Of a DNA stretch of 64,000 nucleotides, positions 1 to 64,000 are shown piece after piece. Within the stretch, counting starts at the first letter, position 1. Each line of letters opens with the position of its first letter. The position numbers and the translations under genes were made by a program. The DNA lies in NCBI GenBank assembly GCA_029001845.1, contig JAREWP010000100.1:1-64000 (forward strand), read 5' to 3'. This stretch comes from Candidatus Magnetocorallium paracelense (GTDB lineage: Bacteria > Nitrospirota > Thermodesulfovibrionia > Thermodesulfovibrionales > Magnetobacteriaceae). The notes below the pieces were generated by a model. The model saw nothing but the letters and a program-made list of their open reading frames with translations, had not been told where the DNA came from and made no database searches.

Positions 1-2
1 TA

Positions 3-2126
3 TTGAGCATCATTAACGACATACTCGATTTTTCAAAAATGGATGCCGGTAAACTAAATCTCGAGTCAACTGATTTTCAGCTCAACGAAGTATTAAATCA
101 ACTGGCCGATATGTTCGGACGTCAGGCAGCTGAAAAGGATATCGAGCTTGTTATATTTCCATCTCTTGAACTGCCGCCTGCTTTGATTGGTGACTCATTA
201 CGTTTGAATCAGGTCTTATCAAATCTTCTTGCCAATGCCATAAAATTTACTGATCAAGGTGAAATCATATTACGGGCAAAGCTTATAGAGAAGGTTGCGG
301 ATAAGGTCGTATTAGAGTTTTCAGTAGAAGACACCGGAGTAGGTATAAAAGAAGATGATCTGTCCAAATTATTTGATTCCTTTATCCAGGCCGACGGCTC
401 TACGTCACGTAAATACGGAGGGACGGGACTCGGGCTTGCCATCTCAAAGCATATTGTAGAAATGATGGATGGACGCATATGGGCTGAAAGCACACCCGAC
501 AAGGGAAGCGCATTTTATTTTACCGCAGGTTTCGGATATAGGCCGGAACAAGAGAATCGTCGTTTTTCCTGCGACAGTTTACATGGCATGAAAGTTTTGA
601 TAGTTGATGACAACGCCTCAAATCGAGAGGCGTTAACCGAACTTGTCCGCTCGCTTTCCTTTGATCCGGTGTCCGTCGACTCCGGTGAAGAGGCTATAAA
701 GACCCTGGGCAGGTCAGTTACCGAAGAGAGTCCCTATGGCGTTATTTTAATGGACCGGAATATGCCGGAAAAAGACGGTCTTGAAACTACAAGGGAGATA
801 CTCGCCAGAGATGAATTTTTCGGAGAATGCAATAAAGTGGATCCCCCGACAAGGATACCTAAAATACTGCTTCTTATTACATTAGGTAATGAAGAAATCA
901 TACAAGAGGTTGAAAAAACAGGAGTAAACGATGTTTTAATAAAGCCGGTGACTCAATCGGTTTTATTTGACACTATTATGAAAGTCTTTGGCCAATCATA
1001 TGTTACAGAACTTACTCATAGCAGCGCTATCGCGGATGAAAATGAGGTGAGGTCTCGAATAGGAGGGGCAAAGGTGCTTGTAGTAGAGGATAACAATATC
1101 AATCGGCAGATTGCAGAGGAATATCTTGAAAGAGTCGGAGTAACCGTCGATTTGGCCGTAAACGGTTTTGAAGCCCTTCGTTATATAAATGAAAATGATT
1201 ATAACGCCGTACTCATGGATATTCAAATGCCTGAGATGGATGGTTTCCAGGCGACTGCAAGGATTCGTGAAGATGAAAGATTTCATGAGCTGCCGATAAT
1301 CGCCATGACGGCCCATGCAATGAAAGGAGATCAGGAGAGGTGCCTCTCCTCCGGCATGGATGATTATGTAACAAAGCCGATAGAGCCTGATGTTCTATAT
1401 ACGCAGCTTATGAAATGGATCAAAAAAACAGAGAAAGCATTCCCTGTTGCCGAAGTCCGAATCCCTGTTTCAGGTGAGCAAGAAGATAGAGAAATACCAT
1501 ATCTGTCACCCGGAATCGACAGGGAAACGATTATCAGGAGATTTCGAGGTAATACGATAAAAATAGAGGGCCTGCTTATGGATTTTTACAAAGACTTCAA
1601 TGAAAGTCCCTCTAAAATAAGGGCATTGCTTGAAAATGATGAACTTGAAAGCGCCGGGGAGGAAATCCACATGATAAAAGGAGTCTCCGGTAACCTGGCT
1701 GCCGATGATTTACACAGACTTGCGTCTGAGCTGGAAAAAAAGATCAGAAACAAAGAAAAAACCGCCTTAAACTCAATGCTTGAGAAATTTGAAGAATCTA
1801 TGTTCCTTGTATTAAATCGTTGCAAGGAAATCGTTGACGCCAATGAAGAAAGGAGCCGCCTGAAAGAGACTTCCCATAGAGAGGATAGAGACATCACTCA
1901 GGACAAGGAAAAGATCGAGCTTTTGATAAGAGAGATGCATACTCTTTTGGAAGGACAGAATGTTAAAGCCGGTAAACGTATTCAGGATCTTAAGCAATTT
2001 CTAAAAAGCAGTAAATATGACAAGGATATGAACGGAATGGACGAAATGTTGAGGCGCTTTGATTTCAAAAACGCTCTTGAAGTGCTTAATACGATCGCCG
2101 TTGATCTTGAGATATCTCTGAAATGA
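3..2126 (+). CDS. Hybrid sensor histidine kinase, 3' part (HATPase-REC-REC-HPt)
   Basis: This is the C-terminal part of a large phosphorelay kinase whose N-terminus lies upstream of the window. The first codon is TTG, but it is internal to the gene, because the reading begins with [15 protein letters not shown], the second helix of a HisKA domain whose phospho-histidine is missing here. Next comes a HATPase_c domain (about residues 30-180) with DTGVGIK and GTGLGLAIS. A first receiver follows (about 195-330, acceptor D in LMDRNMP), then a second receiver (about 355-475, D in LMDIQMPEMDG). An HPt domain (about 510-610) carries the histidine in EIHMIKG. The order fits a multi-step phosphorelay. 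The output partner is not identifiable, and the GGDEF regulator just downstream is a candidate by position only. Confidence 0.9.
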   Translation: MSIINDILDFSKMDAGKLNLESTDFQLNEVLNQLADMFGRQAAEKDIELVIFPSLELPPALIGDSLRLNQVLSNLLANAIKFTDQGEIILRAKLIEKVADKVVLEFSVEDTGVGIKEDDLSKLFDSFIQADGSTSRKYGGTGLGLAISKHIVEMMDGRIWAESTPDKGSAFYFTAGFGYRPEQENRRFSCDSLHGMKVLIVDDNASNREALTELVRSLSFDPVSVDSGEEAIKTLGRSVTEESPYGVILMDRNMPEKDGLETTREILARDEFFGECNKVDPPTRIPKILLLITLGNEEIIQEVEKTGVNDVLIKPVTQSVLFDTIMKVFGQSYVTELTHSSAIADENEVRSRIGGAKVLVVEDNNINRQIAEEYLERVGVTVDLAVNGFEALRYINENDYNAVLMDIQMPEMDGFQATARIREDERFHELPIIAMTAHAMKGDQERCLSSGMDDYVTKPIEPDVLYTQLMKWIKKTEKAFPVAEVRIPVSGEQEDREIPYLSPGIDRETIIRRFRGNTIKIEGLLMDFYKDFNESPSKIRALLENDELESAGEEIHMIKGVSGNLAADDLHRLASELEKKIRNKEKTALNSMLEKFEESMFLVLNRCKEIVDANEERSRLKETSHREDRDITQDKEKIELLIREMHTLLEGQNVKAGKRIQDLKQFLKSSKYDKDMNGMDEMLRRFDFKNALEVLNTIAVDLEISLK

Positions 2127-2275
2127 CATAAGAGATGAGTAAATCACTGAACTGATCATATCCTTATTAATGAATCATAGCTGTTTATCTGTATAATGTT
2201 TTTTTGATTCAGAGTACAGTTTATTACCGAATCATTAATGAAACGTAGTGTTTTTAGTTATTGGTGTTTAAACTT

Positions 2276-3187
2276 ATGGATTCAACAGTAAAAGCTAAAA
2301 TATTAATTGTCGATGATTCACCGATTAACATCACGGCGCTTGTGGAGATATTGGAAACCGAGTATGACATTTTTGTTGCAACGAATGGCGGGGACGCGTT
2401 AAAGATTGCTGAAAAGCAGAAGCCTGACCTTATTCTGCTGGATATTGTAATGCCTGAAATAGATGGTTTTGAAATATGTAAAAAACTAAAATCAGACGAA
2501 TCGACATCATCCATTCCTGTAATCTTTGTAACCGGCAGTATCTCTGAACATGATGAAACCGAGGGGTTTGATATCGGCGCGGTGGACTATATCAACAAAC
2601 CGGTGCGCAAGGCAATTGTCAAGGCCAGGGTTAGAAGTCATCTTGAGACCAAAAGACAACGCGATATGCTTGAGAATCTTACAAAAATTGACGGACTTAC
2701 GGGAATACCGAATCGCAGAAATTTTGACGAAGTTCTGCTTAGTAAGTGGCGGTGCGCTCAAAAAAGTGAAACCCATTTATCTATTGCAATGATTGATATT
2801 GATCACTTCAAACAATATAATGACACCTATGGTCACGCCACGGGAGACTCTTGTTTAAGGAAGGTCGCGCAGGCTTTGATCGGCTCTTGTAAAAGACCCG
2901 GCGATTTTGTCGCTCGTTACGGTGGTGAAGAGTTTGCGGTCATTCTTTCTGAAACAGATAAAAATGCAGCCCTTGTCGTTCTCGAAAGAATGAAAGAAAA
3001 CATCAAGTCGCTTTTAATCGAACATTCCAGCTCAAATGTAAGTAATTATATTACCTTAAGCATTGGATTGGCATCAATGGTTCCTATAAAGGACTTCTCT
3101 CCCGACTCCTTAGTTGAAAAAGCGGATCAGATACTTTATCAGGCTAAGAAAAACGGACGTAATAGGATTGAAGTGGCTTATAAGTAA
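2276..3187 (+). CDS. Response regulator with GGDEF domain (diguanylate cyclase)
   Basis: The protein has an N-terminal receiver domain (about residues 5-120, acceptor D in LLDIVMPEIDG, conserved K in INKPVRK) and a C-terminal GGDEF domain (about 135-300). The signature is GGEEF, which is catalytically competent, so c-di-GMP synthesis from two GTP under phosphorylation control is expected. No RxxD inhibitory site is obvious just upstream of the signature. I chose the ATG at 2276 over an in-frame TTG 15 bases earlier because the receiver begins at once with AKILIVDD; neither start has a strong Shine-Dalgarno. The gene follows the phosphorelay kinase after about 150 bases on the same strand. Assignment of the domains is secure; the signal and target are unknown. 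Confidence 0.93.
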   Translation: MDSTVKAKILIVDDSPINITALVEILETEYDIFVATNGGDALKIAEKQKPDLILLDIVMPEIDGFEICKKLKSDESTSSIPVIFVTGSISEHDETEGFDIGAVDYINKPVRKAIVKARVRSHLETKRQRDMLENLTKIDGLTGIPNRRNFDEVLLSKWRCAQKSETHLSIAMIDIDHFKQYNDTYGHATGDSCLRKVAQALIGSCKRPGDFVARYGGEEFAVILSETDKNAALVVLERMKENIKSLLIEHSSSNVSNYITLSIGLASMVPIKDFSPDSLVEKADQILYQAKKNGRNRIEVAYK

Positions 3188-3445
3188 AATAAAAAAAGGC
3201 TTTTTACAATGTTAAAATTATATCCTCACATTTCTCAACATACAACCGAGAAGATAACTGGAAGTAAGGTTACGCAGTATAGCTTATACAAAGTAGCTTT
3301 TTGAAATTTGAAAAATTTAATGATATAAGAACGATATAAGAATGAAAGTCGCTTCGATAAAATGTATATTTTTTGTAACTATTCAGCGAGTCACCAATGG
3401 TGTGCAATATTTGCACACTATAATTTCATTAACTAATATGAGATA

Positions 3446-3718
3446 ATGTTCTCAATGACAATTGAGAACATAGAGATAGAGGAGACAATAAAGCGAGTAC
3501 GCGAACTATTGTCCGAGGAGAAGGATATTTCACCTGCATTAAAAGCAGCCATAGAAGTAATGATGGTAGCTTTAACATTAGTATACAAGAGATTAGGGAT
3601 AAACAGTACAAATAGTAGCAAACCGCCATCCCAAGACCCGAACCGGAAAAAGATAAAGAAAGTAAGCGGTAAAAAGGCAGGTGGTCAAAAACGAATTAAA
3701 GAAGTATACCCTTCCTGA
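3446..3718 (+). pseudogene. IS66-family transposase, N-terminal fragment
   Basis: The 90-residue reading frame has the N-terminal features of IS66 TnpC transposases. It starts with a helical segment and continues with the hallmark basic linker RLGINSTNSSKPPSQDP and GKKAGGQ. The rest of the protein (zinc-binding region, DDE core) is missing: the frame runs out 25 codons after the linker and nothing resembling the catalytic part follows. It is therefore a relic. No terminal inverted repeat could be assigned. It marks the start of a decayed stretch reaching to the truncated glycosidase. Confidence 0.75.
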
Positions 3719-3797
3719 AAGTATGGCAGCTGAAGTAAATGAATTGTCCGGCCTTATAAAGAAGTATAAATTTAAAGAGGCTAAAGAATTATATGAA

Positions 3798-3974
3798 TTA
3801 CTTACAAAAAGGCCTGAAGTTTGAGAATGAGAGAATTTTAATTAATTGGATATAAAAACAACGATTGACAAACTTGGTGCTGTGGATTGTTCCTTCCCTT
3901 GTAATGAACTCCTCGATAGTACCTTGTAATGCTTCCGGGGTTAGTTTATCTATTGGTATAGTTATATTTGACAT
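3798..3974 (-). pseudogene. YheU-like (UPF0270) N-terminal fragment
   Basis: On the minus strand a 58-codon frame begins with ATG and reads MSNITIPIDKLTPEAL, followed by IEEFITREGT. This matches the N-terminal half of the small YheU/UPF0270 family, where an IP..LxPExL stretch precedes EEFxxREGT(D)YG. After REGT the reading changes to unrelated residues, so the C-terminal half is lost by rearrangement or frameshift. On the opposite strand, a frame ending at about 3824 (reading LPESMAAEVNELSGLIKK) looks like the tail of another broken gene, perhaps the HPt tail of a sensor kinase. Family assignment rests on a short match. Confidence 0.45.
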
Positions 3975-4086
3975 GAATTAGTGTTGACTGATATAAAATT
4001 CAAGTTATTAAGGAAACAGTACTAAAAAAGAATACAGAAATGATATTCTTAGTAATTATACATATTTTGAGGGAAAATGAGAATAT

Positions 4087-4473
4087 ATGAGTACAAAAGT
4101 ACCTGTTTTAGTAGATAAAGACCGATTCTATATCTCTCAAGTTGAATATAAGGATAAAATCCCAAAATTTCTTGAGGTAAGGGGTCTTCCTGTCGATATT
4201 CCGACAGAAGGATATGAAGACCTTGATCTGTTTATCCATAAAACCATTACTTCTGATCCTGATGACCTTGATCCGGACAGACAATTGACAATAAGCGAGG
4301 GTAAGACCGGAATGGCGATAACTAATGTTGGAGATTTGGAGGAAGCGTCCTCGGCAGTAGTAGATATACTAAATTATCACCGGGAAATCGGTAATCCAGA
4401 GGCTATATCCAAGGCTACCAAGCAGATATTGAAGGATAAGAGCAGTCTTTCCCCACGGTATAAATGGAAATAA
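4087..4473 (+). CDS. Hypothetical protein, 128 aa
   Basis: I do not recognise this protein. It is acidic and soluble-looking, without a signal peptide or membrane segment. It has a central DPDDLDPDR stretch and a helical C-terminus ending in YKWK. The ATG is preceded by a purine-rich stretch (GAGGGAAAATGAG) that could act as a ribosome-binding site. It stands alone between decayed IS/YheU fragments and a MITE-like repeat, so it may belong to the accessory material. The frame is open throughout and amino-acid composition looks normal, which is why I keep it as a gene. Confidence 0.5.
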   Translation: MSTKVPVLVDKDRFYISQVEYKDKIPKFLEVRGLPVDIPTEGYEDLDLFIHKTITSDPDDLDPDRQLTISEGKTGMAITNVGDLEEASSAVVDILNYHREIGNPEAISKATKQILKDKSSLSPRYKWK

Positions 4474-4740
4474 CGGTACACATTGAGTAGAGACAGAGCT
4501 AAAGAAATATAACGAAAAAGACCGGACTCTGTGCGGGTTACTGGAAGAAGGGATTTTTTCTAAGCTTCTGAATTCACGCGTAGATGATTTATCAATCGAC
4601 AAAAGTGGATTTTTTCTCAAGAATGCAGATATAATTTGAATATCACAAAACCCGGGAAGGGCTGGATCGAACACTGCATATACAAAACTGTTTAATTAGC
4701 TATCTCTTGCTATCGTTAATCAATATTAAAATTTGCATAT

Positions 4741-5003
4741 GGCCCTTATAAAAATTATTACTTAACCCTATATATTAGAAATATATTTTCCTAACTCGGC
4801 ATAACCGAAACCAAATAAGATTTTCGGAACGTTTTAATGACAAAATTCAAATGTCAAATCAAATCCAAATGACTAAATGCCAAAACTTGCTTTCATGCTT
4901 TTTTAACATTTGAGCTTTGGTTTTGGTTTGGCATTTGAGTTTTGGAATTTGACATTAAAAAAATATTGGTGCTTTTTCGCGCACAATTTTACTTATAAGG
5001 GCC
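4741..5003. repeat. MITE-like element with terminal inverted repeats
   Basis: The stretch begins GGCCCTTATAAaaatt and ends with aattttacTTATAAGGGCC, giving 11-base inverted ends inside an otherwise non-coding gap. Internally there is a second imperfect palindrome: AATGCCAAAAC at about 4877 pairs with GTTTTGGTTTGGCATT at about 4920-4937. The last 38 bases before the right end (4962-4999) recur in inverted orientation at 24381-24418, just downstream of the full-length glycosidase gene. No target-site duplication is clear. It carries no gene, and the remaining sequence from 4474 to 4740 shows nothing recognisable. Confidence 0.6.
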
Positions 5004-5073
5004 TAATACTTATACATAGATTAATAGCAACGATATTTCGATTCTTTTCATATAAGGAGTGGAGGAATTAACT

Positions 5074-6444
5074 GTGTTTAAATCAACAATTATACGGATC
5101 ATATGTGTTTTTGGAATTTTTTTTGCCGGACCTCTTTACTCTCAGCCGCAGTTGCCAATTGGAATGAATTTGACGAAGATTAATTATTATACTAATGAAC
5201 TGTTATTTTCTGATCTTGCTAAAACTCTAGGCGGAGGGACATACGGGTATGACGGGTTTGGCACAGGTGGATGGTTAACTAAGGATGAAGGGAGTCATGA
5301 GTGGGATACAGGGAAAATCGCTGATATTCCAATGGACGAACAAGGCTATCCTCTGGAGATACCTTATAATGGTTCGTATGTTCATGCCCTTTTTTCCAAT
5401 AATTATCCTGAAGGCACCTACCTTGTATTGTATGATGGTGAAGGAGTGGTGCATGTTTCTGATCCACGTAGTGGTGGAACCTATGAGATAGAAAACACAC
5501 CCGGTAAAATTATTTTTTATTTGAGTGGAAAAGGACTTGAGGATCAGGTTAATGGTATTGGAGAGGTAAAATTTAACCAATTGATTATTAAATCATCTAC
5601 AAAGGGAAATCATGTGAGAAATATTAGGATTATTCCAGCCTCTATGGAGTTCACCTATGAGGACAATCTTTTTTATAAGCCCTTTCTTGAAGCAGTTCGA
5701 CCATTCCAGACTATTCGGTTAATGCAGACTCAACATACTAATGGGCAGTATTATGTCAACCCTGATGATCCGGCTGATGTCTCAGCTCTTCCAACAGATA
5801 CTCATACTGAGTTCGCCGGCAAAATATACTGGGAGGATCGGAGAAAGCCGGATGATTTTACTCAGGAGTCAACTCCCGGAAAGGCTGTGTGTTATGAATA
5901 TCTACTGCAATTGAGTAATGAAGTACGGGCTAATGCATGGTTGTCCATCCCTCACAGAGCAGACAAGCATTATAATTATGAACTCGCTAAATTAGTTAAG
6001 GAAACACTTGATCCCGACCTAAAAATCTATATCCAATACTCCAATGAAGTGTGGAATCATGCTGACGAGTTCCCACAGTCGCAATGGATTAATAATAATG
6101 CTCCCGGAGCGTCAGCCGATATCCAAGCCGCCTTGGCCGCCCTTCCGGATTATCCTGAAAAAATGGCCTATATGCAAAAATATATATTTGATATCTGGCT
6201 AACAGTTTTTACCGGAGAGGAGCGGAAAAGACTTGTACTGGTCGCCACGTCTCAACATGCACAACCGGTCGGCATTCAACAGCATCCTCCCGTGGCGGCA
6301 CTACAGCAACCGGAATTTTTAGGAGTTATTTTTAAAATATCTTCTTTGACTATGGCAGCTAAACAACCGGTCCCTTTGGTTAGATCAATAGCATCAAAAG
6401 TACAATTTAACCGGCAGGCTCCGCACTCCATACAACCGGGATAG
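5074..6444 (+). pseudogene. 3'-truncated secreted glycosidase-like protein (paralogue of the 20.4 kb gene)
   Basis: The GTG start has a good GGAGG Shine-Dalgarno eight bases upstream; a GTG five codons earlier overlaps that site and is less likely. A signal peptide (IIRIICVFGIFFAG) precedes LPIGMNLTK. The protein aligns by eye with the N-terminal half of the large hydrolase at 20431: IGMNL/IGTNL at the mature start, EGTYLVLYDGEG/AGEYTLLWEGDG, and YSNEVWN/YGNEHWN near residue 321, a likely TIM-barrel acid/base region. Resemblance stops at about 6270. From 6276 onward the frame only reads the antisense of hgcB, so the last 55 or so residues are not native. The gene has lost its barrel end and any downstream modules, so it is probably inactive. 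Confidence 0.75.
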
Positions 6445-6548
6445 TCTATCAGCACAGCCTTGGAATCAACCAGTGCAATTACTCCCTGAGGGCAAACATG
6501 GATGCATTGACTGCATCCGGTACATTTATTCGTATTAAACTCAATCAC
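6276..6548 (-). CDS. hgcB: HgcB, 2[4Fe-4S] ferredoxin for mercury methylation
   Basis: This 90-residue ferredoxin starts with GTG, which overlaps the TGA stop of hgcA (GTGA), so the two are translationally coupled. Two cluster motifs are present: CxxCxxCxxxCP near residues 9-19 and CMECGACRLNC at 39-49, the latter typical of HgcB. A single later cysteine, Cys62 in GTGCLAA, fits the conserved lone cysteine of HgcB, and the protein ends in cysteine pairs. There are two pairs here (Cys81-82 and Cys89-90) in a short glycine/serine tail; HgcB is known for one terminal pair. In the family HgcB passes low-potential electrons to the HgcA corrinoid and may bind Hg(II). Assignment follows from motifs plus coupling to hgcA. 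Its stop codon lies exactly where the truncated glycosidase reading ends. Confidence 0.9.
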   Translation of the reverse strand: MIEFNTNKCTGCSQCIHVCPQGVIALVDSKAVLIDYPGCMECGACRLNCTFDAIDLTKGTGCLAAIVKEDILKITPKNSGCCSAATGGCC

Positions 6549-7564
6549 CCTATAACTCCTTGTATAATAATCAGACTCAAATTACCCAGAAAAAAGAGAG
6601 CCGCCACCGGTAAAAAGCGGATAATTTCTTTCTTTACCAATGAATAATTACTCACACCGCTGTTCCCTGTATAATACAAACCAAAAAAAAGGCTGATGGC
6701 TACAATGTAGGTAAAATAGGCGCCATATAATAGAGGATTAAAGTCTGTCTTGCTGATTATGGACCGGCCGATTCCCAGGGCGAGAGAGATAATTCCTGCC
6801 AGAATCAAGCCTTTCAAAGCAAACGATCGAGTGGGCAGCAAGGGAAACAGGAGGATATACGATATCCCTATAAACAGGCTGAGAGGGATAACCTGCCAGT
6901 GAAAGCCGGTGTGCATAAGCAAATCCAGAGCAAACAGGCCTATGGCAATCAGAATAATATATTTTGCAAATTGTAACATTGACGGCGCCAGAGAAAAACT
7001 GCGGTCTCCCAAGTCGAAGCGATACACAGCGCTCTTGCAGCTCTGTAGAGGCTGTTCATCCAGCCAGGCGGGTAAGTCCGAGACATACACAGGTCCGATC
7101 ACCGGCATTAAGCCTCCGTCCCGCAGCTCCTTCAACGATACCCCGGAAAGAGACAATTTCGGCAGCACAACTTGTAGTTTGGCATCCTCTGGCTTGAGAA
7201 TTTCATCGGGATAGAGTTCCAGCTGACGAAAAATTTCCTTAGCCGAAAATTGTCCTTTCCCTGCGGAGCACCACACATTGATTCCTTTGGTATCAATAAT
7301 CAGAATCCGCACATTACGACTTCTGATAATGCGCCATAGCATAAAGACCGTTAAATGATAATTACAACTGACCAGTAAAGGCGTATCACGGTCATAAACA
7401 TTTCCGGTATAATAGAGCCCCGGTTCCAGGGCCATCGCTTGTCGGTAAGATCGCAACCAGCAATAGAGGGCTTTAAACAGGTCGAGAAGGGAGAAATCCA
7501 GCTTTTTAGTTTTGGCTCCCACAGGGGTTTTACTGCAACAAGAGGTTTTACATCCACATTCCAT
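6545..7564 (-). CDS. hgcA: HgcA, corrinoid membrane protein for mercury methylation
   Basis: The 339-residue length matches HgcA. The cap-helix signature reads NVWCSAGKG with the cobalt-ligand cysteine at residue 99; the usual form is N(V/I)WCA(A/S)GK, so the residue after Cys is Ser instead of Ala. Other family features are EPGLYYTGN at 47-55, the LVSCNYHLT strand before the cap helix, VIGPVYVSDLPAWL after the corrinoid domain, and about five membrane segments between residues 200 and 337. The protein is expected to transfer a corrinoid-bound methyl group to Hg(II), giving methylmercury, at the cytoplasmic membrane. The N-terminus MECGCKTSCC has four cysteines, which I do not know as a general HgcA feature. 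A clear AAGGAG site precedes the ATG, and a sigma-70-like promoter lies just upstream. It is a remote member next to the PF03599-type corrinoid proteins, but the HgcB partner makes the call firm. Confidence 0.9.
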   Translation of the reverse strand: MECGCKTSCCSKTPVGAKTKKLDFSLLDLFKALYCWLRSYRQAMALEPGLYYTGNVYDRDTPLLVSCNYHLTVFMLWRIIRSRNVRILIIDTKGINVWCSAGKGQFSAKEIFRQLELYPDEILKPEDAKLQVVLPKLSLSGVSLKELRDGGLMPVIGPVYVSDLPAWLDEQPLQSCKSAVYRFDLGDRSFSLAPSMLQFAKYIILIAIGLFALDLLMHTGFHWQVIPLSLFIGISYILLFPLLPTRSFALKGLILAGIISLALGIGRSIISKTDFNPLLYGAYFTYIVAISLFFGLYYTGNSGVSNYSLVKKEIIRFLPVAALFFLGNLSLIIIQGVIG

Positions 7565-7596
7565 GCAATACTCCTTAGATTAAATATTCTAATGAT

Positions 7597-7625
7597 AGTA
7601 TATGCCAAAAACAGTATATAATCAA
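7597..7625 (-). promoter_or_regulatory. Predicted sigma-70 promoter of hgcAB
   Basis: Read on the minus strand, TTGATT and TATACT are separated by 17 bases, close to consensus. Transcription would start near 7590 and give a leader of about 26 bases that contains the AAGGAG ribosome-binding site of hgcA. No clear operator palindrome overlaps it. Confidence 0.55.
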
Positions 7626-7833
7626 GTCATTTGAGTTTTTTTTCTTGCACCACTGCTTCTTCTTTAATATTTTCATGCTTTGTGGTGGCCCGGAGGATCA
7701 TGGGTGTTTAATACGTAATATCAGACCAACACAACGGCAACAGCTAGGGGCCGATTCCTGCCCTTATCCACTTAAAATGAGTTTCTACGGTAATAATTGA
7801 AGTTTATAGGCAGTATGTTGCATAATTGTAAAA

Positions 7834-10353
7834 ATGAGGAATAAAACTCAAGCATATCAAGGTTTTGCAAATAAAGCATTCTTTTCATTGTATCTGCTGC
7901 CTGTCGTCTTGCTGGGTCTGGGTATTCTTTCAATTATATTTCTGCTTTGGACAAAAAGGAATTTAAATGTGCATGTTCAAAACAGTAGAATCAACTATGC
8001 AATGTTGGATTTGCAAGCAAATATTGCTAACTTTCATCTCTGGTTTGAAGAATATGTAAGTGGAGATATTCACATAGAGATGACAAAGGAATGGCGGAGA
8101 CTTAAAAAAGCCGAGACACTGCTTATGGTGATACGGGACGGTGGAGACACAGAGCATGGTGCTATTAAACGGCCTATGAGAGATGAATCGATTTTAAAAG
8201 AATTACGGAAAGTACAAATACTGTTGACGGAGTTTAATAATGTTGCACTGAAAAGATACGAGGATATCATAAGCGGAGGAGTAGGTTCAGCATTAGATCA
8301 ACAATTGGATGAAACTTTTCAAAAACTTATGACCAAAGCCAAAGATGTAGAGTTGATTATTGATGAGCATTGCAGACATCTTCTGGAGAGGTCAGATCAC
8401 TTATATCTGATTATATTGCTTTCGTGGATTACTATAATAATTATAGCGATAGGCGCAATCCTGGTTATGATTAGGCATCGTTTTATAATAGAAGACAAAT
8501 TACGAGCAGAAAGGGACAGGACACAGATGTATATAGATGTGGCCGGAGTAATCTTCGTGGTTATTGGCGCCGATCAAAAGGTACTTTTGATTAACAAAAA
8601 AGGATGTGAAATTTTAGGATGCAAAGAGAGTGAAATTATAGGCAGAAACTGGTTCGATACCTTTCTCCCCTACTACGAGAGAGAAAGAGTAAAAAATGTA
8701 TTTGATAAACTAATAAGTGGTGAGATTGGCAATTTCGAAAACTACGAAAATTCAATATTAACTAAAAACGGCGAAGAGAGAGTCATCACCTGGCAAAACA
8801 GTGTATTAAAGGAAGATACAGGAAATATTATCGGTGCTTTGAGTTCCGGAAACGACATTACGGAACAAAGAGTCATTGAAAACGCACTGAGAGAATCCGA
8901 GGCCAGGTATCGTACTCTTGTGGAACATATCCCTGCAATTACGTATATCGCAGCCCTTGATGAAAGCAGTACGACTCTCTATGTCAGCCCTCAGATTGAG
9001 ACAATGATTGGTTTCTCTCAAAAAGAATACAGAGAGAATCCTCAGATATGGCGGGAACAGCTTCATCCGGACGACAGAGAAGGTGTATTGAAAGAAGTAT
9101 CATCATGCCATAACAGCGGTAAGCCCTTTAAAAGTGAATACCGTATGATTTCAAGAGGTAATGAGGTGAAGTGGTTTAGAGACGAAGCTGATTTGGTAAA
9201 AGATAAAGACGGCGCTCCGTTTTTATTACAAGGCTTAATGTTGGACATAACCGAAACGAAAAAGATGGAACAAGCCATAAGAGAATCTGAGGAGAAATAT
9301 CGCACCTTAATGGATAATGCCGGGGACGCTATATTACTGTTCGATACTGATGGAAACCTTATAGAAGCAAACAAAAAGGCGGAACAGCTCTTTGGTTATG
9401 CAAAATATGATTTATTAAAAACGAATTTCAAACTACTTTTTTCAAAAGATGATTTGGAGGTGTATATTGAGAAATTTAATGAGATCATACATAATGGGAT
9501 CGGCTACTTAAAACAGGCGACTATCATCAGAAATGACGACGAATATGTCCCTGTAAACATCTCCGGTAATACCATAAATTATTACAGCAAAGTAGTTGTT
9601 CAAGCCATATTTAGAGATATTTCGGAAGAGCTTCGCCATCAATCGGAGGTCATAAGGGCGGGTCAGCTTGCTACGATAGGAGAACTTGCAGCCGGCGTGG
9701 CTCATGAGGTTAACAATCCTATACACGGTATTATGAATTATGCTCAACTAATCATAGACGACTATAAAGACGAAGACCTGGTGAAAAATTACTTGGAGGA
9801 GATTATCAATGAAAGTGAAAGAATCGCGGATATAGTAATGAGTCTTCTCTCTTTTTCCAGAGATGACATCAATGAAAAAACAAGTATTTCCATAGAAGAT
9901 ATAATCCATAATTCATTAAATTTAATTGAAGGTCAATTGAAAAAAGAGGGGATTGACCTCAAGCTCGACATTCCTGATGATCTCCCGGAAGTTTTGGTAA
10001 ATAAACAGGAAATCCGTCAGGTGTTTATGAATATCATCCAGAACGCACGCTATGCATTAAACAAGAGATATCCTGCTGCAAATGAAAAAAAGAGACTCGA
10101 AGTAACCTGCCGCAGCATATTATGGAATGACAAGCCGTACATTCATACTGTCTTTTACGACAACGGTATCGGCATCCCCCAAAAATTAGTAGAGAAAATA
10201 AAGTCGCCTTTTTTTACTACAAAACAGTCCAATGAGGGGACGGGCCTGGGTTTGAGTATCAGCAACAATATTATAATCGATCACGGAGGAGAGATAATAA
10301 TAGAAAGCAAAGAGACTGAATTCACGGAAGTAACGGTTCGTCTTCCTTTGTGA
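7834..10353 (+). CDS. PAS-domain sensor histidine kinase (NtrB/AtoS type)
   Basis: The 839-residue kinase is membrane anchored: hydrophobic segments near residues 18-40 and 192-214 flank a periplasmic helical domain. Three PAS domains follow (about 230-350, 360-475, 480-600); the second contains the typical LHPDDRE ending. HisKA comes next with the phospho-histidine in AAGVAHEVNNP, then HATPase_c with DNGIGIP and GTGLGLSIS at the C-terminus. The gene is 30 bases upstream of a sigma-54 activator, its evident cognate regulator. It is divergent from hgcA across about 270 bases that hold the hgcAB promoter. The ligand is unknown, and the start has no strong Shine-Dalgarno. Confidence 0.92.
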   Translation: MRNKTQAYQGFANKAFFSLYLLPVVLLGLGILSIIFLLWTKRNLNVHVQNSRINYAMLDLQANIANFHLWFEEYVSGDIHIEMTKEWRRLKKAETLLMVIRDGGDTEHGAIKRPMRDESILKELRKVQILLTEFNNVALKRYEDIISGGVGSALDQQLDETFQKLMTKAKDVELIIDEHCRHLLERSDHLYLIILLSWITIIIIAIGAILVMIRHRFIIEDKLRAERDRTQMYIDVAGVIFVVIGADQKVLLINKKGCEILGCKESEIIGRNWFDTFLPYYERERVKNVFDKLISGEIGNFENYENSILTKNGEERVITWQNSVLKEDTGNIIGALSSGNDITEQRVIENALRESEARYRTLVEHIPAITYIAALDESSTTLYVSPQIETMIGFSQKEYRENPQIWREQLHPDDREGVLKEVSSCHNSGKPFKSEYRMISRGNEVKWFRDEADLVKDKDGAPFLLQGLMLDITETKKMEQAIRESEEKYRTLMDNAGDAILLFDTDGNLIEANKKAEQLFGYAKYDLLKTNFKLLFSKDDLEVYIEKFNEIIHNGIGYLKQATIIRNDDEYVPVNISGNTINYYSKVVVQAIFRDISEELRHQSEVIRAGQLATIGELAAGVAHEVNNPIHGIMNYAQLIIDDYKDEDLVKNYLEEIINESERIADIVMSLLSFSRDDINEKTSISIEDIIHNSLNLIEGQLKKEGIDLKLDIPDDLPEVLVNKQEIRQVFMNIIQNARYALNKRYPAANEKKRLEVTCRSILWNDKPYIHTVFYDNGIGIPQKLVEKIKSPFFTTKQSNEGTGLGLSISNNIIIDHGGEIIIESKETEFTEVTVRLPL

Positions 10354-10383
10354 TTAATACAACTTGTCAATAGAGCGTTAAAA

Positions 10384-12048
10384 ATGAAAGAGAAAATCTT
10401 AGTTATTGATGACGAAAAGTCCATAAGATTAACTACCGAGGCATTCCTGTTAAAGGAGGGTTACACTATTTTTGTCGCCGAAGGCTATGATGAGGCAATG
10501 GAAATAATAGATATTGAGTATCCTGACCTTATCACTGCGGATATCCTTCTTGGAGGGAGGACAGGGATAGATGTCTTAAAAGAAGTAAATAAAAAGATGA
10601 TCAACTGCCCTGTTATCCTGTTTACAGGATATCCCAATACAGAGACAGCTGTTGAGGCCGTTCGTCTGGGAGCCTATGATTATCTTATAAAGCCTTTCAA
10701 GAAGGATGAATTGATTCGTACTATTAAAAAGGCATTGAGATTCAGATCTGTTATTGAAGAAAAAAACAGATACCAAAGAAACCTTGAGGCTATTTTTAAG
10801 AGTATGACCGACGCGCTTATTACAGTAGATAAAGAGCTGAAAATATTGGAGATAAATAATTCCGCAGTAAACGTTTGCGGCCTGTCAAGGAGGAATGTTC
10901 TTGGGGCCTCCTTAAACGAGGTCTGTGGAGTAAAATGTATCGAGGCCCTTAATAAGACACTTAAAAATAGAGAGCCCGTTGAGGTAAAGCGTTTTGAATG
11001 CGGAAACAAGACATTGTCATTAAAAACCTTCCCATTGATTGATAAAAAGGAATTTGCAGGCGCGGTAATGATTGTAAAGGATGAGTCGCCGATTGTAAAA
11101 CTTGAAAAAAAGATAAAAGACACCACTTATTTTAATATCGTTGGTAAAAATAAAAAAATGAGCGAACTGTACGCCATGATAGATAATCTGTCGGAAATAG
11201 ACACGACGGTGCTTATTACAGGCGAGAGCGGTACTGGAAAGGAACTGGCGGCGGAAGCAATACATAACGCAGGGAACCGTTCACGTATGCCTTTTGTTAA
11301 GGTGAACTGCGCCGCGCTTTCTGAAAACCTGCTTGAAAGCGAGCTCTTCGGACACGTAAAAGGAGCCTTTACAGGAGCATTAAATAACAAAACAGGCAGG
11401 TTCCAGATGGCTGACGGAGGAACCATATTATTGGATGAGATCGGAGATATTTCTTTACCCTTACAGGTCAAACTTCTGAGAGTTCTTGAGAATAAGGAGA
11501 TTGAACGTGTAGGAGAGTCAAGATCAATAAAGATAGATGTAAGGTTGATCACAGCCACCAATCAAAACCTCAAGAAGAAAATAATGGATGGGAGCTTTCG
11601 CGAAGATCTATATTACAGGCTGAAAGTCGTGGAAATAACTATGCCGCCGCTGAGGGAGAGAATTGATGACATCCCTGTTCTTGTATCCTATTTTATAAAA
11701 AAGTATAATCAGAAATTTAACATGGATATAATCGACATCTCCAATGAAGTACATGAAATATTCATGAACTATTCATGGCCGGGCAATGTCCGTGAACTGG
11801 AGCATACCATGGAACATTCCTTTATAATCTGTAAAGACTCTACCATAACAGCAGAAAATCTTCCTAAGGAAATGACAAATAGGGATAATACCCCCTATTT
11901 GCCTGAAGATGGCAATGATGAATATAAAACACTTCTAAGGACTTTGGTGCAATGTCGTTGGAACAAGACCAAGGCCGCTAATATCCTGGGAGTGACACGT
12001 AGGACGCTCTATAATAGAATAAAAAAGCACAACATTCCCATAGAATAA
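10384..12048 (+). CDS. Sigma-54-dependent response regulator (NtrC family) with PAS domain
   Basis: Domain order is receiver (about residues 1-120, acceptor D in ITADILLGG), PAS (about 130-240), AAA+ sigma-54 interaction domain (about 255-490) and a Fis-type helix-turn-helix (about 510-554). The AAA+ part has Walker A GESGTGKE, the sigma-54 contact GAFTGA and the Walker B region GGTILLDEIGD. The C-terminus WNKTKAANILGVTRRTLYNR is a standard Fis helix-turn-helix. It should activate RpoN promoters when phosphorylated by the kinase immediately upstream. A PAS domain between receiver and AAA+ is less common than in plain NtrC and may add a second input. Target genes are not evident; I saw no convincing -24/-12 site nearby. 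Confidence 0.94.
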   Translation: MKEKILVIDDEKSIRLTTEAFLLKEGYTIFVAEGYDEAMEIIDIEYPDLITADILLGGRTGIDVLKEVNKKMINCPVILFTGYPNTETAVEAVRLGAYDYLIKPFKKDELIRTIKKALRFRSVIEEKNRYQRNLEAIFKSMTDALITVDKELKILEINNSAVNVCGLSRRNVLGASLNEVCGVKCIEALNKTLKNREPVEVKRFECGNKTLSLKTFPLIDKKEFAGAVMIVKDESPIVKLEKKIKDTTYFNIVGKNKKMSELYAMIDNLSEIDTTVLITGESGTGKELAAEAIHNAGNRSRMPFVKVNCAALSENLLESELFGHVKGAFTGALNNKTGRFQMADGGTILLDEIGDISLPLQVKLLRVLENKEIERVGESRSIKIDVRLITATNQNLKKKIMDGSFREDLYYRLKVVEITMPPLRERIDDIPVLVSYFIKKYNQKFNMDIIDISNEVHEIFMNYSWPGNVRELEHTMEHSFIICKDSTITAENLPKEMTNRDNTPYLPEDGNDEYKTLLRTLVQCRWNKTKAANILGVTRRTLYNRIKKHNIPIE

Positions 12049-12123
12049 AAAGCAGACATCCATTAGGCTTCCAGTATAATATTCCGACTCTAATCAAACC
12101 AAACCGGTAATTTACACACCCTG

Positions 12124-12170
12124 AAATTACACAAATTGTATACATGCAACATATCCAATTTGTGTAATTT
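12124..12170. terminator. Strong hairpin downstream of the NtrC-type gene
   Basis: AAATTACACAAATTG is repeated as its exact reverse complement 17 bases later, giving a 15-bp AT-rich stem. It lies 75 bases after the stop codon and is followed by a short T-rich stretch. It may act as a terminator in either direction or as an RNA-stabilising structure. The rest of 12049-12344 holds nothing else that I can name. Confidence 0.5.
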
Positions 12171-12344
12171 TACGTTTATCTCTAAATAGTTCCCTACCAC
12201 AAAGTATCTTTCCAGGCCCTATAAGACGCTGTTGCATTGGCAAATCATCAGCTTTTTAACTTACAGGCACAAATCTTGATAATCTTAACAACAAAGACAC
12301 CACAAAAGAAACTTTAAAACAAGAAAGCACATACAGGTTTGTCA

Positions 12345-12548
12345 ATGGTTGTGAGATATCAGAAACAACAGATAAAAATAGAAAACAGAAAAGATATCAA
12401 AGCATTTCTATGCCCCCATGTTAATTATCCCTTTGAAAATTGCTTCTGTACGAGCTTCAAAAGCTCTGATATAAATAAAATTGTCTATTATTGCGGTGAG
12501 CATTTTAATAATTGTGAGATATATAGGACTCACAATGATGATAAATAG
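12345..12548 (+). CDS. Small cysteine-rich hypothetical protein
   Basis: The product is about 67 residues, with a patterned set of cysteines: CPHVNYPFENCFC, then YYCGEHFNNCEIY. The spacing suggests a small metal-binding or disulfide domain, although it matches no zinc finger I can name. There is no signal peptide. An in-frame TTG lies two codons before the ATG used here, and no clear Shine-Dalgarno precedes either. It sits between the sigma-54 regulator and the chemoreceptor genes on the same strand. The function is unknown. Confidence 0.5.
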   Translation: MVVRYQKQQIKIENRKDIKAFLCPHVNYPFENCFCTSFKSSDINKIVYYCGEHFNNCEIYRTHNDDK

Positions 12549-12684
12549 CTACTTTTAGATTCAAATGGTCATAGAAAATTAGTGGTTATGACATGAATAT
12601 TAATTAAATGACATTGAAAAGAGGTTGATAAATATATGGTACAAAGACAGAAATCCATGTTATAAACCTAAAAGGAGGTATGTG

Positions 12685-13056
12685 ATGAATAGATTTCAAA
12701 ACGATTTAACAGGTAATCATGACATAAGAGTCTCAAAAGAAAATTCATGTAACTCACAACAATCCTATCAATTTCTTGATAAGTGCGCCATGAAACCTGA
12801 TGATATCACAGGAGCAAATGCCGTGCTGCTTAAAACAATAGGGGAGGTAGAAAAAATCGCTTTAAAACCGGAATTCGAGGTAGATCAAGCTGTTCAAACA
12901 GTAGAGGAGTTTATCCTCGCCGAGGTTCCGGTAAAAGCAAAAGCCTTTGTCTTATTACGATTGATGGGGGAATACATACGATTATCATTAGGCCGGAAGC
13001 AGTTAATAGCAATCTTAGAGAGTTTACAAGGAAAAAATCAGGTCAAACAAAATTAA
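12685..13056 (+). CDS. Hypothetical protein upstream of a chemoreceptor
   Basis: I prefer the ATG at 12685, which has an AAAGGAGG site seven bases upstream, over the upstream start at 12625. The product is 123 residues, mainly helical and soluble, with no signal or membrane segment. I do not recognise a family. It is 36 bases upstream of the methyl-accepting chemotaxis protein and presumably co-transcribed with it, so a role in taxis or receptor control is plausible only by position. Confidence 0.65.
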   Translation: MNRFQNDLTGNHDIRVSKENSCNSQQSYQFLDKCAMKPDDITGANAVLLKTIGEVEKIALKPEFEVDQAVQTVEEFILAEVPVKAKAFVLLRLMGEYIRLSLGRKQLIAILESLQGKNQVKQN

Positions 13057-13092
13057 CGGTTTTAAAAAATATAAATAAGGAGGACATTCATC

Positions 13093-14601
13093 ATGAAATC
13101 ATGGACTATTAGTAAAAAATTATATGTAGCCTTTAGCCTTATTATTTTTATCGCAATTGTTTTTGCCGTGTACGTAATAGGAGAAATTAAGGAATTCGGG
13201 ACAGATATTATAAATTACAGATCTGTACAGAACGAAATTAAAATCAGCAAGGAACTGCAGTTGAATATTGCTAATGTGTGGCAGTTTTTTACTGATGCTT
13301 CACTAACAAAGGATGAAGCTGTTATTGCTGAAGAAGCGAAACCAAATCTGGATTCTGCTTATAAACATATCGATGAATCTATTGAGATAAATCGATCCAA
13401 CGGGGAAGTTGAACATGTTAAAAAGATGGAAATTCTAAAATCCCAGCTGGCTATGATGTGGGAAAAAGGCAATGAGATGTTCAACGCATATCGAGAAGAT
13501 TGGGATAAAGGTAACCTGGCGATGGAGGAATTTGATATCGCTGCCGACAAAGCGATTCAGGGAGTTGCTGTAGTAGTTGCGGAAATGGAGAGTGAAGGGA
13601 ATGAGATGGTGGCGGAGATGCTTCAAATGACCGCAGACACCACAAGCGTTACAATAACAATCGTTTTATTACAATCCTTAATCGCATTTATCTTTGCTTA
13701 TGTAATAATTTCCAACGTTACAAAGCCGATAAGAGAGGCTGTTGGAACAGCCGACAGAATATCCGATGGCGATTTAACAACCAGAATAAAGGTGAAAACC
13801 AGGGATGAGACAGGCCAGCTTTCCACGGCAATGAACATCATGATGGACAAGTTATGTGATTTTGTGGAAAGTATAAAAAAGGTTACAAACAGTGTTGTAT
13901 CAGGAAGCAATGAATTAAGCGACAGTTCTCAGGTTGTCTCGGAAGAAACAATTCAACAGGCTGCGGCGATTCAGCAGGCATCGGCGTCTATGGAGCAAAT
14001 GACGTCCAATATTAAACAAACCACTGTCAATGCCCTTGAGACAGAAAAAATATCTACAAAAGCAGCTGCCGACGCACATGAGTGCGGACAAGCGGTTGAT
14101 GGAGCAATGAACGCCATGAAGCAGATCGCTGAAAAGATATCGGTAATAGAGGAGATAGCCAGACAGACAAATCTTTTGGCTTTAAATGCGGCTATAGAGG
14201 CGGCAAGGGCCGGTGAGCAGGGTAAAGGATTTGCTGTTGTTGCATCGGAGGTCAGAAAACTGGCTGAAAGGAGTCAGACGGCGGCCGGTGAGATAATGGA
14301 TCTGTCGGGCTCGAGCGTGGAGATAGCGGACAGAGCCGGTAATATGCTCAACAGGCTCATACCGGATATACAAAAAACAGCGGATCTGGTTCAGGAGATC
14401 ACGGCGGCAAACAATGAGCAAAAAACAGGGGCCGAACAAATTAATAAGTCACTGCACCAACTGGACCAGGTTATTCAGCAAAACGCTTCGGCCTCAGAGG
14501 AAATGGCGTCTATAGCTCAGGAATTGGCCTCTACATCAATGAATCTACAGGAAGCAATGTCTGATCAAAAATGCGTTAAGTTTAGTGTTAATGCGGCATG
14601 A
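13093..14601 (+). CDS. Methyl-accepting chemotaxis protein
   Basis: The receptor has an N-terminal membrane helix (about residues 10-30) and a periplasmic four-helix-bundle-like sensor. A second membrane helix (about 183-205), a HAMP domain (about 206-260) and the cytoplasmic signalling domain follow. The highly conserved hairpin tip reads [22 protein letters not shown], then [16 protein letters not shown], the contact surface for CheA and CheW. Glu/Gln-rich methylation helices flank it. An AAGGAGG site precedes the ATG. Length (502) is typical of short class receptors. The ligand is unknown. A short open frame just downstream, cut off by a repeat, may be the relic of a further chemotaxis gene. 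Confidence 0.95.
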
Positions 14602-14629
14602 ATTGAACAAATAAATGAGAAGGTTTATC

Positions 14630-14746
14630 ATGGTTTATTCGGTAAACGATGCCGACAACAGCAGCTTCGGGAAATACGAAACGATAATTTTAGAGTTAAA
14701 TGTTAAATTATGTGGGGTAGTCAGGAGTTGTGTTGACAGTTTGTGA
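14630..14746 (+). pseudogene. Truncated small gene interrupted by a repeat element
   Basis: The frame starts with ATG after a GAGAAGG ribosome-binding site, 28 bases past the chemoreceptor stop. It reads MVYSVNDADNSSFGKYET, then ILELN, before running into the repeat at 14713, which contributes the last ten or so residues (VVRSCVDSL) and the stop. The position and the first strand would suit a CheW-like adaptor, but too little remains to be sure. The same ten-residue tail ends the transposase at 19854, showing that both genes were cut by the same element. Confidence 0.35.
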
Positions 14747-14781
14747 CTAACCCGCCCGACGAGCTCCGGTTTATCTCATCT
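14713..14781. repeat. 69-bp repeat, copy 1 (partner at 19819)
   Basis: The sequence from TGGGGTAGTCAGGAG to GGTTTATCTCATCT recurs almost unchanged at 19819-19886. It includes an internal inverted pair TAGTCA...TGACTA. A second shared stretch follows at about 14822-14856 (ATTCCTAAATaGGGAATtCCTGAATTTT), matching 20025-20052. The two copies differ by about 130 bases of intervening DNA, present only in copy 2. The remaining bases to 15144 contain weak coding remnants and nothing I can name. Confidence 0.7.
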
Positions 14782-15144
14782 TAACATCGGGGCCGGCATT
14801 ATATACTATTTAGGAACTCAGAATTCCTAAATAGGGAATTCCTGAATTTTGAATTTTAGGTAAACAGGGGACAGGCAAAAATATTTTCCATCGACGCTTC
14901 ACTGACGTTTGAGTGCGTTAAACAAGCTGGTCTATATATTGAACGGGTTCTTCTTGATCGTGGATAGGGCGGTATTGTATACTTGAAAACTATCAGCTCG
15001 GATATGATCCTAATATCGCCAAATTGTGGGGGATGGCCGGTTCGTCCTAAACATATACAAAGCCGCATTGTCAAATAGAGAAAATTTCAAATTTTCAATG
15101 ATTGATGAATTAAATCCGCACGCCATTATATAACGGAGAGTATT

Positions 15145-15348
15145 ATGAAGTTAAAGGTAATAGTTCATGAGGCAGAAGAAGGTGGCTATTGGGCTGAAGT
15201 GCCTGCAATTCCAGGATGTGCAACGCAAGGTGATACATTTGACCTGCTATTGAGTAATATTTATGAAGCAGTTGAAGGATGCTTATCTGTAGATATTCAA
15301 GACATAGATATTCTTGAAAACGATAAAATCATGGAGATAGCCGTGTGA
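15145..15348 (+). CDS. hicB: HicB-family antitoxin
   Basis: The 67-residue protein has the short HicB partial-RNase-H fold: [31 protein letters not shown] is diagnostic in its GGYWAEVP and PGCATQGDT segments, followed by the conserved helix with EAVEG. There is no C-terminal DNA-binding domain, as in many short HicB proteins. In the family it binds and neutralises the HicA RNase. Its stop codon overlaps the GTG start of a broken hicA by GTGA, the normal coupling. A GGAGAG site lies before the ATG. Since the toxin frame is interrupted, the antitoxin may be a leftover. Confidence 0.88.
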
Positions 15349-15551
15349 GAGCCATTAGTGGCAAGAGATTTTGTAAGTTGTTAGAAGAAAATGGATAGAA
15401 ATTAAAGCGTATTAATGGAAGTCATCATATCTACATGAAAAAAGATTTTATAACACGCATCTCAGTTCCGGTACATGGAAGTAAGTTGCTGAAAATCGGA
15501 TTGCAAAAACATCTTATGAAACTTGCTGTTATTAATGAAACAACTCTATAA
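15345..15551 (+). pseudogene. hicA: HicA toxin, disrupted by an in-frame TAG
   Basis: Starting at a GTG that overlaps the hicB stop, the frame reads [17 protein letters not shown], then TAG at 15396-15398. It continues open as KLKRINGSHHIYMKK with the catalytic-histidine motif GSHHIY, to a TAA at 15549. Family members have tryptophan at the stop position (GW-x-L-x-R-x-x-GSHH), so one TGG-to-TAG change explains the break. Without suppression only 17 residues are made. This is a clean single-nonsense inactivation of an mRNA interferase. Confidence 0.85.
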
Positions 15552-15670
15552 TTTCAATATGTTATTATTTATTTTCTTTATGAAAAATTCATTCCTATCC
15601 TTGCGCCTACAGCGATATGTATGCCGATTGCTTTCGTTTTTTTTGTAAAAGATACGAGCAGGATGTTCAT

Positions 15671-16141
15671 ATGAGAAATATTTTGATTTTTGTGATTGTA
15701 TTAATTACATTCTCTGCTTGTAGCTCTGCTATAAAAAAGAAAACAGTAGAAAATAAAAGCAAAAACATTTTCCGATACGCTAATTTCGGAGATTACGGTA
15801 AAATAGTACTTGGGAAACAGTTCGAGCGACAAAATCATCCTGGCGTCCCGATTGGCAAGAGGGCATACAAACTACGAAGTGGTACATATAGCGGAGCAGA
15901 AAGGATTACAATATTCGTAGATGATAAAAATCGAGTAGTTTCAATGCGATTCGTCTATGCTGAGGATCACAATTTCGAAGGGAAAATTAAAAGTTACACA
16001 GAATCGCTTGGAAAGCCAATACAACATGACACAGGGAAAAAGGTTGAGAAGGTAATCTGGCAAGACGAGTACACACGCTTTGAACTGGTACGAAAAAGCA
16101 CAGATGAAATGTATTCAATTCTAACCGATCTAAAAAAATAA
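15671..16141 (+). CDS. Putative lipoprotein
   Basis: The ATG at 15671 starts a lipoprotein signal, MRNILIFVIVLITFSAC, with lipobox TFSAC and the lipidated Cys17. An upstream in-frame start at 15617 would bury this signal and is unlikely. The mature part (about 140 residues) is basic and reads as alternating strands, with GDYGKIVLGK and a SYTESLGKP segment. That resembles small outer-membrane SmpA/BamE-like folds in style, but no family can be named. It is followed by another exported protein after 58 bases. Confidence 0.65.
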   Translation: MRNILIFVIVLITFSACSSAIKKKTVENKSKNIFRYANFGDYGKIVLGKQFERQNHPGVPIGKRAYKLRSGTYSGAERITIFVDDKNRVVSMRFVYAEDHNFEGKIKSYTESLGKPIQHDTGKKVEKVIWQDEYTRFELVRKSTDEMYSILTDLKK

Positions 16142-16199
16142 ATCCAAAATCCTTTCAGAACTACTGCCAACCACCACTTATGGTCGTGGCGATTGGATT

Positions 16200-16829
16200 A
16201 TGTTTATGTTAAAATTTACTTTTCTTTTAACTTTTCTCTTTGCTGTAATTGTATTTTTGTCTGCTTCAAGCTTATCGTATGCAGACTCTTTAATACGAAA
16301 TCCCCGTTATATTGTTAATAGAATTAATAAGGATGGTGTTAAAGCCGCCAGACTTACATTTGACAAGGATAATAAAAATTATAAAATAACAGACTACCCT
16401 GATCTGAACGATAAGCCCGATACAATAAAAATATATGATAAAAATGTAGATGAAATACTATTAGCCGGCGAGGAGAAGGTCAATAAAAAATACGGAGATT
16501 TGTACAGACAAGTAAGAGATGAATTGTTATATGACAATATAAGAAAGTTTAGAGCCTTAATGATTAATGAGGGTCATAGATGTCGTATTTATAACAGGAG
16601 TGACGTGGAATCTCAAACTGTGGTTGCATTATCTGATTCTATGGGAAATTATTTTCATGCCGTTGACATCGGGCAGGATGGTTCTACCGATATGTTTGTA
16701 GTAACAGACAGTTCAGCGGATTCCATTATATCAATCCTTGTATCACCATCGGAAAGGACTAAAATAATAATCTCAAATATTGTACAAACAGCGATAACAA
16801 CATGTAAAGGACACTTTCATCCAAGATGA
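16200..16829 (+). CDS. Exported hypothetical protein
   Basis: A signal peptide (about residues 1-28, ending in SLSYADS) precedes a mature domain of about 180 residues. Segments such as TFDKDNKNYKITDYPDL and DIGQDGSTDMFVVTDSS suggest strand-rich structure. There are two cysteines near residue 127 and the C-terminus, which could form a disulfide. ATGs at 16200 and 16206 are both possible starts. I recognise no family. It is probably periplasmic. Confidence 0.6.
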   Translation: MFMLKFTFLLTFLFAVIVFLSASSLSYADSLIRNPRYIVNRINKDGVKAARLTFDKDNKNYKITDYPDLNDKPDTIKIYDKNVDEILLAGEEKVNKKYGDLYRQVRDELLYDNIRKFRALMINEGHRCRIYNRSDVESQTVVALSDSMGNYFHAVDIGQDGSTDMFVVTDSSADSIISILVSPSERTKIIISNIVQTAITTCKGHFHPR

Positions 16830-16872
16830 ATCAGGTCATTTCATATTCCTGACAGCTCAATTTTTAATATAT

Positions 16873-17037
16873 AATAACTAAAAAAAGCATTTAGCAGTCA
16901 GCCATCAGCTGTCAGCATTTTAATTACAACAGCTTACAGCTTAATTTTAACTCACCCGTAAGGTGATGCTTATTATAAGTGTAATGTCAGGAATTTCTTT
17001 AGCTGAAGGCTGATAGCTGACTGCCGTTTTTAGTATA
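16873..17037. repeat. 165-bp dispersed repeat, copy A (AGCTGA-rich ends)
   Basis: The element has ends rich in AGCTGA/TCAGCT words, with GCAGTCAGCCATCAGCTGTCAGC on the left and GAAGGCTGATAGCTGACTGCC on the right. A central small hairpin reads TCACCCGTAAGGTGA. The inverted copy at 40376-40538 matches along its whole length, including the centre, and a weaker relative lies at 24723-24878. It is non-coding and MITE-like. Confidence 0.75.
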
Positions 17038-17152
17038 ATATGAAATGGAAATTATGGAGAAAAAGATTTTCACGGTTAGCAGGTGGTTCTGTTTTTATAT
17101 CTAATGTTATAAGTCAAACACTGAGATTTGGTATCTATACAATCAGCGCTTT

Positions 17153-18097
17153 ATGGTAGATATTGATAAAAGGCTGTTTATACAAAAGATATTGCTTCTT
17201 TATAGTGCAATGATATTTCCGAGTTGTGTAAATACACTTGGTAAATCGGCTGCTCCTGCAACAAAGCCTCCTGTCCAGCGAAATAACCACACAATTGCAC
17301 ATCTGTTTTTAAATAATGAAAGAGAGCTGGGGGCAAATCAATACGATTATGTAATTTTAGACAAATTTTTGGATGAAATTTCCAACATAAGATTTAAGGG
17401 AAAACCTTGCAAAGATTTTTTCACCTCTGTAAATTCTGTCTTAAAAAGAATGAATTATTCATATGATCGTGAGCTTTTATTTAACTCATCTTTAAAGGCA
17501 GGGACACTCGATTGCACAAGCTCTGTCATACTAAGTATTGCCGCCGGCGAATTATGTAATACTCCTGTTAAAGCAGTCAGGGTTCCAAGGCATGTTTTTG
17601 CACGATGTGGAGGGTACAACCAGGATAATGTGCTTGACAGGCATATCAGCGATGACGAGTATAAAAGGATGTTCAACATACCTGAAGAGGCTATATCTAA
17701 GGGATTTTTTTTGAAGTCTCTTTCTATGAGAGAAACTTTTGCTATTCAATTCTTAAGCATAGGTCAGTGGTATCAAAAAATTGGCGACTATGATATGTCA
17801 CTATCTTATTACGACAGGTGCGTTAAGTCTGATCCTAAGTTTCCTGAAGTGTATATCAGCATGGCGGTTGCTTTGACTAAGCTTAACAGATATGATGAGG
17901 CAATGGAGTATGTAAATATTGGCTTGGATATGAATCGCAACGAACCTTTGGGTTATCTGAACAAGGGGAGTATTTATTATTTAAAAAAAGAATACTCTTT
18001 GGCTGTTAAGGAGTTTGACAGAGCTATACAGCTTGACCCTCTTTTAAGAAGCTCCCATCGAATGAGAAAGAGAGCTGCATCTAAACTTGTGAATTAA
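17153..18097 (+). CDS. Transglutaminase-like and TPR-repeat protein, exported
   Basis: A hydrophobic N-terminus (about residues 9-26, IQKILLLYSAMIFPSC) suggests export, possibly as a lipoprotein at Cys25, though the lipobox is imperfect. A central transglutaminase-like core follows, with Cys in TLDCTSS and His in VPRHVFAR about 30 residues later. From about residue 200 at least three TPR units are visible (QWYQKIGDYDMSLSYYDRCV, then ALTKLNRYDEAMEYVN, then GSIYYLKKEYSLAVKEFDRA). The combination fits TPR proteins with a cysteine-protease-like or binding domain at the cell envelope. Substrate and role are unknown. Confidence 0.75.
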   Translation: MVDIDKRLFIQKILLLYSAMIFPSCVNTLGKSAAPATKPPVQRNNHTIAHLFLNNERELGANQYDYVILDKFLDEISNIRFKGKPCKDFFTSVNSVLKRMNYSYDRELLFNSSLKAGTLDCTSSVILSIAAGELCNTPVKAVRVPRHVFARCGGYNQDNVLDRHISDDEYKRMFNIPEEAISKGFFLKSLSMRETFAIQFLSIGQWYQKIGDYDMSLSYYDRCVKSDPKFPEVYISMAVALTKLNRYDEAMEYVNIGLDMNRNEPLGYLNKGSIYYLKKEYSLAVKEFDRAIQLDPLLRSSHRMRKRAASKLVN

Positions 18098-18457
18098 AAG
18101 AATAAATTTTGTTACCAGATAACCACTTGGCAAATGACTAATAAGCATATAGACTTACTTTTTTTTATTTGTATTATAAAGCAAAACACTATCCATGACT
18201 TGATTTTCAGAGATTATGTAAGAATCCTTTATCTTAAAGATAGAAATCCATTGCCCAGCGGACCATAAATGGTCGTTAATATCGTCTAATTTGGTTGCAA
18301 TCGATTTTTTTCGGTTCGCTGCTCAAGCACTAATCTGTAACTACTTTCCTCTTACTTTCTGCCTGTCGATTGCGGTTTTCCTTTGAATTGTGTAGAATTT
18401 TCTGTATAATGATATAATATCTCAACATTAATCTATAATAAAGGGGAGGCGAAATTG

Positions 18458-18776
18458 ATGAAAAGAATAGATGCGCTTTCAATCTTAATAATCCTTGCTG
18501 CTCTTATCTTTACATGTACTTCTGTCCATGGCGCTCAAAAGAAGATAACATTCTGCGTATACGCATCGGACAAACCTTCCGTCATGCATATGAAATTCAC
18601 TCCTATTGTCTCCTACCTGCAGGAAAAACTGAACGCCGATGGTTATGAATCGTTAATTGGAATCAAAATTCATCAATTGGAATCAAAATTCATCCTTCAT
18701 ACAACAGCGCCATCAATGCTTTGGTCGTGGGAAAATGCGACTTTTCCAGGTTCGGACCTGCAAGCTATATTATAAC
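18458..18776 (+). pseudogene. PhnD-like substrate-binding protein, frameshifted and truncated
   Basis: After an AGGGGAGG ribosome-binding site the gene encodes a signal peptide and KKITFCVYASDKPS, the start of a phosphate/phosphonate-type periplasmic binding protein. At 18655-18694 a 20-base unit is duplicated in tandem, shifting the frame. Skipping one unit restores SLIGIKIHPSYNSA, then NALVVGKCDFSRFGPASY, which is typical for this family. The reading then ends where an IS1380-like element begins at about 18777. Thus two separate lesions inactivated it. The rest of the gene is not found beyond the element. Confidence 0.8.
18655..18694 (+). repeat. 20-bp perfect tandem duplication
   Basis: AATTGGAATCAAAATTCATC occurs twice back to back. 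Because 20 is not a multiple of three, it shifts the frame of the PhnD-like gene. Confidence 0.95.
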
Positions 18777-19818
18777 CTAAGTTGAGCGGTTTTCAGTGCA
18801 AAGTAGAGAGTAAGAAGCACTTAAAGGGCGATAGAATCATGTTATAATAAAGCTGCGAAAGAACAGAAACAATCACCCGATAAGTGAGGTAATTATGAAA
18901 CAAAAAGAGATAAAAAGCAAGAAAAAAATAAGCAGAGTAGAAGTAACGACAGACACAATGACAGGGCGAGGAGGAATATGTAAAATATTTAAGCGGGATA
19001 AAGATATATGAGATATTGGTTGAGCATTTTATGGGAATAAGAAAGAGCCGCAAAGGGGTATCGATATGGAACATATTCAAGCAGATAATGTGTAATTTTT
19101 ATGACGGAACAAGCCGTCATTTAACCTGTTTTGATGAAATAAAAAGAGATGAAGGATACCGAGCCGCCATAGAGAACAGAGAAGAAGAGATGCTGAGTTC
19201 ACATCAGGTGAAGAGATTTTTCAAGTCATTTTCGTGGTTGTCGGGCGGAGCATTCAGGAAGATCCTGAAGCGTTTATTCATATGGAGATTACAGATAGGA
19301 AAGCCGCAGGTAATCAAGTTAACGTTAGATACAATGGTAATGGATAATGATGAAGCGAAGAAGAGACATGCAGTACAGCCGACCTATAAGAAGGTGAAGG
19401 GCTTTCAGCCATTACAAATAATATGGAATAGAAAGATAGTGGATGCAGTATTTCGAGGAGGGAAGAAGCACAGTAATTACGGAAATACGGCAGTGAATAT
19501 GATAACAGCCATAGTGAATCAGATAAGGAAAGAATATGATCCGAAAGTAACGATCATATTAAGGTTAGACAGTGGATTTTTCGATGAGGAGATAATGGAG
19601 ACCTGTGAGAAATTAAACATTGCAGTAGTGTGCACGGGGAAGTTTTACGAAAAGACAAAAGAATACATACAGGGGTTGCCGGAGGAAGGGTGGCGTATAT
19701 ATGACAACGGTCATCAGGAATGGGAATATACTGAATTTGGTTACAGGTATGGCAGCTGGAAGAGATTCTACAGGGCGCTGTACACAAAGCCTGCCTATGA
19801 AGGTCAACAGAGATTATT
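18777..19818 (+). mobile_element. IS1380-like insertion sequence, right end lost
   Basis: The element starts next to CCTAAGTTGAGCGGTTTTCAG, which has the look of an IS left end, directly after the broken PhnD-like gene. It carries one DDE-type transposase. The matching right inverted repeat is not seen; instead the 68-bp repeat at 19819 follows, so the right end was removed by a later event. Confidence 0.6.
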
Positions 19819-19854
19819 TGGGGTAGTCAGGAGTTGTGTTGACAGTTTGTGACT
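18895..19854 (+). pseudogene. IS1380-family transposase, frameshifted and C-terminally truncated
   Basis: The gene begins MKQKEIKSKKKISRVEVTTD, but loses frame near 18980; the continuation VKYLSGIKIYEILVEHF is in another frame and runs on as the long downstream reading. The DDE core is recognisable: LTLDTMVMDND for the first Asp, then LRLDSGFFDEE for the second, followed by the region with GWRIYDNG. The C-terminus is replaced by sequence from the repeat at 19819 (VVRSCVDSL, stop). With both a frameshift and a missing C-terminal part, this copy cannot be active. Confidence 0.75.
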
Positions 19855-20060
19855 AACCGGCCCGACGATCCCGGTTTATCTCATCTGATAAAATAACGAT
19901 ATCTCTGACAGGACCCAATGGCAGATATTTATCGAGCACTGTCTTGACAAAAAAATTAACCTCCTGCTCTGTGAGTATATTCTGCTCGATGGCTACCAGG
20001 AGAAAATCGATTAATATATCGAAATTCCTAAATTGGGAATCCCTGAATTTTATATTTTTT
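19819..20060. repeat. Repeat element, copy 2 with minus-strand reading frame
   Basis: The first 68 bases match 14713-14781, and 20025-20052 matches 14822-14856. Between them the minus strand is open and reads NILTEQEVNFFVKTVLDKY, then PLGPVRDIVILSDEINRD, ending at a TAG at 19853-19855. This looks like a genuine protein sequence, but there is no start codon in frame before an upstream stop, so it is a remnant or internal fragment. DNA from here to 20430 contains no other gene that I can support. Confidence 0.5.
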
Positions 20061-20430
20061 TGGTAAAAATAACGAAATATCGTAATTTTATCCCTATTGC
20101 GATAAGCTGGCTATATTAAAAAAAGCTCTCTCTGAGACTCTAAAGCATATATCGCTAAGGAATTAAATTTCCCCCATTATCACTCCTTTAAACAACTCTC
20201 TCTTCCGGTTATTCTCCCAATGCATTGCCAACCCTTTGTCTGTAAGCCTTTGTCTGAAAAAATGGTCAACTGTTCGACTGTATTACCATATTCACAGCAT
20301 GATTAAATATAAATAATAAATACATCTTAGTTATACATGGTACGGTCTTTGATATATAGTAAGCAGAGATTCAAAGATGATCATCGTTTTTTTTAGTCTT
20401 ATTAAAATTTTAAAACTTTTGGAGGCAAAA

Positions 20431-23400
20431 ATGAAGAGGGTCAAAAGAGTCGGTGTTAAATTATCAAAAGAAATTCTTACCTGTTTAGTTTTATTGGCGA
20501 CATTAACCATTTACATCCATCCCGTTGAAGCAGCAGTTGAAAACACAGAGAATCTTACTTCCCCCATTGGAACGAATTTACATTTCTTTACATACCACAG
20601 TCCTGACTGGGTCTTTGTAGACGTCTTTCCAAAGACGCAGGAATTCACCAAAATGCGTTGCAGTGGCGGCGGGTGGAATGAGGGGCCTGATCTGGCCACC
20701 GATTCCAACGGTTGGATAACCTCTCTGCAGGATGACCAGTGTGCGGGGTTTTATCTGTTTTGGCTCTCCGAGGGTGCGCAAGCACAATACCCCGCCGGGG
20801 AATACACCCTTTTGTGGGAAGGAGACGGGAGCTTCCAGATTTCAGGGGACGCACATTTTACTCATAACCAGGGAGAGTCTGTGGACCAGAGTAATGGTCT
20901 TAACAAAGTTACCTTTCAGGTTACCCCCTCTACCTCCAATGACGGCCTTTTCTTTCGAATCAGCTCCGTTGCATCAGACTATTTGAGAAATATGCGTCTC
21001 ATTATGCCGGGCGGCGTATGCGGACAGGAACAGGATATGAACAATCTCGATTACTTCAGCCATTGTGAAACAACAAGAGGAGGTTCCGGTACATGCGGCA
21101 CGGGCGAGATATGTTATGACTTCGAGGAGGTCTATTGGGACAGGTTCAGGGATTCCGATAATGCAATGAACAATCCCGGAGTTGTATTTCATCCTGAGTA
21201 TTTGGAAAGACTCCGAAAATACAAAGTACTTAGGGCCACTTTTTGGATGGCGGTGCATAACAATCCCCTGCAAAACTGGTCTGACAGGGCCGGTCTTCAA
21301 AAGCAGACCTTCGCAGATAACGGAGGCAGTTACTCTCTTGAAGCAAACAGCGGAGTGCCTTATGAAATATACATTGCCCTGGGTAACATCCTCAATGCGG
21401 ATCTGTGGTTAAATATTCCCTATGAAACCACCAACGATTTCAATACTCAATTTGCAAATCTGGTATTAAATAAACTCAACACAAACCTGAAAGTCTATCT
21501 TGAATACGGTAATGAACACTGGAATCCAAGCGACTATTTTGTATCGGGATGGAACTACCTGCTTGACAAGGCGAACGAGCCCGGTTCCGGGATCGACTCG
21601 AACGCCGATGATGGTGTAAAGGTGGCGAGGTATTACTCACAGAGAGCCGGGGAAATCCATGCGATTTGGAGAAACGCCTTTTCAGATTCCGAGAGTCGTA
21701 TTATACGGGTGTTAGGGGGGCATACCGCCAGTCCCGAACACACTCGGGAAGTTTTGGACTGGCAAATGGCGTACCAAAATGCAGACACTCTGGCAATACA
21801 CGGCTATTTTGCCGGGGAACTGTTTAATGCAAATAATGAGGCCGCCATTCTGTCAATGTCAGTTGATGATATATTTAATGAAATAAACAATGGCGGGCTT
21901 GGCTCGGAAAGTTCTTTGGACCGTACTAACTCCCATTACAACACCAATTACAGCCTTGCCGACGAAAGGGGATTGGACCTGATTGCATATGAAGGAGGAC
22001 AATATCTTGTAGCGGACATATTCAGCAGTGTAAATCAGACAGCGATTTATAACCTTTTCCTTGAAGCCAATCGTGACTCAAGGATGGGGGATGCGACTCT
22101 GACGAATTTTAATAACTTTAGAAACGCCGGTGGAAAGACCTTCTTACACTTTAGCAATACCTCCTGGTACTCTGTTTACGGTACGAATGGCGCCCTCGAA
22201 TATCAGACACAGCCCCGCAGCGATTCGCCCAGATACGACGCCATCATGACCTTTATCGAGCAGAACGACTGCTGGTGGAACAATTGTGAAGGTACGACCG
22301 GAGAGACGCCTGTGAGCTATTATTCGCTGTTAATAGAAAAAGAGGGCACAGGCATGGGAACCGTGACGAGTTCCTTAGAAGGGATCGATTGCGGCAATGA
22401 CTGCAGAGAGACATATTTGGGAGATACGATAGTTACACTCACCGCCGCACCCTCGGAAAGCTCTCTTTTTACGGGTTGGAGCGGAGGCGGCTGTTCCGGT
22501 ACAGGGGAGTGTATTGTAACGCTGAATGCTTCTACAACGGTAGAGGCGACTTTTGAGAGGCCCTTTGTTATTGCACAGGGCAGGAATCTTATCGATAACA
22601 TAAATAATCAGATCATATGGCTCAGAGGCGTGAATGTGGACGCCCAGTGGGTGGTAGTAGACAGTACGGGAGAGTGGACCCTTGACGACGATTTCACCGG
22701 AACTGCAACACCGGCAATAGAGTTATATTCCGATATGGTGACAGAGGCCGATTTTGCGGCAATTCGTGAAATGGGGATGAATACGGTAAGACTGAACCTC
22801 AATTATCAGATATTTGAAGAGAGAGACACACCCTATGTGTATCGACAGGAGGGTTGGAATTTTCTGGATCAGGTCATCGAGCAGGCAAGAAACAACGACC
22901 TCTATTTGACGCTGAGCATGGTAACGCCTCAGGGCGGATATCAGCCCTGTTGGGGATGCGGCGCCGAATTCTGGGATGATCAGCAAAACAGTGAAAGATT
23001 TGTCGCACTGTGGCGTGAAATTGCGGGTCGTTATGTAAACGAGCCTGTTATTTCCGGGTACGATCTGCTCAATGAACCCAATCCGACATATAATGTGCAG
23101 CAGTGGCAGGATATAGCACAGCAGACGATCGACGCCATTCGCACCGTGGACAACAGACATTTGGTTGTTGTGGAAGCCGTTAACTGGATTGTAGACGCCA
23201 ACGGCAGTTCACCGTGGCCGGTTGATGAATCGACTTTTCAGTTTCCTGTAAATGACAGCAATGTGATGTATGACTTCCATTTTTACGAACCCATGGACTT
23301 TACGCACCAGCAGGTTCCTTGGGCAGGATATCCCGAGCCGGCGGCGTACCCCGATCAGACAGTTATCTATTTCCCCGACGACCTTCAATGGAGCGATTCG

Positions 23401-24156
23401 GAAAATACGACGGCGATTCCAAGCGGTACATCGGACTGGCAGCCCTATGAAAGCGGAATGTACAGAATCGACACAGATGTGGTTGCAGCCTATCCTTCCC
23501 TTTACTGTTGGAATAACACTGGAACCGTTTACTATGACGATCTTGTAATTAACGAATATGACGAAAACAATGTTTTTGTCAGAGAAGTCATGAATCTGGA
23601 TTTTTCTTCATCAGAGGAATGGTCCCATTGGGGGGACGGTGAATTTATCAGGTCGACTCAGGGCCGCAATGACAATGCCTCATTGGCCATGCAGGGTACG
23701 ACCAATGGCTCCTGGTACAATAATGATTTACGATTTCAGGTGCATCGGGACTATAGTTACCGGATAAACGGCTATATGTCGGGCGAAGATATAGGCGACG
23801 GCGCCTGGTGCGTCATGAATATCACTTTTGAATCAAGCAGCTCTCAGACTCCGGTCCTTCTCAGAGACAGAGAGTATGTGGAATATCATCTCTTACAGAG
23901 AGCGCAGTTCGGAATCGAGAACAATGTTCCTGTCAATGTCGGTGAGTTCGGGCCTTCCAGAGAATCCTACGGAGACGGGCTGGGCGGCATGACTTACCTG
24001 GAAGATGTTCTTGACCTTATGGTGAGCAATAATCTGCACTTTACCTATTATACATATAATAACTGGAATGAAGGCTATGAAGGCGAATATGCGCCTGTAC
24101 CGGGGTTGTATGATTTCCTAAGGAATTATTACCTGACGATAAATCAGACTCCTTAA
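20431..24156 (+). CDS. Large secreted multidomain glycoside hydrolase with C-terminal GH5 domain
   Basis: The ATG at 20431 follows a GGAGG site; a start 54 bases upstream is in frame but lacks one. A signal peptide ends near VEAA (about residue 35). The first 600 residues resemble the truncated gene at 5074, with YGNEHWN near residue 358 as a likely catalytic region of a TIM barrel. A bacterial beta-repeat module follows at about 630-710 (GTGMGTVTSS, FTGWSGGGC). The C-terminal GH5 cellulase-like domain starts with WLRGVNVD and has the acid/base Glu in LLNEPNP near residue 880 and the nucleophile Glu in VGEFGPS near 1170. Between HFYEP and the nucleophile there is an insertion of about 190 residues that reads like a jelly-roll carbohydrate-binding module. 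Many cysteines suggest extracellular disulfides. The substrate is probably a beta-glucan or mannan, not determined. Confidence 0.85.
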   Translation: MKRVKRVGVKLSKEILTCLVLLATLTIYIHPVEAAVENTENLTSPIGTNLHFFTYHSPDWVFVDVFPKTQEFTKMRCSGGGWNEGPDLATDSNGWITSLQDDQCAGFYLFWLSEGAQAQYPAGEYTLLWEGDGSFQISGDAHFTHNQGESVDQSNGLNKVTFQVTPSTSNDGLFFRISSVASDYLRNMRLIMPGGVCGQEQDMNNLDYFSHCETTRGGSGTCGTGEICYDFEEVYWDRFRDSDNAMNNPGVVFHPEYLERLRKYKVLRATFWMAVHNNPLQNWSDRAGLQKQTFADNGGSYSLEANSGVPYEIYIALGNILNADLWLNIPYETTNDFNTQFANLVLNKLNTNLKVYLEYGNEHWNPSDYFVSGWNYLLDKANEPGSGIDSNADDGVKVARYYSQRAGEIHAIWRNAFSDSESRIIRVLGGHTASPEHTREVLDWQMAYQNADTLAIHGYFAGELFNANNEAAILSMSVDDIFNEINNGGLGSESSLDRTNSHYNTNYSLADERGLDLIAYEGGQYLVADIFSSVNQTAIYNLFLEANRDSRMGDATLTNFNNFRNAGGKTFLHFSNTSWYSVYGTNGALEYQTQPRSDSPRYDAIMTFIEQNDCWWNNCEGTTGETPVSYYSLLIEKEGTGMGTVTSSLEGIDCGNDCRETYLGDTIVTLTAAPSESSLFTGWSGGGCSGTGECIVTLNASTTVEATFERPFVIAQGRNLIDNINNQIIWLRGVNVDAQWVVVDSTGEWTLDDDFTGTATPAIELYSDMVTEADFAAIREMGMNTVRLNLNYQIFEERDTPYVYRQEGWNFLDQVIEQARNNDLYLTLSMVTPQGGYQPCWGCGAEFWDDQQNSERFVALWREIAGRYVNEPVISGYDLLNEPNPTYNVQQWQDIAQQTIDAIRTVDNRHLVVVEAVNWIVDANGSSPWPVDESTFQFPVNDSNVMYDFHFYEPMDFTHQQVPWAGYPEPAAYPDQTVIYFPDDLQWSDSENTTAIPSGTSDWQPYESGMYRIDTDVVAAYPSLYCWNNTGTVYYDDLVINEYDENNVFVREVMNLDFSSSEEWSHWGDGEFIRSTQGRNDNASLAMQGTTNGSWYNNDLRFQVHRDYSYRINGYMSGEDIGDGAWCVMNITFESSSSQTPVLLRDREYVEYHLLQRAQFGIENNVPVNVGEFGPSRESYGDGLGGMTYLEDVLDLMVSNNLHFTYYTYNNWNEGYEGEYAPVPGLYDFLRNYYLTINQTP

Positions 24157-24196
24157 ACAAAAGCACAGACTGTTTTTTATAGTTATACTATCCTCC

Positions 24197-24231
24197 AACA
24201 TGGAGAGCCCTCTCTCGGGGCTCTCCATGTT
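24197..24231 (+). terminator. Rho-independent terminator of the glycoside hydrolase gene
   Basis: A perfect 14-bp stem (AACATGGAGAGCCC with its complement) and a seven-base loop lie 40 bases past the stop codon, followed by TGATTTTATC. Confidence 0.75.
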
Positions 24232-24380
24232 GATTTTATCTTCCTCCAGGACTTAAACCCGTCCCAGGAAACAATATTTTCCCCTGAATTTTTAGTGGGC
24301 TCCACTTCGAGACGATATAACGTGCTATAATAGCTTTTTTGTAGTTTCGTTAATTATGAATACATTCTGTTGATTAGTCG

Positions 24381-24418
24381 CTTATAAATGAAATTGTGCG
24401 CAAAAAAGCACTAATATT
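24381..24418. repeat. Inverted copy of the right end of the MITE-like element at 4741
   Basis: CTTATAAATGAAATTGTGCG and the bases after it match the reverse complement of 4962-4999 with about five differences. A TTATAAGGC lies about 30 bases after it, so this may be an internally deleted copy. It flanks the full glycosidase gene as the other copy flanks the truncated paralogue. Confidence 0.6.
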
Positions 24419-24520
24419 TTTGATTGTCACAGTTTTAGCTTTTATTTATAAGGCTTTTAAGCATATAGAAATATGCACTGACTTTTTAAAATAAAGCTGT
24501 GAGAGCAGCGATTTTTTACT

Positions 24521-24637
24521 CCCTCTCCCCTTTTGAAGGGGGAGAGGGTTGGGGTGAGGGGGTGCGGTAAGGTACTCGATAGGGTAACGCTTCTCCACCG
24601 TCACCCCTCACCTTTCTCTCCCCTCAAGGGGAGAAGA
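24521..24637. repeat. Palindromic CCCTCTCCCC / GGGGAGAGGG repeat
   Basis: Two short palindromes, CCCTCTCCCC..GGGGGAGAGGG and CTCTCCCCTCAAGGGGAGA, are joined by complementary arms GGGGTGAGGGG and CACCCCTCACC. This kind of repeat is widespread between bacterial genes. The remaining bases of 24240-24882 hold this element, the repeat end at 24381 and the AGCTGA-type repeat, and no gene. Confidence 0.6.
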
Positions 24638-24722
24638 GACTTGAAGGGAATTTCTTCGAAATTCCCCAAACCTCTTTGGTTCCGGCTATGCCGGGTTAGG
24701 AATTAGCCACAACCCTTAAATC

Positions 24723-24878
24723 TAAAAACAGCAGTCAGCTATCTACTGTCAGCCCTCTGTTTTTAAGGTTTTGCATAATAACCGGCATATCATTTTTGGG
24801 TGAGTGCAGTTTTTAATGTAACGCTTTGATTTTTCTTAGCTGACAGCTAACAGCTGACCGATGACAGCTTTTTTTAGT
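24723..24878. repeat. Diverged copy of the AGCTGA-ended repeat
   Basis: It begins AAAAACAGCAGTCAGCTATCT and ends TAGCTGACAGCTAACAGCTGA with a short T-run. The ends match the copies at 16873 and 40376 but the middle differs. It lies immediately before the DUF523 gene and may contain its promoter. Confidence 0.5.
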
Positions 24879-24882
24879 TGAT

Positions 24883-25341
24883 ATGATTATTGTAAGCGCC
24901 TGTCTTGCAGGTTTAAACACGAGATATGATTGTAAGAACAAAGCTGACGAGTATATTGTTTCTCTTGTCAGCTCTTTGAAGGCTGTACCACTTTGCCCTG
25001 AAGTGTCAGGAGGTCTTTCTGTCCCGAGGCGGAGGTCTGAGATTTCCTGTGGAGACGGTTATGATGTTATATCAGGTGAGGCCGGCGTTTTTACTGACAG
25101 GGGAGAGGATGTGACAACGTATTTTATCCGTGGAGCGGAGGCGTTGTTGAAACTGACTGAATCGATGAGTATAGAATATGCAATATTGAAAGATGGAAGT
25201 CCCTCGTGTGGTGTAAACTATATAAAACGAAATTCTACCAGAGTGAAAGGAGTCGGAGTAGCTGCCGCTCTTCTCAGAATGAGCGGTATCGAGGTTATAT
25301 GCGTCAAGAGGGCTCGAGAGCGTTTTGATTTTCAATTTTAG
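24883..25341 (+). CDS. DUF523 / TudS-like [4Fe-4S] desulfidase family protein
   Basis: The 152-residue protein shows the family signature in order: SACLAGLNTRYDC at the N-terminus, LCPEVSGGLSVPR near residue 40-50 and KDGSPSCGV near residue 110. Three invariant cysteines (in SACL, CPE and SPSCG) are those that hold the [4Fe-4S] cluster in TudS, the thiouracil desulfidase of this family. A role in desulfurising thiolated nucleobases is therefore possible, but most DUF523 members are uncharacterised. ATG directly follows the repeat at 24723 and no strong ribosome-binding site is visible. The gene stands alone. Confidence 0.85.
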   Translation: MIIVSACLAGLNTRYDCKNKADEYIVSLVSSLKAVPLCPEVSGGLSVPRRRSEISCGDGYDVISGEAGVFTDRGEDVTTYFIRGAEALLKLTESMSIEYAILKDGSPSCGVNYIKRNSTRVKGVGVAAALLRMSGIEVICVKRARERFDFQF

Positions 25342-25356
25342 ATTGACAATTCACTG

Positions 25357-25485
25357 TCATTAACTTAAGGAGCAAAGCACTATCCGCCTTCAGCGGCTAA
25401 ACTCGAAGGCTCCGCTTCGCTGCGCCTTCTCAAACATGACCCGCTTCCGTCGGAAGGTGCTTCACCCCTTAAGTGAATGGTATTG
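25357..25485. repeat. Dispersed palindromic repeat (TTAAGGAGCAAAGCAC), copy 1
   Basis: The element starts TCATTAACTTAAGGAGCAAAGCAC and ends GGTGCTTCACCCCTTAAGTGAATGG, with complementary ends. A shorter copy lies at 61253-61352. Copy 1 contains about 30 extra bases rich in CGCTGCGCC. Confidence 0.8.
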
Positions 25486-25599
25486 ATTGACAATTGACAA
25501 TCTAAATGGAATGCTTTAAATCCGGAGATGCAGATTTTATTAGTCTGATGTTAAAATAGATCGACAGTTTTTGTTTATTAAAAAATCATGGAGGTATAG

Positions 25600-26859
25600 A
25601 TGACAATCACAGAGAAGATATTAGCCGATCATTGCGGGAAAAAGGAAGTCCTGTGCGGCGAGCTTATTAATGCCAAGGTCGATCTGATTTTAGCCAATGA
25701 TATTACGGCGCCTATTGCAATAAAAGAGTTCAAGAAAACCGGCGCCAAAAAGGTATTTAATAAAGAGCGTATTGCGTTAATACCCGATCATTTCGCCCCT
25801 CAGAAGGATATTCAGGCTGCTGAGCAGTGTAAGTCAATCAGGGAATTTGCAGGTGAGCATGAACTGAGCCTCTACTTTGAAGTAGGCAGAATGGGAGTGG
25901 AACATGCCCTTTTGCCTGAACAGGGTCTTGTGCTTCCCGGAGATCTGGTAATAGGCGCTGACAGTCATACCTGTACTTACGGAGCGCTTGGCGCTTTTTC
26001 CACCGGTGTCGGGTCCACTGACGTTGCCGCTGCCATGGCAACGGGAGAGTGTTGGTTTAAAGTGCCCGAGTCGATGAAATTCATTTATTACGGAAAATTG
26101 AATAAGTGGGTAAGCGGCAAGGATCTTATTCTTATGACAATCGGCGATATAGGCGTGGACGGCGCGCTTTACAGAGCCATGGAGTTTCAGGGAGAGATAA
26201 TTGAAAAGCTGCCCATGTCAGGAAGGCTCACCATGTGCAATATGGCTATCGAGGCAGGCGGAAAGAGCGGGATCATAGTGCCTGACAATATTACCAAAGA
26301 GTATGTACAGTCCAGAGCAAAGAGGGAGTACAAGTTCTATGAGTCTGATAGCAACTCCAGTTATGTCGAAGTCAAAGAGTATGATTGCTCAAAAATCGAG
26401 CCGGTGGTGGCCTGTCCTCATCTGCCTTCCAATACAAAATATGCAACCGAACTGACTGATATTTCAATTGACCAGGTTGTGATAGGATCATGTACAAACG
26501 GCCGTCTCGAAGATATCAGAGAGGCCGAGTCGATAATCAGAGGGAAGAGTGTGAATTCCAATGTGAGGATGATAGTTATTCCGGCTACTCAGCAAATATA
26601 TAAAGACGCCATGAAAGAGGGGCTGCTGGAATCCTTTATAGACTGCGGCGCCGTTGTCTCGACTCCTACTTGCGGCCCCTGTCTTGGAGGGTATATGGGA
26701 ATTCTTGCCAAAGGAGAGAGAGCTCTTGCCACGACGAACAGAAATTTTGTAGGAAGAATGGGACATCCGGAAAGTGAAGTCTACCTTTCCAATCCATCGG
26801 TAGCTGCTGCATCTGCTTTATTGGGGCGTATAGCACACCCCGAGGAAGTGGGAAAATAA
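25600..26859 (+). CDS. leuC: 3-isopropylmalate dehydratase large subunit (LeuC/HacA type)
   Basis: This is an aconitase-superfamily protein of 419 residues, the length of the shorter HacA-type LeuC found in archaea and many anaerobes. Key features are [10 protein letters not shown] (cluster cysteine), VIGSCTNGR (second cysteine) and CGPCLGG (third cysteine). It isomerises 2-isopropylmalate to 3-isopropylmalate in leucine synthesis; homoaconitase activity cannot be excluded from sequence. The small subunit leuD is not adjacent. GGAGG precedes the ATG. It is followed after four bases by der, so the two are co-transcribed. leuA is 8 kb downstream. Confidence 0.92.
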
Positions 26860-26863
26860 GATT

Positions 26864-28171
26864 ATGCCTGTACCTGTTGTTGTAATTGCCGGCAGGCCGA
26901 ATGTGGGGAAATCAACGCTTTTTAATAAAATCGTTGGAAGACGCACCTCTATTGTCAAGGACGAGCCCGGTATTACGAGAGACAGAATTTATTGTGAAGC
27001 CCAATGGGAGGAGGGGCGATTTATTCTCGTAGATACGGGCGGTTTTTTCCCTGATAGTGAAGACGAAATGTTAAATCAGATAAGGAGTCATGCTCTTTAC
27101 GGAATTAATGAGGCCGATCTTATCATACATCTCATGGACGGTAAGGACGGCCTGACTCAGACGGACAGGGAGCTCTCCATAATTATCAGGGAAACGAATA
27201 AAAACTACCTCTCCGTTGTCAATAAAATTGACTCCCTTAAGCATAATGACAGGATTTATGACTTTTTTGCCCTGGGCATAGACAAGGTCTTTCCCATATC
27301 TGCAGAGCACAGTCTCGGTATAGACGATCTCATGGATGAGGTGACAGGCCAAATTAAAAAATTTGAGAGTACGGAAGAGGAAAGCGAGATACCAAAGCTA
27401 GCCATTGTGGGAAGACCTAATGTTGGAAAGTCTACATTGGTGAATCGACTCCTTGGCAAGGAGAGGATGCTTGTCAGTCCTGTAAGTGGTACGACACGAG
27501 ATGCAGTGGATAGTGTGTGTAAGTATTACAACAGACAATATACCCTTATCGATACTGCGGGAATCAGGAAAAAAGCCAGGATTTTTCAGGATGTTGAGCA
27601 TTTTTCCGTAATCAGGGCAATAAGGAGTATCGAACGTTGTGACATAGGGATTCTTCTTTTGGACGCGACTGCCGGTATTGTGGGCCAGGATAAGAAGATC
27701 GCCGGCCTGATCGAGCGCGCAGGCAAAGGTATGATCATGCTCTTTAATAAGTGGGACCTTGTAGAGGATCATGAGAAGCGTTATAATGAACTCAAATCGG
27801 AGATAGAGAGAGAGATGTGGTTTGCAGGTTTCGCCTCTCTGCTGACAACATCAGGGCTTACGAAAAAAAGAATTACCAAGATTTTCGATATTGTGGACCA
27901 TATCATCGGAGAACGGAGCAGGAGAATAAAAACAGGCGATCTGAACAGCGTCACGGAAAAGATCAGGGCTGCTCTGCCTGCTCATAAAGGCAAAAGAGTA
28001 AAGGTCTATTATTTAACGCAAGTGGAAGTTTCCCCTCCGGGATTCGCTCTCTTTGTCAATTTTCCCGAGGGCATACAAAAGCATCACATGAGATATATCG
28101 AGAGAGTAATCAGAGAGTCCTTTTCATTTAATGGAACACCGATAAGGATTTATATAAAGAGGAGAAGGTAG
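26864..28171 (+). CDS. der: Ribosome assembly GTPase Der (EngA)
   Basis: Two tandem GTPase domains are evident. The first has GRPNVGKST at the N-terminus, DTGGF and NKID; the second has GRPNVGKST near residue 185, DTAGI and NKWD. A KH-like C-terminal domain follows and ends in the basic RIYIKRRR. Length (435) is typical. Der acts in 50S subunit maturation in the cytoplasm. The gene lies four bases after leuC and about 100 bases before pyrE. Confidence 0.97.
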   Translation: MPVPVVVIAGRPNVGKSTLFNKIVGRRTSIVKDEPGITRDRIYCEAQWEEGRFILVDTGGFFPDSEDEMLNQIRSHALYGINEADLIIHLMDGKDGLTQTDRELSIIIRETNKNYLSVVNKIDSLKHNDRIYDFFALGIDKVFPISAEHSLGIDDLMDEVTGQIKKFESTEEESEIPKLAIVGRPNVGKSTLVNRLLGKERMLVSPVSGTTRDAVDSVCKYYNRQYTLIDTAGIRKKARIFQDVEHFSVIRAIRSIERCDIGILLLDATAGIVGQDKKIAGLIERAGKGMIMLFNKWDLVEDHEKRYNELKSEIEREMWFAGFASLLTTSGLTKKRITKIFDIVDHIIGERSRRIKTGDLNSVTEKIRAALPAHKGKRVKVYYLTQVEVSPPGFALFVNFPEGIQKHHMRYIERVIRESFSFNGTPIRIYIKRRR

Positions 28172-28269
28172 TTTTGAATCGTAAAATGTTAGAATTAAAA
28201 AGCTGATAGCTGATGGCTGATGGCTTTGCTGTATATAACCTGTATATAACAAAGTGTCGCTGTCGTAAT

Positions 28270-28872
28270 ATGAATTCAAGTATGAAAGAACCGTTACATA
28301 TCGCTTTTGCCAGATTTATGGCCGGCACAAATGCCGTGCAGTTTGGTGACTTTACACTGAAAAGCGGAAAAAAGTCCGAGGTATTTATTAATTTCGGTGA
28401 GATTTCTTCCGGAAACGAGTTGATTGCATTGGGTAGTTTTTTTGCCGAATTTATAGTGGATAAGTCTTTACACACAGTAGAAGTTCTCTTTGGCCCTGCC
28501 TACAAGGGCATCAATATTGCCATAGCAGTGAGTATTGCGTTGCATCAAAAATATGATATTTCCATCCCCTTTGCATACAATCGAAAAACCCCGAAAGGGC
28601 ATGGCGAGGGCGGCAACTTTACGGGTTATGATCTGAATAAAGCAAAGAGCGCTCTTATTCTGGATGACGTAATTACAGACGGAGGAACAAAGCTCGATGC
28701 CATTAAGATGTTATCGTCATTTCCCGATCTCAAACCAAAAGCCGTCATTGTAGGGGTCGACAGAGAAGAGACGGATGAAGATGGAAAGTCATGCAGACTT
28801 ACGCTTATGGAAGAGACGGGGATAGATGTGCTGGCTTTGACTACAAAGAGTGAAGTGTTGGGATTCAGGTAG
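28270..28872 (+). CDS. pyrE: Orotate phosphoribosyltransferase
   Basis: The PRPP-binding motif ALILDDVITDGGTK and the flexible-loop region NRKTPKGHGEGG identify PyrE, which condenses orotate with PRPP to give OMP. FGDFTLKSGKKSEVF near the N-terminus is the family start region. I use the ATG at 28270; an ATG four codons later is also possible, and the frame extends upstream into a repeat rich in AGCTGATGG words that is unlikely to be coding. The mature length of about 200 suits the family. It probably belongs to the leuC-der transcript. Confidence 0.92.
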   Translation: MNSSMKEPLHIAFARFMAGTNAVQFGDFTLKSGKKSEVFINFGEISSGNELIALGSFFAEFIVDKSLHTVEVLFGPAYKGINIAIAVSIALHQKYDISIPFAYNRKTPKGHGEGGNFTGYDLNKAKSALILDDVITDGGTKLDAIKMLSSFPDLKPKAVIVGVDREETDEDGKSCRLTLMEETGIDVLALTTKSEVLGFR

Positions 28873-28952
28873 GTTGAAAAGAGGGGGTAATTCTATCCTC
28901 CGGTCATTTCAATTGCAAATTGTACACCGCTATCGAGATTTTTTACATATAT

Positions 28953-29912
28953 TTATATATAGGAGACTGCTTTCCATGTATAATCATTTATATCGTTGCT
29001 TGTGAGAACTTTTTTGTCGAGCATTGTCAGGCTGTTTACTTCTTTTAAAGTTTCTACTGTTTGAAAAGTGAATACTCCCTCGTTGCTTACGATGTGACCA
29101 TTTTCCTCGTCCTTTAATCTCTTCCATATGGCGGGATATCTGTATTCAAAGGTCTTGTTGCTTTCCTTTTCGAACATGAAGTCCCATTCGTCTTCAGTAT
29201 ATGGGCTGATCATCCAATAGCCCTCCGAGTTTAAAAGCATAAGTTTTCCGGTGCCGGTTGACATGCTGTTTTTCAACTTATCTATCAGAACGTTTCCAAG
29301 ATAATTCAGGATTACAATGCCGCGCTTTTCGCCAAAGCTGTCAATAACAGGTGAGCCTATTCTGATAATTGGTTTAAAAGGCTTTTCAATTTCGCCGCCT
29401 TCTATATTCAGATCGAAAGGTGATGCATAGATGCAGGTACTGTCCAGGCCGAGAGTCTCATGAAAGTAGTATCGATCCCCCTTAAACTGTAAACGGTTTT
29501 CGGGAACAATAATGGGATTTCCCTCTTTATAATTTACTCTCACTTTTTCGATGCCCCTGTTGTCGATAAATCTTATTTGGTCGTAAATGCCCTTTGTAAG
29601 CGAAAAAAGTTGGAATTCCCTGGCAAGAGCTTTTAGGTTGCTTTTGTCCTTGTTTTTGAGATAGGCCTGTAAAGCGCTGTGACCCTTTTGAACCAGAAGA
29701 TCAGATACGATGGTTCTGAATTCAAGTTCTATTATACGCGCCTGCTCTTTGACTTTAATTTTTTCTTTAAACTCCAAAAAAGAGAGAATGTTACTCCTTT
29801 CTGAAAAATATATAAGCATGGCAATAACAGAAATTATTAGAGATGCAGAGAGAAAGAGAGAGAAAAACAACTGCAGACTCTTTGAAAAGTTTATTTTTTT
29901 TGCTTTTTCCAT
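28953..29912 (-). CDS. dCache-type sensor protein without output domain
   Basis: The ATG at 29912 (MEKAKKINFSKS) is chosen; the frame extends further upstream without support. A membrane helix at about residues 10-32 anchors a large extracytoplasmic domain (about 40-315) that resembles double-Cache sensors, with FIDNRGIEKVRVNY, then GDRYYFHETL and GKLMLLNSEGYWMISP. Such domains normally continue through WKxVSY into a second membrane helix and a kinase, GGDEF or MCP part. Here the frame stops directly after TWKAVSYI. It is therefore either a truncated receptor or a stand-alone sensor. Confidence 0.65.
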   Translation of the reverse strand: MEKAKKINFSKSLQLFFSLFLSASLIISVIAMLIYFSERSNILSFLEFKEKIKVKEQARIIELEFRTIVSDLLVQKGHSALQAYLKNKDKSNLKALAREFQLFSLTKGIYDQIRFIDNRGIEKVRVNYKEGNPIIVPENRLQFKGDRYYFHETLGLDSTCIYASPFDLNIEGGEIEKPFKPIIRIGSPVIDSFGEKRGIVILNYLGNVLIDKLKNSMSTGTGKLMLLNSEGYWMISPYTEDEWDFMFEKESNKTFEYRYPAIWKRLKDEENGHIVSNEGVFTFQTVETLKEVNSLTMLDKKVLTSNDINDYTWKAVSYI

Positions 29913-30046
29913 TTGTTTGCAGTATTTTAACAGCCTGACGACTAATAGAACAATAATAAACTTTAGGCGGGTTTTTATTGACAGAAATAAATATTTCGTT
30001 ATATAGTTAAAGAATAACTTTAAATAATGGATTGTATTGTACATTT

Positions 30047-31105
30047 ATGTGGACGTATAGAGAACGGTTAAGCCGACAAGAGAGACTTAGACGATCTTAT
30101 TATGAGATGTTAAGAGACGCCCTTGAAGTAAGGTTAATAAAAATTTCTTTGATCGACTCTTTTTATCGGTATATCGGACAGGGAGTTGATTATGCTTTTC
30201 TCGATAAAAGTGAATTGAAACCTAAGTCAAAAAAAATGGAAAAGGAGTCGGAGTTATTCAATACTTTTATTGTCATATTTTGTGAAGGCTCCATTAATCC
30301 CTCTTTACGCAACTATATTAGATTTTTTCCGGAAAATAAAGTGATCAAACAGAATTTGGAGTATCTGGCCAATATTTCCATTTACGATCAATTTCATAAG
30401 AATCTCAGGTACTTCGACAATCCCCGTTTTCTTGATTTTACAGAGGAATTTTTGAACATCGACTATGCTCTTCTGATTCAGCAGGATCCGGCCATTAAGA
30501 AGAAAAACAAGTATGCATTGACGCATTTTCATGTAAAAATAGACTGGCCTATAGCAGATGCAGCACAGGACCTGGCGAAATCATTTAAATATATTCATAA
30601 TCATTTATATGAAAATGGTGAAAAAGAGGCCCGATTGCTTCAAAACAAGCTTTTTGAATACTACGGTTGCTATCACAATGTGGGCGGGAGACGTACTGCC
30701 GCTCTTATAGCGGCGCAGCTTCTGAGGAAAGAGGACTTTGTCTCCACTGTCTATGTTTCAAGTTCGGAATCACGTTCAATGATGAAGTATACGGAGAGGG
30801 GCGTGTCCAAGTTTTTTCTGATCCAATTAAACGATACTCAAATCGACGCTCTGGCCCAACGAGAGGGATTTAATGTAGAGAATTTTAAGTCTTCCTATCT
30901 CTACCCGGCGGATTCTTACTATGTGGGGATATCGGAAGCCGTGTACGGCTTTACACCTTTTTCAAAGCCCCCTGAAGACGGAAAATTCAGAAGGCTTAAA
31001 CCTGCCTATAACTGGCTGAAACTAAAGGACGAGTTTCTTCTTCCAAGGGACACTGCCTTTACCTACAGCCCGATAAATTACAACTGGGTATATTCTCCGG
31101 AATGA
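30047..31105 (+). CDS. Hypothetical protein, 352 aa
   Basis: I do not recognise this protein. It is soluble, basic at the N-terminus (RERLSRQERLRRSYYEML) and strongly aromatic at the C-terminus (TAFTYSPINYNWVYSPE). The middle contains GGRRTAALIAAQLL. The ATG at 30047 is preferred to the TTG at 30032. It is divergent from the sensor protein, with the start regions about 130 bases apart, and converges on proS through a shared hairpin. A linked signalling role with the sensor is possible but unproven. Confidence 0.7.
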   Translation: MWTYRERLSRQERLRRSYYEMLRDALEVRLIKISLIDSFYRYIGQGVDYAFLDKSELKPKSKKMEKESELFNTFIVIFCEGSINPSLRNYIRFFPENKVIKQNLEYLANISIYDQFHKNLRYFDNPRFLDFTEEFLNIDYALLIQQDPAIKKKNKYALTHFHVKIDWPIADAAQDLAKSFKYIHNHLYENGEKEARLLQNKLFEYYGCYHNVGGRRTAALIAAQLLRKEDFVSTVYVSSSESRSMMKYTERGVSKFFLIQLNDTQIDALAQREGFNVENFKSSYLYPADSYYVGISEAVYGFTPFSKPPEDGKFRRLKPAYNWLKLKDEFLLPRDTAFTYSPINYNWVYSPE

Positions 31106-31120
31106 TAACCTGAGTGGCAT

Positions 31121-31161
31121 GTGAGTCATTACTAAGGGCATAGCCCTTAGTAATGACTCAC
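31121..31161. terminator. 19-bp perfect-stem bidirectional terminator overlapping the proS 3' end
   Basis: GTGAGTCATTACTAAGGGC, a three-base loop ATA and the exact complement form a very strong hairpin between two convergent genes. The right arm contains the last codons (VSHY) and stop of proS. It probably ends both transcripts, although neither side has a long T-run. Confidence 0.75.
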
Positions 31162-32829
31162 TTTAAGTATCTCTTCTACTGCATCTTCAATTTTTACCTT
31201 TATCGTTGATTTGTTTTTTCTCTTTTTGATCTCTACAACTCCCTCTTTTAATCCTTTCATACCGATTACCACTTGGCAGGGGATGCCTATGAGGTCTGCA
31301 TCTTTGAATTTAACGCCGGGCCTTTCGTCTCTGTCGTCATAGAGAACTTCTTTGCCGCTTTCAATGAGCTTGTTGTATATTTCCAAAGAAACTGTGGCGC
31401 ACTTGTCGTCTTTTGGGTTCAGAGGAATTATTTCAATGTCAAAGGGGGCTATGGTTTCCGGCCAGATTATTCCGTCTTGATCGTGGTTCTGCTCTATTGC
31501 AGCCGCTGCTATTCTTGCCGGGCCTATGCCGTAGCTGCCCATAACAACAGGCTTCTCTTCCCCTTCTTTATTAAGAAATACGGCATTCAGAGGCTCCGAA
31601 TATTTTGTGCCGAGCTTAAAAATATTTCCAATCTCTATAACCTTCTCTATTCTGAGGGGTGCGCTACAGTGCGGACAGGATTCACCTTCTTTTGCGGAGT
31701 GCAGATCGCGCCATTCAGGTTTGAAATGCTTACCGGGGATTACTCCTTTTTTGTGATAATCGCTTTTGTTGGCGCCGCTCACATATATGCCTTCTTTCAG
31801 TGTATCGTCTGCAATGATAGAAACGTCATGATCCATAGGGCCTATAAAGCCGGCTTCGACTCCGAGAATCCCGATCACCTCGTCTTTTGTAGCAGGTCTG
31901 AATTCTCCTATGATCTTTTTACATTTCGCTTCGTGCAATTCATGATCGCCTCGTACCATGGCAAGCACAGGGCCTCTGTCGGCAATTAAAAGGAGGCTTT
32001 TTAGAAAATACTCCTTACCTAACCCCAGAAAGGATGCCACTTCTGCGACTGTTTTCATGGCCGGTGTAGAAACATCTTCATATTCCATTGCTATTCGTTT
32101 TAGAGCTGGCGGGGTGGAGACGGCAAGCTCCAGGTTGGCGGCATAACCACATGAATCGCAGATAACCATGTCATCTTCTCCTGCCGGGCTTGGCGCCATA
32201 AACTCGTGGGCAGTCGCCCCACCCATCATTCCGGGATCGGAGTCTACCTGGAAAAACCTGAGGCCGCATCTTTTGTAAATTCTGTGATAGGCCTCTTCAT
32301 GTAATTTGTAATTCTTTTCCAGTCCTTCATTATCTTTATCGAAACTGTAACTGTCCTTCATGATGAACTCTCTGGTCCTGAGGATGCCGCTTTTAGGTCT
32401 TGCTTCATCACGCAATTTGGTTTGAATCTGATACCATACCTGAGGCAAATCTCTGTATGACCTGATTTCGCCGGAGGCAAGCCAGGTCATGATCTCTTCA
32501 TGTGTCATGGCAAGACACATATCGCGCTCGGACCTGTCCTTTAATCTGAACATTTCATCTTTAATTTCATACCACCTGCCTGTTTTCATCCAAACATCGG
32601 CCGGGTGAAGAACGGGCATGGATATTTCCTGTGCGCCGATTTCATTCATCTCTTGTCTGATAATTTCGTTAATTCTGCCCAAAACCCTCCAGGCAAGGGG
32701 GAGATAGATATAGAGACCCGATGCAAGTTGTCTCACATAACCGGCTCTGAGTAATAATTTGTGGCTGATCGATTCCGCTTCCGAAGGCGTCTCCCGTAAA
32801 GTAGGAATAAGCATTTTTGTATAAAGCAT
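31147..32829 (-). CDS. proS: Prolyl-tRNA synthetase, bacterial type
   Basis: The 560-residue enzyme begins with LIPTLRETPSEAESISHKLL and has the class II catalytic motifs, including RDEARPKSGILRTREFIMKD (motif 2 region) and MGSYGIGPAR (motif 3). The long insertion between motifs 2 and 3, about residues 225-390, is the YbaK-like editing domain of bacterial ProS. The anticodon-binding domain follows. It charges tRNA-Pro in the cytoplasm. It is divergent from psd, and a heptamer repeat array lies in the shared promoter region. A TTGAAT-17-TTATAT promoter can be read upstream (about 32867-32895). Confidence 0.97.
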   Translation of the reverse strand: MLYTKMLIPTLRETPSEAESISHKLLLRAGYVRQLASGLYIYLPLAWRVLGRINEIIRQEMNEIGAQEISMPVLHPADVWMKTGRWYEIKDEMFRLKDRSERDMCLAMTHEEIMTWLASGEIRSYRDLPQVWYQIQTKLRDEARPKSGILRTREFIMKDSYSFDKDNEGLEKNYKLHEEAYHRIYKRCGLRFFQVDSDPGMMGGATAHEFMAPSPAGEDDMVICDSCGYAANLELAVSTPPALKRIAMEYEDVSTPAMKTVAEVASFLGLGKEYFLKSLLLIADRGPVLAMVRGDHELHEAKCKKIIGEFRPATKDEVIGILGVEAGFIGPMDHDVSIIADDTLKEGIYVSGANKSDYHKKGVIPGKHFKPEWRDLHSAKEGESCPHCSAPLRIEKVIEIGNIFKLGTKYSEPLNAVFLNKEGEEKPVVMGSYGIGPARIAAAAIEQNHDQDGIIWPETIAPFDIEIIPLNPKDDKCATVSLEIYNKLIESGKEVLYDDRDERPGVKFKDADLIGIPCQVVIGMKGLKEGVVEIKKRKNKSTIKVKIEDAVEEILKVSHY

Positions 32830-32906
32830 AATAATTCTCCGTTGATTTTAATAGCTTTTAAATAGACTTCTTTAATATAATAGAAAACAAGCTTATAATT
32901 CAAATG

Positions 32907-32952
32907 GATTGACGATTGACGATTGACGATTGACGATTGACGATTGACGATT
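32907..32952. repeat. Heptamer tandem repeat GATTGAC, six units
   Basis: Six exact copies of GATTGAC plus four bases lie between the divergent proS and psd genes. Each unit junction contains TTGACG, a good -35-like hexamer on the plus strand. Confidence 0.95.
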
Positions 32953-32980
32953 TTTTAGAATTTAATTTGTAAATTTGTTT

Positions 32981-33622
32981 ATGATTAAAATTGCGCCCGA
33001 GGGGTATCCCTATATAATTGTTTTCTTTGTTCTGACCATTGCTGTCGGTTATTTTTCAAAGCCATGGTTTGCCGTTGTTCCCGGTATTCTGTTTATTTTT
33101 ATGCTCTTTTTTTTCAGGGACCCGGACAGGGTGTTGCCTGAAGGGGAGTCAGTGATCACCTCTCCGGCAGACGGAGAGATAATCGTTATTCATAAAGAGA
33201 GAGAAGAGGAGTACTTAAGAAAGGAGATAATAAAGGTAAGCATTTTTATGTCTCCCTTTAATGTCCATGTAAACAGAGCACCCTATAATGGTAAGGTTAA
33301 GTTGGTGAAACATAATCCCGGTAGCTTTAGCGCCGCCTTTAAAGACGAGGCCTCTTTAGAAAACGATAATATCGCTATGGTCCTTAATACGGAGAAGGGA
33401 GACATTCTTGTCAGGCAAGTAGCGGGCTTTTTGGCAAGACGGGCCGTTTGCAGAGTAAAACCGGGAGACAGCTTAACAAGGGGTGATAAATTCGGTATTA
33501 TTAAATTCAGTTCAAGGGTCGATATTTATCTTCCTCCTGAAGTAGAGGTCAGAGTTAATATCGGCGATATGGTAAAGGCAGGCTCTACAATAATTGCAGA
33601 TTTTTCGGATAACCTCCCTTGA
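32981..33622 (+). CDS. psd: Phosphatidylserine decarboxylase proenzyme, short type
   Basis: The start at ATG 32981 gives the usual IAPEGYPYI beginning. Two membrane segments (about residues 10-45) precede FRDPDR, then SPADGEI and IFMSPFNVHVNRAP, all family hallmarks. Psd makes phosphatidylethanolamine at the inner membrane and matures by self-cleavage before a serine that becomes the pyruvoyl group. The cleavage region reads IIKFSSRVDIYLP, where short-type enzymes usually have FGSR, so glycine is replaced by serine. The neighbour pssA lies about 170 bases downstream, beyond a CACGAAG-type palindrome. Confidence 0.93.
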   Translation: MIKIAPEGYPYIIVFFVLTIAVGYFSKPWFAVVPGILFIFMLFFFRDPDRVLPEGESVITSPADGEIIVIHKEREEEYLRKEIIKVSIFMSPFNVHVNRAPYNGKVKLVKHNPGSFSAAFKDEASLENDNIAMVLNTEKGDILVRQVAGFLARRAVCRVKPGDSLTRGDKFGIIKFSSRVDIYLPPEVEVRVNIGDMVKAGSTIIADFSDNLP

Positions 33623-33678
33623 TCCTCCGGGTCACCATTAAGCATAAAATTTATAAGAAGAAGCACCATTCTTATTTG

Positions 33679-33742
33679 ACCACGAAGTACGAGAAGAGTA
33701 CGAAGTTTTAAAGAATGTCTTTCTTATCTGTGCTTCGTGGTT
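33679..33742. repeat. CACGAAG palindromic repeat, copy 1
   Basis: ACCACGAAG at the left pairs with CTTCGTGGT at the right, with further CGAAG words inside. Related copies lie at 45196 and 56408, all in intergenic space. Confidence 0.7.
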
Positions 33743-33795
33743 GTTTAAATTAAGTTCTTTTGAGCCTGTTTTCAGGATAATGAGGTAGTTGAGAA

Positions 33796-34512
33796 TTGAA
33801 AAAGGGTGTATATCTGCTGCCGAACGGTTTAACGTTGTGCGGATTGTTTTTCGGCTATTTTTCCATTCTTGCTTCTCTTAAGGCGAATTATGTTCATGCC
33901 GGATGGGGTATTCTTATTGCCCTGATCTTCGATGGTCTGGACGGCTGGGTAGCAAGGCTGACAAGCAGTAATACGAAATTCGGGATAGAGCTCGATTCCC
34001 TTTCGGACCTAATTGCTTTTGGCGTGGCGCCTGCAGTGATGATATTCAGTTGGTCGCTGCAGGATTTTGGTCGTTTAGGGTGGGCCGTAACCTTTCTTTA
34101 TGTTGGCTGCGGAGCGCTCAGGCTGGCAAGATATAATATACAGATGGAATCTACAGAGAGGAAGTCCTTTACTGGAATGCCGATACCTGCGGCAGCCTCA
34201 GTGCTTGCCACATTGGTGATATTTAATCAAAGCCACTGGGGTCAAAGTCGGGGGAATGGTTATTTCGCCCTTTGTTTGATGTTTTTTCTTGCACTGCTGA
34301 TGATCAGTACTCTCAGGTTTCACAGTATAAAGGAGATCGATTTAAGGCAGAGAAAACCATTTTGGGCGCTTGTTCTGATTATAGTAATACTCCTTGTCAT
34401 TTTCACACATCCTCCGATAGCTCTGTTCTCTTTCGCAATGCTTTATCTGATCACTGCATTGATAGAGAATCTATATAGATTCAGAAAAAGGTTTGTACGA
34501 AAGGAAAATTGA
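33796..34512 (+). CDS. pssA: CDP-diacylglycerol-serine O-phosphatidyltransferase
   Basis: The CDP-alcohol phosphotransferase motif DGxxGxxAR(x8)Gx3Dx3D is present as DGLDGWVARL, then GIELDSLSD. About seven membrane segments cover the 238 residues. It makes phosphatidylserine, the substrate of Psd, so the two genes complete phosphatidylethanolamine synthesis. The start is a TTG (KKGVYLLPNG); no ATG fits the conserved N-terminus. A basic tail ends the protein. leuA follows after 65 bases on the same strand, a psd-pssA-leuA order seen in several bacterial groups. Confidence 0.94.
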   Translation: MKKGVYLLPNGLTLCGLFFGYFSILASLKANYVHAGWGILIALIFDGLDGWVARLTSSNTKFGIELDSLSDLIAFGVAPAVMIFSWSLQDFGRLGWAVTFLYVGCGALRLARYNIQMESTERKSFTGMPIPAAASVLATLVIFNQSHWGQSRGNGYFALCLMFFLALLMISTLRFHSIKEIDLRQRKPFWALVLIIVILLVIFTHPPIALFSFAMLYLITALIENLYRFRKRFVRKEN

Positions 34513-34577
34513 ACTGTGAGGAAATGTGAATCGACATGAAAACAAAAATGCAATCGAAGTGAGGTATGATGTAAGCA

Positions 34578-36101
34578 ATGAGAAGAATCAGAATTTTCGA
34601 TACAACATTGAGGGACGGGGAACAGTCTCCCGGAGCGTCAATGAATGTAGAGGAGAAGATACAGCTGGCCAGACAACTGTCCAGGTTGGGAGTTGATGTG
34701 ATAGAAGCAGGTTTTGCATTTAGTTCTAAATCTGATTTCGAGGCGATTAAGGCAATCGCCTCCGAAGTGGAAGGCTCGATTATATGCAGCCTTGCCCGGG
34801 CAAAGGAAGATGACATTAACAGAGCCTGGGAATCGATTCGTAATGCTTCCAAAAGGAGAATACACACATTTCATTCAACATCGGACATTCATTTGAAACA
34901 TCAATTCAGGGTTACCAGAGAAGAAGCCTTACAGAGGTCGGTCGACATGGTAGGCATGGCAAGAAGTCTTGCTGAAGACGTAGAATTTTCCCCTATGGAT
35001 GCAACAAGGACCGATTTAAACTATTTATGCGAAGTCGTTGAGGCTGTTATCGAAGCCGGCGCCTCTACAGTGAATATCCCCGATACTGTGGGGTATGCCA
35101 TACCTGGAGAATTCGGAACGCTTATTAAGGCATTGTTTAAAAAAGTTCCGAATATAGATCAGGCAACAATCTCAGTGCATTGTCATAATGATCTTGGTCT
35201 TGCAGTGGCCAACTCTCTTTCTGCGATATTGAACGGGGCCGGTCAGGTGGAGTGTACAATTAACGGTATCGGTGAAAGAGCAGGCAACTGCTCTCTTGAA
35301 GAGGTTGCGATGTCTTTGAGAACAAGAAAAGATATCTTTCCCGCGGACACGGGAATAAAGACAGAGGAGATAATACGAACCAGTCGCCTTGTAACAAAAA
35401 TAACGGGAATGTACGTTCAACCAAATAAAGCGATAGTGGGCGCCAATGCGTTCGCCCATGAATCCGGTATTCATCAGGACGGATTATTAAAGGAAAAATC
35501 AACATACGAGATAATAAAACCTTCCGATATAGGACTCCATAAGACTCAATTCGTCCTTGGCAGACACTCCGGCAGACACGCCTTTAAGACCAGGCTGGGC
35601 GAACTTGGGTTTAACCTTAGTGAAGACGAACTGAACAAGGCTTTTGACAGATTTAAAAATCTTGCAGATCATAAGAAAGAGATTTTTGACGAAGATATCG
35701 AAGCTCTTGTATCTGAAGAGTCCATTTCAGTATCTGACGAGATTTACAGGCTTATTGATATTCGAATTACTTCCGGAATAAGCAGTGAACGCAGCGCCTT
35801 TGTAAAGCTGAAGATTGACGGAGAAGTTGTTGAAAAGAAGGAACTCGGAGACGGGCCTGTCGATGCGGCATATAGAGCCGTTGCTTCAATGACAGGTACT
35901 GAATACCTGAAGCTCATGAAGTTCGAAATAAAGAGCATAACAGGAGGTACAGACGCTTTAGGGGAAGTGATGATTACTCTTGAAGACGATGGCGATGTAA
36001 TAAGGGGCACCGGTTCGGATACGGATATAATTATTGCAGCCGTAAGAGCTCAACTCAATGCATTGAATAAGCTTGAGATACGAAAGAGAAAGGCTCTTTA
36101 G
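34578..36101 (+). CDS. leuA: 2-isopropylmalate synthase
   Basis: The catalytic TIM barrel has FDTTLRDGEQSPG at the N-terminus, the metal-binding HCHNDLGLA and the NGIGERAGN segment. The accessory region has AFAHESGIHQDG and GRHSGRHA, and a C-terminal leucine-binding regulatory domain covers about residues 385-500. The enzyme condenses 2-oxoisovalerate with acetyl-CoA as the first step of leucine synthesis and should be feedback-inhibited by leucine. Length (507) is that of the bacterial LeuA group. The homocitrate-synthase alternative is less likely given the length and regulatory domain. Confidence 0.95.
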   Translation: MRRIRIFDTTLRDGEQSPGASMNVEEKIQLARQLSRLGVDVIEAGFAFSSKSDFEAIKAIASEVEGSIICSLARAKEDDINRAWESIRNASKRRIHTFHSTSDIHLKHQFRVTREEALQRSVDMVGMARSLAEDVEFSPMDATRTDLNYLCEVVEAVIEAGASTVNIPDTVGYAIPGEFGTLIKALFKKVPNIDQATISVHCHNDLGLAVANSLSAILNGAGQVECTINGIGERAGNCSLEEVAMSLRTRKDIFPADTGIKTEEIIRTSRLVTKITGMYVQPNKAIVGANAFAHESGIHQDGLLKEKSTYEIIKPSDIGLHKTQFVLGRHSGRHAFKTRLGELGFNLSEDELNKAFDRFKNLADHKKEIFDEDIEALVSEESISVSDEIYRLIDIRITSGISSERSAFVKLKIDGEVVEKKELGDGPVDAAYRAVASMTGTEYLKLMKFEIKSITGGTDALGEVMITLEDDGDVIRGTGSDTDIIIAAVRAQLNALNKLEIRKRKAL

Positions 36102-36118
36102 GCCTTCTTGGAAGAAGG

Positions 36119-36144
36119 GTAGGGGGCGACATTTGACCCCCTAC
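36119..36144. terminator. Hairpin terminator after leuA
   Basis: GTAGGGGG and CCCCCTAC form an eight-bp GC-rich stem with a ten-base loop, between leuA and the convergent small exported protein gene. Confidence 0.6.
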
Positions 36145-36170
36145 TATTGCATTCATTCCTACTATTACAT

Positions 36171-36488
36171 TCATTCGATTCTTGGCGAAACCGCTACATC
36201 TCTCTGCTCCCAATAAGTAGACACGCCGCCATCGGTATTAACGGGGATCTTGTCCGATAGTTTAGGAGAAATTACAACATTTTGCTTTTCCCAATACGCT
36301 TTATCAGATGAAAGACCGCCGTCAGTATTCACAGGCGTTTTTGCTGCCGTATTCGGTGAAACAACGACATTTCTATTGTTCCAATAGTCCGATGTGACAT
36401 CTTGTGCAATTGAAATAGCCGGTATTACCAGGAAAACAGATATGACTGTCAATAAACATAATAAAACTGTAGATTTGCTTTTAAGCAT
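36171..36488 (-). CDS. Exported small repeat protein (YW..R/QNVVVSP..PVNTDGG)
   Basis: A signal peptide (residues 1-29, ending ISIAQD) precedes three copies of a roughly 26-residue unit. The units read YWNNRNVVVSP, YWEKQNVVISP and YWEQRDVAVSP, and the first two close with K(T/I)PVNTDGG. The third is cut short at the C-terminus. The mature protein is about 75 residues and probably periplasmic or cell-surface. An AGGAGG site precedes the ATG. I know no family with this repeat. It is upstream of a phosphorelay kinase on the same strand but separated by its own leader. Confidence 0.75.
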   Translation of the reverse strand: MLKSKSTVLLCLLTVISVFLVIPAISIAQDVTSDYWNNRNVVVSPNTAAKTPVNTDGGLSSDKAYWEKQNVVISPKLSDKIPVNTDGGVSTYWEQRDVAVSPRIE

Positions 36489-36614
36489 AGGAACCTCCTT
36501 TTAAAGTCAATGCCTTTGACAATTCATTAAAGTCATTATTATAATAAAATCTTATAATTATAATTGTCAATAAATGGTATGTAAAATAGTCGTAAACATC
36601 AGTTGTAAAGGTAT

Positions 36615-39137
36615 TCACTCAACTCTTTTTAAAAGTCTCTCAATACTTTCCCCGGCTGCATCTGTAAGATAGTTTTCAAGGGCATCTTTAATTATTCCAA
36701 CGTCATCTGCAAAAGAGGTATCAGATAGTATTTTTTCTATTTCGAACGTAAGGTTTTGTGCTTCCGATATATCGTCTTCAATGAGCGCACTCATCTTCTG
36801 TAACAGGGATTTTATCCTCTTTCTATCGACTGTTGAGTCAAAATCTGCTTTCTTATTATTAGCGGTTTTTGTTCTGCCGTTGTGCTGCATGAATGTTTCA
36901 AGTCCTTTAAAGAGAATATTGGAGGCCCCTTTAAAGTTTTCAAAAACATCGCGGAGATTGTCGTACTCTTCCCCCTTGATCGCATTTTCAAGCTTTTGTG
37001 TGGCGAAAGATAAATCATCTGCCCCGATATTGGCCGATACGCCGATAACAGTGTGTATCGGTTCCAGCGCCGCCTTATAATCACCATAATCGACTGCTAT
37101 TTGTATTTCGCTTATCAGGGAAGATGCTGTTTTGTAAAATTTTGTAAGAACTCTTGTGTATACATCGCCGTTGTTACCCACTCTGGCAAGGCCGGATTTG
37201 ATTTTAATCCCAGGTAATTCTGAGAAGTTATCCGCTTTTGGCTCCTTATAATTATTCATTTTCTCTTCCAAAGAGTATAAACACGGTGCGGAATAGTCTC
37301 TCTTTTTATCTGTCCACTTTGTTATTACATTTAATAATGTGTCTGGAAATATGGGTTTTGAAATATGATCGTTCATGCCTGCGTCAAAACATTTATTTCT
37401 CTCCTTATCTAATGCATGAGCAGTCATTGCAATCACCGGAATATTATGGTCTAAAACTTGGGAAGAGCTGTCTCTGATTTGTTTTACAGCCTCATATCCA
37501 TCCATTACGGGCATTTGTATATCCATTAGAACCATATCGTAGCCCGGATTCGCCAGCTTCTCCAAGGCCTCTTTACCATTGGGCGATACATCGTAAGTGA
37601 ACCCGAAATTTTTCAAAATTTCGCAAATAATCGTTTGATTTACTTCATTGTCTTCGACAACAAGGAGATGAAGTTTATAATCGGCTTTTAATGGCGCAGA
37701 GCAAAAAAGAGGTTTTGTCGCTTCATTGTCAGGTGCCTTTTGAAAGGTTAGAGTAAATTTAAAAATGCTCCCTCCTTCGGGGCGGTTTTGAGCCGAAAGC
37801 TCTCCACCCATCATCTCTGTCAATTTCTTACTTATAGACAAACCAAGGCCGGCGCCTCCGTATAATCGCGTTGTCGACGGGTCCGCCTGTGTGAATGTGT
37901 TAAAGAGCGATTCGATTTTTTCGGGAGGAATGCCAATTCCTGTATCTGTAATAGTAAAACCAAGAGTTATGTCGTCCCCTTCCTCATTTAAGTTAGCGAC
38001 TTCAAGTTTAACTTCTCCCCTTTGGGTGAATTTGATAGCATTGCTTATAAGGTTTATCAATACCTGACGAAGCCTGACCGGATCACCCAATAGATTATGA
38101 AAAACGTTATCTTGAACTAGGCATGTATATACCAGGTTCTTGTTTTTTGCCTCCAGCGCATGGATATCGTTCACTTTAGTAATTTCTTCGATTAAATTAA
38201 AGAGAGTCTTTTCGGGAGATAGTTTTCCTGATTCAATTTTTGAAAAGTCCAGTATATCGTTTATTATAGCAAGTAGATCGATTGCAGAATTTTTCACGAT
38301 TTCACAGTAACGTGACTGCCTTGCATTAAGCTTTGTCTCTCCAAGAAGGCGGGTCATACCTATAATGGCGTTCATGGGAGTGCGTATTTCGTGGCTCATG
38401 TTTGCTAAAAAGAGACTCTTTGCCTTGTTCGCCTCTTCAGCCTCGTTTTTCGCCATTATCAAACTCTTTCTGGTATGTCTCAGGTCTTCTACTTTTTCCT
38501 GTAACTGTCTATTTTGGCGTGAGATAAACTTTGTCGATTCCTCTATTTTGTGTTCAAGATTGCGGTTGTGCATTAAAAGCTCTATTTGAAGAGCCGTATT
38601 ATCAAGGGCGTAGGTACACTCTTTCAGGATGATATAAAGAAGATTTAATCTCGATATAGTCATCGTTTGGGCGCTTTCTTCACTAATTCCGATAAACATG
38701 CCCCAAGTGTCGTTCTGTCCTGTCATTGCATGGAGGACTATTGAGTTATCGGATAGATTGGAGTCAACAATAACGGTCCGCTCCTGTTTCAAAGCCCATG
38801 CAAATTTTCCGGTATCGATCAGGTCATCGGCTATTTCGACGACTGAAGAGGACATTTCATTGGGATTACAAAAAGAGAGTTTAAAATCGAAATCCTGTTG
38901 AGTAAAAAAGGCGATGGCTTTAAATAAAATCAGATTCGGCAGGTCATTTAAAAAGAGTTTGATAATATCGACGGGCTGAAACTCCGGTATAACATTGTTT
39001 TCATAATTTATATGGGCGATTCGCATCATGTTGGCCCCTGTGTCCAGTGAGGATGCGTACCACTGATTTAGTTTTTCCAGCGCCTCGACTCGCTGCTCGA
39101 GGTAATGACACTTTTTTATCAGATCGTCTTTTGTCAA
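36615..39137 (-). CDS. Hybrid sensor histidine kinase (GAF-like, HisKA, HATPase, REC, HPt)
   Basis: The 840-residue protein has no membrane segment, so it is cytoplasmic. A GAF-like sensor (about residues 40-190) and a coiled coil lead to HisKA with the phospho-histidine in [11 protein letters not shown]. HATPase_c has DTGIGIP and [11 protein letters not shown] receiver (about 500-620) has its acceptor in [11 protein letters not shown]. The C-terminal HPt-like domain reads [13 protein letters not shown], where the usual lysine two residues or so after the histidine (HxxKG) is isoleucine, which may weaken function. It lies five bases after the HDOD gene, in a three-gene operon. Confidence 0.92.
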
Positions 39138-39142
39138 TGGAA

Positions 39143-39991
39143 TTATACCTCAAGAAATATGGAAAGGGAATTCTTATACTGTTCCTCTATCTGTTGAACT
39201 ATCTCGGGTATTACTTTATCGTTTAGCTTCAGTTGATTCCACGAAGGATAGTCTATGCGTTGTACAAAAGTTTCTCCGCTGCTTCCCAGTCTCATACATG
39301 TAGCTATTATGTCGGCAATGTGAATAACCGATGTCTCCAGATTATAACTGCTAACGGATCCCGGCCTGTGGTGTTTGCCTGTTGTCGTCTGAATAGATGC
39401 AGGGAGCTTCCATCGAATAAACAACTCCCTTCCTATATCGCAGTGATTAAAACCCAGAACTTCCTCTTCTGCTTTGGTGAGGAGGATTTCACGATTTCTA
39501 CTGTATTGCATTACTTCTACGAATTTATCGGGCATCACGAGAAGGAGTACAAGACGCCCAATATCGTGGACCAGTCCGCTGACATAGTATGACTCGATAT
39601 TTTGCATCAGCATATAGCCGGCCAGTGTTCTTGCTGCAACGCCGGTTCCGATCGAATGTTTCCAGAAGGATTCCAGGTCTAAATAATCCTTTGGAACTCC
39701 ATTGAACTGCTTCATGATTAGAGTGGCCATTAGAAGCTCGCGAACCTGTTTTGTACCGATAATGGTCAAAGCCTTGGTAATGGTTGTCACATGGGAAGGG
39801 TAGCTGTAAAAGGCGCTGTTTGCAAGCATTAAAACCCTTGAGGCCAAACCCTGATCCTCTAAAATAAGAGAGCCTATCTGATCCAGGGAAATCGTAGGAT
39901 CATCTACCGCCCTATCGACTTTATAATAGATGTCGGGCATAGAGATGAGTGTGGAGACTTTATCGACTACAGATTCAACAGATGTTTTCAT
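39143..39991 (-). CDS. HDOD-domain signalling protein
   Basis: The 282-residue protein is almost entirely an HDOD domain, with LPDIYYKV-like entry (SMPDIYYKV), [10 protein letters not shown], then AGTLAGYM-type core [10 protein letters not shown] and the HD-like [17 protein letters not shown] proteins are HD-GYP relatives, mostly without phosphodiesterase activity, and act as scaffolds in signalling. Its start overlaps the stop of the preceding small gene by ATGA, and the hybrid kinase follows five bases later, so the three products probably work together. Confidence 0.92.
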
Positions 39992-40323
39992 TTAGAATTT
40001 TTTTCAGCGATCTTTTGAACGCATATATTGAAAAGGAGATGCTCAAGAGGGCGTGTCAGTTTGTTGAATTTAAAAAGAAAGTCAGCCTTTTGTCTTGCTT
40101 TTCGATAAATATCGGGGTCGATAATGTCGGAGCTTGAGGGGGACTGATTATTGTCGATCGAGTCTTCAATGTCGATTAAATTTACACCCCATGTCTTAAG
40201 TATTCTGAGGTGGCGATGTGAAATCTCGACACCCTTATTCAGAAGTAAACGGTTTTTATGGTCAAAGACATCTTTTTTGACAATCATTCCGACCTTTATC
40301 TTATTGAGAGGTAAAATCGCCAT
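39988..40323 (-). CDS. Small protein resembling the DUF3391 N-terminal part of HD-GYP proteins
   Basis: The 111-residue product starts with LPLNKIKVGMIVKKDVFD, followed by GVEISHRHLRILKTWGVNLIDIE. This is like the small beta domain (KVGMxVxxDV) that precedes HD-GYP or HDOD domains in single-chain proteins. Here it is a separate gene, overlapping the HDOD gene by four bases. It may therefore be a split partner for the HDOD protein. It is the first gene of the operon and lies just below the repeat at 40376. Confidence 0.8.
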   Translation of the reverse strand: MAILPLNKIKVGMIVKKDVFDHKNRLLLNKGVEISHRHLRILKTWGVNLIDIEDSIDNNQSPSSSDIIDPDIYRKARQKADFLFKFNKLTRPLEHLLFNICVQKIAEKNSK

Positions 40324-40375
40324 TGTTATTCATTATTTAAAAACAGCCGTCAGCTGTCAGCGTTCAGCTATGGAA

Positions 40376-40538
40376 AATAATAACTAAAAAAAGCAGTCAG
40401 CTATCAGCCTTCAGCAAAAGAAAGTATTGATCTTATGCCAATGAGCAGCTTCACCTTACGGGTGAATGTATTTAGAACTGTAAGTGTTGCAATTTAAAAG
40501 TTGATAGCTGATGGCTGACAGCTAAATGCTTTATTATG
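40376..40538. repeat. AGCTGA-ended dispersed repeat, copy B (inverted)
   Basis: Its reverse complement follows copy A (16873-17037) from end to end, including the central TCACCCGTAAGGTGA. More AGCTGTCAGC words lie just outside at 40345. It sits between the small DUF3391-like gene and the response-regulator kinase. Confidence 0.8.
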
Positions 40539-40549
40539 ATGATGGAAAA

Positions 40550-41749
40550 CTAACTTTTTATAGGAAGTTCTATTGTTACGGTTGTGCCTTTGTTTTGTTT
40601 GCTGTCTATATGAACCTGCCCGTGATGTTTCTGAATTGTCTGCTCGGCAATTGTCAGACCAATGCCTGTTCCGGAGCCTACAGGTTTCGTTGTAAAAAAG
40701 GGGTGAAATACTCTGCATATGTTTTCCGGTTCTATTCCTACACCGTTGTCAGTTATAACGACAGTAATGGCGCTATTCTTCTCATTAAAGGAAGTTTTTA
40801 TTTCAATTGTTCCATTATTATCGCAGGCGTCGATGGAGTTGTTGATTATTTGGAAAATCGCCTGTTTGATTTCGCTGGGACTGCACTCTAAAAGAGGCAG
40901 AGCCGCATAGTCTTTAGTGAATTGTACATCGCAGTTATTATGTAAGCTCATTGTCAATCTAATAGATTCATCAATGCAACTGTTTAGATCCACTCTGTTG
41001 ACAGGTTCTTTATCTATGCCTGAAAAGTTTTTCAGGTCGTTTATTATGTTGCTTATCCTTTTAATGGTTCGTTTGATTCTTTCTATCTTTCTATCGCCGG
41101 AATCTTTAAGACGATCATAATTAATCGTTTTAAGGTGTTCTTCATAAGCCTTCAGAAACGGTGAAGAGTCACATTTTTCATTTACATAGGTAATTGCACT
41201 GACAGAGGTTTTTAAGTCTTTTACCAACGATGAAAGAGTGCTTTGGATGATGCCCAAGGGTGTGTTGATTTCATGGGCAATGCCGGCGGCCAGAGAGTTT
41301 ATTGCCGATGTTCTGTCCATTTCTATACGCAGCAAATCCTTTTCCCGTAACTGATCGTGATATTTTTTGAGGTTAAGGTATGCTCTGACTCTTGCTCTGA
41401 CTATTTCAATGGAGAAAGGCTTTCTAATGTAGTCGACTGCTCCCAGTGTCAACCCTTTTTCTTCGGCCTTGTCTTCATTACTGTATGTTACAAATATAAC
41501 GGGAATGTTTTTTGTTACTTCCTTCTCTTTTAGTTTTGTTAGTACTTCATAACCGTCCATTTCAGGCATTGTAATATCCAGGAGAATCAGGTCGGGCGGA
41601 TTTGATGATGAGGCAATTTCCAAGGCTTTGGCGCCGTTGAGGGCTGCAACGATTTTGTATTCCGATTTCAGGGCATTGGCCAGAATGTCCACATTTTCAG
41701 TGCTGTCGTCAACTATAAGAATTCTGTCTGTCTTGTCTGCAGGTTTCAT
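40550..41749 (-). CDS. Response regulator fused to a histidine kinase (REC-HisKA-HATPase)
   Basis: An N-terminal receiver (about residues 8-125, acceptor D in LLDITMPEMDG) is followed by a short helix. HisKA has the histidine in LAAGIAHEINTP, and HATPase_c has DNGVGIEPENI and GSGTGIGLTIAEQTI. There is no membrane segment. Such REC-HK proteins usually receive phosphate from another kinase and pass it on. It precedes the HDOD operon on the same strand, separated by the repeat at 40376, so it may have its own transcript. Confidence 0.93.
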   Translation of the reverse strand: MKPADKTDRILIVDDSTENVDILANALKSEYKIVAALNGAKALEIASSSNPPDLILLDITMPEMDGYEVLTKLKEKEVTKNIPVIFVTYSNEDKAEEKGLTLGAVDYIRKPFSIEIVRARVRAYLNLKKYHDQLREKDLLRIEMDRTSAINSLAAGIAHEINTPLGIIQSTLSSLVKDLKTSVSAITYVNEKCDSSPFLKAYEEHLKTINYDRLKDSGDRKIERIKRTIKRISNIINDLKNFSGIDKEPVNRVDLNSCIDESIRLTMSLHNNCDVQFTKDYAALPLLECSPSEIKQAIFQIINNSIDACDNNGTIEIKTSFNEKNSAITVVITDNGVGIEPENICRVFHPFFTTKPVGSGTGIGLTIAEQTIQKHHGQVHIDSKQNKGTTVTIELPIKS

Positions 41750-42061
41750 TTTTACTTATCTCCCGAGCATATTGATATGGTTCGAATTATTTTTTCAGAC
41801 ATAATATCTGTCATGCTGCATAAAGAATTCTCCAAAGCGATATTACAGTACAGGCCGTAATCGGAATTCTCAGATAGAGAAACAGTTCAATATATGTTGT
41901 TTAAATCAGCGCCGGATTCAGGTCAGTTTTAAAAAACAGAAAATATTTACAATAGCGAAATGAACTATAATATAACAAAATAATGGATGGATGCGCAATG
42001 ATAGAATAGTTGTGTTATTACCAATACCTTTGCCTCAGCTTCTGAGAATGCCTTATGCCGG

Positions 42062-42424
42062 TCAAGGCATTTTTATCTTTAAATCATAACTGCCAATACC
42101 TGCTTTATCGGCAATGCCTTGAGACCAAAGGAGATCCATTGCCTTTTTCCTTTCGCTTTCGGGGATCATTAAAATTAACCGAGCGCCGAGAGTTGTCTTT
42201 TTTTTCCATTCAGCGGCCTTTTCGGGGGATATAGTGTTCGTTGTTTCAACTTCCATTATTCCCATTACGAGACCGTGATTTTTAAGGATAAGGTCAGGAT
42301 AGGAGCCGTTAAATTCATTTGTCTCCTCACCGTCGTAGTTTATGCTGATCTCGGAGTAGTCTTTGGACAAGCGTTTCCTGAGATAATCGATCAACCAGTC
42401 GTGAAATATATTTTCCGATTTCAT
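42062..42424 (-). CDS. Small PD-(D/E)XK-like protein
   Basis: The 120-residue protein has GSYPDLILKN followed by GIMEVETTNT, the order of a PD-(D/E)XK nuclease core, but with E-V-E in place of the usual (D/E)-x-K, so catalysis is doubtful. The N-terminus is a basic helix (LIDYLRKRLS). It may be an endonuclease relic or a DNA-binding relative. A GGAGAGGAAATG sequence gives its ribosome-binding site. The 300 bases between it and the kinase gene at 41749 contain nothing I recognise. Confidence 0.6.
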   Translation of the reverse strand: MKSENIFHDWLIDYLRKRLSKDYSEISINYDGEETNEFNGSYPDLILKNHGLVMGIMEVETTNTISPEKAAEWKKKTTLGARLILMIPESERKKAMDLLWSQGIADKAGIGSYDLKIKMP

Positions 42425-42514
42425 TTCCTCTCCTTATTTTATATAGATCAGGTTCACACATGCTTATCATGTGTATCCTGTCAAATTTATTACAACTAAT
42501 AGTAAATGTTCCCT

Positions 42515-43207
42515 TCACATCAAACCCTTTTCAAAGAAACTCAGGTAGTTGTCTTTTGTTATTATCAGATGGTCTCGAATTATGATTCCGAGACTTTCGC
42601 CTGCCGTTTTAAGCTGTTTTGTCAGTTCAATATCCTGTTTGGAAGGAGTGAGGTTACCACCGGGGTGGTTATGTATTAGTATTATAAAAAGCGCTTTAAT
42701 ACGCAGGGCCTTTTCAAAAACTTTTCTTGGATATACCGTTGTCTGATTTATCGTTCCCTCACTGATAACGGCTTCGCCCAATACTTCATTGTTCGTGTTT
42801 AAATAAATCGCAAGAAATAATTCGTCACTCTTTGCTCCTATAAATCCTCTCAGGTAATCGACAATATCCTTTGGACTTACTACTCTTTTCCTTTTAATAT
42901 CCCTCTCTCTGAGATAGAGGACGCCAAAATCCTTTACAAGCTTAATCAAAAGGGCGGAACGTTCTCCTATGCCTTTTACCTGCTTTAAATCATCAATGTC
43001 AGAGTCCAGCACACTTTGAATATTCCCGAAACAATTCAGCAATTCCTTTGCCAGGGGCTTTACATCCTTTCTCGGAATCGTGTGCATAAGCAACAGTTCA
43101 AGCGCTTCATAATCATTGAGAGAATCGATACCTGTTTTTGAATACCTCTCTATGAGTCTTTTTCTGTGTCCCGTATAATGCGGCGCTGGATTGTCTTTTT
43201 TATTCAT
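42515..43207 (-). CDS. radC: DNA repair/JAMM-type protein RadC
   Basis: The start at ATG 43207 (MNKKDNPAPHYTGHRKRL) is typical of RadC. The N-terminal helix-hairpin-helix region (VKGIGERSALLIK) is followed by the C-terminal JAMM-like domain with HNHPGG and S-x7-D (LTPSKQD), the metal-binding pattern. Length (230) is normal. RadC function is unsettled; a role in DNA repair has been questioned. It is encoded 90 bases upstream of the PD-(D/E)XK-like gene on the same strand. Confidence 0.93.
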   Translation of the reverse strand: MNKKDNPAPHYTGHRKRLIERYSKTGIDSLNDYEALELLLMHTIPRKDVKPLAKELLNCFGNIQSVLDSDIDDLKQVKGIGERSALLIKLVKDFGVLYLRERDIKRKRVVSPKDIVDYLRGFIGAKSDELFLAIYLNTNNEVLGEAVISEGTINQTTVYPRKVFEKALRIKALFIILIHNHPGGNLTPSKQDIELTKQLKTAGESLGIIIRDHLIITKDNYLSFFEKGLM

Positions 43208-43225
43208 TACCAATAAAAATAACAC

Positions 43226-43719
43226 ATGAATCTGCTAAATGACAATATAAGCAAATTGTAAAAGGGTAGGCTTAAGGCTACAGGTGCAAGGCGCTGAGAT
43301 GTATTTTTCTTATGCCAAATGCCTTTTGTTTGGATATAGGATAAAATTAGGTTTGTTCTGTTATAAAAACCCAATTAAAATAGCCGGAGTTAAATTTACA
43401 TACGATTCAAACCCAAACATGAACAGCCGACCAGCTCAAAAAAATCCATCCGAAGGGCGTTAACTTGAGATTTCGTTGCAAATTATGTTATATTTTGCAC
43501 TTCACAGGGCTTGAATATCGTTTTTTCATCCAGCGACGAGTACACAGGTTATAATGATTTTAAGTGAACTCTGATCTCATATTATTTAATTTTCTTATCT
43601 GGGGCTGTTTCATTTATATTCTTGCCTGAAAACTCTTCAGAAACTACCGTTTACAAGAGACCTTTGAAATCTAAAATCCGCAATCTAAAATTTAAATTAT
43701 TTTTTAAGGAGGTACTATC
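43226..43719. other. Intergenic region upstream of ahcY
   Basis: About 490 bases without a gene. It contains a short repeat (AAATCTAAAATCCGCAATCTAAAATTT near 43667) and AT-rich DNA that must hold the ahcY promoter. I looked for the SAH riboswitch core and did not see it. Confidence 0.5.
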
Positions 43720-45144
43720 ATGACTACAGCAGTAGCTGAAACAGGGGATTATAAGGTAGCCGATATTACTTTGGCTGAATGGGGAAGGAAGGAGATTGAA
43801 ATCGCTGAGCAGGAAATGCCCGGTTTAATGGCTGTCAGAGAGAAATACTCTGCTGAAAAGCCTTTAAAGGGAGTAAGAGTTTCCGGTTCCCTTCATATGA
43901 CAATTCAGACTGCAGTACTTATTGAAACACTCGTTGCGCTTGGCGCCGATGTCAGGTGGGCGAGTTGTAATATTTTTTCTACACAAGATCATGCCGCGGC
44001 AGCCATAGCGGCAGCAGGGGTGCCTGTTTTTGCATGGAAGGGCGAAACCCTGGAGGAGTATTGGTGGTGTACCGAAAGGGCGCTGACTTTTCCCGGTGAT
44101 CTCGGGCCTCAGTTAATTGTAGATGACGGCGGAGATGCAACGTTATTGATTCATCGCGGTTTTGAAGCTGAAAAGAATTCTGCTATACTTGATGAGCCAA
44201 CTGACAACAAAGAACTCCAGGTTATCAATAACCTCTTAAAATCACTGCTTAATGAAAATAATCAAAAATGGCATAATACCGTAAAAGAGTGGAAGGGAGT
44301 AAGTGAAGAGACCACAACCGGCGTGCACAGACTCTATGAAATGATGAATAACGGCACTTTGCTGATTCCTGCGATAAATGTTAATGATTCCGTGACAAAA
44401 TCGAAGTTTGATAACCTTTATGGTTGCAGGGAATCTCTGGCTGACGGAATCAAAAGGGCTACCGATGTAATGCTTGCCGGAAAGGTCGCCGTTGTATGCG
44501 GTTATGGAGATGTCGGTAAGGGGTGCGCAACGTCGTTAAAGGAATACGGCTCCAGAGTAATCGTAACCGAGATCGATCCTATCTGCGCTCTTCAGGCTGC
44601 AATGGAGGGATTTGAGGTAGCCACTGTAGAGGATACCCTTGGCAAGGGAGATATTTATGTAACGACAACAGGGAACAAAGATATCATCAGAATCGAACAT
44701 ATGGCGAAAATGAAGGACCAGGCGATTGTTTGTAATATTGGTCATTTTGACAATGAAATAGAGGTGCATAAGTTAAACGATTACCCCGGTATCAAAATGA
44801 TCAATATCAAACCTCAGGTAGATAAATATATTTTTCCCGAAGGACATGCCATTTTTCTGCTGGCCGAAGGCAGACTGGTTAATCTTGGCTGTGCAACGGG
44901 GCATCCCTCGTTTGTTATGTCAAACAGCTTCACCAATCAGACTCTTGCGCAAATAGATCTTTGGAAAAACAAAGATGTATATGAAAAAAAGGTTTACAGA
45001 CTCAGTAAGAAGCTCGATGAAGAGGTCGCCAGACTCCATCTTGAAAAAATCGGAGTTACGCTCACAAAACTTACAAAAGATCAGGCCGATTATATAGGCG
45101 TACCTGTTGAAGGGCCATATAAACCCGAGCACTACAGATATTAG
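43720..45144 (+). CDS. ahcY: Adenosylhomocysteinase
   Basis: The 474-residue enzyme hydrolyses S-adenosylhomocysteine to adenosine and homocysteine, recycling the product of SAM-dependent methylation. Visible features are [13 protein letters not shown] near the N-terminus, [15 protein letters not shown], the NAD-binding [10 protein letters not shown], and NIGHFDNEI. The C-terminus ends PYKPEHYRY, the canonical KPxHYRY tail. AAGGAGG lies eight bases before the ATG. It is monocistronic; a CACGAAG palindrome follows the stop by about 50 bases and may end the transcript. Confidence 0.97.
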
Positions 45145-45195
45145 TGCAGGATGGGATGAGTTTGCTCTGAAAACATGCCGGAAATGACTTAATTT

Positions 45196-45268
45196 AACCA
45201 CGAAGATCACGAAGCACACGAAGTTTTATAATATTTTTTTCTTCGTGATCTTCGTGATCTTCGTGGTT
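45196..45268. repeat. CACGAAG palindromic repeat, copy 2
   Basis: AACCACGAAGATCACGAAG pairs with CTTCGTGATCTTCGTGGTT around a T-rich loop. The stem is long and followed by AAAAA. It may serve as a terminator for ahcY. Confidence 0.75.
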
Positions 45269-45442
45269 AAAAAACTTAGTTCTTTCTTTATTACAAATTT
45301 CATGCTTTGTGGTAATCCCTCCGGATTTAGAGCGTTTGCTCCCTAAAGTCAGTGCGTATGCCCCCTTTCCCTCTTTAAAATTCTAATCCCCGGCCTGAGG
45401 AAACTATGATAAAGCAGGGTTTTAAATCACATATTTTTTCAG

Positions 45443-46075
45443 ATGAAAAACGTAGCGATAACCACGATTATTAATGCTCTCAGGAAAAAGTATCCTGCCC
45501 CGCGTACTGCTTTACATTATTCAACACCATTCGAACTGCTTGTCGCTACCATACTTTCCGCACAGTGTGCGGACGAACGGGTAAACAAAGTGACGGAAGA
45601 GTTGTTCGTTAAATATCCTTCCGTTAATGACCTTGCAAATGTAGCTCAAGAAGCCCTGGAAGAGGATATCAGGTCTACCGGATTTTTTAAGAACAAATCA
45701 AAGGCGATAATCGGAACTGCGAACATGTTAATAGACAAATATAGTGGAAAAATGCCCGATACTCTCGAAGAGCTTATAAAACTTCCCGGTGTAGGTCGAA
45801 AAACCGCCAGTGTGGTTCTTTCCTGCGCCTTTGGTATCCCCGCCATCGCTGTAGACACCCATGTTTTGAGAGTGAGCAACAGAGTGGGGCTTGTTGCGTC
45901 AAAGAACCCGGATAAGGTGGAAATGAGGTTACGTGAACTGATTTCTCAGGATGACTGGATATTTTACAGCCTCTCAATTATTCTTCACGGAAGGGAGACC
46001 TGTAAGGCCGGAAAACCGAGATGTGCAGAGTGTGTATTATTCAGTCCCTGCATGTGGCATGACAAGAATAAATGA
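45443..46075 (+). CDS. nth: Endonuclease III
   Basis: The helix-hairpin-helix LPGVGRKTAS carries the catalytic Lys120, and the catalytic Asp138 is in VDTHVLRVSNR, the same numbering as in the E. coli enzyme. The C-terminal [4Fe-4S] loop has cysteines in CKAGKPRCAECVLFSPC. It removes oxidised pyrimidines from DNA as a glycosylase/lyase. Its stop overlaps the birA start (ATGA). Confidence 0.96.
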   Translation: MKNVAITTIINALRKKYPAPRTALHYSTPFELLVATILSAQCADERVNKVTEELFVKYPSVNDLANVAQEALEEDIRSTGFFKNKSKAIIGTANMLIDKYSGKMPDTLEELIKLPGVGRKTASVVLSCAFGIPAIAVDTHVLRVSNRVGLVASKNPDKVEMRLRELISQDDWIFYSLSIILHGRETCKAGKPRCAECVLFSPCMWHDKNK

Positions 46076-46893
46076 TTTTTTCCCATGCTAATCTTCCCTT
46101 CGATTTTAATGCGCTTCGTTTATTTCCCGATATCGTCAATTCTTACTCCGTTCATTTTTTCGAATCTCTCGGTTCAACCAACGATAAAGCCAGAATGCTG
46201 GCTGCCGCCGGTTGTGAAAACCTTACCGTAATAATTGCCGATCGTCAGACTGAGGGCAGGGGCAGGTTCGGAAGAAAGTGGCATTCTCCCCCTGGAGTAA
46301 ATATTTATATGAGTATCGTTCTTGCAAAGATTTCGAATCCCCTGATTACTCTGCTTAACTATGCTGTGGCTCTCGCTGTTGCAAGGGCTGTAAGAGAATC
46401 CGCAGGAATAGACGTGAGGACGAAATGGCCTAACGATCTGTATTGCTCAGGGAAAAAGTTCTGCGGTATTTTGACTGAATCTGTGAGCAGCGGAGGGAGG
46501 ATTCTCTATTCTGTTACAGGAATCGGTATAAATGTAAATCAGGCAAAAGAGGAACTCCCGGACAATATCAGAGAGAACACTACCGGTATATCAATCGAAA
46601 GGGGGGGGGGCGTCGCCAGGGGTGACATAATTATACAGGTTATGCAATATCTTAACTATTATCTGAGATTACTTGAAACCGATCCGAAAGTGATCAGGAA
46701 AGAGTGGTGCGAGATCAGTATGACTGTCGGCAGCAGAGTAAATGCAGTCGTTGCCGACACATTAATTGAAGGAGAGGCTGTATCTCTCGATGAACACGGC
46801 GCTTTGATCGTACGTCTTGATACCGGTGAGTCGATTACTTTAACCGGCAGGGAGCCGGTCTCTCCAAGACTCAAAAAATTTACCGAATATTAA
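46072..46893 (+). CDS. birA: Biotin-[acetyl-CoA carboxylase] ligase, monofunctional
   Basis: The biotin ligase core is clear: ESLGSTNDKA at about residue 31, the biotin/ATP loop GRGRFGRKWHSPPG, then TKWPNDLYCSGKKFCGIL, and a C-terminal SH3-like domain. There is no N-terminal helix-turn-helix, so it should not act as the biotin repressor. Its start overlaps the nth stop. A run of ten G residues at 46601-46610, encoding RGGG, is a potential slippage site; one base gained or lost would truncate the enzyme. Confidence 0.93.
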   Translation: MIFSHANLPFDFNALRLFPDIVNSYSVHFFESLGSTNDKARMLAAAGCENLTVIIADRQTEGRGRFGRKWHSPPGVNIYMSIVLAKISNPLITLLNYAVALAVARAVRESAGIDVRTKWPNDLYCSGKKFCGILTESVSSGGRILYSVTGIGINVNQAKEELPDNIRENTTGISIERGGGVARGDIIIQVMQYLNYYLRLLETDPKVIRKEWCEISMTVGSRVNAVVADTLIEGEAVSLDEHGALIVRLDTGESITLTGREPVSPRLKKFTEY

Positions 46894-46985
46894 GACTTGA
46901 AAAGAGCATTAAAACCGGTATAATAAAGGGGTTGCATTTATTTCGGATTAAGAGATCATATTATAATTACAATTATAGTTATATG

Positions 46986-47015
46986 TTGACTTTTTTATTG
47001 CATAAAAGCTATAGT
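46986..47015 (+). promoter_or_regulatory. Predicted promoter of the acsB operon
   Basis: TTGACT and TATAGT are 18 bases apart, about 65 bases before the acsB start. A second candidate, TTGAAA-16-TATAAT, lies at 46897-46924. Either would give a leader with the AAGGAGG ribosome-binding site. Confidence 0.45.
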
Positions 47016-47079
47016 TACATGAATCACTCTCTAAATTTTAATCCCACAAGAAAACGATTTCTCGGATAAGGAGGTATAC

Positions 47080-49281
47080 ATGTCTAAAATAATCGCCTCG
47101 GCTGCAATTAGAGGCTCACACAAAGTCTTTAAAGAAGCAGAGGAATTGCTTGCAAAGATAATAGCTGAAAAGGGGGAGGATTATGTTTTTGAATTTCCCG
47201 ATACTGCATATTATCTCCCGATGATATATGGCATGACAGGGTTTGCCGTGAAGACCGTTAAGGATATGAAGGAAGCCCTCATGATGACAAAAGATCTTCT
47301 GCACCCTGAACCGGACGATACAGTCTGGAGACCTTATCTTGGAGAGGCCCTCGATTCCGGTATGGCCACGCTCTTTGCTGAGGAAATATGGCTTGCTTTA
47401 AGATATATAGAAGGGCTGGAACCTGAAAAAGATGAAGAAACAGGGCTTGTATATAACGGATATATCACCGATACAATTCAGAGAAACCTGGGTATACAGC
47501 TTGTGGACGGCAGAATGCCGGGGTTCGCGGCAATTATAGGGGCGGCTCCTGACGACGACACTGCCGTTAAAATTGTCAGAGAGCTTCAGGAGAAGAACAT
47601 CCTTGTGTTCCTGTCGGGCGAGTCTAACGGAGACAGTGTAACGAAACAGCTCCAGAGAAAGGGGATCGAGCTGGGATGGGATGTGTATGTCGTACCTCTC
47701 GGTACAAAAACGGAACATACGCTTTACGCTCTTGACTGGGCCGTAAGAGCTTCCATGATTTTTGGAGGAATGAAGCCGGGAGACTATAAAGGAAATCTTA
47801 AATATCAAAAGGACAGGGTTTTTGCTTTTGCTCTTCCTTTGGGGCCTCTTGACGACGTAAAGTGGGCCACAGGCGCCGGCGCCATTAACATGGGATTCCC
47901 TGCCGTGTGCGATACGGATGTGCCCGTGATACATCCTACCGGAGTTTGTTCATATGAAGAGGTCGATAAAGAATTGGATCACACGAAGATCGTTCAAAAG
48001 GCCATTGAAGTGAGAGGACTGAAAATTCTTGTCGAGAAACCTCCCGTGCCTATCGCATTCGGATCGGCTTTCGAGGGCGAGAGAGTCAGAAAAGAGGATA
48101 CATTTATAGAATTCGGCGGATCCCGTTCTCCTGCTTTTGAGGTCTGTATTATGAAAGATTTGGACGACATCGAAGACGGAAAGATCATTATTAAAGGAGA
48201 GAATTGGGAGGAGAGATACAATGCCGGCGGCGTACTGCCATTAGGTATTTATGTTGAAGCAGCGGGAAGAAAGATGCAACCCGATTTCGAACCTATTATC
48301 GAGAGGAAACTGCATCACAATATAAACGAAGGTCAAGGCATCTGGCATATGGGTCAGAGAGACGTTAACTGGATCAGAATAAGTAATTCCGCAAAAAACG
48401 AGGGTTTTACACTCGAGGATATCGGAAAGATCCATCATGCCATGACTCATAACAGATTTAGCACGATCGTGGATAAAGTACAGGTTACTCTCTTTATTGA
48501 TGAGGAAGAAGTTCTGAAGATGAGGGAGGAGGCCAGAGAAGCATGGAAAGACAGAGACGCAAGACTGGGCGCCATGAACGATGAAAATGTCGATACCTTT
48601 TACTCCTGCCTTTTATGTCAGTCATTCGCACCGAGTCATACATGTGTTATAACTCCTGAAAGGCTCGGATTGTGCGGCGCTTATAACTGGCTCGACGGAA
48701 AAGCCGCCTATGAGATAGATCCCACAGGGGGTAACCAACCGATAGCCAAAGGAACTGTAATAGATGACAAGATGGGACGTTGGGAAGGTGTAGACGAATA
48801 TATAAAACAGTCTACAGGCGGAGCGCTTGAGACAATGAATGCATATACAATTATGGACAATCCCATGACATCGTGCGGTTGTTTCGAATGTATCGTATCG
48901 ATTCTGCCGGAAGCCAACGGGGTTATGATCGTACAAAGGGGTCATGTGGGAATGCTTCCGATCGGTATGAAGTTTTCAACCCTCGCCGGTACTGTTGGCG
49001 GCGGCGTTCAGACGCCCGGTTTTATGGGTATTGGCGTGAATTTTATTACAAGCAAAAAGTTTCTCTTTGCAGACGGCGGTCTTAAGAGAATCGTTTGGAT
49101 GACAAAGGCTTTGAAAGAGAGAGTGAAGGAGGAGTTCGGCCAAAGAGCCGCAGAAGAGGGCGTGCCCGATCTGCTCGATAAAATAGCAGACGAGTCCATC
49201 GCTGAAGAGGATTCCGAAAAGCTCCTCGAACACCTTTCGGCAGTAGGACATCCGGCCCTGGAAATGGAGCCGATGATATAA
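47080..49281 (+). CDS. acsB: Acetyl-CoA synthase (CODH/ACS complex), alpha subunit
   Basis: The 733-residue length matches full bacterial AcsB, including the N-terminal domain that contacts CO dehydrogenase. The A-cluster ligands are visible: CLLCQSFAPSHTC and GLCGAYNW supply the [4Fe-4S] cysteines, and SCGCFEC holds the Cys-Gly-Cys motif of the distal nickel. The enzyme assembles acetyl-CoA from CO, a corrinoid-bound methyl group and CoA. It heads an operon with cooS and NuoEFG-like genes. The corrinoid Fe-S protein genes (acsC, acsD) and acsE are not in the window. GGATAAGGAGG precedes the ATG. Confidence 0.97.
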   Translation: MSKIIASAAIRGSHKVFKEAEELLAKIIAEKGEDYVFEFPDTAYYLPMIYGMTGFAVKTVKDMKEALMMTKDLLHPEPDDTVWRPYLGEALDSGMATLFAEEIWLALRYIEGLEPEKDEETGLVYNGYITDTIQRNLGIQLVDGRMPGFAAIIGAAPDDDTAVKIVRELQEKNILVFLSGESNGDSVTKQLQRKGIELGWDVYVVPLGTKTEHTLYALDWAVRASMIFGGMKPGDYKGNLKYQKDRVFAFALPLGPLDDVKWATGAGAINMGFPAVCDTDVPVIHPTGVCSYEEVDKELDHTKIVQKAIEVRGLKILVEKPPVPIAFGSAFEGERVRKEDTFIEFGGSRSPAFEVCIMKDLDDIEDGKIIIKGENWEERYNAGGVLPLGIYVEAAGRKMQPDFEPIIERKLHHNINEGQGIWHMGQRDVNWIRISNSAKNEGFTLEDIGKIHHAMTHNRFSTIVDKVQVTLFIDEEEVLKMREEAREAWKDRDARLGAMNDENVDTFYSCLLCQSFAPSHTCVITPERLGLCGAYNWLDGKAAYEIDPTGGNQPIAKGTVIDDKMGRWEGVDEYIKQSTGGALETMNAYTIMDNPMTSCGCFECIVSILPEANGVMIVQRGHVGMLPIGMKFSTLAGTVGGGVQTPGFMGIGVNFITSKKFLFADGGLKRIVWMTKALKERVKEEFGQRAAEEGVPDLLDKIADESIAEEDSEKLLEHLSAVGHPALEMEPMI

Positions 49282-49297
49282 ATTACAGGCGGAAGCT

Positions 49298-49334
49298 GAG
49301 AGGATTTATGAGTCCTGAACTTTTAAATCCTCTC
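49298..49334 (+). promoter_or_regulatory. Hairpin in the acsB-cooS spacer
   Basis: GAGAGGATTT pairs with AAATCCTCTC across a 17-base loop. No T-run follows, so it is more likely an RNA processing or stability element than a terminator. It could set the ratio of the two subunits. Confidence 0.45.
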
Positions 49335-49374
49335 ACTGTTAATGAAACCGAAATCTTTTTAATCGGAGGATTTT

Positions 49375-51342
49375 ATGGAAAAGAATATAAAAAGCGCCGA
49401 TCTGGTTGCTGAAGAAATTATCGTATGGGCAAAAGAACAGGGGATGGAAACAGCTTTTGACAGAGCGGAAAAATTAAAACCATGTCCTATCGGACATACG
49501 GGCGCATGTTGTAAGATTTGTTTCATGGGTCCTTGCAGACTGGTCGGCCCCGATGCCGAAGAAAATGCCGCCGGTGTTTGCGGCGCTACACTTCCTGTCG
49601 TTACTGCCAGAAATTATCTAAGAATGGTTGCCGCCGGTACAGCGGCTCACAGCGATCATGCAAGAGATATGGCTTATACACTTTTAGAAGCAGCTACAGG
49701 CGAGGCGCCTGATTTTGAGATAAAGGATGTCGAAAAACTAAAAAAGGTCGCCGGAATACTGGATATTCCTGTAGAGGACAGATCTAAAGAAGATATTGCA
49801 AAAGAAGTGGCTGAAACGTTTATTGCACAATTTGGTCAGCAAAAGGGAGAGATTGCATATATAAAGAGAGCCCCCAAAAAACGTCAGGAAATATGGAGAA
49901 AATGGGGGATCGTACCACGTGGAATAGATAGAGAGATTGCAGAAGGAATGCACAGGACAAATATGGGAGTCGATCAGGACCCGGAAAACCTCATGATGAA
50001 TGCACTCAAGGTTTCTCTTGCAGACGGATGGGGCGGATGTATGTTCAGCACCGATGTAACGGATATATTGTTCGGGACTCCGAAACCACAGAAATCCACT
50101 GCAAGTCTTGGAGTAATGAAAGAAGACGAAGTCAACATTATTGTCCATGGTCATGAGCCTACTCTCGCGGAGATGATCGTTGACGCAAGCACCGAAAAGG
50201 AGATGATCGATTACGCCAAATCCAAAGGCGCAAACGGCGTAAATCTCGTCGGTATGTGTTGCACGGCCAATGAAGTTCTAATGAGGCACGGTATTCCTAC
50301 GGCAGGCGGTTTTTTAAATCAGGAACTCTCCGTTATGACCGGTCTGGCCGAGGCCATTATCGTTGATGTTCAGTGTATAATGCCCGCCATTACAAAAGTC
50401 GCCGAGACTTTCCACACTAAAGTCATAACCACCTCCCATAAGGGAAAGATGATGAATGCACAGCATATACAGTACGATGAGCACAGAGCAAAGGATGTAG
50501 CAAGAGAAATAATTAAGACCGCCGCAGATAACTACAAAAACAGGACGACCGGTGGAAGCCGTGTTACTGCTACTACGCCGGTTGTGGCTGGATTTTCTCA
50601 CGAATATATTAACTACATGCAGGGCGGCAGCTATCGAGGATCATTCAGACCGCTTAACGATGCAATCATGGCCGGAAGAATCAGAGGCGTTGTTGGAATA
50701 GTTGGTTGTAACAATCCAAGAATTGCTCAGGACAGTATTCATAACTATCTGGCTGTAGAGTTTATAAAGAACGATGTTCTCGTCGTGTCCACGGGTTGCG
50801 GCGCCGCTTCTTTTGGGAAAGCAGGTTATATGACTCCCGAAACTGCTTATGAACTGGCGGGGCCCGGTTTAAGAGAAGTCTGCGAAGCCATTGGAATTCC
50901 GCCGATGCTTCATCTGGGCGCATGTGTAGATAATTCCAGGATATTGACCATCGCTACTCAGATGGTGGAAGAGGGCGGACTTGGAGACGATATCGCCGAC
51001 CTGCCATGCGTTGGTATCGCACCTGAATGGATGAGCGAAAAGGCTCTGGCCATAGGCACTTACTTTGTCGCCTCCGGTGTCTATGTCATATTCGGATCGG
51101 AGAGTCCTGTCGAGGCAAGCAGCGTAGTAAAAGATATTAAGAAGAGCCTCTGGCCTGAAAGAGTGGGCGGAAAACTCGATTTTATACAGGATCCCAAAGA
51201 AATAATCGAAAAGACCCTTAAAGCCATTGATGGAAAGCGAGAGGAAAATAAACTCAAGAAGTATGAGCCCGGTAAATTTGGAGCCGAAAGGGTGCTCTTG
51301 AGCATGGCTGACAGGAGAAAGCTGGAGAAGGCCGGACAATAA
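49375..51342 (+). CDS. cooS: Carbon monoxide dehydrogenase catalytic subunit (AcsA/CooS)
   Basis: The N-terminal cluster region CPIGHTGACCKICFMGPCR holds the D- and B-cluster cysteines. C-cluster features follow: the His in VHGHEPTL, the CCTANE segment, GCNNPRIAQD and VVSTGCGAASFGKAGY. Length (655) is that of the AcsA form that associates with AcsB. It reduces CO2 to CO (or the reverse) with ferredoxin-level electrons. GGAGG precedes the ATG. No cooC maturation ATPase gene is nearby. Confidence 0.97.
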   Translation: MEKNIKSADLVAEEIIVWAKEQGMETAFDRAEKLKPCPIGHTGACCKICFMGPCRLVGPDAEENAAGVCGATLPVVTARNYLRMVAAGTAAHSDHARDMAYTLLEAATGEAPDFEIKDVEKLKKVAGILDIPVEDRSKEDIAKEVAETFIAQFGQQKGEIAYIKRAPKKRQEIWRKWGIVPRGIDREIAEGMHRTNMGVDQDPENLMMNALKVSLADGWGGCMFSTDVTDILFGTPKPQKSTASLGVMKEDEVNIIVHGHEPTLAEMIVDASTEKEMIDYAKSKGANGVNLVGMCCTANEVLMRHGIPTAGGFLNQELSVMTGLAEAIIVDVQCIMPAITKVAETFHTKVITTSHKGKMMNAQHIQYDEHRAKDVAREIIKTAADNYKNRTTGGSRVTATTPVVAGFSHEYINYMQGGSYRGSFRPLNDAIMAGRIRGVVGIVGCNNPRIAQDSIHNYLAVEFIKNDVLVVSTGCGAASFGKAGYMTPETAYELAGPGLREVCEAIGIPPMLHLGACVDNSRILTIATQMVEEGGLGDDIADLPCVGIAPEWMSEKALAIGTYFVASGVYVIFGSESPVEASSVVKDIKKSLWPERVGGKLDFIQDPKEIIEKTLKAIDGKREENKLKKYEPGKFGAERVLLSMADRRKLEKAGQ

Positions 51343-51357
51343 AAATCTGGAGGAATT

Positions 51358-51849
51358 ATGAACTTAGAGGAGATTAAACCTGACAAGGAACTTGGTATTA
51401 TTAGCGGTATTCTGTCTGAATTCGACAAGAAAAAGGGTGTTATTATTACGACTCTCCACAAGATTCAGGAAGAGCATGGTTTTTTACCCGGCGATGTCCT
51501 GGAGAATATGGCGAAAAAGCTTGGTCTTTCACTGGCGGAGATTTATAGTGTCGCCAGTTTTTATAAGCAGTTTCATTTCTCTCCCCGTGGTAAAAAGATC
51601 GTCAGAGTCTGTATGGGTACGGCCTGCCACGTAAGGGGAGCTTCAAAGGTGGTCCATACCTTGGAAGAGCAGTTCAACGTTAAGGAAGGCGAGACGACGG
51701 AAGATCTTAAATTAACGCTTGAAACCGTCGGTTGCGTGGGATGCTGCGGTCTTGCCCCCGTTGCAACTGTAAATGAGGATGTTCTTGGTGAGATCGGTCC
51801 TAAAAAGCTCGTCTCTTTAATAGATGAAATCAATAAGGTGGAGGAGTAG
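51358..51849 (+). CDS. nuoE: NuoE-like [2Fe-2S] subunit (NADH dehydrogenase / HydC family)
   Basis: The thioredoxin-like ferredoxin has its four cluster cysteines in CMGTACHVRG and CVGCCGLAPV, as in NuoE and HydC/HymA. The N-terminal helical part LHKIQEEHGFLP is typical. It would pair with the downstream NuoF-like flavoprotein. It starts 15 bases after cooS with GGAGG, so it is clearly in the same operon. Numbers of residues (163) are normal. Confidence 0.92.
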   Translation: MNLEEIKPDKELGIISGILSEFDKKKGVIITTLHKIQEEHGFLPGDVLENMAKKLGLSLAEIYSVASFYKQFHFSPRGKKIVRVCMGTACHVRGASKVVHTLEEQFNVKEGETTEDLKLTLETVGCVGCCGLAPVATVNEDVLGEIGPKKLVSLIDEINKVEE

Positions 51850-51852
51850 ACT

Positions 51853-53739
51853 ATGCAAAAGATTACAGACTTCGAGGGCCTGCACAATCTAAGGTTACTT
51901 CTCCAGGAGCAAACCTTCCGTGAGCAGGACCATCGTATCAGAATTTGTTGTGGAACCGCCTGTGTTGCTTCCGGGGCCAAAAAGCTTGTTAACAGTATTG
52001 AAGATGAATCCAAAAACCAGGGACTCGATGTAGAGCTGGTGCAAACGGGATGCCAGGGGTTTTGTCAGCAGGGCCCGGTAATGAAAGTCGAACCTTTGGG
52101 ATATTATTATCAGAAAGTCAAGGAAAGCGATACTGAGGAGCTTTTGACAAATACTTTTTCCGCAGGTTTTCCTGTAAGAAAGCTGTTATACAGAGACTCA
52201 ATTATGCAGGAACCTTACGAAATTATGGAGGAGCTCCCTTTTTACAAGAAACAGATCAGAGTCGCCCTTAGAAACAATGGTAGAATCGATCCTCTAAACA
52301 TCAACCATTATATAGCAGTTGGCGGTTATTCAGCTCTTTCGAAAATTCTTTCCTCAATGACTCCGAAAGAGGTGCTTGACGAAGTAGATAAAGCGAACCT
52401 GAGAGGAAGAGGAGGCGCCGGATTTCCGGCAGGCAGAAAGTGGAGACATACCGACTCCGATCCTTCTCCAATAAAACTGGTCATTGCAAACGGCGACGAG
52501 GGAGACCCCGGCGCTTTTATGGACAGATCTATCATGGAAGGAGACCCTCATGGTTTGATTGAAGGAATGCTTATATGCGCTTACGCCATAAAGGCTCAAT
52601 ACGGATTTATATATGTCAGACATGAGTATCCCCTTGCCGTACAGCATTTGATCCATGCAATAAGAGACGCAGAGAAACTCGGTTTTCTTGGTGAAAATAT
52701 ATTAGGTACGGATTTTACTTTTCACTTGGATATAAGAGAGGGCGCAGGCGCCTTTGTATGTGGTGAATCGACTGCACTTGTTGCATCCATTGAGGGAGAA
52801 CGCGGTTTCCCGAGACCAAGACCGCCAAGATTGTCGGAACAGGGCGGCGGCGCATGGGGGTATCCCAGTAACCTTAACAATATTGAGACCTATGCCTGTA
52901 TCCCACCAATTATAGAGAACGGCGCGGACTGGTTTACAAGCATTGGTACAAAAGGTTCTCCCGGAACCAAGGTGTTCGCTCTTACCGGTAAAGTCGTTAA
53001 TACAGGTCTTGTGGAAGTGCCGATGGGTATCACTCTCAGAGAGATTATTTTTGAAATAGGCGGGGGAATCATAGGGGGAAAGAAATTTAAAGCAGTTCAG
53101 ACCGGAGGCCCTTCCGGCGGATGTCTTCCTGAAAATCTTCTCGATCTTGAAGTAGATTTCGATACGCTGTGGGAAGCCGGCTCTATGATGGGATCCGGTG
53201 GAATGGTGGTGCTCGACGAAGAGACATGTATGGTGGATGTAGCGAAATTCTTCCTCTCATTTACACAATCCGAATCCTGTGGAAAATGCCCGCCTTGCAG
53301 AATCGGTACTTATCAGATGCTTGAAATACTGGAAAAAATTACTTCCGGTAACGGTGAGCCGGGAGACATCGAACAACTCGAAACGTTGAGCAACCATGTG
53401 GTTGATGCGTCGTTGTGCGGTCTCGGACAGGGAGCTCCCAATCCCGTTCTCTCTACTTTGAAGTATTTCAGAGAAGAGTATGAAGAGCATGTACACGATA
53501 AATTCTGCAGGGCAAAAGTCTGTAACGGTCTTGGAACATATACGATAGATCACATTGAGTGCTTTCTCTGCGGTCTCTGTAAACAGGCCTGTGCTTTTGA
53601 TGCCGTTAAAGAGACGAGAAAAACTTTCTTTATAGATCAGGATCTTTGCACTAAATGTACGGCCTGTTACACGGCATGCCCTATAGACGCTGTTAAAATA
53701 AGCAAGTCAATGGCTGCTGCAAAGGTGGAGGTATCATGA
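51853..53739 (+). CDS. nuoF: NuoF-like NADH-binding flavoprotein with fused ferredoxin domains (HydB type)
   Basis: The 628-residue protein has an N-terminal [2Fe-2S] thioredoxin-like domain (CCGTACVASG, then TGCQGFCQQGP). The NAD and FMN binding core contains GRGGAGFPAGRKW and NGDEGDPGAFMDR, and the N3-type cluster site reads ESCGKCPPCR. A C-terminal pair of [4Fe-4S] motifs is present (CFLCGLCKQAC, CTKCTACYTAC). This is the HydB/HymB architecture of soluble, often electron-bifurcating, complexes, not the plain NuoF of complex I. It is expected to couple NAD(H) to ferredoxin-level electrons. Confidence 0.94.
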   Translation: MQKITDFEGLHNLRLLLQEQTFREQDHRIRICCGTACVASGAKKLVNSIEDESKNQGLDVELVQTGCQGFCQQGPVMKVEPLGYYYQKVKESDTEELLTNTFSAGFPVRKLLYRDSIMQEPYEIMEELPFYKKQIRVALRNNGRIDPLNINHYIAVGGYSALSKILSSMTPKEVLDEVDKANLRGRGGAGFPAGRKWRHTDSDPSPIKLVIANGDEGDPGAFMDRSIMEGDPHGLIEGMLICAYAIKAQYGFIYVRHEYPLAVQHLIHAIRDAEKLGFLGENILGTDFTFHLDIREGAGAFVCGESTALVASIEGERGFPRPRPPRLSEQGGGAWGYPSNLNNIETYACIPPIIENGADWFTSIGTKGSPGTKVFALTGKVVNTGLVEVPMGITLREIIFEIGGGIIGGKKFKAVQTGGPSGGCLPENLLDLEVDFDTLWEAGSMMGSGGMVVLDEETCMVDVAKFFLSFTQSESCGKCPPCRIGTYQMLEILEKITSGNGEPGDIEQLETLSNHVVDASLCGLGQGAPNPVLSTLKYFREEYEEHVHDKFCRAKVCNGLGTYTIDHIECFLCGLCKQACAFDAVKETRKTFFIDQDLCTKCTACYTACPIDAVKISKSMAAAKVEVS

Positions 53740-54329
53740 CCAATATAAAGGAAAAAAATCTGAAAGAAATAGAAGAGGATACTAAGGCTTTAAGCTGCGT
53801 TATTCAAAAGGGATTGCTTTTTCTTGAAGAATTCCTGGATGGTCCGATGTGCGCCAGATGTCTTCCCTGCCCAATGGGCAGCTATGAGATGAAAATAAGG
53901 CTGCAAAAATTATCGACAGGTTCCGGTTCTTTCGACGATATTGAGTTGATTCGCAAGATTGCTTACGATATGTTTGACACATCAATGTGTAAGAAAGGTA
54001 AGGACACTGCAAAATTTATCGCTGATACTCTAAAAAACACACCTGATACATACGAGGCCCATGTGCTTGGTTCCTGTCCGGACAGAGAGTGTACAAGCCT
54101 GTTCTTTTACAAAGTTATTTCCGATAAGTGCTTAATGTGCGGCGACTGCAAAAAAGTGTGTAAAGATTTTGCAATATTAGGTGAAAAGAAAGAGCATTGG
54201 CTCGTAGGTTTTTTACCTTTTGAGATAATAGAAAAGAGATGCACACGGTGCGGAGAGTGTATTAAGGCTTGTGAGTACGGCGCAATCGAAGTAGTTGACA
54301 TGAAAGTGCCTGAGGCTGTAGAGGCATAG
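53736..54329 (+). CDS. Ferredoxin subunit resembling the C-terminal part of NuoF
   Basis: The start overlaps the nuoF stop by ATGA. The first half has the N3-type pattern CARCLPCPMGSYE followed by a cysteine about 40 residues later (TSMCKKG), paralleling the CGKCPPCRIGTYQ and ASLCGLG of the neighbouring NuoF. The second half carries two [4Fe-4S] motifs, CLMCGDCKKVC and CTRCGECIKAC. The flavin core is absent. It therefore looks like a stand-alone duplicate of the NuoF C-terminus, presumably an extra electron-transfer subunit of the complex. I know no standard name for it. Confidence 0.85.
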   Translation: MTNIKEKNLKEIEEDTKALSCVIQKGLLFLEEFLDGPMCARCLPCPMGSYEMKIRLQKLSTGSGSFDDIELIRKIAYDMFDTSMCKKGKDTAKFIADTLKNTPDTYEAHVLGSCPDRECTSLFFYKVISDKCLMCGDCKKVCKDFAILGEKKEHWLVGFLPFEIIEKRCTRCGECIKACEYGAIEVVDMKVPEAVEA

Positions 54330-54372
54330 GTACATAAAACAGAATTATTGCTAATTAAGGAGGGCTTTTTTA

Positions 54373-56370
54373 ATGTCTAATATGGTAACAATAAAGATAA
54401 ACGGAGAGGAACATAAAGTTCCTGAGGGGATGAACCTCATAGACGCCGCAGAAACGGTTGGCGTCCACATACCTAATCTCTGTTACCTGAAGGGGATGAA
54501 GGGGATCGGCGCCTGCCGGATGTGCCTTATCGAGTCCGGCGGCAGGAGCATGATCGCTTGTATAATGAAAACAAAAGAGGGTATGGATGTAGTAACGGAA
54601 AACGAAAAAATAAGTCAGCTCAGGAAGTTTGTAATCGATCTCATACTTTCTATGCATCCTCTGGATTGTATGACATGTACAAAAGCCGGTGTCTGTGATT
54701 TACAAAAATATGCATATGATTTAGAAATTAAAGAGTCTTCCTTTAGCAGAAAATCATTTAATTTTTCCATAGACGAGGGAAATCCTTTTATTAAGAGAGA
54801 CCCCGATTACTGTGTTTTGTGCGGCCGTTGCGTCAGAGTTTGTAAGGAACAGGGCACTTCCGTTCTCGACTTTATGGGCAGAGGCGTAGGCTCAAAAGTA
54901 ACCACTGCCGATGATAAGCCTCTTCAGGAGTCGGGGTGTACATTTTGCGGCGCCTGTGTCGATGTCTGTCCTGTCAATGCTTTGCTTGAAGCAGACAGAT
55001 GGAGAAAAGGTCGTGAGTGGGAGTACAACACCGTCAATTCCGTATGTCTTTCCTGTGGTAATGCCTGTTCGGTCAAAGTATGCACATCGAATGGAGATAT
55101 CGTAAAAATAAATGCCGGTTCCAATAACGGCAGAGTAGATAAATATATATGTGCAATCGGGAGATACGGTTTCGATTCTCTGAAGTCCGATGTTAGAGTG
55201 ACAGGGCCGATGAAAAAGGTGGACGGTTCTCTTAAAGAGACGTCATGGGAAGACGCACTTGCGATTGCGGCGGAAAAACTGAAACAAGGCGATGCAGGCA
55301 TAATCTCGAACGCTTCTCTCACAAATGAGGATACACTGACATTAAGCCGTCTTGCCGAAAATACGGGTGTAAGCAATACAGGCACGACTGTCAGTCTCTA
55401 TGCCGATAACGCCTCTCTTATAGGCCCTGCGGCGGATATTAACGATGCAGACCTGCTTGTTGTGGCCGGTCTTAATCCTTCTCAGTGGAAAAGAAATCTT
55501 CCTGCCCTTGACGCCATTGTGAGAAGAAAGATCGACAGAAAAGTAAAAGTGATTGTTCTCAATTCCGAGGACACCGGTATTGCCGATGCTGCAACTATTG
55601 CTTTAAAGGGAGATGAGTCGGTTTTACTTAAGTCTCTGGCAAAAAGTTTAATAGATAAAGGTGAAAGCTCTCCGAGCGGTATTGACTTGGCAGGCGTTTC
55701 TTCTGACGAAAATACTGAGAAGGCCGCAGAATTATACAAAGAAGCCTCAAATCCTATGATAATCGCTTCTCCCTCCTTATTCGAAGCTGCTCAGAGTGTT
55801 GCCGCCATAAAAGGATCCGTTTTATCGGCGCCTTTGGAAGCCAATGCCAGGGGTACGATTCTTATGGGGCTTAAGGAAAGTGGAAAGGGCTATAGCGGTC
55901 TTGTAGAGGGTGGAGTTAAAACTCTTTATGCAGTTGGCGAATTACCTTTCGAAAAAAGACCATCCGTGGATTTTCTCATTGTCCAGAGTTCCTACTTGAC
56001 AGATATTGCAAAAGAGGCCGATCTTCTTTTACCTGCAAACCATTCTCTTGAGACTAACGGTTCTATTGTTGACTATATGGGCGCAGTAAAAGAACTTGCA
56101 TGCGCCGCCGAGTCTCCGGTAGACTCAAAACCCAACAGCGAGATTTTTATGGAAATAGCCAAAAAGAGCGGTAATGGGATAGCTGCACCAAATACTGAAG
56201 AGATTAAAGGTCTTGCAGATGTAAAAGCCGAGCTTACTGTAAAGCCCTTTTCAAAGAGAAGCGATCTCGCTTCGGATATGACCGGATTATGTGAGAGCAT
56301 GAATAAACCGGTTATTAACGGATCCAGACTTCTCTGGCTTAAAGAGACTGAAGCTGCTGTTTCAGCATAA
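54373..56370 (+). CDS. nuoG: NuoG-like iron-sulfur subunit with molybdopterin-oxidoreductase-like domain
   Basis: The N-terminal [2Fe-2S] ferredoxin (NLCYLKGMKGIGACRMC) is followed by the His-Cys [4Fe-4S] site (HPLDCMTCTKAGVC). Two more clusters follow (CVLCGRCVRVC, CTFCGACVDVC), then the [4Fe-4S] domain of molybdopterin enzymes (CLSCGNACSVKVC). The C-terminal part resembles the NuoG/FdhA fold, but at 665 residues it is shorter than formate dehydrogenases. I find no catalytic Sec/Cys region and no H-cluster motif of [FeFe]-hydrogenase, so it is an electron-wiring subunit. It closes the acsB operon. Confidence 0.9.
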   Translation: MSNMVTIKINGEEHKVPEGMNLIDAAETVGVHIPNLCYLKGMKGIGACRMCLIESGGRSMIACIMKTKEGMDVVTENEKISQLRKFVIDLILSMHPLDCMTCTKAGVCDLQKYAYDLEIKESSFSRKSFNFSIDEGNPFIKRDPDYCVLCGRCVRVCKEQGTSVLDFMGRGVGSKVTTADDKPLQESGCTFCGACVDVCPVNALLEADRWRKGREWEYNTVNSVCLSCGNACSVKVCTSNGDIVKINAGSNNGRVDKYICAIGRYGFDSLKSDVRVTGPMKKVDGSLKETSWEDALAIAAEKLKQGDAGIISNASLTNEDTLTLSRLAENTGVSNTGTTVSLYADNASLIGPAADINDADLLVVAGLNPSQWKRNLPALDAIVRRKIDRKVKVIVLNSEDTGIADAATIALKGDESVLLKSLAKSLIDKGESSPSGIDLAGVSSDENTEKAAELYKEASNPMIIASPSLFEAAQSVAAIKGSVLSAPLEANARGTILMGLKESGKGYSGLVEGGVKTLYAVGELPFEKRPSVDFLIVQSSYLTDIAKEADLLLPANHSLETNGSIVDYMGAVKELACAAESPVDSKPNSEIFMEIAKKSGNGIAAPNTEEIKGLADVKAELTVKPFSKRSDLASDMTGLCESMNKPVINGSRLLWLKETEAAVSA

Positions 56371-56407
56371 ATTCCGTACATCATTAATTCCGTATATAAT
56401 GTAAATT

Positions 56408-56459
56408 AACCACGAAGGTCACGAAGTTTAATTTTTTACTTCTTCGTGATCTTCGTGCT
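56408..56459. repeat. CACGAAG palindromic repeat, copy 3
   Basis: AACCACGAAGGTCACGAAG pairs with CTTCTTCGTGATCTTCGTG around a T-rich loop, just after nuoG. It may act as a terminator of the operon. Confidence 0.7.
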
Positions 56460-56486
56460 TATAATGTATTCCTGAAGAATCATATC

Positions 56487-57071
56487 ATGCCGCAAATCAA
56501 TCTTTTAACTCCATTAACCGAATCCGATACCCGCTCTCTTAGAGTGGGAGATATTGTATCTCTCAATGGTCACATCTTTACGGGCCGTGACAGATTTCAC
56601 AAACTTCTTTATAACGACAACTCTGCTGCCGAAAATATTCCCTATGATACGCAGGGCGGAATCGTGTTTCATTGCGGGCCTCTAATTAATAAAATCGATG
56701 ATGAGTATACACTAATTTCAGGCGGACCTACAACAAGCATCAGACTTGAGATGTATGAGTGGTATGTTATAAAAAATTTTGGCATTAGAGGAATTATCGG
56801 CAAAGGCGGTATGGGTGAAAAGACTCTGTCCGCCCTAAAAGAACACGGTTGTGTTTATCTTCACACAATAAGCGGAGCAGCTGTTTATCTGGCCGAAAGA
56901 GTAACAAAGGTTGTAAATGTATGGAAAAGAGAGGAGTTTGGTGACGCCGAAGCGTCGTGGCTTCTTGAGGTAAGAGATTTCCCCTGTGTGGTGACAATGG
57001 ATTCCCTGGGAAACAGTTTGCATCACGACCTGCAGCGCAGTTCCGTGGAAAGGATGGAAGAGTTGTTTTAA
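56487..57071 (+). CDS. Class I fumarate hydratase / tartrate dehydratase beta-type subunit
   Basis: The 194-residue protein is the C-terminal (beta) part of class I Fe-S hydro-lyases: SLRVGDIVSLNGHIFTGRD, HCGPLI, SGGPTTSIRL, and GIIGKGGMGEKT. In two-subunit fumarases it pairs with an alpha subunit that holds the [4Fe-4S] cluster; no alpha gene is in this window. Fumarate is the likely substrate, with tartrate as alternative. It follows nuoG by about 115 bases, beyond the palindromic repeat. Confidence 0.9.
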   Translation: MPQINLLTPLTESDTRSLRVGDIVSLNGHIFTGRDRFHKLLYNDNSAAENIPYDTQGGIVFHCGPLINKIDDEYTLISGGPTTSIRLEMYEWYVIKNFGIRGIIGKGGMGEKTLSALKEHGCVYLHTISGAAVYLAERVTKVVNVWKREEFGDAEASWLLEVRDFPCVVTMDSLGNSLHHDLQRSSVERMEELF

Positions 57072-57098
57072 ATCCATCGGATTGAATTTACCGGAATA

Positions 57099-57758
57099 CT
57101 ACCCAAAATCATATGGACTGAATTTATCGCCATTTAATATCCTTATAAGTCCCTCTGTTCCGGCTTTTATTACATACAATCCCTGTTTATAGGCATACCT
57201 GTCAGCCCCCTCCTCCATATTGATTCCTGCAACTGCTCCATACACTCTGAAACCTCTGTATACAGGCATGAACACTTTAAACTTCTTTATACTCTTTACC
57301 GCATCTTTCACATCATTTACCTTTAAATTGCTTTTTACCTCTATGAATACAACTTCTTCGGAATTACTCAGCAGTATATCTATCTCCATCATATCGCCGT
57401 TTTGGAATGCCTTTATCCTCTGGCCTGAAGCAGTTACTTTTCTCCCCCTCTCCTGAAAAAGCTTCAGTGCTCCCGGTTCTACCAATGCCTCTACAAACTT
57501 TCCCCACTGCCCCACAAATAAATCCTTTGCCTCTTTTATCTCTTTAGACAGTTTCTCTATTTCTAAAGAGCTCTCTTTAATTCTCCTGTCTGTCTCTAAA
57601 GAGCTCTCTTTAATTATTCTCTCTGTCTCTAAGGAGCTTTCTTTAATTATTCTCTCTGTTTCCTTAATTTGTGTATCTGTTTCATTGAATCTCTTATCTG
57701 TTTCTTTAAATAACTTCCAAAGTTCACTTATTGATTTATCAACTTCTTCACCGGTCAT
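57099..57758 (-). CDS. DUF3782-like coiled-coil protein with PD-(D/E)XK nuclease domain
   Basis: The N-terminal half is a coiled coil with three near-identical 11-residue units (ERIIKESSLET), encoded by direct DNA repeats. The C-terminal half has the nuclease core DMMEIDILLSN and VVFIEVKSN, which gives the D...E-x-K pattern with all key residues. Proteins of this type are frequent in multi-copy families in some bacterial genomes, and their role is not established. AAGGAGGAGTG precedes the start. The 410 bases to the next gene at 58172 contain nothing recognised. Confidence 0.8.
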   Translation of the reverse strand: MTGEEVDKSISELWKLFKETDKRFNETDTQIKETERIIKESSLETERIIKESSLETDRRIKESSLEIEKLSKEIKEAKDLFVGQWGKFVEALVEPGALKLFQERGRKVTASGQRIKAFQNGDMMEIDILLSNSEEVVFIEVKSNLKVNDVKDAVKSIKKFKVFMPVYRGFRVYGAVAGINMEEGADRYAYKQGLYVIKAGTEGLIRILNGDKFSPYDFG

Positions 57759-58171
57759 TCACTCCTCCTTTTTAAGTACAAAATATCAGAGAAAAGCAAT
57801 CCCTTATTGGCGGTCAGCATTAAGGTAAGAAAATACTTGTCATTATGCTTTTTAAAAAATATAACCACTTGTCAAAGTGTGTCTCCAACTCTTCCTCTTT
57901 TTTTTTCAAACCGAACCATCTCTATGAATATATAGGTCAGTTTATCGTAAAATACCTGACAATACTGATCATTAAAGTTTCTTAAAACCGAAATCAGTGT
58001 ATGGATTGATATATTTAGCTCTCATTGTAAGTTAATTATAACATAACCGGCAGAGCGGTATAAGACAACAGAAGTAAAGAACAGTTAATCAACCAATTGC
58101 CATTAACCATGTATCTAACATATAATATCAGATATATTATTCCGGAAATAACATAAAAATATTCCTTTAAC

Positions 58172-59596
58172 ATGATATTTGCAAGAAAGAAAAAAAGAGA
58201 GAGCACATTACCTCTGTTTAAAGATTTAGACACTTCCGATGTCCACAGATTATTTAAAGCAGGGTCAGTCATGGAAATATCTAAAGGAGATGCTTTGATC
58301 AGTGAGGGTGATACTCAGGATGCTCTTTTTATTATACTTAGCGGGCGTTTTCGTAAAGTAAAGAAAGCCGCTTCCGGCCAGGAAAAGGAGAGTGGCAACC
58401 TCTCTGCCGGAGATATATATGGAGGACTCTTTTCCGATGAGAATATAAGTTACGACTTCTCCATCATCGCTGAAACGAACGCCAAGGTCCTCTCTTTATC
58501 CGACAAATCGCTGGGCTCTTTAAAACCGGAATTGCAGGTATTTGTATACAAAAAGATGAATCTTTTGTCGGCCCGCAGGATACAATCCCATTTACGCAGC
58601 GAAGCTGTCTTCAATGATAAAACCAGAAAGCTCAATTACGAACTCAGAAAAATGGCGCAAAATGAGATGGCAGTAAACAGGAGAAATAAGTCTTTATCGG
58701 AATATGTAAAAAACTCCTTTATAACTCAGAGAGAGATATACGAAGAATCGGAACTCGTAAATGAGGTGATTAACAAAATCCCCCGTTTGCCTCCATATAT
58801 TAACAAACTGATTAATACCCTTGTTTATGAAAACGCCTCTATTGATCAGGTCGTTGATCTTGCACTCTCGGACCCATCTCTGTCCGCTCTGATTTTAAAG
58901 ACAGTTAACTCCCCTGCCTATGGTTTAAAAGAAAAAATAACGGATATGAATCATGCTGTATTATATCTTGGATTTAACAGAGTATACTCTCTTGTGATAG
59001 AGAGCAGCCTTAAAAAATCCATGCCTGACAGCGAAGATTTTAAGCAAATCTATTACCATTCCAACATTATTTCCACTCTTGGTTTCGAGATAGCCCTGCT
59101 GTGCGGAACAGAAAGCCCCGTTTTGGCCGGTACGATAGGGATACTCCACGATATGGGCAAAAGCGTTGTTATGTTGCTGCAAAGAAATCATCCGAAGCTG
59201 AGACTTCTCCTTGACAGGCTGGATCACACGATGTTGGGAGGATTATTGTTAAAAAGATGGGATATACCCGAAGATATCTATCTTGCCCTTCAATATCAGG
59301 ATTTTCCCTGTTTTCTCCCTCCTGCAGAGCTCCCTAAAGAGCAGGTAGTAAGTGTTGCCGTTTTATATCTATCCCATGTCTGTTTCGAAGCTTTAACAAA
59401 AGGCAATCAAAACCCCGTTGAAGCCGCTTTCGGCGATTTGTATATGAAAGCATTGAAAAAAGAGGAAATATCACCTGCCGAGCTTTTCGAGATTGAAATC
59501 ATGCCCTCTCTCGATAAAAAACTCCATACCCTTCCCAAAGATTTCAGAAATCTTATTATCCAATACAAAAAAAGTAAAGCAGAGAAGCGGTCATGA
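58172..59596 (+). CDS. Cyclic-nucleotide-binding-like domain fused to HDOD domain
   Basis: The N-terminal part (about residues 15-130) has the cNMP-binding beta roll, with KGDALISEGDTQDALFIILSGR. A linker helix follows, then an HDOD domain (about 195-400) with LSDPSLSALILKTVNSPAYG and GTIGILHDMGKSVV. There is no membrane segment. It is a cytosolic signalling protein, the second HDOD protein in the window. Its stop overlaps the 3' end of the convergent napH-like gene by six bases. Confidence 0.9.
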   Translation: MIFARKKKRESTLPLFKDLDTSDVHRLFKAGSVMEISKGDALISEGDTQDALFIILSGRFRKVKKAASGQEKESGNLSAGDIYGGLFSDENISYDFSIIAETNAKVLSLSDKSLGSLKPELQVFVYKKMNLLSARRIQSHLRSEAVFNDKTRKLNYELRKMAQNEMAVNRRNKSLSEYVKNSFITQREIYEESELVNEVINKIPRLPPYINKLINTLVYENASIDQVVDLALSDPSLSALILKTVNSPAYGLKEKITDMNHAVLYLGFNRVYSLVIESSLKKSMPDSEDFKQIYYHSNIISTLGFEIALLCGTESPVLAGTIGILHDMGKSVVMLLQRNHPKLRLLLDRLDHTMLGGLLLKRWDIPEDIYLALQYQDFPCFLPPAELPKEQVVSVAVLYLSHVCFEALTKGNQNPVEAAFGDLYMKALKKEEISPAELFEIEIMPSLDKKLHTLPKDFRNLIIQYKKSKAEKRS

Positions 59597-60475
59597 CCAT
59601 CTGCGGGAAAAAGAGAGAGCCCTTTCAGGGCATTGGGAGATACAGAGAGCGCACTGGTCGCATTCTGACGATATGACTCCTGTCGACGGTGTCAGCACAT
59701 AGGGACAAATTTGATCGCATTTTTTACAGGAAACACACTTCCTACGATCGTTTTTCACACTTATCAGCCTCATCCTGTTCAGGAGGCTGTATACTGCTCC
59801 GCCCGGGCATAAAGTACGACACCAGAGCCTCCCGCCGAATATCAGCTCAAAAAAAAGCATGGAAAAAATCAGGAAGAAACCGATACTTACTGTAGATTTG
59901 GTAATAATATAATAGATTTCGTCGGATATGAGTTTCGGGGGGTAGATAAGAAAAAAGAAGTGGACTCCGAAAAAGATTCCCATAATTATTCCCGATCCAA
60001 GTACTACATATTTTAGCAATACAGGCATGTTGATATTCAGCAGGGGAACACCGATTCGTTTTATTATACGCCTCAACTTTACATTGACCTGACCAAATAG
60101 CGCCATGGGACATATCCAACCGCAAAATATCTTTCCAAAAACGATTGTCAGTAATACAGGCAAAAGAGAGGCATATAAAAAAGGGAGGTAAATGTCTCCG
60201 GTGCGACTGATATTGCCTATAAAAGAAAGGGGATCGGTTATTTTAAAATCTCCAATGGTTCCCGCCCAGATATCACCTTGCACAAATGTTACGATCTCAT
60301 GCCGGTTGTCTCTCATACCTATTGTTTTGTCAATGATGCTCAAAACAGATGATTTTTCGATAAGCTCTTCTCCGCCATACTTTATTTTTTGATTCTCATA
60401 GTGATTCAGAAAAGCAATGGCAATCAGGGCCGTTAGGACTGTAAATTGTGTTATGATTCGTAAAATTATGCTCAT
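59591..60475 (-). CDS. NapH-like membrane ferredoxin
   Basis: The ATG at 60475 starts a protein with about five membrane helices. It has the CxxxCP motifs of NapH/NosR-type proteins (FCGWICPMALFG and LWCRTLCPGGAVY) and two C-terminal [4Fe-4S] sites, CVSCKKCDQICP and CDQCALCISQCP. It begins seven bases after the stop of the NapG-like gene. Together they would form a quinol-linked electron transfer unit. No nitrate reductase or other terminal enzyme is present, so the acceptor is unknown. Confidence 0.88.
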   Translation of the reverse strand: MSIILRIITQFTVLTALIAIAFLNHYENQKIKYGGEELIEKSSVLSIIDKTIGMRDNRHEIVTFVQGDIWAGTIGDFKITDPLSFIGNISRTGDIYLPFLYASLLPVLLTIVFGKIFCGWICPMALFGQVNVKLRRIIKRIGVPLLNINMPVLLKYVVLGSGIIMGIFFGVHFFFLIYPPKLISDEIYYIITKSTVSIGFFLIFSMLFFELIFGGRLWCRTLCPGGAVYSLLNRMRLISVKNDRRKCVSCKKCDQICPYVLTPSTGVISSECDQCALCISQCPERALSFSRRWS

Positions 60476-60482
60476 AATCGAT

Positions 60483-61082
60483 TCATCGGTTTCTGTAATC
60501 TGCTTTTCTCGATTGAATAACAATAGCAGGTTGTCTCACAGGGCATATGTACTCGCACAGACCGCACCCCGTACACTTCTCTTCAACAACAAGAGGTCTT
60601 CCATTATCGTCCTGCTTTATTGCTATCTCCTGAAGAGGGCATATATTTATACAATATTCGCAAATCTGCGACTGCCAGGCAAAGCAGAGTTCTCTGTTTA
60701 TCTGCGCAGTTCCGATAGTAACATCCTCTTTTGTTTCGGGCATGATGAGAGCACCTGATTCGCAAGAGTTTATACATGGAAATTCGTCACATAAGACACA
60801 GGCGGACTTTCTGAAATTAATTACAGGAGTTAAATGATTGACAGAGTTCTGCCCGATAAACTTCATAATCGATTCTTTAGGGCATATTTTAACACAGGCA
60901 TCACACCTGGTGCATTTTTCAAGAAACTCCTTTTCCGGAAGAGCTCCGGGAGGTCTGAATATTCCGGGCTTTTCGGCATAAAGCTCTACAGAAGCATTGC
61001 CTGCCTCTCTTACTGCATCGAAGAGATATCCTAAGCTGCTTTTAAAAAAATTTTTTCTAGATATATATTTTTGGTCTGACAT
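60483..61082 (-). CDS. NapG-like ferredoxin with four [4Fe-4S] motifs
   Basis: Four cysteine groups are visible: CTRCDACVKICP, CVLCDEFPCINSC, CEYCINICP and CTGCGLCEYICP. This is the NapG/MauM arrangement. The N-terminus SRKNFFKS resembles a twin-arginine signal with RK instead of RR, so export is possible but uncertain. The gene is directly upstream of the napH-like gene on the minus strand, as in napGH operons. The partner terminal enzyme is not in the window. Confidence 0.87.
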   Translation of the reverse strand: MSDQKYISRKNFFKSSLGYLFDAVREAGNASVELYAEKPGIFRPPGALPEKEFLEKCTRCDACVKICPKESIMKFIGQNSVNHLTPVINFRKSACVLCDEFPCINSCESGALIMPETKEDVTIGTAQINRELCFAWQSQICEYCINICPLQEIAIKQDDNGRPLVVEEKCTGCGLCEYICPVRQPAIVIQSRKADYRNR

Positions 61083-61200
61083 TTTTATCGTAGTTAGGCT
61101 TGGTTAAAAGAAAAACAATGACTCCTTCCTTATATATAAGCAAAACTCCTATCGAGATTGCAATGATTTAAATCACATTTAAAACTCCTCCTGTTTCTAA

Positions 61201-61225
61201 GGTGCTTTGCTCCTCAAGTTAATGA
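61201..61225. repeat. Inverted end copy of the TTAAGGAGCAAAGCAC repeat
   Basis: This matches the reverse complement of 61253-61277 with one difference, so the two face each other across 27 bases and can form a large hairpin. Confidence 0.8.
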
Positions 61226-61252
61226 GATTGCTCTGTATATTGAGAATCAATG

Positions 61253-61352
61253 TCATTAACTTAAGGAGCAAAGCACCATCCGCCTTCAGCGGCTAAACTC
61301 GAAGGCTCCGCTTCCGCCGGAAGGTGCTTCACCCCTTATGTTTAATGGTATT
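61253..61352. repeat. Dispersed palindromic repeat (TTAAGGAGCAAAGCAC), copy 2
   Basis: This copy matches 25357-25485 apart from a 30-base deletion in the centre. The remaining bases of 61083-61638 are AT-rich; no riboswitch was recognised before the TonB-dependent receptor. Confidence 0.85.
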
Positions 61353-61638
61353 GTATTGAGAATACAAACTTTCAGTATCGTCCGTAAATTCACTTTCATT
61401 CAGGCAGAATACCAAAAAAATATTTTTTAATATATTACACGATATTACATGTAAACTTTTGTGTAGCAAAGGATAATCTTAATATTATATAATAAGCGAT
61501 TTCAAAGATACCATATCTTAACCTGGTAAGTGATCACCAAACACGGTTTTAGGCATAAAGCAACATCATTTCAACAGTAAAAGTTGATTTTTTACAGTAA
61601 ATTTTTTCATTATATATAACACCTAAGGGAGGATATAA

Positions 61639-63762
61639 ATGAAGACCTGCGTTGACTCAGTTTATTTATCGATTTATGTTGTTTTATTTCTTACTTTGTC
61701 TTTTATCCCTACAACAGGCGCAAGTGAAATCAAGAATTTCAATACGTACGAATCGGAACCGGTAAGATATCCGGAAGATGACTCCGAATTGGAAAGACTG
61801 CTTGCAGTCATTAAAAAACAAACAGAAATTGCTACAAAAACCAAGCTGAACTCCGATTATGTTCCGGGAATTGTAACTGTTCTCAATGGATATGAACTCG
61901 AAACGATGGGAGTGAGAAATGTCGCCGAAGCGCTGACAACAGTAGCCGGTATTGATATAAATATTGGCATAAACGGAACCCTAAAACCAATTGTTCGCGG
62001 AATCACTTACGGTTTCGGTAAGTTAAAGACAATGCTCAACGGAGTCAATACAAACGCCACACTGGACGGAGACGTTCACTCCATATACTTTATACCCATC
62101 GAACAGGTGGAGAGAATAGACATCATCAGAGGTCCCGGTTCCTCTTTATACGGCAACTTTGCATATTCGGGAGTAATCAATGTAATAACGAGAAAAAACG
62201 AGAATCGCTTTTTCGCAAGATACGGCAGATTCGACGACTACACGGGAGGTGTTGTCTTTAATCATGAAATACCTGAAAGGGACTTTAAAGTGGGATTCAA
62301 CATTTCATGGTGGCAAAGAGACGATACGGACGTTGATATGGATTCCGATGGTCTGAGAGGCACATTGAACGAAAATGTTTCCGTCGCACCTGAAGACATT
62401 AACGATGCAAGAGACGGCCAGACCACGATCCTTACATTAAATTATAGAGACCTCTATTTTCTCGGTCAACAGTCACAGTCCGGTTTTGGGGCGCACTACG
62501 GATATACCGGCGCTCTTCCTCCTGAAGATAACAGACTTTCACAGGAGGACAACAGACACATGGCCGAAGCAGGCTGGGACTTGAAAATCAACAGCGATTT
62601 AAATATAAAAATCAAGCTTGGCTGGAGAGACTATGAATGGGAAGCAGACGATGTATGGCTCTTTCCCGAAGGCTACGGCTTTTATGACGATAGCGGGAAT
62701 CTGTTAATGAGTTATGACAATGGTATGAGAGGATCGTCGCATTATGAAGAGGATATTTTATACGGTGGGATGGAAGTGCATTATTATTTCGGTCAAAGCC
62801 ATAAAATACTTATAGGACTGGAACATGAAAACACCAGAATGCACGATATTTATACAAAACTCAACTACGATCCCGTCACATTCGAGCCTCTTCCCGATCT
62901 TCAAAAATACAAGAATGAAGGAAACTGGCTGAAAGACGGCAAAGAGAGGAATGTCACCAGCATATTTTTTCAGGATCACATTTATATATCAAAAAATTTT
63001 ATTCTCAATCTGGGTTTACGGTATGACGAGTACAATGATACAAAAGACAGATTTTCACCCAGAATAGCTGCTGTATACAGTCTCACAAGCAACCATACTT
63101 TGAAATTTCAATATGCCGAAGCCTTTCGACCACCCTCTTTTGTAGAGATGTACTCCATAGACAATCCCATTGTGTTGGGGAATCCCGATATCTATTCTGA
63201 AACAATAGATACAACGGAATTTCAGTATATTTACAGCAGGCCTAATTTGACTTGGAAAACAACGGCTTTTTACTCTCTTTTAGACGATCTCATAGGAAGA
63301 GAGGGAACGGAATATAAAAACATAGGAAATGCCGACACAAAGGGATTGGAAACGGAACTGCTTTGGAGGATTATGGACAGTGTCAGATTAAACGCCAATA
63401 TCTCATATGCCATAACAGACGACAGAGATGATGAGAACGAATTTTCCAGGGTCGCCAGATGGCTTGGTAATTTCGATGTCACTTACAGTCCTTTCAAGCA
63501 TTGGTATCTCTCGATGAAAGGCAGATATGTAGGAGAAAAAACCAGAGAGGAAGGTGACGCCAGATCAAAACTGGATGCTGAATTTACGGCTGATATTACC
63601 GCCACTGTAAACAATATTGCAATAAAAGGATTATCTCTGAGGACTTCTGTGAACAATGTCTTCGACGAAGATATTGACCATCCAACTCATTACTATGACT
63701 TACCCGATGATTTTCGCAGGCCGGGCAGGCAGTGGTGGATTCAGTTGGCTTACAACTGGTAA
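61639..63762 (+). CDS. TonB-dependent outer-membrane receptor
   Basis: A signal peptide (ending PTTGASE) and a plug domain (about residues 55-185) are followed by a 22-strand-type barrel. The plug has VTVLNGYELETMGVRN, then EQVERIDIIRGPGSSLYG and GVINVITRK, and the barrel shows FRPPSFVEMYS, then NPDIYSETIDTTEFQYIY. The C-terminal residue is an aromatic Trp in LAYNW, the usual BAM targeting signal. Length (707) suits siderophore, cobalamin or metal uptake receptors, and the ligand cannot be told. GGGAGG precedes the ATG. A second exported protein gene begins 43 bases later. Confidence 0.95.
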   Translation: MKTCVDSVYLSIYVVLFLTLSFIPTTGASEIKNFNTYESEPVRYPEDDSELERLLAVIKKQTEIATKTKLNSDYVPGIVTVLNGYELETMGVRNVAEALTTVAGIDINIGINGTLKPIVRGITYGFGKLKTMLNGVNTNATLDGDVHSIYFIPIEQVERIDIIRGPGSSLYGNFAYSGVINVITRKNENRFFARYGRFDDYTGGVVFNHEIPERDFKVGFNISWWQRDDTDVDMDSDGLRGTLNENVSVAPEDINDARDGQTTILTLNYRDLYFLGQQSQSGFGAHYGYTGALPPEDNRLSQEDNRHMAEAGWDLKINSDLNIKIKLGWRDYEWEADDVWLFPEGYGFYDDSGNLLMSYDNGMRGSSHYEEDILYGGMEVHYYFGQSHKILIGLEHENTRMHDIYTKLNYDPVTFEPLPDLQKYKNEGNWLKDGKERNVTSIFFQDHIYISKNFILNLGLRYDEYNDTKDRFSPRIAAVYSLTSNHTLKFQYAEAFRPPSFVEMYSIDNPIVLGNPDIYSETIDTTEFQYIYSRPNLTWKTTAFYSLLDDLIGREGTEYKNIGNADTKGLETELLWRIMDSVRLNANISYAITDDRDDENEFSRVARWLGNFDVTYSPFKHWYLSMKGRYVGEKTREEGDARSKLDAEFTADITATVNNIAIKGLSLRTSVNNVFDEDIDHPTHYYDLPDDFRRPGRQWWIQLAYNW

Positions 63763-63804
63763 CGGTTTTCTGACGAATTCAAATCGGCCTCATACTGTTA
63801 CTTT

Positions 63805-64000
63805 ATGAAAATGTCCAGGAAAACACAAGCCGGCGCAATAGTGTGCTCTTTTATACTGCTTTTGTCTCAATACCTGCCGGCTGAAGAGACGGACAGGAGG
63901 CGTGTGTGGGTAGGGTTGGATCTTTTTATAAGTTTTCTCTCCGCCGATCTGGATATTGAAAAAAAGGCTACAGAAAAGGGAGAACTGGTTTTACTGATAT
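63805..64000 (+). CDS. Exported protein, 5' part (runs off the window)
   Basis: The frame starts MKMSRKTQAGAIVCSF, a signal peptide ending near PAEE, and continues RRVWVGLDLFISFLSADLDI, open to the window end. The short spacing from the TonB-dependent receptor gene suggests the same operon. The reading recalls small periplasmic proteins of the YfiR/DUF4154 kind that often follow such receptors, but too little is visible for a firm call. Confidence 0.55.
   Translation, partial: MKMSRKTQAGAIVCSFILLLSQYLPAEETDRRRVWVGLDLFISFLSADLDIEKKATEKGELVLLI

Follow-up and report, generated by a model that had tools for sequence, protein, structure and literature searches.

The closest described systems are the HgcA/HgcB pair of P. 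mercurii ND132 and other organisms, represented by the NCBIfam models NF040863 and NF040864, the fused HgcAB-like proteins of the P. furiosus and M. methylutens type (NF043039), and the large subunit of the CFeSP (AcsC/CdhE; PF03599, NF003195). Selenoprotein families of HgcA and HgcB have reportedly been treated by Haft and Gwadz in 2023. Mutagenesis in ND132 demonstrated that mutation of Cys73 of HgcB abolishes methylation and that at least one terminal Cys is required for maximal activity (PMC7305189). P. furiosus and M. methylutens, which carry the fused gene, showed no Hg methylation when tested (PMC5893877). Surveys of mercury methylators depend on HMM cut-offs and motifs: McDaniel et al. 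demand G(I/V)NVWCAAGK and a score of 300 (PMC7438021), and a list of accepted HgcA motifs includes NVWCSAGK (PMC8546676). ArsR and ArsC have been reported near canonical hgcA (PMC7438021), and "Spirochaetes-like" long-branch hgc genes have also been described (PMC7536318).

The window analyzed here, a stretch of 64,000 nucleotides from Candidatus Magnetocorallium paracelense (Nitrospirota), contains two minus-strand genes that the first-pass annotation had read as a complete hgcA-hgcB pair and hence as the mark of a predicted mercury methylator. Both reading frames are present in the ORF list at the positions given by that annotation (Table 1), and the sequence bears out the GTGA in which they overlap, which likely couples the translation of hgcA and hgcB. 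The pair is real and intact. Near hgcA, a search for RNA elements such as a cobalamin riboswitch returned one match only, at chance level. The genome (6.0 Mb, 99.6% complete) carries one such pair and no canonical hgcA, and its own ACS/CFeSP genes are located separately on contig C54.

Table 1. Features of the hgcA-hgcB locus in the window
Feature	Coordinates	Strand	Basis or remark
Truncated gene for an exoprotein, paralogous to the 1259-aa product of 20377-24156 (+)	5059..6267	+	Similarity stops at 6267
hgcB, HgcB-like dicluster ferredoxin, 90 aa, GTG start	6276..6548	-	ORF list, NF040864, motifs
GTGA overlap, hgcA stop / hgcB start	6545..6548	-	Sequence
hgcB ribosome-binding site AAGGAG, within hgcA	6556..6561	-	Sequence
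hgcA, HgcA-like corrinoid protein, 339 aa, ATG start	6545..7564	-	ORF list, NF040863, AlphaFold2, 9a0b_A match
hgcA ribosome-binding site AAGGAG	7571..7576	-	Sequence
Weak sigma-70-like promoter candidate, TTGATT-17-TATACT, 9/12	7597..7625	-	Such sites not above chance in the region

HgcA consists of a predicted cytoplasmic corrinoid domain (residues ~24-182) followed by five transmembrane (TM) helices. The cap-helix Cys99 lies, as previously annotated, within NVWCSAGKG, which fits the pattern N(V/I)WC(A/S)xGK. The five C-terminal membrane segments of the earlier reading are recovered both as TM-like segments by hydropathy and in an AlphaFold2 model built from a 38-sequence alignment (mean pLDDT 89.6, pTM 0.83), in which a Rossmann-like domain precedes five long C-terminal helices (185-217, 225-242, 248-270, 277-299, and 307-338). 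Modeling of the corrinoid domain, which had been recommended as a check, yielded an HgcA-type fold: the model aligns along its full length with 9a0b_A, the published model of HgcA (Z 17.2, 300 residues), and a further match, with Z 14-15 over ~125 residues, links its N-terminal domain to the corrinoid domain of CFeSP. Residues 1-15 (7520-7564) form a Cys-rich N-terminal tail, MECGCKTSCC, of low model confidence; similar Cys tails occur in related proteins of the clade described below and in canonical Nitrospirota HgcAs.

HgcB contains two 4Fe-4S motifs (CxxCxxCxxxC) at C9/12/15/19 and C39/42/45/49, a lone Cys62 in GTGC that is the equivalent of ND132 Cys73, and the Cys pairs C81/C82 and C89/C90 near the C-terminus, in line with the motifs and cysteines first described. 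Every residue that mutagenesis ties to Hg methylation is present in the window pair.

The similarity of the pair to HgcA and HgcB is far beyond chance, with 159.6 bits for HgcA on NF040863 (E = 1e-46, profile positions 8-323 of 325) and 78.5 bits for HgcB on NF040864 (E = 2.5e-22). However, both proteins remain well below the respective cut-offs of 275 and 99. The HgcA model is nevertheless the best-scoring NCBIfam model for the window protein, ahead of the HgcAB-like fusion model NF043039 (117.9 bits, cut-off 285, the window locus also being two genes) and the CODH/ACS gamma model (34.7 bits), and the PF03599 match, at 17.2 bits, falls short of the gathering score of 24.8. Canonical HgcA controls reach 379.5-456.1 bits on the HgcA model, and canonical HgcA is found above the cut-off, at 341-410 bits, in 23 genomes of the same family and order, while true HgcAB-like fusions attain 391-465 bits on NF043039. 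Within the same family, the nearest canonical HgcA is encoded by L088 (G005, JADFXP010000026.1, Candidatus Magnetobacteriaceae bacterium nDJH14bin9), whose HgcB scores 121.5 bits. It is this protein that overturns the earlier view of the Ser after the cap-helix Cys as a mark of divergence; the Ser is ruled out as the cause because L088 shares NVWCSAGK and scores 407 bits. The related warning that strict motif searches could miss the window protein holds for the stricter motif and score of McDaniel et al., but not for the accepted list, on which NVWCSAGK appears (PMC8546676). In this Magnetobacteriaceae MAG, the canonical HgcA is located at 5806-7373, and an ArsR-like ORF lies directly upstream (5490-5891).

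A single-protein scan of genome contigs gave no match, and an alignment query was therefore used. Against 84,980 species genomes, it retrieved seven loci at 41-51% identity, belonging to Spirochaetes (2), candidate division FCPU426, Auribacterota, two MAGs labeled Deltaproteobacteria and Myxococcales, and Planctomycetota, after which identity fell to at most 34%. A clade model built from these seven loci and the window protein gave bimodal scores across 296 genomes of the phylum of the first Spirochaetes member, with six members at 395-521 bits and 35 canonical HgcAs at no more than 182 bits; one member apiece was found in 343 genomes of the Planctomycetota MAG's phylum, 44 of the Auribacterota MAG's phylum, and 395 of the phylum of L085's genome. 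Among 396 genomes from the phylum of the window itself, no other clade member was detected and the best other match is 36% identical; neither plasmid records nor viral contigs gave a match. The clade has 12 members with 28-36% identity to any canonical HgcA, and is spread over Spirochaetota, FCPU426, Auribacterota, Planctomycetota, proteobacterial MAGs, and the Nitrospirota genome of the window. Eight further clade HgcAs score 159.6-183.1 bits on NCBIfam, and a truncated member scores 147.5. The seven named clade genomes all lack canonical HgcA; one of them (G406; L174 and L175) has a fused HgcAB-like gene in addition to its clade member.

In a first tree, the eight clade rows grouped together with a support of 100 (SH-aLRT). 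Since the single CFeSP row of this tree formed a very long outgroup branch, a second tree was computed on the corrinoid domain (140 columns) with six CFeSP rows, in which the 12 clade rows were united at 100/100 outside all canonical HgcA sampled. The canonical set covered archaea and many bacterial phyla, including a MAG of Methanospirillum hungatei, a known Hg methylator species (PMC5893877), with ND132 and Geobacter left out; the label "canonical" for the 72 comparison sequences derives from the retrieving search and from NCBIfam checks on a subset. The window protein is placed outside the clade of verified methylators in both trees (100; 100/100). A branch with 100/100 support divides CFeSP from every HgcA-type protein, and this split, together with the scores on the HgcA and CODH gamma models, upholds the first-pass assignment to the HgcA type as opposed to a CdhD/AcsC paralogue. 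A protein of the HgcA type, a partner of the HgcB type, and the presence of the cysteines needed are supported; the family assignment is not supported, as both proteins are below the cut-offs and the clade is separate. Within the HgcA-type proteins, the clade and the fused HgcAB-like proteins group at 85/62 and canonical HgcA forms one side of a branch at 75/0 only; thus, the branching order of the three groups appears weakly resolved by this 140-column alignment. Judged by alignments and trees, the clade is a separate, so far unlabeled branch of the HgcA family that occurs in several unrelated bacterial groups, and we know of no member that has been assayed for Hg.

Residue conservation was assessed at the 59 positions that are at least 95% conserved in the 72 canonical HgcAs. 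Of these, 38 are retained in the window protein and 31-38 in the clade members, compared with 56-59 in canonical HgcAs and 31-34 in four fused HgcAB-like proteins. The window protein differs at the other 21, about one-third, including R36W, D74F, R77W, Q136K, A139L, and G309L. Invariant in all 12 members are, among others, N96, V97, W98, C99, K103, G104, F106, P135, G141, G157, and P158. The clade-wide shifts comprise R36 to W, F73 to V, D74 to hydrophobic residues, W86 to R, Q136 to K, A139 to L, V154 to P, L240 to F, F298 to Y, and T305 to S; such consistent replacements would signal a functional shift. The clade motif NYHLTV is nearer to the fused proteins and CFeSP than to the canonical NYKLSFD, and could represent the ancestral state. 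All nine aligned clade HgcBs have the equivalent of Cys73, and seven, including that of the window, end in CC, the exceptions being L085 and L086.

An ArsR/SmtB-type regulator is found near six of the 12 clade loci and 25 of the 72 canonical loci, and the two groups therefore sit in similar metal-responsive settings. ArsC is likewise present near 12 of the 72 canonical loci, and arsenic linkage was ruled out as a distinguishing mark of the clade. The most elaborate setting is that of L083 (Auribacterota, 813-5571), an organoarsenic-type resistance operon with the order arsR-hgcA-hgcB-SaoE/SO_0444-like permease-ArsE-ArsF-ArsG-ArsC; an ArsR-type gene also follows hgcB in L081, L082, L196, and L198, with ArsC near L082. 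Neither ArsR, ArsC, nor any other arsenic gene, and no Hg-specific gene, lies beside the window pair. In N-terminally extended members, MarR-type regulators with a CC near the C-terminus adjoin the pair (L085:7264-7776, L087:2503-3012), and in L085 a methyltransferase-like membrane protein is encoded at 7781-8521.

The window pair adjoins a truncated exoprotein gene, the similarity of which ends 9 nt before the hgcB stop codon, with its open frame continuing antisense through hgcB to 6444. The missing 3' part of this gene was not found elsewhere in the window, and the boundaries of the pair show no direct repeats marking an insertion. The position of the pair next to the truncated gene and the absence of the clade from the other sampled genomes of the phylum suggest that it was acquired horizontally and landed in or beside that gene. 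A short ORF (3446-3718, plus strand), ~2.5 kb from the pair, matches DUF6444 (PF20042); it is presumably a fragment of an IS66-type transposase and suggests a mobile neighborhood.

We propose that the pair represents an HgcAB-type system of a separate branch, i.e., a membrane corrinoid methyltransferase with its ferredoxin, which would most likely convert Hg(II) to methylmercury, and we rate this reading at slightly better than even. Regarding the substrate itself, Hg(II) has about an even chance, and another metal(loid) a distinctly smaller one. Cofactor binding, electron flow, methyl donor, and metal are those that we infer from the gene parts, residues, and predicted fold. The corrinoid would be held in the Rossmann-like domain of HgcA, Cys-on via Cys99, with the protein anchored in the membrane by its five helices. 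HgcB, made from the same transcript by coupled translation, would deliver electrons via its two 4Fe-4S clusters so that Co(I) is regenerated, and its Cys62 and C-terminal CC pair may bring in and carry off the thiophilic metal. The methyl group would be derived from a methyl-folate donor; the Wood-Ljungdahl corrinoid system is present in the window genome and absent from most clade genomes. The pair seems independent of this pathway, because seven of the 12 clade genomes, some of them incomplete MAGs, have no strong PF03599 match.

This HgcAB-type reading draws on the invariance of N96, V97, W98, Cys99, K103, G104, and F106 across the clade, the fold match to 9a0b_A, the retained Cys62 and C-terminal Cys pair (such cysteines are absent from two of four fusions, and the fused-gene organisms tested made no MeHg), the occurrence of ArsR/SmtB near both branches, and the higher score of the HgcA model relative to the fusion and CODH models; it is opposed by the sub-cut-off scores of both proteins, the 21 of 59 altered residues, many of them consistent across the clade, the weak 85/62 grouping with the fusions, the ars run of L083, the lack of a terminal CC in L085 and L086, and the lack of an Hg-specific gene adjoining the window pair. 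That the pair works like HgcAB is well supported; that it is HgcAB, and hence belongs to a methylator, is not established, and mercury methylation is plausible.

The same machinery may serve another substrate: the clade would methylate arsenite or a different thiophilic metal(loid), and would methylate Hg incidentally or not at all, a possible but clearly less probable explanation. It gains from the L083 operon, the ArsR-type genes behind hgcB at four further loci with ArsC near one of them, the consistent replacement of canonical-invariant residues, and the weak grouping with fused proteins whose tested carriers make no MeHg. However, the occurrence of ArsR and ArsC near canonical hgcA means that the arsenic setting fails to separate the branches, the complete ArsEFG run was observed at a single locus, arsenic genes are missing beside the window pair, and known arsenic methylation proceeds via the SAM-dependent ArsM. 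Somewhat more doubtful still is the notion that the clade forms a third branch of the HgcA superfamily, so far without annotation, which has its own metal(loid) substrate, perhaps forms organoarsenicals, and has spread horizontally among several phyla; if true, comparison with canonical HgcA would bear on the original function of the mercury methylation genes.

Overly strict cut-offs might conceal a divergent member of canonical HgcA that methylates like the others, and the retention of every catalytic residue, the top rank of the HgcA model, and the accepted motif shared with L088 are in keeping with this; yet the clade-model scores are bimodal, and the clade is monophyletic at 100 and 100/100 outside a broad canonical set; canonical HgcA itself forms one side of a branch at only 75/0 in the short corrinoid-domain tree. 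This explanation is already disfavored and improbable. Decay after acquisition, leaving a non-functional pair, is more improbable again: the adjoining truncated gene, the nearby DUF6444 fragment, and the absence of the branch from the other sampled genomes of the phylum (396 searched) are countered by intact frames, good ribosome-binding sites, the coupled overlap, and the clade-invariant residues. The common corrinoid-domain fold and the weak PF03599 match would agree with a CFeSP subunit (CdhD/AcsC) or another Wood-Ljungdahl paralogue, but this identity has a negligible probability, being refuted by the model scores, the sub-threshold PF03599 match, the tree, and the AlphaFold2 model; the cap-helix Cys and TM domain are present, and separate ACS/CFeSP genes are located elsewhere in the genome, on C54.

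A sub-cut-off branch with the needed cysteines implies either missed methylators, possibly in Spirochaetota, FCPU426, Auribacterota, Planctomycetota, and Nitrospirota, or look-alikes wrongly counted by lenient surveys. The branch is also relevant to the question of why hgcAB is carried by cells at all, because the residues of the core chemistry are kept, about a third of the near-invariant residues are changed, and one member sits in an organoarsenic-type efflux operon. What makes the pair interesting is its branch more than its motif.

Compared with the HgcA/HgcB of ND132 and others, the window pair shares the gene order, the corrinoid and five-TM domains with the cap-helix Cys, the dicluster ferredoxin with a lone Cys and terminal CC, and the full-length fold. 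It differs in its identity of at most 28-36%, in the scores of both proteins, and in its altered near-invariant residues, and its HgcB lacks the N-terminal KYL-type extension and reads GTGCL...KEDILK where canonical proteins read GVGCA...I. With the HgcAB-like fusions, it shares the LTV motif after Asn68 (NYHLTV/NFELTV, as opposed to the canonical LSFD), the weak grouping in the tree, and a comparably low count of canonical residues. Unlike the fusions, the pair is encoded by two genes, scores far below the fusion cut-off, and has Lys103, which is present in all 12 clade members and missing from the fusions examined; moreover, it keeps the shuttle cysteines of HgcB, whereas two of four fusions (L172, L174) have no cysteine beyond the second cluster motif. 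The likeness to the CFeSP large subunit is confined to the corrinoid-domain fold (Z 14-15, ~125 residues), as the window HgcA has no 4Fe-4S N-terminal domain, possesses the cap-helix Cys and TM domain, and belongs to a clade set apart from CFeSP at 100/100.
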